Positions 1 through 47,240 of a DNA stretch of 47,240 nt are shown here, piece by piece. The translations under genes were made by a program, and so were the position numbers. The notes under the pieces are model-generated. The model saw only the letters and a program-made list of their open reading frames with translations. It was not told the origin of the DNA and ran no database searches. This stretch comes from Candidatus Edwardsiibacteriota bacterium (GTDB taxonomy: Bacteria; Edwardsbacteria; AC1; EtOH8): the NCBI GenBank assembly GCA_025453955.1, contig JALOPJ010000002.1:1-47240 (forward strand). The letters are read 5' to 3'. Positions within the stretch are counted from its first letter, which is position 1; every line of letters begins with the position of its first letter.

Positions 1-278
1 GTCAGCGCGTCGCGGTCGATCTCCCGCAGCGAGGTCCGCACCGCGCACATGCCGCAGCCGATGTCCACGCCCACGGCGTTGGGCACCACCGCGTCCCGCG
101 CCGCCAGCACCCCGCCGATCGGCATGCCGTAGCCCTGGTGGCAGTCGGGCATCACCGCGATCCACTTGAAGGCGAAGGGCAGGTTGGCCAGGTTGCGGGC
201 CTGGGCCAGCGCCCCGGGCTCGATGTCGTCGAGCCACAGCTTGATCGGCAGGGGCTCGGAGTCGATGACCCGTTTCAC
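1..278 (-). CDS. rtcB: RtcB-type RNA-splicing ligase, N-terminal part (gene runs off the left edge); GTG start
   Basis: Reverse-strand translation VKRVIDSEPLPIKLWLDDIEPGALAQARNLANLPFAFKWIAVMPDCHQGYGMPIGGVLAARDAVVPNAVGVDIGCGMCAVRTSLREID matches the RtcB N-terminus, including the DCHQGYGMPIGG and GVDIGCGM motifs. Confidence 0.93.
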   Translation of the reverse strand, partial: MKRVIDSEPLPIKLWLDDIEPGALAQARNLANLPFAFKWIAVMPDCHQGYGMPIGGVLAARDAVVPNAVGVDIGCGMCAVRTSLREIDRDAL

Positions 279-282
279 GGGG

Positions 283-1053
283 TCACTTCAGGGTGTCCAC
301 GGCCAGGAACTCGTAGAGGTTCTCGTCGGCGTCGAGCAGGTAGCCCATGCAGGCGGGCATCGGCACGGCGCCGTCGTTGGCGAAGGCGCCCCAGCGGGCC
401 TGGAAGCTGTCGACCACGGCGGGTTGGAACACGGCCGGCGCCAGGAAGCGGTTGGTGACCGTCTGGCCGACGTGGAAGTGGATGTGGCAGCCGATGCCGG
501 CGCCGGGCGGCAGGTACATCCGGGCGATGATGTCCCCTTTGCGCACCTGCTGGTTCAACGCGACGTTGATGAACTGCCGGTAGAAGCCGGGCGAAGGCTC
601 GGCCACCATCGGCTCGATGCCATAGCAGAGGATGAAGGTGGTGTCGCCGTTGCGGGCGAAGGAGATCTCCACCCCGTAGCGGTCGCAGCCGCCGACCGGG
701 AACGTCGAGTCGACCCGGGAGACGTAGCCGTCGACCGCCGCGTAGATGGCCGGATAATTCGACGGTGCGCTGCCGCCCACCGGCCAGGCGGTGTCGGAGT
801 TGTCCCAGTGGACGTGGGCGCCCTGGTGCGGGGTGTTGGCCCGCCGTCCCTTGAAGGGGTGTCCGGCGGTCACGGCGGCGAGGTCGACGATGAACCGGTC
901 GGAGCGGGCCGCTCGGAATCCCTGGATGGTCGGCAGCTGGGTTTGCTGGGTCGTGTCGCCGCCGGCGGGACCGGTCGGGTCATCGTTGCAGCGGCAGCCG
1001 GTGAAGGCGAACAGCGATGCCGCCAGGAGCGCGATGGTGTGCGTGCGGTTCAT
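283..1053 (-). CDS. Secreted lipoprotein with M23/LytM-like peptidase fold
   Basis: Lipobox-like MNRTHTIALLAASLFAFTGC; AAVDGYVSRVD...VRKGDIIARMYLPPGAGIGCHIHFHVG resembles the M23 HxH region. Confidence 0.55.
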   Translation of the reverse strand: MNRTHTIALLAASLFAFTGCRCNDDPTGPAGGDTTQQTQLPTIQGFRAARSDRFIVDLAAVTAGHPFKGRRANTPHQGAHVHWDNSDTAWPVGGSAPSNYPAIYAAVDGYVSRVDSTFPVGGCDRYGVEISFARNGDTTFILCYGIEPMVAEPSPGFYRQFINVALNQQVRKGDIIARMYLPPGAGIGCHIHFHVGQTVTNRFLAPAVFQPAVVDSFQARWGAFANDGAVPMPACMGYLLDADENLYEFLAVDTLK

Positions 1054-1105
1054 AGAGCCTCGATCGGTAATAGTGGGTCGTGCGATCAATGCGGCGTTCC
1101 GAAGG

Positions 1106-1134
1106 GAACAGCCCCGCTGGTGGCGGGGCTGTTC
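1106..1134. terminator. Intrinsic terminator-like hairpin between convergent/adjacent units
   Basis: GAACAGCCCCGC-TGGTG-GCGGGGCTGTTC perfect 12-bp stem. Confidence 0.6.
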
Positions 1135-1150
1135 GCGTCGAGGGTGGCGC

Positions 1151-1507
1151 TCAGCGCCGCGTGTGGTATCCCTGGTCGCCGTAGGGCTGGAGCTTCTCCA
1201 GCCACAGCTCCAGCAGGCCCTCCAGGTCCCGCCGGTAATCATGGCCCGCGCCCTCGGTGGGCTCCAGCCGGTCCAGCACCTCGAACGTGAAGCGTTCGCG
1301 GCCCAGCCGGGCGTAATCGGCCTGCAGCTCGGCGTTGGGATGGGAGCCGTGGTCGAGGCTGAACCGCTGGCTGTTGATGATGCCCGGCAGGTTGGCTGCG
1401 GACAGCAGGTAGGCCCTGCCGTCGGCGTCGTTCCTGATCCGCAGCACGCCCATCGGGGTCGGCGTCTGCTTGTACTCCCTGATCAGCTGCTTGCGGTCGA
1501 TCGCCAT
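1151..1507 (-). CDS. GIY-YIG nuclease family-like protein
   Basis: 118 aa; PMGVLRIRNDADGRAYLLSAANLPGIINSQRFSLDHGSHPNAELQADYARLGRERFTFEVLD resembles small GIY-YIG family proteins. Confidence 0.6.
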   Translation of the reverse strand: MAIDRKQLIREYKQTPTPMGVLRIRNDADGRAYLLSAANLPGIINSQRFSLDHGSHPNAELQADYARLGRERFTFEVLDRLEPTEGAGHDYRRDLEGLLELWLEKLQPYGDQGYHTRR

Positions 1508-1528
1508 ATCGCACCCGGTTGGCCGGCG

Positions 1529-3522
1529 TCAGCGCAGCGAATCCGGGTTGGCCAGCGAGCCCTTGTCCATCTGCTCGAAGTTCCAGTCGCGCGACTGGAT
1601 GTTGACCGACTGCAGCTTGTGGAGGTCGCAGGTGCGCGCCGGCGCGCTGCCGGTGATGTAGCACTCCTTGCGGGGGTGGGGGCAGGCCGGGGTGGCCAGC
1701 AGGCCGGTCTCGGCGCAGATCGTCAGGTAGCTGATGTTGCCGGGCACGGCGAAATTGGCGACCGGCGCGCCGGCGGTGGCCCGCTTCATGAACTCGATCC
1801 AGATCGGCAGGGCGAAGCCGGCGCCGGTGGCGCCCCGGGAGATGGTCTTCTTCTGGTCGAAGCCCACCCACACGCCGCAGACCAGGTCCGGGGTGAAGCC
1901 GATGAACCAGGCGTCGGTGTAGTCGTTGGTGGTGCCGGTCTTGCCGGCGGCCGGCCGGGTGAAGCCCTGGGCCCGGGCGGCGTAGGCGGTGCCGCCGTTG
2001 AGCACGCTCTCCAGCATGCTGGTGGCGACGTAGGCGGTCTGGGGCGAGAGCGCGCCCGGCTCGGAGTAGGTGCGGGACTCCTCCAGCGCGGCGCCGGAGC
2101 GGTCGGTGATCCTGGTGAACAGCATCGGGTCCACCCGGGTGCCGCGGTTGGGCAGCACGGCGAAGGCGTCCACCATGTCCAGCAGCGAGATGTCGGCGCT
2201 CCCCAGCGCCAGCGACAGCACCGCCGGCAGCGGCGTCTTGATGCCCATGCGGCGGGCGTACTTGACCACCGTGCCGGGTCCGACTTTCTGGATCAGCTTG
2301 ACCGCCACCAGGTTCTTGGACAGCGCCAGCGCCTTGCGCAGCGACATCGGGCCGTCGAACGTGCCGTCGTAGTTCTGGGGGTACCAGGGCAGGCCCGAGC
2401 CGTCGTCCTCGATCACGATCGGCGCGTCGATGATCACGTCCCCCGGCGAGAAGCCGTTGTCGACCGCGGCGATGTAGACGAAGGGCTTGAAGGTGGACCC
2501 GGCCTGGCGCCGCGACTGCACCGCGCGGTTGAACTTGCTCATCAGGTAGTCGCGGCCGCCGATCATCGCCAGCACGTGGCCGGTGCGCGGGTCCATCGCC
2601 ACCAGCGCGTCCTGGATGTAGGGCGTGTTGACCACGCCCTCGCCGCCGCGGGGCGGCTTGGCGTCCTTCTTGGCCGGCGAGAGCTTGTGGGCCTCCTCCA
2701 GCTTGACCATCCAGTCCTCCGACGCCTGGTTGGCGATCCGCTGCAGCCGCAGGTCCAGCGTGGAGTAGACGGACATCTGGCCCTGGTAGATGGCGTTGGC
2801 GCCGTAGCGCGCCTCCAGGTGCTTGCGGATCTCCTCCACGAAGTAGGGGGCGTCGTTGAGCCGCAGCTCCCGGGGCTTGAGCACCAGCGGCAGCGCCTGG
2901 GCCGCCCGGCATTGCTCGCGGGTGATGGCGCCGGTCTGGGCCATGGCGTCCAGCACGGTGTTGCGCCGCTTGATGGCGGCCTGGGGCCGGTCGTACGGCG
3001 AGTACAGGGAGGGGCCGCGCGGCATGCCGGCCAGCAGCGCGCACTGCGCCAGCGCCAGGCTGTCGACGTGGGTGCCGAAGTACATCTGGGCGGCGGTCTC
3101 CACGCCGTAGGCGCCGTGGCCGTAGTTGATCTGGTTGAAGTACAGCTCCAGGATCTTGTCCTTGGGGTACATTGGCCGCGGCGGCGTAGCCCAGCAGGTC
3201 GATCCCCATGTGGCTGCGGAACCCGCGGTCCTCGATGGCGATGGTGGCGTCGACCAGGTGCTTGGGAACGCGTGACAGCGGGACCACGATCCGGTGCTCC
3301 TCGGCGAACTCGTAGACCAGCTCGCCGGAACGGTCGAACACCTTGGTGCCCTGCTTGGGCTGGAGGTCCTCCAGTGACTTGGTGGAGGGCATGCCGCGGC
3401 TGTAGAAGCTGAAGGCGCCGGCGGCCAGCCCCAGGCAGAACACCAGGCCGTACAGCCCCCAGCGCAGCAGCCTGCGGACCAGCGGCGGCGGCGAGAACGT
3501 CGGTTTGAATGGCAGCTTCATT
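1529..3522 (-). pseudogene. Class A penicillin-binding protein (PBP1A-type), interrupted by a deletion/frameshift near 3172-3185
   Basis: N-terminal GT51 start (MKLPFKPTF...IAIEDRGFRSHMGIDLLGYAAAA) and remainder (MYPKDKILELYFNQINYGHGAYGVETAA...transpeptidase AGSTFKPF, AAGKTGTTNDYTDAWFIGF) lie in different frames; the conserved GGSTITQQ segment is absent. Confidence 0.8.
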
Positions 3523-3652
3523 CGTCCCTGTCGGTTGAACCCATCCGTCAATTGTAGCGCGAACCGCGCCCCGAGTCAAGAGAAAACCCGGTCGGTGACC
3601 GGTTCGGTTTTACGCGTTGACAACCGGCCGCCGAAGGGATATACTGGTGGCC

Positions 3653-4387
3653 ATGGAGCGTATTCCCGCCGCCGAGATCTGGGATGCCCGTCATTCCCTG
3701 GCCGAGCCCCACCCCGTCGACCGGGCGCTGGTCGGCACGGACATCTTCTGGGACCTGCTGGGCGACGTCCGCGGCAAACGGGTGCTGGACCTCGGCTGCG
3801 GCCAGGGCGACCTGGCGGTGCTGCTGGCGCGGGCCGGCGCCCGGGTGACGGCGGTCGACGGGTCGGCCGGCGCCATCGTGGCGGCCCGGCGCCAGGCGGC
3901 ATTCAACGGCGTGCGGGGCATCCGGTTCGTCCGGGCCGACGCCGTCGCGCTCGGCACGCTGGGGCAATTCGACCTGGTCACCGGCCGGTACATCCTGCAC
4001 CACATCGAGCCGTTCGCGGATTTCGTCCCGCTGCTGCGATGCGCGCTGGCACCCGGCGGCCGGGCGGTGTTCATCGAGAACTCGGCGCGCAATCCCCTGC
4101 TGATGCTGGCGCGGCGGCACCTGGTGGGCCGGTTCGGCCTGCCCCGCCGCGGCGACGGCAGGGAGCGGCCGTTTTCCGACCGCGAGAGCGCGCTGCTGCG
4201 GCGGGAGTTCGGGCGGGTGACGGTCGTCGCGCCGGAGCTGGTGCTGTTCCGGCTGGTGGCCCGCTACTTCCTGCGGCGGCACGAACGGGCCGCGTCCCTG
4301 TTCAACCGGCTGGACCGGCTGTGCTACCGTTACTTCACCGCCCTGCGGCGCTGGGGGTATCTGCAAGTGATCGCGATCGACGCCTGA
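3653..4387 (+). CDS. Class I SAM-dependent methyltransferase
   Basis: VLDLGCGQGDLAVLLARAGARVTAVDGS motif I; downstream methyltransferase-like motifs. Confidence 0.85.
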   Translation: MERIPAAEIWDARHSLAEPHPVDRALVGTDIFWDLLGDVRGKRVLDLGCGQGDLAVLLARAGARVTAVDGSAGAIVAARRQAAFNGVRGIRFVRADAVALGTLGQFDLVTGRYILHHIEPFADFVPLLRCALAPGGRAVFIENSARNPLLMLARRHLVGRFGLPRRGDGRERPFSDRESALLRREFGRVTVVAPELVLFRLVARYFLRRHERAASLFNRLDRLCYRYFTALRRWGYLQVIAIDA

Positions 4388-4403
4388 ACAACGCGTGGGG
4401 GAC

Positions 4404-5340
4404 ATGACGGATCGACCGAACCGCCTGCGGGCCGAGTACCGGACCCGCATCAACCGGGTGATCGACCACATCGGCGCGCACCTCGACGGCGGACTGCGGC
4501 TGGAGGAGCTGGCGCGGGTGGCCTGCTTCTCGCATCTTCGCGGCGCTGGCCGGCGAGACCCTGGGCGACCACATCCGGCGGCGGCGGCTGGAGGCCGCGG
4601 CCATCCTGCTGCGCGACCGGCCGGACCTGCCGGTCACCGAGATCGCCCTGCGCTGCGGGTTCGGGTCCTCGGCCGCCTTCGCCCGGGCCTTCCGCCAGCG
4701 GTTCGCGATGAGCGCCAGCGGATGGCGGCAGGGCGGCCATCGCAAGGGCGGCAACACGCAGCGCAAGGCCGGTCAAGCCCGGCGCAACCGAGGGAAAGAC
4801 GGATCGCGGGATCCCTGGTATACTCCTGCTGTCAACGTCAACAAACAGCAACGACAGAGGAGGAAGGACGTGAAAGTGGAGATCAGACAGCTGCCGGGCT
4901 ACCACGTGGCCTACATGCGGCACATCGGGCCGTACGGGCCGGCGGTCTCGGCGCACTGGAAGAAGCTCAACACCTGGGCCGGGGCCCGCGACCTGTCCGG
5001 GCCGGGCTCGGTCAAGCTGGGCATCAGCCATGACGACCCCAGCATCACGCCGCCCGACAAGTGCCGCTACGACGCCTGCGTCCGGGTGCCGGACGGCTTC
5101 CGCGAGCAGCCCGGCGTCAACGTCGCCGACATCCCGGGCGGCAGGTACGCCGTGCTGCGGTTCCGGGGCACGGACCGCGAGATCGGCGGGGCCTGGACCG
5201 CGATCTACCGCGACTGGCTGCCGGGAAGCGGCTACCAGTGCGACGACCGGCCCTGCTTCGAGCTGTACGGCGACGAGCACCAGTGCCTGCCCGGCGGCCG
5301 CTGGGAATGCGACATCTGTATCCCGGTGAGGCCGCTCTGA
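4404..5340 (+). pseudogene. AraC-family regulator with GyrI-like (AraC_E_bind) effector domain; apparent frameshift near 4532
   Basis: RINRVIDHIGAHLDGGLRLEELARVACFS in one frame, then IFAALAGETLGDHIRRRRLEAAAILLR...FRQRFAMSASGWR plus VKVEIRQLPGYHVAYMRHIGPYGPAVSAHW in another; missing residues correspond to the usual PxHFHR segment. Confidence 0.75.
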
Positions 5341-5352
5341 CCCGGTGCCAAC

Positions 5353-5386
5353 GGAAACGGGCCATCCGATCGGATGGCCCGTTTCC
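5353..5386. terminator. Perfect 34-nt palindrome, bidirectional terminator between convergent genes
   Basis: GGAAACGGGCCATCCGA/TCGGATGGCCCGTTTCC. Confidence 0.7.
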
Positions 5387-5416
5387 CGGTGCGAAGTCGT
5401 GGACAGCAGGTCGAAC

Positions 5417-6079
5417 TCAGGCGGCGGCGATCGGACCAGTCACCGTCGGGCAGTCCAGCAGCTTGCCGGCCAGCCAGCGGAACACCCAGGCCACGCCGTT
5501 GAAGAGGTGCAGCGACAGCAGGCCCAGCATCAGGCCGATGGCGGCCAGCAGCCAGGCCTGGCCGGCCGTGGCGACGGTGGCGTCGAACACCTCGAACGGC
5601 ACCCGGGTATACAGGACGGGCGCCAGCAGCAGGGCGCCGGAGAGGGCCCCCAGGGTGACGACGATCACGAACGACGCCAGTCCCAGCGGGAACTTCAGCA
5701 GCAGGAACAGGAAGCCCTTCCAGCTGACAGGGCTGGCCAGCCGCGACTTCAGCCAGGGCCAGGGGCGGCGGTCGCTGCCCCAGTGCTGCACCGGCTCCGT
5801 CCCGACCTGCCGTCCCAGCAGCCAGCGCGATTGCAGCCGCTCGAAGCCGATGAACAGCCGCCAGCAGAGGAAGACCAGCACCAGCAGCGGCAGGCCGACC
5901 GCGACGATGTACAGGCCGAACCCCAGCGCCAGGCCGGTCACCAGGAACACGAAGTAGAACAGCCCGAGCGGGAAGGCCAGCGCCAGGTAGGCCAGGTTGC
6001 GGTAGGTCGCCGGGCGGAACAGGACCCCGAAGACGCTCAGGACCTGCCTGCCGGGTCGTCGTGCGAACAGTGAGGCCAT
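5417..6079 (-). CDS. Membrane protein resembling the standalone 'putative sensor' domain
   Basis: 221 aa; repeated TM hairpins (RNLAYLALAFPLGLFYFVFLVTGLALGFGL; WKGFLFLLLKFPLGLASFVIVVTLGAL) as in Sensor-type N-terminal domains. Confidence 0.55.
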   Translation of the reverse strand: MASLFARRPGRQVLSVFGVLFRPATYRNLAYLALAFPLGLFYFVFLVTGLALGFGLYIVAVGLPLLVLVFLCWRLFIGFERLQSRWLLGRQVGTEPVQHWGSDRRPWPWLKSRLASPVSWKGFLFLLLKFPLGLASFVIVVTLGALSGALLLAPVLYTRVPFEVFDATVATAGQAWLLAAIGLMLGLLSLHLFNGVAWVFRWLAGKLLDCPTVTGPIAAA

Positions 6080-6247
6080 CGTACTATCTCCGTATGATTT
6101 GGTTTCATGGATAGTACGTCGGCGGGGCGATGATTGTTTCACACCATCACCATCGGGCCGCGGTGATAGGGTATTGCGGAATCATCATTTTTATGGTATC
6201 GTTATGTCGTTGAATACGATCGGCAGTGGAACGAAAAGGATCCAGCA

Positions 6248-6919
6248 TTGCGCAAGTACTTCTTGTCCATCATGTTGTCGGCCGCGGCACTGGCGGTCCC
6301 GCTGGCTGCCGCCGAAGATTGCCCGTTCGGGCAGGTGAACGACCATGAGCCCGGCAAATGCGGCTTATACGAGGACACGGACCGCGACAGCATCTGCGAC
6401 CTTTCGCAGAAGGCGGCGCCCGTAGAGGCTGCCCGAACAGCCGTCGCCGTCCCCGTGCCGGAACCCGTGCGCCAGGCATCGCCGGGAAACCAAGACCCGG
6501 TGAAGACCATCACAACTGCACCCATCCCGGCACCCGACCCGCCTGCCCCCGCGCCGGCGCCCGCACGGCCGTCGCCGCTGCGCCAGCGCTACCCCGTGTG
6601 GCAGGTCTTCATCGCGGTAGTGGCGCTGGCCGCCGTCACGGAACTGCTCTGCGCGCGGCACCAGCGGCTGACGCTGCCGCTGCAGGCCGCGTGGAACTGG
6701 GCGCTGGCGCTGTCCTTCCTGCTGACCGCGGCCACCGGCGTGGTCTACGCCTACCCGGCGCTGCTGGCGCGGTTCTCCTTCAACCTGGGAACGTGGCACT
6801 CGGTCCCGGGCCTCGTCATGATCGCGGCCGGGGCGTACCACACGGTCCGCCGCTTCGGATGTCTGTGGCGGGGAGCGGGATCATGGTTCTCCCGCCGGGG
6901 CGGGTCCTGCGGCGGGTAA
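6248..6919 (+). CDS. Exported/membrane protein with Cys-rich Ca-binding-like N-terminus and cytochrome b-like/DUF4405-like TM region
   Basis: Signal peptide; EDCPFGQVNDHEPGKCGLYEDTDRDSICDLSQ; Pro/Ala linker; TM helices with conserved-looking His (WHSVPGLVMIAAGAYHTVRR). Confidence 0.5.
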   Translation: MRKYFLSIMLSAAALAVPLAAAEDCPFGQVNDHEPGKCGLYEDTDRDSICDLSQKAAPVEAARTAVAVPVPEPVRQASPGNQDPVKTITTAPIPAPDPPAPAPAPARPSPLRQRYPVWQVFIAVVALAAVTELLCARHQRLTLPLQAAWNWALALSFLLTAATGVVYAYPALLARFSFNLGTWHSVPGLVMIAAGAYHTVRRFGCLWRGAGSWFSRRGGSCGG

Positions 6920-6941
6920 CCGGCCGCGTCCCAGTCACGTG

Positions 6942-6969
6942 AGCTCCGAGCATCAGCCCGGAGCTTTTT
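6942..6969 (+). terminator. Intrinsic terminator
   Basis: AGCTCCG...CGGAGCTTTTT. Confidence 0.55.
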
Positions 6970-7057
6970 CACTTGTCTTTTCCCCCTTGATATGGTATCG
7001 TATTTATTCGGAACCGTCGTCGAATCGGTGATGACTTGTCGTTACAGGAGGTGCGCC

Positions 7058-9631
7058 ATGCCCAAGTTCCTGAAGATATCCCTGATCGTTCTGGCCATCG
7101 TCGTCGTGCTGCTGGCCGCGGCCGGGATCGCCCTCAAGCTGATGTTCCCGCCGGCCAAGCTGCGGGCGGTGCTGATGCCGAGGATCGAGCAGGCGGTGGG
7201 CCGCCCGGTGCGGATCGACCGCTTCTCCCTCAAGGTGTTCACCGGGCTGGGCGTGGAGCTGTCCGGCATCGAGCTGGCCAACGCCCGGGGGTTCGACCAG
7301 CGGCCGATGGCGGCGATCGACGCGGTGGTGCTGAAGGTCAACCTGCTGGCGCTGCTGAAGGGCCAGCTGGCGGTCTCCAGCCTGGCCATCGACCGGCCCC
7401 GGGTGCTGATCGAGAAGGACATCACCGGATCGTTCAACTTCGACGACCTGGTCAAGCCGGCCGCGCCGGGCGCCGCGCCCGCGGCCGCGCCCGGCACGAT
7501 GCCGGTGAGCTTCGCCGTGCAGTCGTTCCGGATCGCCGACGGCTCGTTCGAGTTCAACGACCGGCAGGGCCGGATGACGGTCGTCGCCAACGGGATCGAG
7601 GACAAGCTGTCGCTCGACGCCGACCGCTCGCTGTCGCGCATCCGGACCAGGGGCGAGCTCACGGTCCGCGAGATCAGCGTCTCGATGGCGGCGCTCAGGC
7701 TGACCAAGCTGTTCGCCAGCGTCAGGCACGACGTGGCGGTGGACCTGCCGGGCAAGACGGTGACAATCCACGAGCTGACCGTCGCGCCGCAGGGCATCGC
7801 CCTGACCCTGGCCGGCACGGTCAAGGAATTCGACACCAAGCCGGTGCTGGACCTGGCGCTCAAGACCACCAGCATCGACATGAAGCAGGCCTTCGCCGCC
7901 ATCCCGCGGGAGTTCCGGTCGCAGGCCAGGGACATCCAGGCCACCGGCAAGCTGGAGCTGGGCCTGACGGTCACCGGCCGGGTCGACCCCCAGGACCCGA
8001 AATCCAAGCCCAAGGTCGACGGTTTCGTCGGCCTGCGCGACATCGGCGTCAAGTACACCGCGCTGCCCAAGGCGGTGACCGGGATCAACGGCGACGTCCG
8101 CTTCAGCGAGGACGACCTCGACGTCAAGTCGCTGTCCGCCAGGCTGGGCAGCGCCGGCTTCAACCTGTCGTGCCTGGTGCGGCATTTCGAGGATCCCCAC
8201 GTCAAGGCGGCCTTCAAGGGCGATCTCGACCTGGGCGAGATCAAGGACTACGTGCCGCTGGAGGAGGGCACCCAGCTGTCCGGCACCATCGACGCCGACT
8301 TCAAGGCCGAGGGCAGGGTGCGGGACATCAACTCGTTCAACATGGACGGGAAGATCAAACTGGCGGGCATCGGCGCCACCACGCCGGCGCTGCTGAAGCC
8401 GGTGAGCGACTGCGGCGGGCTGGTGCTGCTCAACAAGAACCTGATCGATATCAGGGACGTCTCCTGCAGGATCGGGAGGTCCTCGCTGGCGTTCAACGGC
8501 CAGGTCAAGAATTTCCTCAGCCTGGTGCCGGAACAACCCGCGGCCAAGGGCAAGAAGGCCGTGGCGCTGCCGAAACAAGGAAAGGCCCAGCTTGCCTTCG
8601 CGCTGACCTCGCCGCTGTTGGACCTCGACGAGATGCTTCCCCCGCCGCCCAAGGGCGGCGGGAAATCCGAAACCGCAAATCCGAAATCCCAAACGGCAAC
8701 GCAGCCGGCAATGATGCCCCTGCCCGACATGGTGATGAACGGCACGGTGCGGGTGGCCAAGATCAAGTACCTGAAGATGGACTTCGACAACCTGGCCGGC
8801 ACCCTGGCGATGAGCGACCGCAAGCTGTCGCTCGTCGGCGACGTCGCGGTCTACTCGGGCAAGGTCTCGGGCAACGTCTGGGCCGACCTCGATGACATGG
8901 AGAAGATCGCCTACCGGCTGGGTGCCGACGCGTCGAAGCTGGAGGCCAACGATTTCCTCTCGGCGCTGACGCCGTTCAAGGACCGGCTGTTCACCAAGCT
9001 GGACGTGACCGGCGAGTTCTCCGGCCTGGCGCCGGACACCGTGCTGGTCAAGCGGACGCTGAAGGGCCAGGGCAAGGCCGCCAGCGGCGAGGGCAAGCTG
9101 GTCAACTACCAGGTGCTGGCCGACGTGCTGGCCTTCTGCAAGCTGGGCGACACCAAGGAGGTCTCGTTCCGCTCGCTGTCGATGGGCTTCCGCATCGCCG
9201 ACGAGAAGGTCTACCTGGACGACCTGCTGATGACCAGCAAGTTCGGGGACATCAACCTGTCGGGCAACTCCAGCTTCACCGGGTACCTCGACTACCGGGC
9301 CTCGATCAAGCTGACGAAAGAGGAGTCCGACAGGATGAAGGGCAAGGCCGGCAACGCGGCCGCGCTGTTCACCGACAAGGACGGCCGGGTGGTGCTGGAC
9401 CTGCTGGTGAAGGGCCAGTCGCCCAAGCCGGCGGTGTCGTGGGACACGCAGATGGCGCAGGCCCGGCTGAAAGGCAAGGCCCAGGAGGAGATCGACAAGG
9501 TCAAGGCCGAGGCCCAGGCCAGGATCGACCAGGAGCGGAAGGCGCTGGAGGAGAAGGCCAAGAAGGAGGCCGACGAGGCGGCCAAGAAGGCGGCGGACGC
9601 GTTGAAGGGGTTGTTCAAGAAAAAACCATAA
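7058..9631 (+). CDS. AsmA family protein
   Basis: MPKFLKISLIVLAIVVVLLAAAGIALKLMFPPAKLRAVLMPRIEQAVGRPVRIDRFSLKVFTGLGVELSGIELAN; SD ggaggtgcgcc upstream; AsmA-like C-terminal repeats. Confidence 0.85.
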   Translation: MPKFLKISLIVLAIVVVLLAAAGIALKLMFPPAKLRAVLMPRIEQAVGRPVRIDRFSLKVFTGLGVELSGIELANARGFDQRPMAAIDAVVLKVNLLALLKGQLAVSSLAIDRPRVLIEKDITGSFNFDDLVKPAAPGAAPAAAPGTMPVSFAVQSFRIADGSFEFNDRQGRMTVVANGIEDKLSLDADRSLSRIRTRGELTVREISVSMAALRLTKLFASVRHDVAVDLPGKTVTIHELTVAPQGIALTLAGTVKEFDTKPVLDLALKTTSIDMKQAFAAIPREFRSQARDIQATGKLELGLTVTGRVDPQDPKSKPKVDGFVGLRDIGVKYTALPKAVTGINGDVRFSEDDLDVKSLSARLGSAGFNLSCLVRHFEDPHVKAAFKGDLDLGEIKDYVPLEEGTQLSGTIDADFKAEGRVRDINSFNMDGKIKLAGIGATTPALLKPVSDCGGLVLLNKNLIDIRDVSCRIGRSSLAFNGQVKNFLSLVPEQPAAKGKKAVALPKQGKAQLAFALTSPLLDLDEMLPPPPKGGGKSETANPKSQTATQPAMMPLPDMVMNGTVRVAKIKYLKMDFDNLAGTLAMSDRKLSLVGDVAVYSGKVSGNVWADLDDMEKIAYRLGADASKLEANDFLSALTPFKDRLFTKLDVTGEFSGLAPDTVLVKRTLKGQGKAASGEGKLVNYQVLADVLAFCKLGDTKEVSFRSLSMGFRIADEKVYLDDLLMTSKFGDINLSGNSSFTGYLDYRASIKLTKEESDRMKGKAGNAAALFTDKDGRVVLDLLVKGQSPKPAVSWDTQMAQARLKGKAQEEIDKVKAEAQARIDQERKALEEKAKKEADEAAKKAADALKGLFKKKP
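8652..8700 (+). repeat. AT-richer 'AAATCCGAAA(T/A)CC' micro-repeat inserted in frame in the AsmA-family gene
   Basis: gggaaatccgaaaccgcaaatccgaaatcccaaacggc, encoding GKSETANPKSQTA; composition unlike surrounding codons. Confidence 0.55.
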
Positions 9632-9660
9632 TGAGGATTTGAGGCCGCGCGGAAGGGGTT

Positions 9661-10135
9661 GTTGCACATTAATGCAAGATGCAACACGCGAAAATGAAAA
9701 TGCATAATACAGGATCCCGGATTGTCAAACTATAAACTGGATTTGTCGGATCGATTACTCGAATTCGCGGCTGCCAGCATCAAATTGTCAGCGACATTGG
9801 CAGGAACATATGCCGGGAAATATATCGCTGGGCAACTGCTGCGATCGGCATGTTCCGCAGGGGCCAATTACGAGGAGGCCTGTGGCGCCGAAAGCCGGGC
9901 TGATTTCATCCACAAGCTGCAGATAGTTCTGAAGGAACTTAAGGAATCGCTCTATTGGCTAAGGCTGGCTGGAAAATCATCATTGCTAAGATGCGATGAT
10001 ACGTCGTTGACCGAAGAGGCAACGAGTCTCGTCAACATCATCGCGAAATCCGTCATAACCGCCAAACGGAATAAACTGGGGAACGAGTGACCATTGCATC
10101 TCTCATCTTGCATTTTGCATATTCCATCTTAGGGG
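9661..10135. mobile_element. Putative non-autonomous cassette: four-helix-bundle gene flanked by inverted TGCA-rich repeats
   Basis: Left AATGCAAGATG (9671-9681), right CATCTTGCATT (10104-10114) inverted; several more TGCA units on each flank; low-GC content between high-GC asmA and polA. Confidence 0.45.
9722..10090 (+). CDS. Four-helix-bundle protein (S23/IVP/Avd-like family, TIGR02436 type)
   Basis: LDLSDRLLEFAAASIKLSATLAGTYAGKYIAGQLLRSACSAGANYEEACGAESRADFIHKLQIVLKELKESLYWLRLAGKSSLL; TTG start. Confidence 0.85.
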   Translation: MSNYKLDLSDRLLEFAAASIKLSATLAGTYAGKYIAGQLLRSACSAGANYEEACGAESRADFIHKLQIVLKELKESLYWLRLAGKSSLLRCDDTSLTEEATSLVNIIAKSVITAKRNKLGNE

Positions 10136-10139
10136 CAAG

Positions 10140-12755
<2,616 letters not shown>

Positions 12756-12797
12756 GCGCGTGAACCGTGAGGTCTGAACCATGAGACGGGGGCGTGT

Positions 12798-13112
12798 ATG
12801 AGTTCCAAGATCGGTCCGGTGCGGTACGGCGTTGCGGCGGGCGCGGCGCTGTTGCTCCCCTTGGCGCTGCTGCTGGCGCAGGCCGCCCCGCCGGCGCCCC
12901 CGGCCCCGGCGGCGGCCCCGCAGAAGGCGGCCGCGGCAGGGGACACGGCGGCCGCCGATACCATCGACTACGAGTCGATGATGCTGCCGGAGGGCGAGCG
13001 CGACTACTGGTCGCTGGAGTACTACCAGTCGGAGGCCGACCAGGACGACGGCGACTGGGACGAGAACCGCCGCGAGCGCGACGAGCAGGGGTCCGACGAG
13101 CGCACCGACTAG
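12798..13112 (+). CDS. Small exported protein with Pro/Ala-rich linker and strongly acidic C-terminus
   Basis: Signal-like N-terminus then ...EQ/DDGDWDENRRERDEQGSDERTD; good codon usage; located between polA and coaE. Confidence 0.5.
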   Translation: MSSKIGPVRYGVAAGAALLLPLALLLAQAAPPAPPAPAAAPQKAAAAGDTAAADTIDYESMMLPEGERDYWSLEYYQSEADQDDGDWDENRRERDEQGSDERTD

Positions 13113-13125
13113 GGAGGGCGCGGCC

Positions 13126-13743
13126 ATGGGCGGCGCGCGCCGCTTCAAGCTGATCGGCCTGACCGGCGGGGCGGGGTCGGGCAAGAGCACGGTGGCCCAG
13201 ATCTTCAAGAGCTGGGGCGCCGAGGTGATCGACGCCGACCGCATCGGCCATGCCCTGCTGCTGCCGGGCTCGCCCTGCCACGACGAGGTGGTGCGGGCGT
13301 TCGGCCCGGGCATCCGCTACGCCAACGGGCGGATCGACCGCGGGGCGCTGGGCGCGCTGGTGTTCGCCGACGCCCGCACGATGCGGCTCCTGAACGCCAT
13401 CGTCCATCCCCACCTGCTGGCCGAGATCGCCTTCCAGGCGCTGAAGCTGAGGCGCGCGGGGAAGGCCGCGCTGGCGGTGATCGACGCGGCGCTGATCGTG
13501 CAGTGGAACCTGCACCGCAAGCTCGACGGCCTGGTCGTGGTGGACGCGCCGGAGCGCACCCGCCTGGCGCGGCTGGCCGCCGCGGGGGTGCCGGCCGAAC
13601 GGGCCCGGCGGATCATGGCCCTCCAGCTGCCGGCGGTCCGGCTGCGGCGGGCGGCCGACATCGTGATCGAAAACGACGGCGGGCTGGCCGGGCTGCGGCG
13701 CCAGGCCAAGACGGCCTGGGAAAGAATCGCCGCCATGCCATGA
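13126..13743 (+). CDS. coaE: Dephospho-CoA kinase
   Basis: LIGLTGGAGSGKSTVAQIFKSWGAEVIDADRIGHALL. Confidence 0.9.
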   Translation: MGGARRFKLIGLTGGAGSGKSTVAQIFKSWGAEVIDADRIGHALLLPGSPCHDEVVRAFGPGIRYANGRIDRGALGALVFADARTMRLLNAIVHPHLLAEIAFQALKLRRAGKAALAVIDAALIVQWNLHRKLDGLVVVDAPERTRLARLAAAGVPAERARRIMALQLPAVRLRRAADIVIENDGGLAGLRRQAKTAWERIAAMP

Positions 13744-13814
13744 CGCTGCCCCGGAGCACCCGGTGCGGCATGATCGCAGTTTCATTGCGGCAACAAAGAA
13801 TGGAGGACGGACCG

Positions 13815-14943
13815 GTGACGATCGCAGAGCTACGGGAGGGATGGACCATCGCCGACGGCAACCTCCGCAACTTGCGGAGGTATCTTTGACCTGGAGACGC
13901 TGGAGCGGGAGCTGGCCGGGTACGAGGAGCGGATGGCCGCGCCGGATTTCTGGAACGACAATCTCAAGGCCAAGCAGGTCATCGCCGAAACCAACAAGCG
14001 CAAGGACTGGGTGGAGGCCTGGGCCGGCCTGAAGCGCAGGAGCGACGACGTCTCCGCCCTGCTGGAGCTGGTCGACGAGGGGGACGCCGGGTCGCTGGCG
14101 GAGATCGAACGCGACCTGCAGGCGCTGGCCGCCGGGGTCGCCGAGCTGGAGTTCCGCCACATGCTGCGCGGCGAGGACGACCAGCGCGACGCCATCATCA
14201 CCATCCACCCCGGCGCCGGGGGCACCGAGAGCCAGGACTGGGCCGAGATGCTGATGCGGATGTACGGCCGCTGGATGGACCGCAAGGGCTACGGCTACAA
14301 GGTGATCGACCTGCAGCCGGGCGACGAGGCCGGGGTCAAGAGCGCCACCGTCGAGGTCAAGGGCAGGTACGCCTACGGCTACCTCAAGGCCGAGAGCGGC
14401 GTGCACCGGCTGGTGCGGATCTCGCCGTTCGACGCCAACAAGCGGCGCCACACCTCGTTCGCCTCGGTGTTCGTCTACCCGGAGATCGACGACGACATCA
14501 AGGTCGAGGTCAACGAGGCCGACCTGCGGATCGACGTCTACCGCGCCGGCTCGGCCGGCGGCCAGAACGTCAACAAGGTGGAGACGGCCATCCGGCTCAC
14601 CCACCTGCCCACCGGCATCGTGGTCTGCTCGCAGAACGAGCGCTCCCAGCACCAGAACCGGATCAACGCCTACAAGGTGCTGCGCTCGCGGCTCTACCAG
14701 CACTACAAGGCGCTGGAGGACAAGAAGCGCGAGGCCATCGAGGCCGGCAAGACCGACATCGCCTGGGGCAACCAGATCCGCTCCTACGTGTTCTGCCCCT
14801 ACCAGATGGTGAAGGACCACCGCACCCTGGAGCAGACCGGCGACGTGCGGGCGGTGATGGACGGCGAGATCGACCGCTTCATCGTCGCCTACCTCAAGTG
14901 CGGCGGCAAGTTCGACAAGGCCGACAAGGGGGACGATTTGTGA
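13815..14943 (+). CDS. prfB: Peptide chain release factor 2, expressed by programmed +1 frameshift at 13884-13890
   Basis: Short first frame [27 protein letters not shown] with SD-like GGAGG upstream of CTT TGA C; second frame [24 protein letters not shown]...[16 protein letters not shown]. Confidence 0.95.
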
Positions 14944-15061
14944 CGGCACCCGCTTGACATCGGGTCAGGGATTGGGATAAGATACGGATGGCCGTCCGGT
15001 CCGTGAAAAGCCGATCAGCGCATCAACCTCCACCATCCACTCAACGAAGGGACCGCACCAC

Positions 15062-15298
15062 ATGTTCGCCGCCTACGAGTTCATCAACTGCGACGCCGGG
15101 AAGGCCGAGCTGGTGGTCAAGCAGCTGCGCAAGATCAAGGGCGTCCGCCAGGCCCACGTGGTCACCGGCCTGCACGACATCGTGGCCTACGTCGAGTCGG
15201 CGTCGCTCAACGAGCTGACCCGGCTGATCATCAGCAAGATCCAGGGCACCAAGGGCGTCAACCGCACCCTGACCTGCATGGTGGTCAACGGCAACTGA
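15062..15298 (+). CDS. Standalone Lrp/AsnC ligand-binding (RAM) domain protein
   Basis: AYEFINCDAGKAELVVKQLRKIKGVRQAHVVTGLHDIVAYVESASLNELTRLIISKIQGTKGVNRTLTCMVV. Confidence 0.85.
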   Translation: MFAAYEFINCDAGKAELVVKQLRKIKGVRQAHVVTGLHDIVAYVESASLNELTRLIISKIQGTKGVNRTLTCMVVNGN

Positions 15299-15327
15299 CA
15301 CCGGCCCCGCCCGCGGCCCAGGCCGCG

Positions 15328-15360
15328 CGCAAAGGCCCTGCCAGCGGCAGGGCCTTTGCG
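15328..15360. terminator. Bidirectional terminator between convergent genes
   Basis: CGCAAAGGCCCTGCC-AGC-GGCAGGGCCTTTGCG perfect 15-bp stem. Confidence 0.75.
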
Positions 15361-15379
15361 TCGGGTCCCGGGCGATCGA

Positions 15380-16048
15380 TCAGGGCTGCTGGTCGCAGCG
15401 GTGCTTGATCACCCGGGCCTCGGCGATGTAGATGGTCTCCTCGCCGATGTTGGTGGACAGGTCGGCGATCCGCTCCAGGTTGCGTGAGACCAGGATCAGG
15501 TCCATGGCCCGGGTGATCGAATCCGGCCGCTCCATCATGTAGGTCAGCAGCTCCCGGAAGACCTGGTCCTTGAGGTCGTCCACCTGGTCGTCGCGGGTGC
15601 AGACGTCCCGGGCCTTGTCGGCATCGCCGCCGACGAAGCCGTCGAGGCTGTCCTTCAGCATGCCGGTGGCCAGCGCCGCCATCCGCGGGATGTCGATCAG
15701 CGGCTTGAGGTCGGGTTGGTCCGCCAGCCGCAGGGCGCTCTCGGCGATGTTGACGCCGTGGTCGCCGATCCGTTCCAGGTCGTTGTTGATCTTGATGGCC
15801 CCGATCAGGAAGCGCAGGTCGCCGGCGGCCGGCTGGTGCAGGGCGATCAGGGCGATGGCCTGCTCCTCGATCTCGACCTCCATGGCGTCGATCTCCTTGT
15901 CCAGGCGGAAGATGTCCCGGGCCCTGGCCGCGTCCTTCCGGACCAGCGCCTCGACGGCCTGGTTGATCAGGGCCTCGGTGCGGGCCGCCATCAGCAGCAG
16001 CTTGTCCTTGAGCTGCAGCAGCTCCACGTCGAAATGCCGTTGTTCCAT
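15380..16048 (-). CDS. phoU: PhoU phosphate signalling protein (copy A)
   Basis: MEQRHFDVELLQLKDKLLLMAARTEALINQAVEALV...INNDLERIGDHGVNIAE...ISRNLERIAD-type repeats. Confidence 0.93.
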   Translation of the reverse strand: MEQRHFDVELLQLKDKLLLMAARTEALINQAVEALVRKDAARARDIFRLDKEIDAMEVEIEEQAIALIALHQPAAGDLRFLIGAIKINNDLERIGDHGVNIAESALRLADQPDLKPLIDIPRMAALATGMLKDSLDGFVGGDADKARDVCTRDDQVDDLKDQVFRELLTYMMERPDSITRAMDLILVSRNLERIADLSTNIGEETIYIAEARVIKHRCDQQP

Positions 16049-16578
16049 TAGTTCGTCTCCTTCGCTGGCGATGTGTGATCCGGGACGGCCAGTCCCAGCT
16101 TCCTCAGGAATGAATCGATCCGGCATTGCGAGAGCCACGGCCGCGCGGCGATGCCGGACCCGTCGGGGTTGAGTTCGGGGACCGGCAGTTCCTGCAGGGC
16201 GATGGGGCGTTGACCGGCAAGCTGCTCGAACCGTTCTATTGCCGGTGATGTGTTGCTGACGAAGTGGTCGGGCAGCAGCAACAGGCCAAGTTGTGGAAGA
16301 TCGGCCCGATGGCGGCTGAGGAATGAACCGACTTCAAGCGGCATCCGGCCGCCCGGCACGGCGAAGCACAGCACGACACAGGCGAACGCCGTGGGATCGT
16401 GCTGCAACGGCCGCAGTCGGATGTCGCACCCAAACAGCCTGTGGCGGAGATGGCCCCAGATGCCCGGATCGCGGACGGGCCTGACCTGTTCCACGGCCAC
16501 CGCCGGGTTGGCGCCCAGGCGCCGGGCGATGCCCCGCGTGCGCCCGTCATGACCGAACCACAGGATGAGGATAGTCAT
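16048..16578 (-). CDS. Uncharacterised flavodoxin-fold-like protein between pstB and phoU (copy A)
   Basis: MTILILWFGHDGRTRGIARRLGANPAVAVEQVRP...; clear homolog of the 21971-22456 product, including EVxSxL, PDxFxxNTxxA, QRPxALxELPxxEL, RPWxxQ. Confidence 0.6.
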   Translation of the reverse strand: MTILILWFGHDGRTRGIARRLGANPAVAVEQVRPVRDPGIWGHLRHRLFGCDIRLRPLQHDPTAFACVVLCFAVPGGRMPLEVGSFLSRHRADLPQLGLLLLPDHFVSNTSPAIERFEQLAGQRPIALQELPVPELNPDGSGIAARPWLSQCRIDSFLRKLGLAVPDHTSPAKETN

Positions 16579-16605
16579 CGCCGCCCATCATCGACCGGTG
16601 GCTTC

Positions 16606-17361
16606 TCAACCGTACCTGCCGGTGATGTAGTCCTCGGTCCGTTTGTCGGCCGGCCGGGTGAAGACCTGGTTCGTTTCGCCGAACTCCACCATCTCGCCCA
16701 GCAGCATGTAGCCGGAAAAGTCCGAGACCCGCGCCGCCTGCTGCATGTTATGGGTGACGATGGCGATGGTGTAGTCCCGCTTCAACTCCAGCATCAGCTC
16801 CTCGATCTTCATGGTGGCGATGGGGTCGAGGGCCGAGCAGGGCTCGTCCATCAGGATCACCTCGGGCTGGACCGCCAACAACCGGGCCACGCACAGCCGC
16901 TGCTGCTGGTCCAGCGGCAGCCCCAGCGCCGGGGCGTCGAGCTTGTCCTTGACCTGGTCCCACAGCCAGGCGCCCCGCAGGCTGCGTTCGGCGGTCTCCG
17001 CCAGCTGCCTGCGGTCGTGCGATCCCGCGACCTTCAGGCCGTAGACCACGTTGTCGCGGACCGACAACGGGAAGGGATTGGGCCGCTGGAAGACCATGCC
17101 GACACGTTTTCGGAGGGAAGCGACCTCGGCATCGGGCGCGTAGATGTTCCGGCCGTCCAGGGCCACGCTGCCCGACACCCGGCAACCGGGGATCAGGTCG
17201 TTCATGCGGTTGAGGCAGCGCAGCAGGGTGGATTTGCCGCAGCCGGACGGCCCGATCAGGGCGGTGATCCCGTTCTGCCGCACCGCCATGCTGACGTCCT
17301 TGAGCGCGTGGAACTTGCCGTAGAACAGGTCCAGGTCCCGGATGTCGATCTTGTTCGTCAT
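16606..17361 (-). CDS. pstB: PstB-like phosphate ABC transporter ATPase with degenerate signature motif (LPLDQ)
   Basis: [20 protein letters not shown] (Q-loop intact); [19 protein letters not shown] (signature altered); [20 protein letters not shown] (H-loop intact); ITGRYG. Confidence 0.9.
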
Positions 17362-17365
17362 GGCA

Positions 17366-18118
17366 TCAGCCGAAGCGGCCGGTGATGTAATCGTTGGTGC
17401 GCTTGTCGGCCGGCACGGTGAACAGCTTGCCGGTCGGCCCGGTCTCGACCAGCTCCCCCATCAGGAAGAACGCCGTCTCATCGGCGACCCGCGCCGCCTG
17501 CTTGGTGTTGTTGGTCACCAGGATGATCGTGTATCGCTGTTTGAGGAGGGTGAGGGCCTCCTCGATCTTGGCGGTGGAGATGGGATCGAGGCCGGAGCAG
17601 GGCTCGTCCAGCAGGATCACGTCGGGCTCCAGCGCCAGGGTCCGGGCCAGGCACAGCCGCTGCTGCTGGCCGCCGGACAGCCGCAGGCCGGACAGGGACA
17701 GGCGGTCCTTGACCTCGTCCCACAGGAACGCGGCCTTGAGCGACCGCTCGACGATCTCGTCGAACCGTCCCCGGCGGTCGCCGGACTGCCGGGGGCCGTA
17801 GACCACGTTGTCGTAGATGCTCATCGGCAGGGCCACCGGCAGGGCGAAGACCATGCCCACCCTGCGGCGCAGGGCGACCGCGTCGAACGAGGGGTGATGG
17901 ATGTCCTGGCCGTCCAGCAATACCCGCCCCTCGGCGTGGAACCCCGGCTCCAGGTCGTTCATGCGATTCAGGGTCCGCAGGAAGGTGGTCTTGCCGGACC
18001 CCGACGGCCCGATGATGCCCAGGATCCGGTGCTCCGGCACCGCCAGGTCCACGTTCCGCAGCAGCGGCTGGCCGTCGTGGCTGACGGTCAACCCCTGGAT
18101 GTCGATCTTGGGGTTCAT
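17366..18118 (-). CDS. pstB: PstB-like phosphate ABC transporter ATPase with altered Q-loop and H-loop
   Basis: [27 protein letters not shown] (no Q-loop Gln); [13 protein letters not shown] (signature intact); [20 protein letters not shown] (Asn at H-loop); ITGRFG. Confidence 0.9.
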
Positions 18119-18951
18119 GATCGCCTGGCCATCACGCGGTTCATCAACCAATAGGCGATCAGGTTGACGGAGAGCACGGCGATCACCAGCGCCGCCGCCG
18201 TGCCGTAGGCGTTCTCGGTGGAGATCCCTTCGCGGGCCAGTATGTAGAAATGGACGGCCATCGTCCTGGTGGAGTCGAACACGGACGACGGCAGCCGCAG
18301 CGACGACCCGGCGGTGAAGATCACGGCCGCGGTCTCGCCGATCGACCGGCCCACGCCCAGCATCACGCCGGTGACGATGCCGGGCAGGGCGTTGGGCAGG
18401 ATCACCCGGCGCACGGTCTGCCAGCGGGTGGCCCCCAGCGAATAGCTGACCTCGCGGTAGGCCCTGGGCACGGCCCGCACGGCCTCCTCGGTGGTGCGGA
18501 TGATGGTGGGCAGGATCATGAAGGCCAGGGTCAGCCCGCCGGAGATGATCGACCAGCCCATCCGCAGGGTGGTGACGAAGAAGATGAACCCGAACAGGCC
18601 GAAGATGATCGACGGGATCCCGGCCAGGCAGTCGGTGCCGAAGCGGATGACGCGGGTCAGCCGGGACTCGCGGGTGTACTCCGTCAGGTAGACCGCCGTG
18701 CCCACGCCCAGCGGCGTGGCGATGGCCACCGCCAGCAGGGGCAGGACGACCGAACCGACCAGCGTCGGGAAGATGCCCCCGGCCCGGCCCATGTCCTGGG
18801 GATTGGTGAACAGGAACCGCAGGCTCAGGACCGGCAGGCCCTTTTCCAGCACGAAGACGATGATGAAGACCAGCAGCGACAGGGTCAGCAATGTGGCCCC
18901 GCCCAGCGCGGCAATGGCGGCCCGTTGCGTGTGCTTCGGCAGGATCCTCAT
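18115..18951 (-). CDS. pstA: Phosphate ABC transporter permease PstA (copy A)
   Basis: MRILPKHTQRAAIAALGG...; GGIFPTLVGSV; GATRWQTVRRVILPNALPGIVTG; overlaps neighbours by ATGA. Confidence 0.92.
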   Translation of the reverse strand: MRILPKHTQRAAIAALGGATLLTLSLLVFIIVFVLEKGLPVLSLRFLFTNPQDMGRAGGIFPTLVGSVVLPLLAVAIATPLGVGTAVYLTEYTRESRLTRVIRFGTDCLAGIPSIIFGLFGFIFFVTTLRMGWSIISGGLTLAFMILPTIIRTTEEAVRAVPRAYREVSYSLGATRWQTVRRVILPNALPGIVTGVMLGVGRSIGETAAVIFTAGSSLRLPSSVFDSTRTMAVHFYILAREGISTENAYGTAAALVIAVLSVNLIAYWLMNRVMARRS

Positions 18952-19805
18952 CGTCTGCCGGCCTTCTGCCGGATGGCCAGGCCGGCGATCGAGTTGAGGG
19001 CCATCACCACCACGAACAGTACCACGCCGGTGGCGAACAGGGCCTGGCGGTGCGTTCCGGTGGCGTAGCCCATCTCCAGGGCGATGTTGGCGGTCAGGGT
19101 GCGCACGGAGTCCAGCGCCGAGCCCGGGAGCTTCACCGCGTTGCCGGCCACCATGATCACGGCCATGGTCTCGCCCACCGCCCGGCCCATCGCCAGGATG
19201 ATGCTGGCGATGATGCCGGATCTGGCGGCCGGCACGGTCACCATCCGCACGGTCTGCCAGGTGGTCGCTCCCAGCGCCAGCGAGCCCTCCCGGTACGACT
19301 GGGGCACCGCCATGATCGCGTCGATCGAGATGCTGATCACGGTCGGCAGGATCATCACGCCCAGGATGATGGAGGCCGCCAACAGGGAAAGGCCGGGGCC
19401 GCCGAACGTCGACCGGATCAGCGGGGCCAGCACCATCACGCCGATGAAGCCGTAGACCACCGAGGGGATGCCGGCCAGCAGCTCGATGGTCGGCTTGACC
19501 GCCCGCATCACCGGCCGCGGCATGAACTCGGTGAGGAAGACGGCACCGGCCACGCCCAGCGGCGCGCCGATGGCGATCGCGCCCAGCGTCACCCACAGCG
19601 TGGCCACGATCATGGGGAAGATGCCGAACTGACCGGCCTGGGGCTGCCACTCCGAGGAGAACAGGAACCCGCGCAGCCCGTAGCGCATGATGAACGGCAG
19701 GCCCTCGGAGAAGATGAACAGGGCGATCAACAGCAGGGCCGAGATCGCCGAGAAGGCGATCCCGGTCAGTAGCCGCTCGACGCCCTTTTCTCCGAACAGC
19801 TTCAT
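18948..19805 (-). CDS. pstC: Phosphate ABC transporter permease PstC (copy A)
   Basis: MKLFGEKGVERLLTGIAFSAISALLLIALFIFSEGLPF...LALGATTWQTVRMVTVPAARSGIIASIILAMGRAVGETMAV. Confidence 0.92.
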   Translation of the reverse strand: MKLFGEKGVERLLTGIAFSAISALLLIALFIFSEGLPFIMRYGLRGFLFSSEWQPQAGQFGIFPMIVATLWVTLGAIAIGAPLGVAGAVFLTEFMPRPVMRAVKPTIELLAGIPSVVYGFIGVMVLAPLIRSTFGGPGLSLLAASIILGVMILPTVISISIDAIMAVPQSYREGSLALGATTWQTVRMVTVPAARSGIIASIILAMGRAVGETMAVIMVAGNAVKLPGSALDSVRTLTANIALEMGYATGTHRQALFATGVVLFVVVMALNSIAGLAIRQKAGRR

Positions 19806-19848
19806 GTCGGCCGGCTGGGTGTCAGCTGCCGTGAGCCGTCTGCCCCGG

Positions 19849-20643
19849 TCACTTGACCGGGATCAGGCCGTTGGACTTGATGGTCTGCTGGCCCTCGGGC
19901 GACAGGACGTAGTCGATGAAGGCCGTGATCTGCTCCGAACCGGTCCCCTTGACCAGCAGGTAGATGGGCCGGACCAGCGTGTACGTCCCGGCCATGATCG
20001 CCTCGGTGGTGCAGTCCCGGCCGTCCGCCTGCAGCGCCTTGATCTTCTCGTTGAGCAGGCCGTGGGAGAGGTAGCCGACCGCGTTGGCGTCGTTGGCGAC
20101 CGTCTCGCGGATGGTGCCGTTGGAGTCCTGGATCAGCGCGTCCTTGGACAGCGCGATGCCGCCCACGATCTGCTCGAACGACGTCCGGGTACCGGAGCCG
20201 GCCTCGCGGGAGACCACGGTGATGGGCGCGTCCGCCCCGCCGATGTCCTTCCAGTTGCGGATGGTGCCGTTGAAGATGCCCCGGATCTGGGCCATGGTCA
20301 GCCCGGCGACCGTGTTGGCGGGATTGACCACCACGGCGATGCCGTCGCGGGCCACCGGCACGGCCGTCAGGTCCTTGGCCTCGGGGGGCAGCTGCACCAG
20401 GTCCGCCATGCCGATCTGGGCCGCGCCGGAAAGGGCCGACTGGATGCCGACCGCCGAACCCCCGCCCTGGACCGTGATGCTGATGTCCGGATGCCCGATC
20501 ATGTACTGCTCGGCCAGCTTTTCGGCGAACGGCTGGAAGGCGGTGGACCCGGCCATGGTGATCGATGTCTTTTGACGGCCGCAGCCGGTTAGAACGATTG
20601 CCAGCAGCAGGGCACCCGTTGTCGGCTGGAGCATTTTATTCAT
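19849..20643 (-). CDS. pstS: Phosphate-binding lipoprotein PstS (copy A)
   Basis: MNKMLQPTTGALLLAIVLTGCGRQKTSITMAGSTAFQPFAEKLAEQYM...GGGSAVGIQSA...SREAGSGTRTSFEQIV. Confidence 0.93.
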   Translation of the reverse strand: MNKMLQPTTGALLLAIVLTGCGRQKTSITMAGSTAFQPFAEKLAEQYMIGHPDISITVQGGGSAVGIQSALSGAAQIGMADLVQLPPEAKDLTAVPVARDGIAVVVNPANTVAGLTMAQIRGIFNGTIRNWKDIGGADAPITVVSREAGSGTRTSFEQIVGGIALSKDALIQDSNGTIRETVANDANAVGYLSHGLLNEKIKALQADGRDCTTEAIMAGTYTLVRPIYLLVKGTGSEQITAFIDYVLSPEGQQTIKSNGLIPVK

Positions 20644-20686
20644 GTGATCACCCCTTGTCCTCAAGTTTATCTTATGTCGTATTGCT

Positions 20687-20742
20687 ATTATAGTGGCTTT
20701 ATGTTGATTCTCTGTAAAATCCATGTTAAATCTGCATTAACG
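20687..20742 (-). promoter_or_regulatory. Pho-box-like promoter of pst operon A (four 11-bp repeats plus -10)
   Basis: Reverse strand TCGTTAATGCA GATTTAACATG GATTTTACAGA GAATCAACATA, 7-nt gap, TATAAT. Confidence 0.7.
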
Positions 20743-20743
20743 A

Positions 20744-20771
20744 AAAGACCGGAGCATTTGTTCCGGTCTTT
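20744..20771 (-). terminator. Intrinsic terminator at the end of pst operon B
   Basis: AAAGACCGGA...TCCGGTCTTT. Confidence 0.7.
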
Positions 20772-20774
20772 CAC

Positions 20775-21299
20775 AACATGGTACATTGCACCGATGCACT
20801 GATCTCTCGCCGGCAGACCGTTGTCTCTGATGGCTTGTTGAGCTTTCCTGAAGCAACGTACAGGCGTTTCGGTTGGGATGGCGATAAAACAAACGAATCG
20901 ATGCGCATATACCGTAGCAGCGCTGCTCGCCCGACAGCCCGCACAGGCCCCCCGCTTGAATGCCATCCGCAGGCAGTCGCCACCAGCCAGCAGAATCGAG
21001 ACCAGAACACCAACGCTTGACCCATCACCCACCAATGGCGGGCCGCTGATGTCGCCGGGTTGGGCATTGATATCCTCATCAAACGCCCGTACCAGCGCGA
21101 CATCGTCGGTGGCCCTGAAGAACGCGGTGAAACTGCAGAGGTCGGCGATCAGGACGTAGCAGCGCTTGCCCTGACGGTCATACAGCTGATCGGGCCGAAA
21201 ACCCTGCGAACGGATGAACCGGGTGCCAAAGTGAAATGCGTACCATTCACGGCCGACAGGCCGGCAAGGATCATGGATGATGTGGTGTTTCTTCGGCAT
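20775..21299 (-). pseudogene. Possible degenerate class III cyclase-like gene downstream of phoU (identity uncertain)
   Basis: N-terminal GKRCYVLIADLCSFTAFFRATDDVALVRAF resembles a nucleotide cyclase core start; rest has no recognisable continuation; the open frame runs through a terminator and the Pho box to 20688. Confidence 0.3.
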
Positions 21300-21948
21300 G
21301 GTGCTTGATCACCTTGGCCTCGGCGATGTAGATGGTCTCCTCGCAGATGTTGGTCGACAGGTCGGCGATCCGCTCCAGGTTGCGGGAGACCAGGATCAGG
21401 TCCATGGCCCTGGTGATGGTGTCCGGTTTTTCCATCATGTAGGTCAGCAGCTCGCGGAAGATCTGGTCCTTGAGCTCGTCCACCTGGTCATCACGGCCGC
21501 ACACGACGCGGGCCTTGTCGGGATGGCTGTTGACGAAGCCGTCCAGGCTGTCCGTGAGCATGCCCGTGGCCAGCGCCGCCATCCTGGGGATGTCGATCAG
21601 CGGCTTGATCGCCGGCTCCGACGAGAGACGGATCGCGCTCTCGGCGATGTTCACCCCATGGTCGCCGATCCGCTCCAGGTCGTTGTTGATCTTGATGGCC
21701 CCGACCAGGAACCGCAGGTCGCCGGCGGTGGGCTGGTGCAGGGCGATCAGGGCGATGGCCTGCTCCTCGATCTCGACCTCCATGCCGTCGATCTCCTTGT
21801 CCAGCCGGAAGATATCCTCGGCCAGTTTCGGATCACGCTGCTTCAGCGAATCGATGGCCTGATTGATCAGCGCCTCGGTGCGGGCCGCCATCATCAGCAG
21901 CTTTTCCTTGAGCTGCAGCAGTTCCAGGTCAAAATGCCGTTGTTCCAT
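21271..21948 (-). CDS. phoU: PhoU phosphate signalling protein (copy B)
   Basis: MEQRHFDLELLQLKEKLLMMAARTEALINQAIDSL... very close to copy A. Confidence 0.93.
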   Translation of the reverse strand: MEQRHFDLELLQLKEKLLMMAARTEALINQAIDSLKQRDPKLAEDIFRLDKEIDGMEVEIEEQAIALIALHQPTAGDLRFLVGAIKINNDLERIGDHGVNIAESAIRLSSEPAIKPLIDIPRMAALATGMLTDSLDGFVNSHPDKARVVCGRDDQVDELKDQIFRELLTYMMEKPDTITRAMDLILVSRNLERIADLSTNICEETIYIAEAKVIKHHAEETPHHP

Positions 21949-21970
21949 GCGCATCCGTCCGATCGAAGGG

Positions 21971-22456
21971 TTATTGCAGGTAGTTCTTGAGTTGGTCCCG
22001 GAACAGTTCCATTTTCCGCTGCGCGATCCAGGGCCGCGAGGCCTCACCTGCCGCTTCGGATAGTTCGCGCAACGGTAGTTCGACCAGGGCGACCGGTCGC
22101 TGGCTGGCATGCCGTTCGATGTCCGCCAGGGCGAATTCCGTGTTGGTGGTGAATGTGTCGGGGATCAGCACGCAGGCCAGGGCGCTGATCCGCGTCCGGA
22201 ACTGGAAGAGCAGGGACCGGACCTCGATCGGCAGCCGGCCGCGTGGCGTGGCGCAACAGATGATCACCAGCCTGTGGGTCTTGGGATCGGACTGGGGGGG
22301 CTTGATGGCGACGTCGCGTTGGAGGAGACGGTCGAACCAGCCCACCGGCCGCTCGGTCTGGATGGCCTCGATCGCCGCCCCGGTGGCCGCCTGCAGCTGC
22401 CGGGCCAGCGTCTCAGCCGACCCGCGCTGGTCATGCCAGAGGATCAATGCGCTCAT
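21971..22456 (-). CDS. Uncharacterised flavodoxin-fold-like protein between pstB and phoU (copy B)
   Basis: MSALILWHDQRGSAETLARQLQAATGAAIEAIQTERP...; homolog of the 16048-16578 product. Confidence 0.6.
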   Translation of the reverse strand: MSALILWHDQRGSAETLARQLQAATGAAIEAIQTERPVGWFDRLLQRDVAIKPPQSDPKTHRLVIICCATPRGRLPIEVRSLLFQFRTRISALACVLIPDTFTTNTEFALADIERHASQRPVALVELPLRELSEAAGEASRPWIAQRKMELFRDQLKNYLQ

Positions 22457-22477
22457 GGAGTCCCTCCGTATCGTTGA

Positions 22478-23248
22478 TCAACCGAACCGGCCGGTGATGT
22501 ATTCCTCGGTCAGCTTGTTTGACGGCGAGGTGAAGATCTTCGACGTCTTATCGTATTCGATCAACCGGCCCAGCATCAGGAAGGCCGTGCGGTCCGACAC
22601 CCGCGCCGCCTGCTGCATGTTGTGGGTGACGATGACGATCGTATATTTCTCCTTGAGCCGGAAGATCAGCTCCTCGATCTTGGCCGTGGCCAGCGGGTCC
22701 AGGGCCGAGGCCGGCTCGTCCATCAGGATCACCTCGGGCTCCACCGCCAGGGCGCGGGCGATGCAGACCCGCTGCTGCTGTCCGCCGGACAGCTCCATGG
22801 CCGAGCGCTGCAGCCGGTCGCGCACCTCGTCCCAGATGGCCGCCTCCTTGAGCGAACGTTCGACCACCTCGTCCAGGCGGGTCTTCAACAGGCCGTTGCC
22901 GCCCATCCGCACGCCGAAGGCCACGTTCTCGTAGATCGACTTGGGGAAGGGGTTGGGCCGCTGGAACACCATGCCGACCTTGCGGCGCAGTTCCACCACG
23001 TCGATGCCGCGCTGGTAGATGTCTTCGCCGTCCAGCCGCAGCCCGCCATCGGTGCGCACGCCGTCGATCAGGTCGTTCATCCGGTTGATCGCGCGCAGCA
23101 GGGTGGACTTGCCGCAGCCGGACGGCCCGATGATGGCCGTCACCTCGCGCTCCGGGATTGCCAGCGTGATGTCCTCCAACGCCCGGGTGGCGTGATAGTA
23201 GAGGTTGAAGCCGGTGATGTCGATGCGGTCGGCTGTCGAACCAGCCAT
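22478..23248 (-). CDS. pstB: Phosphate ABC transporter ATPase PstB, canonical (copy B)
   Basis: [71 protein letters not shown]. Confidence 0.96.
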
Positions 23249-23249
23249 T

Positions 23250-24161
23250 TCAGCGTCCCTTTCGCAAGGCGTTGCGGGTGCGCGACCGGATGACCACGGC
23301 CACCAGGTTGAGCGCGATGGTCAGGCACAGCAGCACCAGGGTGGCGCCCATGGCGATCGGTACCGTGGCCTCGATGTCCGGCGACTGGGTGGTCATCACA
23401 AAGATATGGTAGCCGAGGGTCATGAACTGGTCGGTGGGCGCCTTGGGCAGCGACGGCAGAAAGTAGGCCGCGCCGGTGAACATGATCGGTGCCACTTCGC
23501 CCGCGCCGCGCGCAATCACCAGCACCGTGCCGGTGAGGATGCCGGGCAGGGCCTGCGGCAGCACCACGTGGCGGATGGTCTGCCAGCGGGTGGCGCCCAA
23601 GGCCAGGGCCCCGGCCCGCTCGTCCCGGGGCACGGCGCGCAGCGCCTCCTCGGTGGCCACGATCACCATCGGCAGGTTGAGCAGGGCCAATGTCAGCGCG
23701 GCCCACAGGATGCAGGGCTGGCCGAACAGCATCTCCTTGCCCAGCGAGGCATCCAGGCCGCGACCGATGAACTGGATGAAGAATCCCAGCCCGAACAGGC
23801 CGAAGACGATGGACGGCACGCCGGCCAGGTTGTTGACCGCGCCCCGCACCAGCTTGGTCAGCCAGTGGCCGGGCTTGGCGTATTCGTGCAGGTAGACCGC
23901 CGTGGCGACGCCGATCGGCAGCACGGCGATCAGCATGATCAGCACCGAGAACACCATGCCGAAGATGGCGGGGAAGATGCCGCCCCGGGTCATGCCCTCG
24001 CGCGGCGGCTGGGACAGGAACTCCCAGGAAATGACCCGGTGGCCGCCGGCCACCATGGTCCCCAGGATCACCAGCAGGATGGCCAGGATCAGCGCCGTGG
24101 CCAGCCCGGTCATCCCGATGCCGAGGCGGTCGGACACCTTGCGTCGGCTATGCTCGCTCAT
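23250..24161 (-). CDS. pstA: Phosphate ABC transporter permease PstA (copy B)
   Basis: [19 protein letters not shown]...[11 protein letters not shown]...[26 protein letters not shown]. Confidence 0.93.
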
Positions 24162-24609
24162 CGCTTCCGTTCCCCGGCAAATGTGAGATCCAGTCGCCGA
24201 TCCGGCGGTCGAGCTCGTCCCGTGCTGCACGGAAGCGCGCCAGTTGTTCCGCCGGCGTTCCCGGCCCCGCGGGGTCGTCGACCGGCCAATGCAGCCGGAT
24301 CGCGATGTCGGGGAAGGCGGTCGGGCAGTTCTTCTCGGCGGCGGCGCACACGGTGATGATGTACCCGAAGTGCTCGGACCCGAGGTACTCCGCGACGGAT
24401 TTCGACCGCTGCCCGTCCATCGTCACGCCGATCTCCTTCAGCACCGGCCCGACCAGGGGATGGATCCCGGCCGGTTCCAGCCCGGCGCTGTGGGCGTCGA
24501 ACCGGTCCCCGTGACGGTGCCGCAGCAGGGCCTCGGCCATCTGGCTGCGGGCGGCGTTGGCGGTGCACAGGAACAGCACCTTGATCGGTCTACCGGTTTG
24601 CTTGGTCAC
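24148..24609 (-). CDS. arsC: Arsenate reductase, LMW-protein-tyrosine-phosphatase type (thioredoxin-coupled ArsC-like)
   Basis: VLFLCTANAARSQMAEALLRH P-loop; ITVCAAAEKNCPTAFP cysteine pair. Confidence 0.85.
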   Translation of the reverse strand: MTKQTGRPIKVLFLCTANAARSQMAEALLRHRHGDRFDAHSAGLEPAGIHPLVGPVLKEIGVTMDGQRSKSVAEYLGSEHFGYIITVCAAAEKNCPTAFPDIAIRLHWPVDDPAGPGTPAEQLARFRAARDELDRRIGDWISHLPGNGSDERA

Positions 24610-24631
24610 GGCTGCCTCGCTGTGGGTGGTG

Positions 24632-25558
24632 TCAGTTCCTGGCGCCGTACAGTTTGGCCATCAGGCGGTCGAACAGGGACCAGGAGACCAGGTTGATCAC
24701 GAAGGTCACCGCGAACAGCAGCAGCCCCAGGAAGAACAGGGTGTGGTAATGGGCGCTGCCGAACACCACCTCGCCCAGCTCGGCCGCGATGGTGGCGGTG
24801 ATGGTCCTGGTCGAGTGCAGAATGTCAAAGGTGAACTGGGGCGCGTTGCCGGCCGCCATCAGCACCACCATGGTCTCGCCGATCGCCCGGCCCATGCCCA
24901 GCAGCACCGCGGCCGAGATGCCGGGCAGGGCGGCCGGCAGCACCACGTGCAGCGCGGTCTGCCAGGGAGTTGCCCCCAGCCCCAGGGCCGCCTCGCGGAA
25001 GGAGCGGGGCACCGAGGAAATGGCGTCCTCGCACAGCGAGTAGATCGGCGGGATGATGGTCACGCCCAGCGCCAGCCCGGCGTTGACCGCGTTCAGCCGG
25101 ATATGCCAGCCGAACAGCCGCTGCAGGAAGGTGGCCATGAAGATCAGCGCGAAGAACCCCAGCACCACGCTGGGGATGCCGGCCAGGACCTCGACCATCG
25201 GCTTGATGACCTCCTTCAGCCGGGCGGGCGCGAATTCTGCCGAGAACAACGCGGCGCCGACCGCCACCGGTACCGCGAACAGCATGGCGATCAGCGTCAC
25301 CTTGAGCGAGCCCAGGATGATCGGCCAGAACGAGTACCGCGGGTACTCCGATACCGGCTGCCAGTCCAGCCCCCTGAAGAAACCGGCCACGGTCGCCTCC
25401 TGCCGCACCACCTGGTCGTACAGCACCGGCATCGACTCCTTGAATACGAACAGGAAGATCAGGAAGATGCTGACGATCGCCGACAAGGCGGTCAGCCTGA
25501 TCGCGTTCTCGATCAGCTCTTCCTTGAAATATTTGAATCTGCCAGCTTTGAGGCTCAT
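24632..25558 (-). CDS. pstC: Phosphate ABC transporter permease PstC (copy B)
   Basis: [41 protein letters not shown]-type motif; 308 aa. Confidence 0.93.
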   Translation of the reverse strand: [308 protein letters not shown]

Positions 25559-25685
25559 GGTCCCGTCCGCTGATAAAGACGTGGAGACCCCGTTTGCCTG
25601 GCGCCGGGATCTCGCACGTTCGCTGCCGGAGGTTGCAGCGGGACGGCCGCGATCCAGACGGTCCGCCCCGCGTACGTCGGTCCGG

Positions 25686-26516
25686 CTATTTAATGGTGAA
25701 GTATCCCACCTTGGTCACGATCTCCTGGCCGGCCGGTGACAGCGCCCAGTCGACCAGCTTCTTGATCTCGCCCGAGGGCTTGCCCTTGAGATACCAGTAC
25801 AGGTCGCGGGACAGCGGGTAGAGGCCGGACTTGACGTTTTCGGAGGTCGGCTTGTAGCTGCCCTTGGCGGTCTTGATGGCGATCTCCTTGACGCCCTTGG
25901 CGTAGGCCGCGCCGCCATAGCCGATGCCGTTGACGTCCTTGGACACCGCATTGACCACGGCCGAGGTGCCCGGCAGGCTCTGCATGCTGGCGCTGTAATC
26001 GGCGTTCTTGAGCGCCACCTCGCGGAAGAAGGCGTAGGTGCCCGAGCTGTTCTCGCGGCCGTAGAGCACGATCCCGGCGTCCGGCCCGCCCACCTTGCTC
26101 CAGTTGGTGATGGCGCCGGTGTAGATGGCGCGGATCTGCTCGATGGTCAGCTCGCTGACCGGGTTCTTCTCGCTGACGTAGAGGGTGACGCCGTCCTTGG
26201 CCACCGGTATCTCGACGCCGGTGGAGTAGTAGCGGTCGCGCAGCTTCTGCTTCTCGGAAGCCTTCATCGCGCGCGACGCCTGGCAGATGTCGGTCGAGCC
26301 GTTGATCAGCGCCGCGATGCCCACGCCCGAGCCGCCGCCGGTGACCTGGATCACCGTGCCGGGATTGGCCTTCATGTATTCCTCGGCCCATCGCTGGCCC
26401 AGCAGCAGCAGGGTGTCGGAGCCCTTGAGGGTGATGGAGCGGCCGGCGAGGGCGACCCCGGCCAGGGTCACGGCCAGCACCGCCGCCATTGCGATTACCA
26501 GGGATCTCTTCATCAT
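25686..26516 (-). CDS. pstS: Phosphate-binding protein PstS (copy B)
   Basis: MMKRSLVIAMAAVLAVTLAGVALAGRSITLKGSDTLLLLGQRWAEEYMKANPGTVIQVTGGGSGVGIAALINGSTDICQASR. Confidence 0.93.
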   Translation of the reverse strand: MMKRSLVIAMAAVLAVTLAGVALAGRSITLKGSDTLLLLGQRWAEEYMKANPGTVIQVTGGGSGVGIAALINGSTDICQASRAMKASEKQKLRDRYYSTGVEIPVAKDGVTLYVSEKNPVSELTIEQIRAIYTGAITNWSKVGGPDAGIVLYGRENSSGTYAFFREVALKNADYSASMQSLPGTSAVVNAVSKDVNGIGYGGAAYAKGVKEIAIKTAKGSYKPTSENVKSGLYPLSRDLYWYLKGKPSGEIKKLVDWALSPAGQEIVTKVGYFTIK

Positions 26517-26543
26517 GGTCGATCCTTTCGATTGAGCATCTGG

Positions 26544-27926
26544 TTAGAACTTGATCTGGACCTGGCAGGTCAGCTTGTTGTCACGGGGATCGAGCACGGC
26601 GCCGGCCGGGTTGGCCGGGTTGGAATGCTTCATCTGGGCGTCCATGTTGGTGTGCGTCAGGTCATAGGCCACGGTCAGCCGCACCGCGTCGTCCCACCAG
26701 TAGTTGATGGCCGGGGTCAGGGTCCAGGTGTGGTTGTACTCGCCGCCCTTGACATCGGAGTTATACATGTCGCCCCGGAAGGCCAGGTTCAACCGGTCCC
26801 CGACGTTCTGCACCAGCATCAGGTAGCCGCCCTCGACGTCCTTGCCCTTCTCCTTGCCCATCACGCCCTCGGCCAGCAGGGCGGTGCCGCCCAGCGGCAG
26901 GAACTGGTAGTAGGCCTCCACGCCGCCGCCGATCCGGCCCTTGTACCTGCGCTTGTCGGCGGTCGTGGTGGTGCTGGTCATGCTGCCGGACGCCGGGACC
27001 GAGCTGCGCAGGCTGGTGGTGGAGGTCGCCGGGTCGTAGTACTGGCCGTCATAGTACGAGCCGGTCAGCGCCACGAAACCGAGGTCGACCTTGGCCCGGG
27101 CGATCACGTCCTTCTGCTTGGTGGGGTCCTGCCAAGTGAACGTGCTGTTGTCGACGCCCCAGCCGTTGAACAGGCCGAGGTCGACGGTCACCTTGGCGTG
27201 CGGCTTGACCGTCAGCTTGACGCCGCGGTCGCGCTCGCCCGGGAACAGGCTGCGGGTGGCCAGCGACCGTTCCGGCACCTCGCGGCTCGAGGACGAGCGC
27301 TCGACCTCGATGCCCCACGGCCAGTTGAACTGGCCGGTGGTGAGGCTGATGCCCAATCCGGTCCAGGGCTCGGTCAGCACGACGTACAGGTCCTTGCAGG
27401 TGACCTTGTCCTTGGCGCCGTCAATGGTGATCACGTACTGCGAGAGCGGCCCCGGGGTATAGGTGAGCTTGAACCGGCCGCGGCGGACGTAGAACACCGA
27501 CTGGCCCTGGGAGCCGGGGGTGGAGGTCGACTTGACGCCCAGCTTATCGGTGGTCGTGGCCCGCTCGACAAACGGGTCGTAGTCGAGGTACTCGTACCGG
27601 GCCTGGATGTAGCCCGAGACCTTCAGCTTCTTCAGGCCGGCCAGGTCGCTCTCGGTCACGGCCAGCCGCTCGTCGTGGCCGGCCAGCTTGTCGTTCAGGT
27701 CGGCGATCTTCCCCTCGGCCGCCGTCTGGCCGGTCTGTTGGGGCTGCTGCTGTGCGATGGCCAGCTGGGCCCTCAGGCCCCCCAGTTCCGTGGTCAGCTG
27801 CTCCATCCGGGCCTGGAGGTTGGTGATGGCGGTGTCGGCCTGCGGTTTCCTGCGGGTTTGGGCCAGTGTCGTGCCGGCGGCCGTCGCCAGCACCAGCGCC
27901 AGGGTCATGACCTTCCGAGCTCTCAT
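26544..27926 (-). CDS. Phosphate-selective porin (OprO/OprP-type) with N-terminal coiled coil
   Basis: Signal peptide, coiled coil, then KVSGYIQARYEY...FYVRRGRFKLTYTPGPLSQYVITIDGAKDKVTCKDLYVVLTEPWTGLGISLTTGQFNWPWGIEVERSSSSREVPERSLATRSLFPGERDRGVKL. Confidence 0.85.
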   Translation of the reverse strand: MRARKVMTLALVLATAAGTTLAQTRRKPQADTAITNLQARMEQLTTELGGLRAQLAIAQQQPQQTGQTAAEGKIADLNDKLAGHDERLAVTESDLAGLKKLKVSGYIQARYEYLDYDPFVERATTTDKLGVKSTSTPGSQGQSVFYVRRGRFKLTYTPGPLSQYVITIDGAKDKVTCKDLYVVLTEPWTGLGISLTTGQFNWPWGIEVERSSSSREVPERSLATRSLFPGERDRGVKLTVKPHAKVTVDLGLFNGWGVDNSTFTWQDPTKQKDVIARAKVDLGFVALTGSYYDGQYYDPATSTTSLRSSVPASGSMTSTTTTADKRRYKGRIGGGVEAYYQFLPLGGTALLAEGVMGKEKGKDVEGGYLMLVQNVGDRLNLAFRGDMYNSDVKGGEYNHTWTLTPAINYWWDDAVRLTVAYDLTHTNMDAQMKHSNPANPAGAVLDPRDNKLTCQVQIKF

Positions 27927-27961
27927 GGGTTTCCTTTCCTGCGGTTGCTGTTGACTGATGG

Positions 27962-28018
27962 ATGATACACCACGAATGTGATGACGTCGTTGATGGTGTG
28001 TTATGTGCAGGTTAAATC
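27962..28018 (-). promoter_or_regulatory. Pho-box-like promoter of the porin-pst operon B (four 11-bp repeats plus -10)
   Basis: Reverse strand GATTTAACCTG CACATAACACA CCATCAACGAC GTCATCACATT, 7-nt gap, TATCAT. Confidence 0.7.
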
Positions 28019-28725
28019 GCATGGGATTGGCTGATCGCGCCGCCCTTGGCCCCGAACAGGTCCATCTTGCCCTTGAGGTGGTTGCGGACAAAATCGGCCA
28101 CCGCGCCCAGTTTCCATGGGCTTTCCCAAACCGAGGTCGTCTTATAATAGATGGCCCGGCGCAGCATCTGAACATCGGTGCCCGGAAAGAGGGTGATGGC
28201 TTGGCCCACCGCCACTTCAGTATGGGCATCAGAACCACCGACCCCGGCCAGATGTGTGACCTTCCGGTTGTAGGACTCCGTCCAGGCGTTGGACCAGCCC
28301 TCGGTGATGTTGCCGTTGGCCGTCTCGATGGCATCGAATTGCAGCCGTTCCACCAGCCGTCCGACGCCGCCGCAGTCGAACAGTTTCAGCCAGGCAGAGA
28401 AGGGGTGGACCGCAACTGCCAGGCCGCCCTGGCGGTGGATCTCATCGACCGTGGCGGCGGCGGTCAGCAACGGCCGGATGCGTTCTTTCAGGAACAGGCC
28501 CACCAGGTGGCCCTCCGAGGTCGTCACTTCCTCGCCCACGATCACCTGGACGGGCAGCTGCCACCGTGTTGCCAGCCGTCGGGCCTCCTGGGCGCCGGCG
28601 ATCTCGTTATGATCGGTGATGGCGATGACATCCAGGCCGAGGTGCCGCGCCCGGAACAGGATTTGGGCGACCGTCGCCGCCCCATCGGAATGATCGGAAT
28701 GGATGTGCAGGTCGGCGCGTCCCAT
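28012..28725 (-). CDS. PHP-domain metal-dependent phosphoesterase
   Basis: MGRADLHIHSDHSDGAATVAQILFRARHLGLDVIAITDHNEIAGA...GSDAH. Confidence 0.9.
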   Translation of the reverse strand: MGRADLHIHSDHSDGAATVAQILFRARHLGLDVIAITDHNEIAGAQEARRLATRWQLPVQVIVGEEVTTSEGHLVGLFLKERIRPLLTAAATVDEIHRQGGLAVAVHPFSAWLKLFDCGGVGRLVERLQFDAIETANGNITEGWSNAWTESYNRKVTHLAGVGGSDAHTEVAVGQAITLFPGTDVQMLRRAIYYKTTSVWESPWKLGAVADFVRNHLKGKMDLFGAKGGAISQSHAI

Positions 28726-28877
28726 CAGCGGATCACCCCGAACGGGCCGCCGCCGTCATGCCGCCGGCAGCGATCCTCGGGCTGGGAGGAGAGCACCGCC
28801 ACGGCGATGATCAGCAGCAGCAGGCCGAGGAACAGTGCGCTGAGCGCCAGGTCCAATGTCGGTCGCGTTTTCTTCAC
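28725..28877 (-). CDS. Small single-TM protein translationally coupled to the PHP gene (GTG start)
   Basis: VKKTRPTLDLALSALFLGLLLLIIAVAVLSSQPEDRCRRHDGGGPFGVIR; stop overlaps the PHP ATG (TGATG). Confidence 0.5.
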   Translation of the reverse strand: MKKTRPTLDLALSALFLGLLLLIIAVAVLSSQPEDRCRRHDGGGPFGVIR

Positions 28878-28973
28878 GGCGGGATTATACTCGCGGCGGG
28901 TTAGGGTGCGGTTGACGCCGTTTGAAATCGGCGTGAACGACGACCCGGCAAGCCTGCCACGACCTTTAACCTG

Positions 28974-29032
28974 ATCGTTACATCACGTTCACAACCATTT
29001 CACTTTACTTTTACCCGGGAATTGGTTATTAT
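28974..29032 (+). promoter_or_regulatory. Pho-box-like promoter of phoBR
   Basis: ATCGTTACATC ACGTTCACAAC CATTTCACTTT ACTTTTACCCG (11-bp period), then TATTAT -10. Confidence 0.65.
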
Positions 29033-29058
29033 TGCACAGTACCATCAATGAGGATCGT

Positions 29059-29745
29059 ATGCCGAAACGGATCGCCATCGTCGAAGATGACCGGGATGTC
29101 GCGGACCTGATCGAGCACTACGTGCGGAAGAACGGCCACGACTCCGTGATGTACGACAACGGGGAAGCGGCCCTGGCGAAGATCCGCTCGAATCCTCCCG
29201 ACCTGCTGATCCTGGACTTGATGCTGCCGGGCATCGACGGGCTGGAGCTGTGTCGGATGCTGCGCGCCGATCCGGCGACGAAATGGCTGCCCATCATCAT
29301 GCTGACGGCCAAGGGCGAAGAGACGGACCGGATCGTGGGGCTGGAAATGGGGGCCGACGATTACGTCATCAAGCCCTTTTCCCCGAATGAGCTGATGGCG
29401 CGGGTCAAGGCGATACTGCGCCGCAGCCAGAAGGCCGGCCCCGTCTCGAAGGTGATCAGATACGGCCAGCTGCTGCTGGATGACGAACGCCACATCGTGA
29501 CGATCGGCAAGACGGAGATCGAGCTTTCCGCCAAGGAGTTCGGCCTCCTGACGTACCTCCTGCAGCGGCCGGGCCGGGTGCATTCCCGCGACCAGATCCT
29601 CGCCGCGGTGTGGGGCCATGACTACAACGGCGAGTCGCGCACGGTCGACGTCCACATCCGCCATCTGCGCGCCAAGATACCAATGCTGACCAAGGCCATC
29701 GTCACCGTGAAATCGTTCGGGTACAAGCTGCAGGAGCGGCCGTGA
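29059..29745 (+). CDS. phoB: PhoB-type winged-helix response regulator
   Basis: IAIVEDDRDVADLIEHYV...LLILDLMLPGIDG...GADDYVIKPFSPNELMARVKAILRR...SRTVDVHIRHLRAKI; Pho context. Confidence 0.92.
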   Translation: MPKRIAIVEDDRDVADLIEHYVRKNGHDSVMYDNGEAALAKIRSNPPDLLILDLMLPGIDGLELCRMLRADPATKWLPIIMLTAKGEETDRIVGLEMGADDYVIKPFSPNELMARVKAILRRSQKAGPVSKVIRYGQLLLDDERHIVTIGKTEIELSAKEFGLLTYLLQRPGRVHSRDQILAAVWGHDYNGESRTVDVHIRHLRAKIPMLTKAIVTVKSFGYKLQERP

Positions 29746-31496
29746 TCCGCAGCCTGCGCGCCAAGCTGACCGTCTACGGCCTGCTGTCGCTGCTGCTGGT
29801 GTTCGCCGCGCTGGGCCTGTTCCTGGCGCTCGACGCCCGCCACTACCTGCTGCGGCTGGCGGCCGAGGAGATGCGGGAGCAGGCGCTGCTGCTGGGCCAG
29901 CAGTACGAATCCCTGCTGGCCAAGGGGCGCGCATCCGATTCATTGCAGGCGTTCACGCTGGCGCAATCAGGACTGCTGGGGAAGCGGATCAGCATCATCG
30001 ACCGCAGCGGCGCGGTGGTCAGCGACTCGGACATCCGGTCGGCCGACATCGGTGCGATGGACAACCACCTGGTCCGGCCGGAGATCCTCCGGTCCAACGC
30101 CGAGGGCTGGGGCTATGCCATGCGCTACAGCAGGACGCTGCGGCAGGACATGATCTATCTGGCCGTGTCCCTGAAGCAGGACGGCACGGTGTGGGGGTAC
30201 TGCCGCATCGCCTGGCCCTGGCAGCGGTTCATCCGGTTCCAGCGGCGGCTGGTGGTCAGCCTGGTGATCGCGCTGGCCGCGGCGGTGCTGCTGCTGCTGG
30301 CCTCGACCAGCCTGATCTGGGACCCCGCCGCCCGGGCGATCAAGCGTACCGGCGCCGTGGCCCAGCGGATCGCGGCGGGCGAATTCCAGGCGCGGGCATC
30401 CATCAGCGACGGGCCGGCCGAAACGATGCAGATCGCCCGTTCGCTCAACGCCATGGCCGAATCCTGGGAGCAAGCGGCCGGCAGATTACGGGAGAAGACC
30501 GCCCAGCTGGAGTCGATCCTGGGCGGCATGAGCGAGGGCGTCGTTGTGATCGGGCCGGAGGGGAAGGTGGTGCTGGCCAATCCGGCGGCGGCGGCGATGA
30601 TGGGGACCGACCGGGAGGGCGCGCCCGGGAAGCTGCTGCTGGAGCTGATCCGGTTGCCGCAGATGGAACAGCTGGTCAGCGGTGACCGCGACCGGGTGGA
30701 GATCGAGATCAACGGCAGGATCCTGCTGGCGCACGCGTCGCGCTCTGACGACCCGGCAATCGGACAGGTGCTGGTGCTGCTGGACATCACCGACATCCGG
30801 CGGTTGGAGGGCCTGCGGCGCGACTTCGTGGCCAACGTGTCGCACGAGCTGAAGACGCCGCTGTCGGCCGTGGTCGGGTACGCCGAGGCGCTGCGGGACG
30901 GGGCCAAGGACGTCCCGGCCCAGCGCGACGACTTCCTGGAGCGGATCGAGCGGCAGGCGGGGCGGATGACCAAGATCGTCAACGACCTGCTCGACCTGAC
31001 AGGGCTGGAGACCGGGAGCATCCGGCTCGACCGGCAACCGCTCGTGGTGCGCCAGCTGATCGACCGGGCGCTGGACGCCGTGGCTCCGCAGGTCCGCGGC
31101 CGGGGCCTGCGGGTGGCGCTGCCGGACGGTCCCGCGCTGGGCCTGACGATCGCGGCGGACGAGGGGCGGATCACCACGGCGCTGGTCAACCTGCTGGACA
31201 ACGCCGCCAAGTTCGCGCCCGCGGGGTCGACGATCACCGTCAGCGCCGCGGCCGTGCCCGGCGGCGTGAAGCTGGCGGTGAGCGACCAGGGGCCGGGCAT
31301 CCCGGCCGAGCACCTGCCCCGGCTGTTCGAGCGGTTCTACCGCGTCGACCGATCGCGGTCGCGCGAGCTGGGCGGCACCGGGCTGGGGCTGTCGATCGTC
31401 AAGCACGTGGCCGAGACGCACGGCGGCTCGGCCGGCGTCGAGAGCGAGCCGGGCAAGGGCAGCACCTTCTGGATCGTCGTCCCGGCGGCGCCGTGA
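29742..31496 (+). CDS. phoR: PhoR-type sensor histidine kinase (TM-HAMP-PAS-HisKA-HATPase)
   Basis: GTG start overlapping the phoB stop; FVANVSHELKTPLSAVVGYAEAL; GTGLGLSIVKHVAETHGG. Confidence 0.92.
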   Translation: MIRSLRAKLTVYGLLSLLLVFAALGLFLALDARHYLLRLAAEEMREQALLLGQQYESLLAKGRASDSLQAFTLAQSGLLGKRISIIDRSGAVVSDSDIRSADIGAMDNHLVRPEILRSNAEGWGYAMRYSRTLRQDMIYLAVSLKQDGTVWGYCRIAWPWQRFIRFQRRLVVSLVIALAAAVLLLLASTSLIWDPAARAIKRTGAVAQRIAAGEFQARASISDGPAETMQIARSLNAMAESWEQAAGRLREKTAQLESILGGMSEGVVVIGPEGKVVLANPAAAAMMGTDREGAPGKLLLELIRLPQMEQLVSGDRDRVEIEINGRILLAHASRSDDPAIGQVLVLLDITDIRRLEGLRRDFVANVSHELKTPLSAVVGYAEALRDGAKDVPAQRDDFLERIERQAGRMTKIVNDLLDLTGLETGSIRLDRQPLVVRQLIDRALDAVAPQVRGRGLRVALPDGPALGLTIAADEGRITTALVNLLDNAAKFAPAGSTITVSAAAVPGGVKLAVSDQGPGIPAEHLPRLFERFYRVDRSRSRELGGTGLGLSIVKHVAETHGGSAGVESEPGKGSTFWIVVPAAP

Positions 31497-31508
31497 AGCG
31501 GGCAAACG

Positions 31509-31537
31509 AAAAGACCCTGCCGCCGGCAGGGTCTTGC
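31509..31537. terminator. Bidirectional terminator between phoR and tRNA-Glu
   Basis: AAGACCCTGCCGCCGGCAGGGTCTT. Confidence 0.7.
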
Positions 31538-31540
31538 TAT

Positions 31541-31616
31541 TGGTAGCGCTACGGGGAATCGAACCCCGGTTTGATGGCTGAGAACCATCCGTCCTAGGCC
31601 ACTAGACGATAGCGCC
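31541..31616 (-). tRNA. tRNA-Glu (anticodon CTC), CCA encoded
   Basis: GGCGCTATCGTCTAGTGGCCTAGGACGGATGGTTCTCAGCCATCAAACCGGGGTTCGATTCCCCGTAGCGCTACCA folds as a cloverleaf. Confidence 0.95.
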
Positions 31617-31637
31617 GTATGTCCCGAACCACCCAAT

Positions 31638-31665
31638 TTTATACCATTTGCCCCGTCGCTGTCAA
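31638..31665 (-). promoter_or_regulatory. Sigma70-type promoter for tRNA-Glu
   Basis: Reverse strand TTGACA-16 nt-TATAAA. Confidence 0.65.
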
Positions 31666-31699
31666 GCCCCTCGTGCCGGGGCCGTTTTTTTTATCGCAA

Positions 31700-31728
31700 T
31701 TGACAAACAACGCGGTTTCAGGTATAAT
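31700..31728 (+). promoter_or_regulatory. Perfect-consensus sigma70 promoter for tRNA-Gln
   Basis: TTGACA-17 nt-TATAAT. Confidence 0.8.
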
Positions 31729-31747
31729 TGCACTTTACGGCCATAAC

Positions 31748-31822
<75 letters not shown>

Positions 31823-31868
31823 TGAGAACGATGAAGCCCTTCGGCTGCCAAGCCGATGGGCTTTGCCG

Positions 31869-32741
31869 TTACCGGTCATGCGGTTTGACCATCACCGACA
31901 GGCCGATGGGCAGCCCGGGCCGGTCGGGCCGGAACCGCATGACCACTTCCTGATAGGTGGCCGACTGCCGTTGCTTCGGATCCTCCGTCTGCAGGGAACG
32001 GGAACGCAGGTAACGGGCCTGCGACCGGACGCGCGCCGTGCCGACCGGTTCGCCGGTCTCGGCGTTGAACACCCGGTAAGTCCGGAGCGTGTCGAGGCGG
32101 CCGATCCACAGCGTCTCCAGGTCGCAGACCAGCTCCAGCTCGGGCGGGCCGATGATGATCCTGTCCCGGTCGGCGGGCGTGAACTGCTCGCCGGGCCTCA
32201 GGTCGAGCTTGTACACGACCCCGTCGATCGGGGCGGCCACCACCTTCTGCCTGAGCTGGGCGTCGGCCAGCGCGGCCTGCCGGATGCGGACCGTGATATC
32301 GGCGTCGTCCAGCCGCTGCTTCAGCTTCAGCTGGGTGTACTCGGCCTCGGTGATGCCGCCCGACGGCAGCAGCGCCTCGTTGCGGCGGAGGTTCTCGGCG
32401 CTGATGGCCGCGGCGCGCCGGCTGTACTCGATCTGGGCGTCGGTGACATCATGCTGGGCGCGCTCGACCGCGTCGTCCAGCAGGCAGAGCGGCTGCCCGG
32501 CGCGGACCGCCCGGCCCTCGGCGGCCATGATTCGCCTGACGGTCCCCGCCACGGCGGGCGCCACCGCGACCGGCTTGCCGGCCGGCTGGACCAGGCCGTA
32601 CATCACCAGCGGGGCCCGGTTCAGGTCGGGCGCGGCGGCCGCGGGGTACCGCTTCCCCGCCCGGCCGATGGCCGACACGATGAATATGACCAGCAGGACG
32701 ACGGCGGCCGCGGCCGCGACGGGAAGGAGTTTCTTACGCAT
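31869..32741 (-). CDS. HlyD/DevB-type periplasmic adaptor of an ABC exporter
   Basis: N-terminal TM; VAVAPAVAGTVRRIMAAEGRAVRAGQPLCLLDD; KVVAAPIDGVVYKLDLRPGEQF. Confidence 0.85.
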   Translation of the reverse strand: MRKKLLPVAAAAAVVLLVIFIVSAIGRAGKRYPAAAAPDLNRAPLVMYGLVQPAGKPVAVAPAVAGTVRRIMAAEGRAVRAGQPLCLLDDAVERAQHDVTDAQIEYSRRAAAISAENLRRNEALLPSGGITEAEYTQLKLKQRLDDADITVRIRQAALADAQLRQKVVAAPIDGVVYKLDLRPGEQFTPADRDRIIIGPPELELVCDLETLWIGRLDTLRTYRVFNAETGEPVGTARVRSQARYLRSRSLQTEDPKQRQSATYQEVVMRFRPDRPGLPIGLSVMVKPHDR

Positions 32742-33456
32742 CGGCGCTCGCATCGGTTGTGTGCTTGGTCCCGGTGTCGGTCGCGATCCTGCCGTCGACC
32801 AGCTGCACCAGGCGGTCGGCGTAGGGGAAGACGCGCGGGTCATGGGTGACCAGGATGACGGCCCGTCCCTCGGTCGACAGCCGTTTCAGGGTCTTGAGCA
32901 CGATGGCGCTGCTTTCCACGTCCAGGGCCGAGGTCGGCTCGTCGCACAGGATCAGCTCGGGGTCGTTGACCAGGGCCCGGGCGATGGCCACCCGCTGTTT
33001 CTGGCCGCCCGAGAGCTTGCTGACGTTGATGTCCCAGAAATCGGCCATGCCGAGGGTGTCCAGCGCCTCCTGGGCGCGGCGCCGCGCCGCCGCGGTGACG
33101 GCGCCCCCCTGCACGGCCGCCGCCATCAGGGCGTTCTCGGCCACGCTCAGCGCCGGGATCAGGGCGGCGTTCTGGAACACGAAGCCGAAGTGCCGCAGCC
33201 GCAGCGTCGCCCGCAGGTCCTCGGTCGCCCCGGCCACGTCCTGCTCCCCGATCAGCACCCGGCCCTGCGACGGCCGCTGGATCAGCGCCATGATGGTCAG
33301 CAGCGTGGTCTTGCCGCTGCCCGACGGCCCGGAGATGATGGTCAGCTCGCTGCGGTGCACCGACAGGTCCAGCGGGAAGAGCACGCGCCGGTTCTGGCGG
33401 CCGTCGTGGAAATCGCGCGCCACCCGCTGCAGCTGGATGACCGGGGCCGGCCTCAC
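32734..33456 (-). CDS. ABC exporter ATPase (DevA/LolD/MacB-like)
   Basis: [51 protein letters not shown]. Confidence 0.92.
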   Translation of the reverse strand: MRPAPVIQLQRVARDFHDGRQNRRVLFPLDLSVHRSELTIISGPSGSGKTTLLTIMALIQRPSQGRVLIGEQDVAGATEDLRATLRLRHFGFVFQNAALIPALSVAENALMAAAVQGGAVTAAARRRAQEALDTLGMADFWDINVSKLSGGQKQRVAIARALVNDPELILCDEPTSALDVESSAIVLKTLKRLSTEGRAVILVTHDPRVFPYADRLVQLVDGRIATDTGTKHTTDASADA

Positions 33457-33466
33457 GCTCGCTCCA

Positions 33467-34564
33467 TCATCGGAACGCGCTGGCGGGCTCGATCTTCACC
33501 GCCCGCCGCATCGCCAGCAGCGACCCCAGCAGGCAGAGCAGCAGCGTCGCTGCGGCCAGCGCCGGGCCCACCAGCCACGGCAGGGAGACCGGCAGCGCCG
33601 ATTCGCGCGTGCCGGACAGGAACCCGGCCAGCAGCAGGAACCCCAGCAGGATGCCGATCGCCGCGATGTACAGCGACTGCAGGAACACGATGTACAGCAC
33701 GTCGCGCCGCCGGGCGCCGAGCACGCGCAGCATGGCGTAGTCCTGGGACTTGGAGATCACGTTGGTGTACATCGTCAGCGCGATGATCACCAGGCCGACC
33801 AGGGCGGCGATCAGCGTGGTGAACCCGAAGCTGGTGCCGATGCCGCTGTTCTTGAGGTAATACAGCTTCGTGCTGCGCGACAGGTCCGCCGTGGCAAACA
33901 CCTCCGCCCGCGGCAGGATGCCCCGCAGCAGCGCGACCATCCCGACGGCGTCCCTGCCGGGCGACAGCCCGATCAGCAGCGCGGTGCAGCGGTCCCCGCC
34001 GCTGCCGGCGATCTCGCGGGCCTTGGCGATCGAGCAGTACAGCAGGGTGCCCCCGAAACCGCGCAGCCCGGTGGTGACCGCCGCCACCCTCACCCGCTTG
34101 CCGTTGATCTCCAGCGCGTCGCCGACCCCCGGATACCCCAGTTCGGGCAGCTCCAGCTTGTCGACCGTCACCGCCTCGGGATCGAGCAGGTCGGCGATCG
34201 AGCCCTGCGCGAAACGGTTTGGTCCCCCGGCCAGCCGCGGCGGGTTGCAGCCGACCACCTGCACGCCGATGGTGTTGCCGTCGCGGCGCCGGAGCTGTCC
34301 GGCCGTGATCACGACCGGCTCGACCCACGCCACGCCGTCGACGCCGGCGACGCGGTCGCGCCAGGACAGCGGGATGGACCCTGCGGCGTTGATGTTCTCT
34401 GTGTTCCTGGCCAGCACCCAGGCGTCGGCCCCGCTGGTATCGGCGATGCTGGACATGAAGCCGGTCAGACCGAAGAAGATCGCCAGCTGCTGTCCCACCA
34501 GGAACACGATGGCGATCACGCCGGCCACCGAACCCAGGGCGGTGGCCCGGTCGTGGAACAGCAT
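33467..34564 (-). CDS. FtsX/DevC-like ABC exporter permease
   Basis: MLFHDRATALGSVAGVIAIVFLVGQQLAIFFGL...ALTMYTNVISKSQDYAMLRVLGARRRDVLYIVFLQSLYIAAIGILLGF. Confidence 0.87.
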   Translation of the reverse strand: MLFHDRATALGSVAGVIAIVFLVGQQLAIFFGLTGFMSSIADTSGADAWVLARNTENINAAGSIPLSWRDRVAGVDGVAWVEPVVITAGQLRRRDGNTIGVQVVGCNPPRLAGGPNRFAQGSIADLLDPEAVTVDKLELPELGYPGVGDALEINGKRVRVAAVTTGLRGFGGTLLYCSIAKAREIAGSGGDRCTALLIGLSPGRDAVGMVALLRGILPRAEVFATADLSRSTKLYYLKNSGIGTSFGFTTLIAALVGLVIIALTMYTNVISKSQDYAMLRVLGARRRDVLYIVFLQSLYIAAIGILLGFLLLAGFLSGTRESALPVSLPWLVGPALAAATLLLCLLGSLLAMRRAVKIEPASAFR

Positions 34565-34580
34565 CTTCAGGGCGGCCGCC

Positions 34581-35663
34581 CTACGCACCGCGCCCCCCCC
34601 GCTCCAGCAGCGCGTGCGCCTGGGCGAAGGTGGCCGGCACGCCGTCGCACCACCGCCCCAGCAGGGCCCCGATCCGGGCCGGCCCGCCGGCCAGCAGCAG
34701 CGTGGCGGGCAGGGCATCGCGGACCGCGCCCGCCAGCTCGGCGAAGGCGGGCAGGAATGCCGTCATCCGCACCGAGACCAGGATCGCATATGGCCGCGCG
34801 GCGGCGAGCGCCTTGACCAAATCGGGCTGCGGCATGCTGGCGCCAAGGAACAACGGGTTCCAGCCGCGGCACCCGAGGTATCGCGCCAGCAGTTCCCCAC
34901 TCAACGCATGGACATCGCCGGGCACGCAGGTGATCGCCGCGGTCTTTCTCCGCGACGGTTCGGGACGGCATGCCGCGAACATCTGGCTCGCGACCTGCGA
35001 CAGGTTGCCTGTCGCCAGGTGCTCATCGGCCACCGAGATCGATGAGCCGCTCCAGCGCCGTCCGATCTCGGCCAATACCGGCATCAGCAACTGGTCGACC
35101 AGGTGATCGATCGGGCGCTTCCCGACAGCGGCGCGGGCGAGGGCCAGGGCGTCGTCGGCCCGGTTCTCCAGCAACGACTGCAGGAACCCCGACTGCTCCG
35201 GGCTCAGCGCTGGATCATCCTGCCGCAGCCGGAGGAACAACTCGTCGATCCGCGCTGCCAGCCACTGCAACGGGGCAACCAGTTCCGCGGCATCGGGCGT
35301 TCGCAGCGTCGCATGGATGGCGATCACCCAGGCCTGCAGCATCCGTCGCAGGAACCGGGCGTCCAGCCCGCGCCCGGCAAATGAGCGCGCCAGGTCGGCA
35401 GCTTCGCCGAGCAGGACATCCTGCAGGCCGAACTGGTAGACCGCCGCCATGGTCCGCCCGAAGTACGGCTGCAGCTCGAGGATGAAATCGAGCCGGCCCG
35501 CTCCCGCGCCGTCCCTGCTCGCACGGGCATCAATGGCAAGCGCCTCGCACACGATCGCCTGCAGTTCGGGAAGCCGCTCAACGAAGTGGCGTACCGTCTG
35601 GGCGTCAAGCGGCGGCGCTGCCGCGATCGGGTCTTCCGGAGCAATCAAATGGGCCTGGCTCAT
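34581..35663 (-). CDS. Cobalamin (B12)-binding domain protein, no HTH recognised
   Basis: ISVADEHLATGNLSQVASQMF cap; CVPGDVHALSGELLARYLGCRGWNPLFLGASMPQPDLVKAL; LLLAGGPA. Confidence 0.8.
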   Translation of the reverse strand: MSQAHLIAPEDPIAAAPPLDAQTVRHFVERLPELQAIVCEALAIDARASRDGAGAGRLDFILELQPYFGRTMAAVYQFGLQDVLLGEAADLARSFAGRGLDARFLRRMLQAWVIAIHATLRTPDAAELVAPLQWLAARIDELFLRLRQDDPALSPEQSGFLQSLLENRADDALALARAAVGKRPIDHLVDQLLMPVLAEIGRRWSGSSISVADEHLATGNLSQVASQMFAACRPEPSRRKTAAITCVPGDVHALSGELLARYLGCRGWNPLFLGASMPQPDLVKALAAARPYAILVSVRMTAFLPAFAELAGAVRDALPATLLLAGGPARIGALLGRWCDGVPATFAQAHALLERGGRGA

Positions 35664-35732
35664 GGATCGGACGATGATGCCCTTAGGGAGCGGCGGTAAT
35701 GGTCGGCCTGTTCTTCAACCGCTTGATGCTGA

Positions 35733-35761
35733 ATTGTAAACGATTATCCGGCTGATTGCAA
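35733..35761 (-). promoter_or_regulatory. Sigma70-like promoter for the B12-binding/exporter operon
   Basis: Reverse strand TTGCAA-17 nt-TACAAT. Confidence 0.5.
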
Positions 35762-35947
35762 GTAGACTCAGCGCAACATAGACACATTCAACCGGTCCTC
35801 ATCGATGAACCACGCCTCGATCATGGGAGGGGCTGATGAGAACGGATGTTGGGTTCGTCATTGCGTTCGCGGATCGGGAATCTGGAGATAGCCGCCATGC
35901 CCGCGGACTGCGGTTCGGACCAGCTCCACGGTGTCCAGAGAGGGATG

Positions 35948-35984
35948 CGAGGAAGAGGCAACCCGATGGGTTGCCTCTTCCTCG
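35948..35984. terminator. Perfect 17-bp stem hairpin
   Basis: CGAGGAAGAGGCAACCC-GAT-GGGTTGCCTCTTCCTCG. Confidence 0.65.
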
Positions 35985-36013
35985 TTGCTGCGGGCGGCGC
36001 GGTCACGGCGCTG

Positions 36014-36421
36014 TCATGCCCGTTCCGCCGCTTGGATCGAACCGCCGGGGTCCAAGCCCTCCCTGGGGACCGTCCGGAGCAGGAGCAGGTGGATGCTGAC
36101 GCCGATGCCGACTGCCAGCAGGAGGATCCGGATGATCAGCGTGTCAAGCAAGAGCGCCGATGCTGCCAGCGATGCCCAGAGGATCGTGATGGAACAGACC
36201 TTCGTGGCCGGCGTGACAGCCCGATACGCCACGTAGGCCCTCAGGTGCGCGCCGCAGAGCCTGTTGCCCAGCAACCAGCGGTGGAGCCGCTCCGAGCTGC
36301 GGGCGAAGCAGTACAGCGCCAGCAGCAGGAACGGGGTGGCCGGGAGCAGCGGCAGGAACAACCCCGCCGCCCCCAGCCCCGTCGCGGCCAGCCCGCAGGC
36401 GGCCAGCAGCCGTCGTTTCAT
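36014..36421 (-). CDS. DUF454 (YbaN-like) membrane protein
   Basis: GAAGLFLPLLPATPFLLLALYCFARSSERLHRWLLGNRLCGAHLRAY. Confidence 0.85.
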   Translation of the reverse strand: MKRRLLAACGLAATGLGAAGLFLPLLPATPFLLLALYCFARSSERLHRWLLGNRLCGAHLRAYVAYRAVTPATKVCSITILWASLAASALLLDTLIIRILLLAVGIGVSIHLLLLRTVPREGLDPGGSIQAAERA

Positions 36422-36445
36422 GGCCGGTGCCGCGAGAATGAAACT

Positions 36446-37876
36446 TTACCTGCCTCCCAGCGCTTTCCGCACACCCTCGGCATAGGCGGGGTCCGCCTTC
36501 TGGAAATGCTCCAGCTGCCGTTCGACGATCTCCTTGGGTACGCCCTGCATCGACCCGGCGATCGCCTTGTGCAGCCGGTCACGTTCCGCTTGCGGCATCA
36601 GCCGGTAGAGGTCGCCGGCCTGGGTGAAGTCGTCGTTGCCCGCGCGGCGATCGTAGCGGTCGGCGTCCCCGCTGATGCGCAGCGGCGGCTCCTTGAACCG
36701 CGGGTCCTCCACCGGGCCGTCGAAGCTGTTGGGCTCGTAGTTGACGGCGCCGCCGCCGTTGCCGTCGAACCGCATCGCGCCGTCCTTGTAGTAGGTGTCG
36801 ACCGCGCAGCGCGGCCTGTTCACCGGCAGGCTCTGGTAGTTGACCCCCAGCCGGTAGCGCTGGGCGTCGGCGTAGGAGGTCATCCGCAGCTGCAGCATCT
36901 TGTCCGGGCTGTGGCCGATGCCGGGCGGCACGTCCTTGGGGCAGAAGGCCGCCTGCTCGACCTCGGCGAAGTAGTTCTCCGGGTTGCGGTTCAGCTCCAC
37001 CATCCCGACGTCGATCAGCGGATAATCCTTGTGCGGCCAGACCTTGGTGACGTCGAACGGGTGGTAGGGCACCTTCTCGGCGTCCAGCTCGGGCATGATC
37101 TGGACCTGCAGCTTCCACTTGGGGAAGTCGCCCCTGGCGATGGACTCGAACAGGTCGCGCTGGCTGCTCTCGCGGTCGGCGGCGATGACCCTGGCGGCCT
37201 CCTCCTCGGTCAGGCACTGGATGCCCTGCATGGTGCGGAAATGGAACTTGACCCAGTACCGCTCGTTCTTCTCATTGAACAGGCTGAAGGTGTGGCAGCC
37301 GAACCCGTGCATGTGGCGGAAGCTTCTGGGGATGCCGCGGTCCGAGAACAGGATGGTCACCTGGTGCACCGACTCCGGCGACAGCGACCAGAAGTCCCAG
37401 GCGGCGGTGGCGCTGCGCAGGTTGGTCCTGGGGTCGCGCTTCTGGGTGTGGATGAAGTCCGGGAACTTGTAGGGATCGCGGATGAAGAACACCGGGGTGT
37501 TGTTGCCCACGATGTCCCAGTTGCCCTCGGCGGTGTAGAACTTCATGGCGAACCCGCGGACGTCGCGTTCGGCGTCGGCCGCGCCCCGCTCCCCGGCCAC
37601 GGTGGAGAAGCGGAAGAAGCACTCGGTCCTGGTTCCGGGCTTGAAGACCGCGGCCCTGGTGTACTTGGTGATGTCGCCGCCGATGGTCAGGGTGCCGTAG
37701 GCGCCGGAGCCCTTGGCGTGCACCACCCGCTCCGGGATCCGCTCCCGGTTGAAATGGGCATGCTTCTCGAACAGCTGCCAGTCCTGCGCCAGCAGCGGCC
37801 CGCGCGGCCCGGCCGTCAGCGCGTTCTGGTTGTCGCCGACCGGTATCCCGGCGTCGGTTGTCAGCTTCTTCTTCAT
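36446..37876 (-). CDS. katA: Heme catalase (clade 3-like)
   Basis: [61 protein letters not shown]...[24 protein letters not shown]...[16 protein letters not shown]. Confidence 0.96.
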
Positions 37877-38319
37877 TGGTTCCTACCTTTCTTGGTTGAT
37901 GGGCTCTTCAAGCGCTGGTTCTCTTTACTGCAGCGGGTACATAGGCCATAGAACTGGATGGTGTGCCCCTTGATGTCATGTCGTGTTTTCCGGCGAGCCT
38001 CAGCAGTGATCTCCGCATGGAGCGGCAGGTCGAGATCACTGACCGTGCAGCATTGCTCGCAAACGAAATGGCAGTGGTCTGATGTCGTGGCGTCGAAATG
38101 TTCGATCCCATCCCGCAAGGTTTTCCGTGCCAATCGCCCCTCCTCGACCAGAATCGCCAAGTTGCGGTAGACATTCCCTAGGCTCGCTGTCGGCGAATCA
38201 TGGCGCAGCCGGTCGTAGATCTGCAGGGCGGTGGGGTGGTCGTTCACCGCGGCCACCAGCTGCCAGATCAGTTCGCGCTGGCCGCTGTTGCGCCGGGCCT
38301 TTTTATTATTAGTAATCAT
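37873..38319 (-). CDS. perR: Fur-family regulator, PerR-like
   Basis: [53 protein letters not shown]...[18 protein letters not shown]...CTRC; overlaps katA start by ATGA. Confidence 0.88.
38305..38319. promoter_or_regulatory. PerR/Fur-box-like palindrome overlapping the perR start codon
   Basis: ATTATTA-G-TAATCAT (7-1-7, one mismatch). Confidence 0.5.
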
Positions 38320-38457
38320 TCTTAATATTAATATATCATTTTCCGGGCGGTTTGTCAAGCGGCGGCCACGGTTTTATTGGGGATCGCCACGCTGCGGGAA
38401 AAGCTGAGGGCCGGCGCCTGCGCGTCGGCCCTCTCTCCCCGGAGAGCCCTGTCGCCT

Positions 38458-39342
38458 TCATCCCCGCTCCGCCAGCACCACGCCGGCCAGCACCACCGCG
38501 GTGCCGGCCACGAAGCGGACGGTGACGGCCTCCCGGAACACGATCCAGGCCAGGGCGGCGGCCACCACCGGCTGCAGGTTGGAGATCACCGCCACCTTGC
38601 TGGCCTCCATCCGCGACAGGGCCCAGGCCCAGATCAGGTAGGCCACCACCGAGGTCATCACCGCCAGGTACAGCACCGAGAAGACCCCCGTTCCGGTGAC
38701 CCGGCCGTAGTCCTGCCGCAGCATGAACGGCAGGCCCACCGGCAGGAACAGCAGCGCGCCCAGCGACAGCGAGATGCCGGTGACCTCCAGCGGCCGGTAG
38801 CGCCGCAGCAGCTTCTTGCTGTAGATGGTGTACACCGCCCAGGTGGCCACCGCCGCCAGCACCAGCAGGTCGCCGCCGATGGTCCGCCGCGCGAACGCCA
38901 GCCCCTTGTCGAACAGCACCAGCACCACGCCGGCGAACCCCAGCGCGATGCCCGCGACCTTGGGCCAGGTGGGCCGCTCGCCCAGGAACAGGCAGGACAG
39001 GAACAGCACCATCACCGGCGTCGAGGCGTAGAGCAGGGCGCCATGCGCGGCCGGCGCGTACTTCATGCCGTAGAGGAACAGCCCCTGGTTGAGCGGCACG
39101 CCCAGGGCCGCCAGCACCAGGAAATGCCGCCAGTCGGACCGGTCGAACCAGCGGGTGCCGAGGCGGGGGACCAGCAGCGCCGCGAAGATGGCGGCCGATA
39201 TCAGGAACCGGATGCAGCCCAGCGCGAAGGGCGAGAACTCCTGCAGCCCCAGCTTGACCACCAGGTAGGTGCTGCCGGTGATCAGCTGGGCGCCGGCCAT
39301 CACCCAGATCACCGGCGCGTTCGACCGCCCGGGGGCGCTCAT
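38458..39342 (-). CDS. EamA/DMT-family transporter
   Basis: Ten-TM repeat pattern: MAGAQLITGSTYLVVKLGLQEFSPFALGCIRFLISAAIF... Confidence 0.88.
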   Translation of the reverse strand: MSAPGRSNAPVIWVMAGAQLITGSTYLVVKLGLQEFSPFALGCIRFLISAAIFAALLVPRLGTRWFDRSDWRHFLVLAALGVPLNQGLFLYGMKYAPAAHGALLYASTPVMVLFLSCLFLGERPTWPKVAGIALGFAGVVLVLFDKGLAFARRTIGGDLLVLAAVATWAVYTIYSKKLLRRYRPLEVTGISLSLGALLFLPVGLPFMLRQDYGRVTGTGVFSVLYLAVMTSVVAYLIWAWALSRMEASKVAVISNLQPVVAAALAWIVFREAVTVRFVAGTAVVLAGVVLAERG

Positions 39343-39391
39343 GCCGGCACCGCCGTCGCCGGGAACGGGGCCGCGCCCGGCGATTTTGGGA

Positions 39392-39421
39392 TTGACATTG
39401 GATCGCTTTTCGTCATATCAT
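39392..39421 (+). promoter_or_regulatory. Sigma70 promoter immediately upstream of the PHP gene
   Basis: TTGACA-18 nt-TATCAT, -10 ends 8 nt before the ATG. Confidence 0.5.
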
Positions 39422-39429
39422 TATCTTCC

Positions 39430-40155
39430 ATGGACTTCTCGCCCGCCGACCTGCACATCCATTCGACCTTCTCCGACGGCACGACGACGCTGGAGCAGAT
39501 CGCCGCCATCGCCCGGGAGCGGGGCATGGACGCCGGCGTCGCCGACCACTGCGGGCCGGGCAGCTTCCAGCTGGACACGGACCAGCGGTTCGAACGATAC
39601 TTCGAGGCCGTGTCGCGGCTCCCGGTCTACCGGTCGGTGGAGCTGGACCTGGGCCGCGAGATCACGGTCTCGCCGGGCAACCTGGAACGCTGCGACTACC
39701 TGATCGGCGGGGTCCATTCCCTGGACGGACGGGATTTCTTCGACGGTTCGCTGGACTGGGAGGACGTGCCGTCGCTGCTGGACCGGATGCTGGAGACCAT
39801 CGAAGAGAAGGCCAGGATATTCGCCTTCGATATCCTGGCCCATCCCGGTCTGCTGCCGGTGAATCTGCGGCCCCGCCGCGGGGACATCCTGGACGGACGC
39901 TGGGGCGACCGGCTGATCGGACTGGCGCTGGAGCACGGGTTCGCGCTGGAGATCAGCTCGCGCTGGGAAGTGCCATCTGCCGGGATCATCAAGCGGGCAG
40001 CGTCGGCCGGTGTGCGGTTCTCGCTGGGTTCCGACGCCCACCGCCCCGAACAGGTCTGCCGGCTGGACCGTTCCCTGGCCCTGGCCCGGGAGTGCGGCCT
40101 GGACGGCGCCGACCTGTTCCGGCCGGCCCGTCAGCTGGCCGAGAAGATCGCCTGA
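39430..40155 (+). CDS. PHP-domain phosphoesterase (histidinol-phosphatase-like)
   Basis: MDFSPADLHIHSTFSDGTTTLEQIAAIARERGMDAGVADHCGP...DILAHPGLLP...GSDAH. Confidence 0.88.
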   Translation: MDFSPADLHIHSTFSDGTTTLEQIAAIARERGMDAGVADHCGPGSFQLDTDQRFERYFEAVSRLPVYRSVELDLGREITVSPGNLERCDYLIGGVHSLDGRDFFDGSLDWEDVPSLLDRMLETIEEKARIFAFDILAHPGLLPVNLRPRRGDILDGRWGDRLIGLALEHGFALEISSRWEVPSAGIIKRAASAGVRFSLGSDAHRPEQVCRLDRSLALARECGLDGADLFRPARQLAEKIA

Positions 40156-40589
40156 ATCCGCTCGTTGAGCACCCGGATCCGGGCCGACAGGATCCGGGAC
40201 ATCGCCAGCATCATCTTGGCCGCGATCTTGGGGTCCTTGTCCACCAGGTAGGCGATGTGCTTGCGGGTGATGACGAAGATCTCGGTCTGCTCCAGCGCCA
40301 CGCAGTTGGCCGAGCGCGGCGCCTTGTCCAGCAGGGACATCTCGCCGAAGAACTTCCCCGGGCCCAGCTCCGCCAGGATGACGTCGGCCTGGTCGGCCGG
40401 CAGCGAGATCTGCACCTTGCCGCTCTTGATCAGGAACATGCTGTCGCCGGGCATGTCCTTCTGGGCGATCATCGCGCCGGGCATGAAGTTCTCGGCGTCG
40501 GTGGACATGATCTGGGACAGCCGCAGCAGTTCGTCGTCGGACAGCTCCTGCAGCAGCACGCAATCGCGCAGGTAATCGAGGTTCTCCAT
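40131..40589 (-). CDS. Cyclic-nucleotide-binding domain protein
   Basis: GAMIAQKDMPGDSMFLIKSGKVQISLPADQADVILAELGPGKFFGEMSLLDKAPRSANCVALEQTEIFVI. Confidence 0.92.
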   Translation of the reverse strand: MENLDYLRDCVLLQELSDDELLRLSQIMSTDAENFMPGAMIAQKDMPGDSMFLIKSGKVQISLPADQADVILAELGPGKFFGEMSLLDKAPRSANCVALEQTEIFVITRKHIAYLVDKDPKIAAKMMLAMSRILSARIRVLNERIQAIFSAS

Positions 40590-40632
40590 CGCGGCCGCCT
40601 TTCATCAGATAGTGCATCGTTTGTAGTGGGGG

Positions 40633-41055
40633 ATGACCATGACCAGCCTGGTCGACGTCCTGCGGAACAACAACCTGTTCGCCGCCCTCACCCCGGACGA
40701 GCTGGAACGGATCTGCAAGCTGATCTTCCTGCGCAGCTACGCCGAGGGCCGCACCCTGTTCTTCGAGGGCACGCCGGGCGAGGTGATGTACCTGATCCAC
40801 AGCGGCCGGGTGGCCGAGATGTCGATCCTCGACGCCCAGCCCCGCTCGGCCTCGGCCAGGGTCGTCGCGGACGCCGAGCTGGTGGTGATCACCAAGAAGG
40901 CCTTCGACCTGATGCTGGAGACCGACCCCGGCATCACCTCCAAGATCCTGATCGCGCTGCTGAAGACCGTCTTCGCCCGGCTGCGGTCCACCGACGAGAA
41001 GTTCAAGGCGCTCAACATCGTGGACGGCAGCCAGGCAGCGACCGGCCAAGAATAG
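40633..41055 (+). CDS. Cyclic-nucleotide-binding domain protein (divergent CNB)
   Basis: NNLFAALTPDELERICKLIFLRSYAEGRTLFFEGTPGEVMYLIHSGRVAEMSILDAQPRSASARVVADAELVVITKKAF. Confidence 0.85.
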   Translation: MTMTSLVDVLRNNNLFAALTPDELERICKLIFLRSYAEGRTLFFEGTPGEVMYLIHSGRVAEMSILDAQPRSASARVVADAELVVITKKAFDLMLETDPGITSKILIALLKTVFARLRSTDEKFKALNIVDGSQAATGQE

Positions 41056-41135
41056 CAGAATCCCCCGGCGATGTCAAGTCAAACTTCACCGAGCGGCGCC
41101 GCCGGACGCCGCGACCAACCAACGCAGGCACGACG

Positions 41136-41453
41136 ATGGAGCACAAGGCGGGGCACCGGGCCAAGCATACTGCGCAGTCCGAGACCCGGTACGACTACTA
41201 CCAGGAGATGGTCAAGATCCTGGAGAAGCTGAAGCGCGAGGAGGACCTCAAGATCGCGCCCAAGCTGCTGGACCGCATCCTGGACGGCCAGAAGAACGGG
41301 CACCTCACCGCCGAGCAGGTGTTCGAGCTGTCGGAGCGCATCGACAAGTGGACGATGCGGCTGCAGCTGAAGTTCGCCAGCCAGGAGTACCAGATGACCA
41401 AGCTGCTGCGGGCGCTGGAGAGCGACCAGCGCAAGCGCGAGGGCAAGAAGTAG
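41136..41453 (+). CDS. Small charged coiled-coil protein of unknown function
   Basis: MEHKAGHRAKHTAQSETRYDYYQEMVKILEKLKREEDLKIAPKLLDRILDGQ...; sits between CNB and cyclase genes. Confidence 0.6.
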   Translation: MEHKAGHRAKHTAQSETRYDYYQEMVKILEKLKREEDLKIAPKLLDRILDGQKNGHLTAEQVFELSERIDKWTMRLQLKFASQEYQMTKLLRALESDQRKREGKK

Positions 41454-41488
41454 GGGCGCGGCGCGACCGCGAACGACAGGAGGGGACG

Positions 41489-44400
41489 ATGGAGAAACAG
41501 GAACTGCTGCGCCGGGTGCTGGACCGGCTGAACCAGGTCACCGGGTCGTCCGAGCCGGTGGCGGACGCCGCGCTGGAACCGGCGGTGTTCCGGCGGCTGG
41601 ACCAGACCGAGAAGATCGTCGGCGCCATCCGGCAGTACCTGCCCAAGCGGGTGATCGACAAGATCCTGCTGAACCCCGACGGCGTCAAGGTGGAGGGCGA
41701 GCGCCGGCCGGTGACCGTGCTGTTCGGCGACCTGTCGGGCTTCACCGCCATGTCCGAGACCCTGGACCCGGAGCAGGTGGTGGAGGTGGTCAACCAGTAC
41801 TTCGACACCATGGTGGAGATCGCCGAGCGCTACGGCGGCCACATCGACAAGTTCATGGGCGACGCCCTGATGGTGCTGTTCGGCGCGCCGGTGGTGCACG
41901 AGGACGACCCGCTGCGGGCCTGCCTGGCCGCCGTCGAGATGCTGGAGGCCATGGACCGGTTCAGCGCCGAGCGCAAGATGGACCTGGCGATGAGCATCGG
42001 CCTCAACACCGGCGAGGTGGTGGCGCTCAACGTCGGCTCCAAGGGCCGGATGGAGTACACCGTGATCGGCGACGGCGTCAACCTGGCGGCCCGGCTGGAG
42101 AAGGTGGCCACCGCCCGGCAGTGCGTGATCGGGGAGAACACCTACCGCCAGGTCAAGGGCAAGATCCGGCTCCAGAAGCTCAAGCCGGTGATGGTCAAGG
42201 GGAAGTCCAAGCCCCAGAACGTCTACCTGATCCTGGGGCGGGCGGAGACGGCCGAGACCGCCGCCGGCCTGCGGGCCGGCTCGATCCCGATGGTCGGCCG
42301 GATGGCCGAGATGGACGCGGTGCGCGCGGCCGTCGCCAAGGCCAAGGACGGCGCCGGGCAGGTGGTGGCCATCACCGGCGGCCCGGGGCTGGGGAAATCG
42401 CGGCTGGCCAAGGAGCTGGAGCTGCTGGCCCGAGACGAGAAGTTCGGTTTCGCCAAGGGCAAGTGCTACTCCTACGCCGCCGGCGTCGCCTACCTGCCGT
42501 TCCTGCGGCAGCTGCAGCTGCTGCTGGGGGTCCAGGACAAGGACGCGCCCGGCAGGAAGAGGGAGAAGCTGGTGGAGAAGCTGCAGGCGCTCGACCTGGC
42601 GGACTTCGAGCCGTTCCTGGGCTCGCTGCTGGGGATATCGTACCCCGAGATCGCCGACCTGGACCCGGAAAAGCGCAAGCGCAGGACCTTCGACGGTTTC
42701 ACCGGCCTGTTCCGCAAGGAAGCGGGCCGGCGGCCGCTGGCGCTGGCGTTCGAGGACCTGCAGTGGGCCGACTCGCTGACGCTGGAGCTGCTGGAGCACC
42801 TGGTCGACGCGGTGGCGGACCAGCCGGTGCTGGTCTGCTGCGACTACCGGCCGGAGCTGGCGCTGCCGTTCGTCGCCCGGCCGCACTGCACCAGCATCGT
42901 GCTGGCGCCCCTCGACCAGCGCGAGGTGTTCAAGATGGTGTCGGCGCTGGCCGGCACGGCCGACGTGGCCGACCAGGTGCTGGGCAAGGTGGCCGAACGC
43001 ACCGAGGGCAACCCCCTGTTCATCGAGGAGATCACCCGGCACCTGCTGTCGCGGCGGCTGGTCAAGCGGGAGGGCGAGAACCTGGTCGCGTCGAAGCGCT
43101 TCGGGACGATGGCGCTGCCCACCACGGTGGCCGGCGTGGTGCTGGGCCGGATCGACAAGCTGTCCGAGGAGCTGCGCCGCACCCTGCAGTACGCGGCGGT
43201 GATCGGCAAGGAGTTCGACCACGAGCTGCTGGCGCACATCACCAGGACGCCGGCCGACCAGCTGCGGCCGCGGCTGGACAACCTGGAGCACTTCGAGGGC
43301 CTGCTCTACTCCAAGGAGGTCGAGGGCAGGCGGTACTACCAGTTCCACTCCACCACCACCCAGGAGGCCGCCTACGGCACCCTGCTGAAGGGGCGGCGGA
43401 AGGAGCTGCACGGCACCGTGGCGCTGACCTACGAGCGCGACTACAAGGACGACCTGGAGCCGTGGCTGGAGGACCTGGCGCACCACTTCTTCCACAGCAC
43501 CTACGAGGACAAGGCGGTCCAGTATTTACATGCGGCCGGAGACAAGGCCCGGGGGCTGTACGCCAACGAGACGGCGATCGAGTTCTACCAGAAGGGTCGT
43601 GACCTCTGCAAGAAGCAAAAAGTGACGCAGCAAACACAGATGCAATTGGCTGAGTTCTACGGAGCACAAGGTGCTGTGCTTCGCCTCATCGGGGAGCGGG
43701 AACGAGCGTTAAAGAACTTCGTCGCGGCGGCTAAGATCAGTCAGAAGTACAATGAAACGACCGTTTCGAACAAGTACGTCATCGAAACGGGCATCTCCTA
43801 CGATATGTTGGGGGAACAACGCCGGGCGGTGCAGTTGTGGAAGAAAACCTGCGAAGCGGCGATCGCAGCGCACGACCTGTTCGCGGCGGCCTCGACGTTG
43901 AATCTCCAAGGAATCGTTGACCTCCGAAATACGGACATCGACAAAGCGATCCAGTTTTTCCAGAGATCGGCAGAGATGTTTGTTAAGCTGGGAGAAAAGA
44001 AGCAACTGTCGCGAGTTTATGGGAACCTTGGCCAGGCATATGATAGTAGCGGTCAGACCGAGAAAGCTATCGAGCAGTACCAAGCAGCTCTCGAAGCGGC
44101 AACTGCGTGCAACTATCTCGAGGGCGCTGCTATGGTAAACAACGATCTTGGGAACAGTTTTCTTGCATTGGGTGATATTGAGCGTGCGGAAGAACACCTG
44201 ATGGAAAGCCTGCGGCGCTCAAAACAAATAGGCGATAAGCGTGTTGAGGGATTATCATCCGGGAGCATGGGTATTCTCTACGCCATGACCGGTCGATATC
44301 GGGAAAGCATGGAATCATTCACGACATCCTTGACCGCGGCCGAGGAGACGAATGATCCTCGCCAGATAGTAATGATGAACATCAACATCGGGTGCGTTCA

Positions 44401-45271
44401 TCAGACCTGGGGCGACGCGGGGAAAGCGATCGCGCATCACAACCGTGCCTTTGAACTGTCAAAACAATTCGGCGACCTACCCAATGAGATCGAAAGCCGA
44501 AGAAACATAGGCATCGACTTGCTGATCAACGCGCGATATCGGGAGGCATTGGAGGAACAGAACACCGCCTTAACTGAAGCGCAGAAGGTCGGTGATCCCA
44601 GAATCGAAGCTTACGTCAGTGCGTGTGTTGGATTGTTGCAGGTGATCGTGGGGCAACCCAGCGAGGCGGAGACGACCTTACAGAAGGCTCTGGATCTTGC
44701 ACGCCAAGTCGGCGATCCTGAAGTGATACTTGCTGCCGCGCGAGGCCGAATCGAGTTGCATATCACGCGAGGCGAGTTCGATGAGGCCTTGCAGCATATC
44801 GAACGGGCCGGGAGACTCGCTGATGAGTCTCAGAATATGCGGGAGAAGGCATATATCGACCTATCCCACGCCATCGTGCTGATGCGGCAGGGCGATCTGG
44901 AAGCGATGAGCGGACCGCTGGCCGAGGTGCTCGACATCAATCATGAGATTGAGGATAAGGTGTTGCAATGCCGTGCGGCCTTGGTCGGGGCTGACCGGGC
45001 CATCGGGCTCAAATCGTTCCCCGAAGCCGAGCGGTATCTTGACGAGGCCGGTGAACTTTCCCGGTCGCTCACGATGCCGGATCTGCTGTGGCGGGTCTAT
45101 CTTGCCAAAGGACAGCTGTATCAACGACAGGGCTTGGCCGATGGTGCCAAGGAACAGCTTGCCCTGGCGCGACTGACCGTGGAGGACATGAAACCGCAGG
45201 TGCCGGAGGGAATGTGGGAGGGCTTTATCAACAACACCGAGCGAAAAATGGTGTATCAAACTCAAGAGTAA
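41489..45271 (+). CDS. Class III nucleotide cyclase - AAA/STAND ATPase - TPR protein
   Basis: VLFGDLSGFTAMSETLDPEQVVEVVNQYFDTM...DKFMGDALMVLFGAP...YTVIGDGVNLAARLE; ITGGPGLGKSRLAKEL; LALAFEDLQWAD; multiple C-terminal TPRs. Confidence 0.94.
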   Translation: MEKQELLRRVLDRLNQVTGSSEPVADAALEPAVFRRLDQTEKIVGAIRQYLPKRVIDKILLNPDGVKVEGERRPVTVLFGDLSGFTAMSETLDPEQVVEVVNQYFDTMVEIAERYGGHIDKFMGDALMVLFGAPVVHEDDPLRACLAAVEMLEAMDRFSAERKMDLAMSIGLNTGEVVALNVGSKGRMEYTVIGDGVNLAARLEKVATARQCVIGENTYRQVKGKIRLQKLKPVMVKGKSKPQNVYLILGRAETAETAAGLRAGSIPMVGRMAEMDAVRAAVAKAKDGAGQVVAITGGPGLGKSRLAKELELLARDEKFGFAKGKCYSYAAGVAYLPFLRQLQLLLGVQDKDAPGRKREKLVEKLQALDLADFEPFLGSLLGISYPEIADLDPEKRKRRTFDGFTGLFRKEAGRRPLALAFEDLQWADSLTLELLEHLVDAVADQPVLVCCDYRPELALPFVARPHCTSIVLAPLDQREVFKMVSALAGTADVADQVLGKVAERTEGNPLFIEEITRHLLSRRLVKREGENLVASKRFGTMALPTTVAGVVLGRIDKLSEELRRTLQYAAVIGKEFDHELLAHITRTPADQLRPRLDNLEHFEGLLYSKEVEGRRYYQFHSTTTQEAAYGTLLKGRRKELHGTVALTYERDYKDDLEPWLEDLAHHFFHSTYEDKAVQYLHAAGDKARGLYANETAIEFYQKGRDLCKKQKVTQQTQMQLAEFYGAQGAVLRLIGERERALKNFVAAAKISQKYNETTVSNKYVIETGISYDMLGEQRRAVQLWKKTCEAAIAAHDLFAAASTLNLQGIVDLRNTDIDKAIQFFQRSAEMFVKLGEKKQLSRVYGNLGQAYDSSGQTEKAIEQYQAALEAATACNYLEGAAMVNNDLGNSFLALGDIERAEEHLMESLRRSKQIGDKRVEGLSSGSMGILYAMTGRYRESMESFTTSLTAAEETNDPRQIVMMNINIGCVHQTWGDAGKAIAHHNRAFELSKQFGDLPNEIESRRNIGIDLLINARYREALEEQNTALTEAQKVGDPRIEAYVSACVGLLQVIVGQPSEAETTLQKALDLARQVGDPEVILAAARGRIELHITRGEFDEALQHIERAGRLADESQNMREKAYIDLSHAIVLMRQGDLEAMSGPLAEVLDINHEIEDKVLQCRAALVGADRAIGLKSFPEAERYLDEAGELSRSLTMPDLLWRVYLAKGQLYQRQGLADGAKEQLALARLTVEDMKPQVPEGMWEGFINNTERKMVYQTQE

Positions 45272-45310
45272 CTGAACTATAGCGATTGTTCACAAGATGC
45301 TGAACCATGG

Positions 45311-45429
45311 CATGCGGTCATCTCGATACAGGCCGGTCGTCGAGTGCCCCGCCTGGCCTCGATACGGCTTTCAGCAACTCGGCCAACGGCGGGGCGTATC
45401 GAGACACCGGCCAACTCGATGACCGCATG
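45311..45429. repeat. Long nested inverted repeat (about 119 nt), possible MITE-like or structured RNA element
   Basis: Outer CATGCGGTCATC...GGCCGGT / ACCGGCC...GATGACCGCATG; inner GCCCCGCC TGGCC / GGCCA AC GGCGGGGC. Confidence 0.55.
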
Positions 45430-45464
45430 TAAAGCAGTTTTTACCAAAACGAGGTATAAATAAC

Positions 45465-45489
45465 AAAGGGGCTCTTGCGAACCCTTTGT
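45465..45489. terminator. Terminator-like hairpin
   Basis: CAAAGGG...CCCTTTG. Confidence 0.45.
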
Positions 45490-45500
45490 GCAGCCAGGTA

Positions 45501-45632
45501 TCAATAGAATGTACTGTAAAACGTAGCGCGGCACCGCATCCAGTCCGGATCCATCGGGTCGGTGATCTCTCCGGTGTCTTCCCCCTCGCCGCCCAGCACC
45601 TTGAGCAGTTCTTCCCGGTTCAGCTCTTTCAT
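45501..45632 (-). CDS. Candidate double-glycine-leader peptide (RiPP/bacteriocin-like precursor), 43 aa
   Basis: MKELNREELLKVLGG|EGEDTGEITDPMDPDWMRCRATFYSTFY; L-12, N-11, E-8, L-7, V-4, G-2, G-1 of the GG-leader consensus; GGGG SD 7 nt upstream of the ATG. Confidence 0.5.
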   Translation of the reverse strand: MKELNREELLKVLGGEGEDTGEITDPMDPDWMRCRATFYSTFY

Positions 45633-45701
45633 GTAATCCCCTTCATGTTAATGATAATGGAATTCAAAACAAGTATACAATACCCCCCTGTTGTCAAGTA
45701 A

Positions 45702-45725
45702 AAAAGGCCCCTGACGGGGCCTTTT
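45702..45725. terminator. Bidirectional intrinsic terminator
   Basis: AAAAGGCCCC-TGAC-GGGGCCTTTT. Confidence 0.75.
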
Positions 45726-45748
45726 ACTTTTTTACGACGCGCCGGTCA

Positions 45749-47240
45749 TCATCGGAGTATGGTCATTTTTCGCGTGATCCGCTGGCCGCCGGCGGTCAAC
45801 CGGTAGAAGTAGACGCCCGTGGCGACTGCGCGACCGTCGTCATCGGCGCCGTCCCAGGTTATGCCGTGCTGGCCCGATGGCAATGTATTGCCTCCCAGCG
45901 CCCGGACGCGCCGGCCGCAAATATCGTAGATGTCCAATTCGATCCTGCCGGCCGCGGGGAGGGAGAACCGTATCGTCACGGGACCATTGGCCGGGTTGGG
46001 TCGGCACGGCAGCAGCGCGAACCGGGCGTCCACCCCGCCGGCGGTGGTAACCCGCACCGGTCCGTGCCACACGACGTTGGCCTGGTCGTCCTGGTCGCCC
46101 AGCAGGTAGTAGTAGGTCGAGTTCGCCAGGGCGGTGTTGTCGGTATACTGGTAGGCATGCCCGACCGGCGAGTTCCCCAGGCCGGGGACCTCGGCGATCC
46201 TGGTGAAATCGCGGTCGGGATGCGGCGACCGGTCGATCAGCCACTGGTAGGTGTCGGTCTCGCTGCCGGTGCGCCACGCCAACGCCACGCCGCCCGTCTG
46301 CCACAGCGCCGAGAACTCCGTCAGTTCCACCGCCAGGATGCCGGAGACGCCGCGGGGTTCCAACCCGCTGCGCAGGCCGTTGTCGACCTGATAGTAGTGG
46401 CCGTAGCTGGCCGGGGCCTTGCCGCCCTTGGTCAGCCCGTTGAGGGCGGGGAAGGCGTTCCAGGGATCGTTGCTGGATTCCTGCTGGGCCACGGCCAGGT
46501 AGCGGAACACCCGGGTGGTGTCGTAGGAGCCGATGTAGCTGAACGGCACCTGCAGCTCGGCGTACTCGTAGGTGTTGATGCTGTCGAGGCTGACGTATGC
46601 CGGGTATGAGATCGTCAACGTGTCTGACCACGTACTCCCGTCCCACCGCTTGATGATGTAGTTTGCCCCGTCGTCGACCACGATGCAGAAATCCGGCTGG
46701 AAGTCCTTGCCCGAATCGAAGGTCGACTTTACGCCAGTGCCGTTGTAGTCGACGGTCGTGTCCGCACCGCCGGCGCGGGTGTCCAGGTAGATCAGCAGGT
46801 CGCCGGCGGTGCGCCAGTCGCAGCGGCTGTAGCCGAAGAACACGGCACCGTCATCCCAGGTGCAGAACAGGGTGTCGGTATTTCTGACCTCGATCAGCTC
46901 GGTGCTGATGAAATCGCGCACGCAGCCGTAGCTGTATCCCACCCCCAGGGAGTGGGGCGTCACCCGATCACCGTACACCACCACCCGGGGCTCGTTCCCC
47001 AGCTCGCTCCAGCGCCGGGGATTCGACTCGTCGCGGGCCTTCATGGCCAGGATCAGGGTGTCGCCGGGCGGCAGCCCCAGCATGTACCTGGTCTCGGCGG
47101 CGCCGGCGGACTTGGGTCCCCAGGTCTGGTAGTAGACATGCCCGGAGTCGCGGTAGTCGGTCTCGCTGCTCAGACGGCCCAGGTCGGAGGCGCCCTCGTT
47201 GTACCAGCTGTACTTCAGCTGGTAGGCCCGGGTCGACTCG
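45749..47240 (-). CDS. Secreted protein with C-terminal FlgD-Ig/T9SS-like sorting domain; N-terminus beyond the right edge
   Basis: FALLPCRPNPANGPVTIRFSLPAAGRIELDIYDICGRRVRALGGNTLPSGQHGITWDGADDDGRAVATGVYFYRLTAGGQRITRKMTILR; frame stays open to 47240. Confidence 0.8.
   Translation of the reverse strand, partial: ESTRAYQLKYSWYNEGASDLGRLSSETDYRDSGHVYYQTWGPKSAGAAETRYMLGLPPGDTLILAMKARDESNPRRWSELGNEPRVVVYGDRVTPHSLGVGYSYGCVRDFISTELIEVRNTDTLFCTWDDGAVFFGYSRCDWRTAGDLLIYLDTRAGGADTTVDYNGTGVKSTFDSGKDFQPDFCIVVDDGANYIIKRWDGSTWSDTLTISYPAYVSLDSINTYEYAELQVPFSYIGSYDTTRVFRYLAVAQQESSNDPWNAFPALNGLTKGGKAPASYGHYYQVDNGLRSGLEPRGVSGILAVELTEFSALWQTGGVALAWRTGSETDTYQWLIDRSPHPDRDFTRIAEVPGLGNSPVGHAYQYTDNTALANSTYYYLLGDQDDQANVVWHGPVRVTTAGGVDARFALLPCRPNPANGPVTIRFSLPAAGRIELDIYDICGRRVRALGGNTLPSGQHGITWDGADDDGRAVATGVYFYRLTAGGQRITRKMTILR

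Follow-up and report, generated by a model that had tools for sequence, protein, structure and literature searches.

What does a 43-codon reading frame with a double-glycine (GG) leader do in the genome of an uncultured bacterium, and which machinery could export its product? The question is raised by the 47,240-nucleotide stretch analysed here (the window), which makes up all of contig C194 in a metagenome-assembled genome of 2.5 Mb (G000; 211 contigs, 88% complete). On its minus strand, at 45501-45632, lies an unannotated frame whose translation, MKELNREELLKVLGGEGEDTGEITDPMDPDWMRCRATFYSTFY, divides into the leader MKELNREELLKVLGG (codons 1-15, 45588-45632) and a predicted mature core of 28 residues and net charge -5, EGEDTGEITDPMDPDWMRCRATFYSTFY (45504-45587), followed by the stop codon. 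An earlier note, made from the letters of the window, had described this frame and read it as a RiPP precursor or a secreted signalling peptide. As shown below, that interpretation is partly supported: the frame is present as described, it stands out from chance by a leader profile, and of the proposed functions export fares far better than modification.

C39 peptidases read the leader positions L-12, E-8, L-7, V-4, G-2 and G-1 (PMC6363468), every one of which is found in the window leader and in most of its paralogues. The consensus match claimed at -11 fails, the residue there being N and not the usual S. Likewise, the Shine-Dalgarno sequence announced as strong is only moderate (AAGGGG, 45638-45643, minus strand, about 5 nt before the ATG), a clear AGGAG being found in most paralogues. 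The window peptide used as query retrieved five leader relatives in its own genome, and a first leader profile recovered seven members including the window peptide at E<=4e-8; an eighth, C178:3483, scored E 0.1 with this first model and 2.8e-6 with a refined model that included the relatives, and beyond it the profile returned in G000 only pieces of long frames (E>=0.9). The seven paralogues of the window peptide have in common the leader MKELNRxELLxVLGG and carry different, acidic cores; five are arranged in tandem on C178 (L008:14531-15310), one lies on C144 and one stands alone on C178. Ten genomes of a single uncultured phylum, Ca. Edwardsbacteria (UBP2), were compared, and the refined profile found 28 leaders in four of them (G000, G001, G008 and G009), about 20 of these in the three relatives, and none in the remaining six. 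The tBLASTn-type check advised by the earlier note, for homologues with a conserved leader and a variable core, is thereby answered positively. Neither collection of curated families names the peptide: a Pfam search gave nothing near the cut-off, and the best precursor-type match in NCBIfam, induct_EntF, reached 12.1 of 35 bits, below the curated cut-off.

The tiny gene is real and belongs to a family. The window leader compared with the leader of G008 peptide 1 gives pS 0.67 and pN 0.06; for cores that correspond in G008 and G009, pS ranges from 0.36 to 0.80 and pN is about 0.11. Rough as they are over such short stretches, these values, with pN far below pS, point to leaders and cores that are translated, constrained peptides, the leader codons being apparently under purifying selection. 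The C178 array of G000 and the C47 array of G001 agree in the order of their core classes and are flanked by the same genes, for an ABC-2/M1 permease, an ATPase and PEMT. In these flanks the permease is of the ABC-2 type, carries a fused M1 aminopeptidase domain and is accompanied by its ATPase (L008:9495-14057 in G000, L045:4782-9422 in G001). Other GG peptides, in G001 (L046:8572-9772) and G008 (L049:8861-9539), have TPR gene fragments on one or both sides, which gives the impression of an insertion into broken TPR genes.

The earlier note had correctly seen no C39 gene in the window and had proposed a search of the genome for a PCAT/C39 transporter. Such a search succeeds on another contig, C119, where the gene at 5493-7682 encodes a 729-aa C39-ABC protein (PF03412 at 121 bits, PF00664, PF00005) and is directly followed at its 3' side by a HlyD-type gene (HlyD_3). 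Over its whole length the exporter can be aligned with PCAT1 and ComA; the catalytic Cys, His and Asp of its protease fall on those of PCAT1, as expected from an intact peptidase active site. It resembles PCAT1, LahT and ComA (4RY2, 6MPZ, 8HF4) in its C39-TMD-NBD layout and in the leader rule L-12/E-8/L-7/V-4/GG, but it stays below the cut-off of every NCBIfam exporter family among those listed (the nearest being TIGR03796, with 434 of 853 bits). Two of the findings that the earlier note had named as fatal to its reading, namely no conservation in relatives and no C39-type transporter in the genome, are contradicted, because the leader is conserved and the exporter is encoded in the same genome.

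The peptide gene and the exporter gene of G000 lie on different contigs, and the link between them is drawn from the relatives. Among the ten genomes, a full C39-ABC exporter of this kind is encoded only in G000, G001, G008 and G009 (in the last as L058); small single-domain C39 proteins are also present in G003 and G009, and G002 has a marginal match. Peptides and exporter are thus both present in 4/10 genomes and both absent from 6/10, a pattern with a chance of 1 in 210 under an independence that does not hold for these genomes. The informative split falls within genus g4, in which G008 and G009 have both peptides and exporter and G004 and G006 have neither. Moreover, in G008 and G009 three tandem peptide genes adjoin the exporter gene and diverge from it. 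Paralogues, the C39-ABC/HlyD exporter, co-occurrence and adjacency in two relatives together lend strong support to the idea of a secreted GG-leader peptide, and we consider the window peptide very likely to be an exported C39 substrate.

How the gene came to lie where it does is suggested by comparison with the same intergenic site in G001, G003, G004, G005 and G006, which measures 57-76 nt there versus 477 nt in the window (45272-45748). This longer gap contains the peptide unit together with a dispersed palindromic repeat (45311-45429), whose perfect 12-nt arms, 45311-45322 and 45418-45429, are 95 nt apart and of which partial copies occur at C193:8441-8514 and C104:17967; the repeat is possibly a small mobile or REP-like element. 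A plasmid origin of the inserted stretch was considered and dropped, as there was no plasmid match. Given the difference in length, the peptide unit looks like an insertion beside the gene whose product it resembles, that of a large secreted protein. The 3' part of this gene, with FlgD_ig and Por_Secre_tail domains in Pfam, occupies 45749-47240 on the minus strand and is cut by the contig end. On the other side, at 41486-45271 on the plus strand, is the gene of a guanylate cyclase-AAA-TPR protein, a syntenic neighbour for which matches were found in 7/7 family members searched, peptide-bearing or not. A functional link between the peptide and this protein was ruled out, since the latter is encoded by a core gene that relatives without peptides have too.

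Within the insertion, the peptide gene had been placed between a structured repeat and a terminator, whereas terminator-like hairpins in fact stand on both sides: one at 45702-45725, which separates the peptide unit from the adjoining gene and has a T-run on either strand (called on the plus strand, the minus-strand T-run being read from the letters), and one called 3' of the gene at 45484-45469 on the minus strand. These flanking hairpins suggest that the gene is a predicted transcription unit of its own. A TTGACA (45697-45692) and a TATACT (45677-45672) are indeed present upstream on the minus strand, with the short spacing that had been noticed (14 nt); a sigma-70 scan did not call this promoter, and the pair (45672-45697) is kept as a weak candidate.

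The resemblance to the large protein resides in the C-terminal part of the core (45504-45560, minus strand). A motif profile search found the motif PDWMRCRATFYSTFY in exporter-linked peptides, as the tail of three predicted lipoproteins and, internally, as a segment of a secreted protein of about 1200 aa with FlgD_ig/Por_Secre_tail ends, for instance as KWIRGRGTSYSTFYKG in G008. About half of 22 residues are identical between the end of the window core, EITDPMDPDWMRCRATFYSTFY, and that of G008 peptide 2, DIVEPDETDWIRGRGTSYSDFY, and none of 1000 shuffles scored as high as the alignment of the window core with this exporter-linked core over these 22 residues. Against the large proteins, 0/300 shuffles were as good as the window core. 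The gene at 45749-47240 is an orthologue of the motif-bearing large proteins (44-48% identity over about 500 aa), and its own segment is expected some 80-90 residues past the contig end; a copy was not found elsewhere in the G000 assembly, and the segment of the syntenic large gene of G001 falls in an assembly gap. Segments were also read in the loci of G004, G006 and G007, and L127, L129 and L136 gave weak motif matches. One apparent copy, the frame SWVTSRATAYSSYY at L053:8826-8788, was discarded as a wrong frame of a broken large-gene copy.

The lipoproteins, of about 145 aa each, belong to G001, a sister species, and end in the motif as PDWAYCRGISYAAYW and variants. Their genes (L045:2319-2759, 3214-3651 and 3683-4114, minus strand) are paralogous, match no Pfam family and alternate with GG peptide genes; a fourth, broken copy in L045 ends at 1685. 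One lipoprotein tail equals the large-protein segment of G001 at 13/13 residues, and all 10 differences between their coding DNA are synonymous, which indicates that the amino-acid match was kept long after the DNA had diverged. Furthermore, with six orthologues of the large protein aligned, motif peptides and lipoproteins all end exactly at its invariant Lys. G008 peptide 3 occupies the start of a disrupted large-gene copy, where a stop codon replaces this Lys and is followed by an in-frame continuation matching large-protein residues 609-805 (75% identical); it shows one way in which the fusion could have arisen. A strict matching of peptides to the allele of their own genome was tried and found not to be general: the best match is to the own allele only in G001 and for G008 peptide 2, and G009 peptide 2 equals the large protein of G003 at 13/13 residues and that of its own genome at only 9/13.

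The Tyr-rich class to which the window peptide belongs (G000, G008, G009) is one of five core classes shared between species or genera. GHFxGVDGL is found in G000, G001 and G009, DGKKxNPFEP in G000, G001 and G008, and AHSFHEI and MPRRQPVWE in G000 and G001. One precursor of G009 (L052:9593-9766, plus strand) repeats the TGHFxGVDGL core, giving two consecutive copies as in a multi-core precursor. All 27 cores inspected are net acidic (-2 to -9), with 15-42 residues and no conserved Cys. The single Cys to which the earlier note had drawn attention is present in the window core, but relatives have Gly at that position, and most of the Ser/Thr are not conserved either. For the classes other than the Tyr-rich one, no match to the large protein exceeded shuffles, and a search with joined cores for source proteins returned only the peptides themselves.

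From these observations a course of events can be proposed. After translation, the 15-residue leader would be read by the C39 domain of the C119 exporter, a step that is strongly supported. The exporter would very probably cut after the GG and move the acidic core of 28 residues across the inner membrane, the adjacent HlyD-type protein most probably bridging to the outer membrane. Once outside, the core may act via its C-terminal 13-19 residues. That it functions outside the cell appears likely, because two different export signals carry the same C-terminal ending. Its most likely action would be that of a soluble mimic or competitor of the segment, binding either the partner of the segment or else the large protein. 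The remaining core classes (GHFxGVDGL, DGKKxNPFEP, AHSFHEI, MPRRQPVWE) would work through other motifs. The mimicry of the large-protein segment, taken by itself, is credible at somewhat under even chances. Taken as a whole, an exported, acidic, possibly unmodified peptide acting outside the cell by segment mimicry is the best reading of the comparisons made here, and one we lean toward by a little. An extension of this idea, that two routes, C39 peptides and predicted lipoprotein tails, export copies of one segment, that of the segment's several alleles across the phylum the peptides of one genome display more than one, own and foreign, and that these free-standing copies of part of a self protein constitute a surface mimicry system for recognition, competition or inhibition, is offered only as a speculative possibility.

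The same case that shows how a fusion could arise, that of G008 peptide 3 with its large-gene remnant, means that the motif could be a gene-fusion relic rather than a functional mimic: a duplicated leader would have landed on fragments of other genes, leaving functional leaders on incidental cores. The apparent constraint on corresponding cores of G008 and G009 and the conservation of core classes between genera speak against this view, which we hold to be improbable. The same conservation across genera is, together with the shortness of the cores, what an intercellular signal would lead one to expect, exported acidic peptides bearing class-specific C-terminal motifs read by receptors such as TPR regulators. 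The C144 GG peptide and the AAA-TPR-BTAD regulator that comes immediately after it on the same strand (L009:6249-9698, minus strand) make a candidate receptor/regulator pair; in G000 and G008 the exporter has TPR proteins on its flanks, and two further peptides adjoin TPR fragments. This linkage of TPR/AAA regulators is not consistent, however. TPR proteins appear to be common in these genomes, the two that flank the exporter are only 21% alike, the cyclase-AAA-TPR neighbour in the window is retained in peptide-free relatives, and no import permease or two-component pair was consistently linked in the loci read. A pheromone is accordingly rather unlikely, at perhaps one chance out of several.

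Lower still do we rate an antimicrobial function. Class II bacteriocins and microcins were defined here by an antimicrobial core, typically cationic or with a hydrophobic or Gly-rich segment, and an immunity gene. The uniformly acidic cores, devoid of a conserved Cys, sit poorly with this type, even though some class II microcins are acidic; moreover, no recurrent immunity gene lies beside the peptides in the loci read, and the core classes are kept across genera instead of being diversified. The GG leader, the C39 exporter with its HlyD partner and the tandem variants would all suit such peptides, but for a comparable lipoprotein/GG array of Treponema denticola no bactericidal activity was found (PMC11879956). 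Equally doubtful is a RiPP precursor, as the earlier note had it; in this reading an enzyme encoded elsewhere would modify the core, for example by crosslinking Tyr/Trp or esterifying acidic side chains. The genes scanned at peptide and exporter loci included no modification enzyme (a Pfam scan of part of these neighbours gave TPR, PPDK, ADH, M28, PEMT, ABC-2/M1 and others), nor do the core classes have in common any residue pattern that typically marks a modification; with the Cys and most Ser/Thr unconserved as well, the claim is left unsupported. In its favour are cores rich in Asp/Glu with Ser/Thr and aromatics, the two core repeats of the G009 precursor and, in one record, a pinensin-type lanthipeptide precursor (L067:4559-4738) beside a 68%-identical exporter.

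The reading of an exported peptide that acts outside the cell by segment mimicry can be set beside systems already described. In the diderm Synechococcus elongatus, the small GG-motif proteins EbfG1-4 are exported and matured by the C39-ABC exporter PteB; they are not shown as bacteriocins, and are needed for biofilm, a community trait (PMC4997328). Here too there are several small GG-motif proteins, a diderm host and a C39-ABC exporter. The EbfG mature parts are larger (6-7 kDa versus about 2-4 kDa here), their genes form one cluster whereas the window gene is a lone insertion, and the part of that source at hand reports no copying of a secreted-protein segment for EbfG. In T. denticola, lipoprotein genes alternate with genes for GG leaders (bacteriocin-type signal domain) beside the bacteriocin ABC transporter TepA1, and the products are secreted (PMC11879956). 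The G001 array (L045:850-4312) follows the same plan, but the exporter of G001 is on another contig. In addition, the T. denticola proteins are 167-614 residues long, unlike the peptides described here, and the excerpted text of that study mentions no motif common to lipoproteins and GG proteins. Bacteroidota too have tandem GG peptides (L056:9127-9545 and L059:7797-8718), with short acidic cores, a little upstream of 60-63%-identical exporters that belong to the same subfamily; they differ in their longer leaders and unrelated cores, and are without NCBIfam match.

With these results, an uncultured phylum gains a family of exported micropeptides for which an exporter can be named and five core classes distinguished, and which came to light only because small open reading frames had been retained. 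Should the core really be a copy of a large-protein segment, joining a leader to an existing gene fragment would be a route by which new secreted peptides arise. If this is true, a non-killing function of GG peptides would also become directly testable, since the peptide and its putative target are both known sequences.
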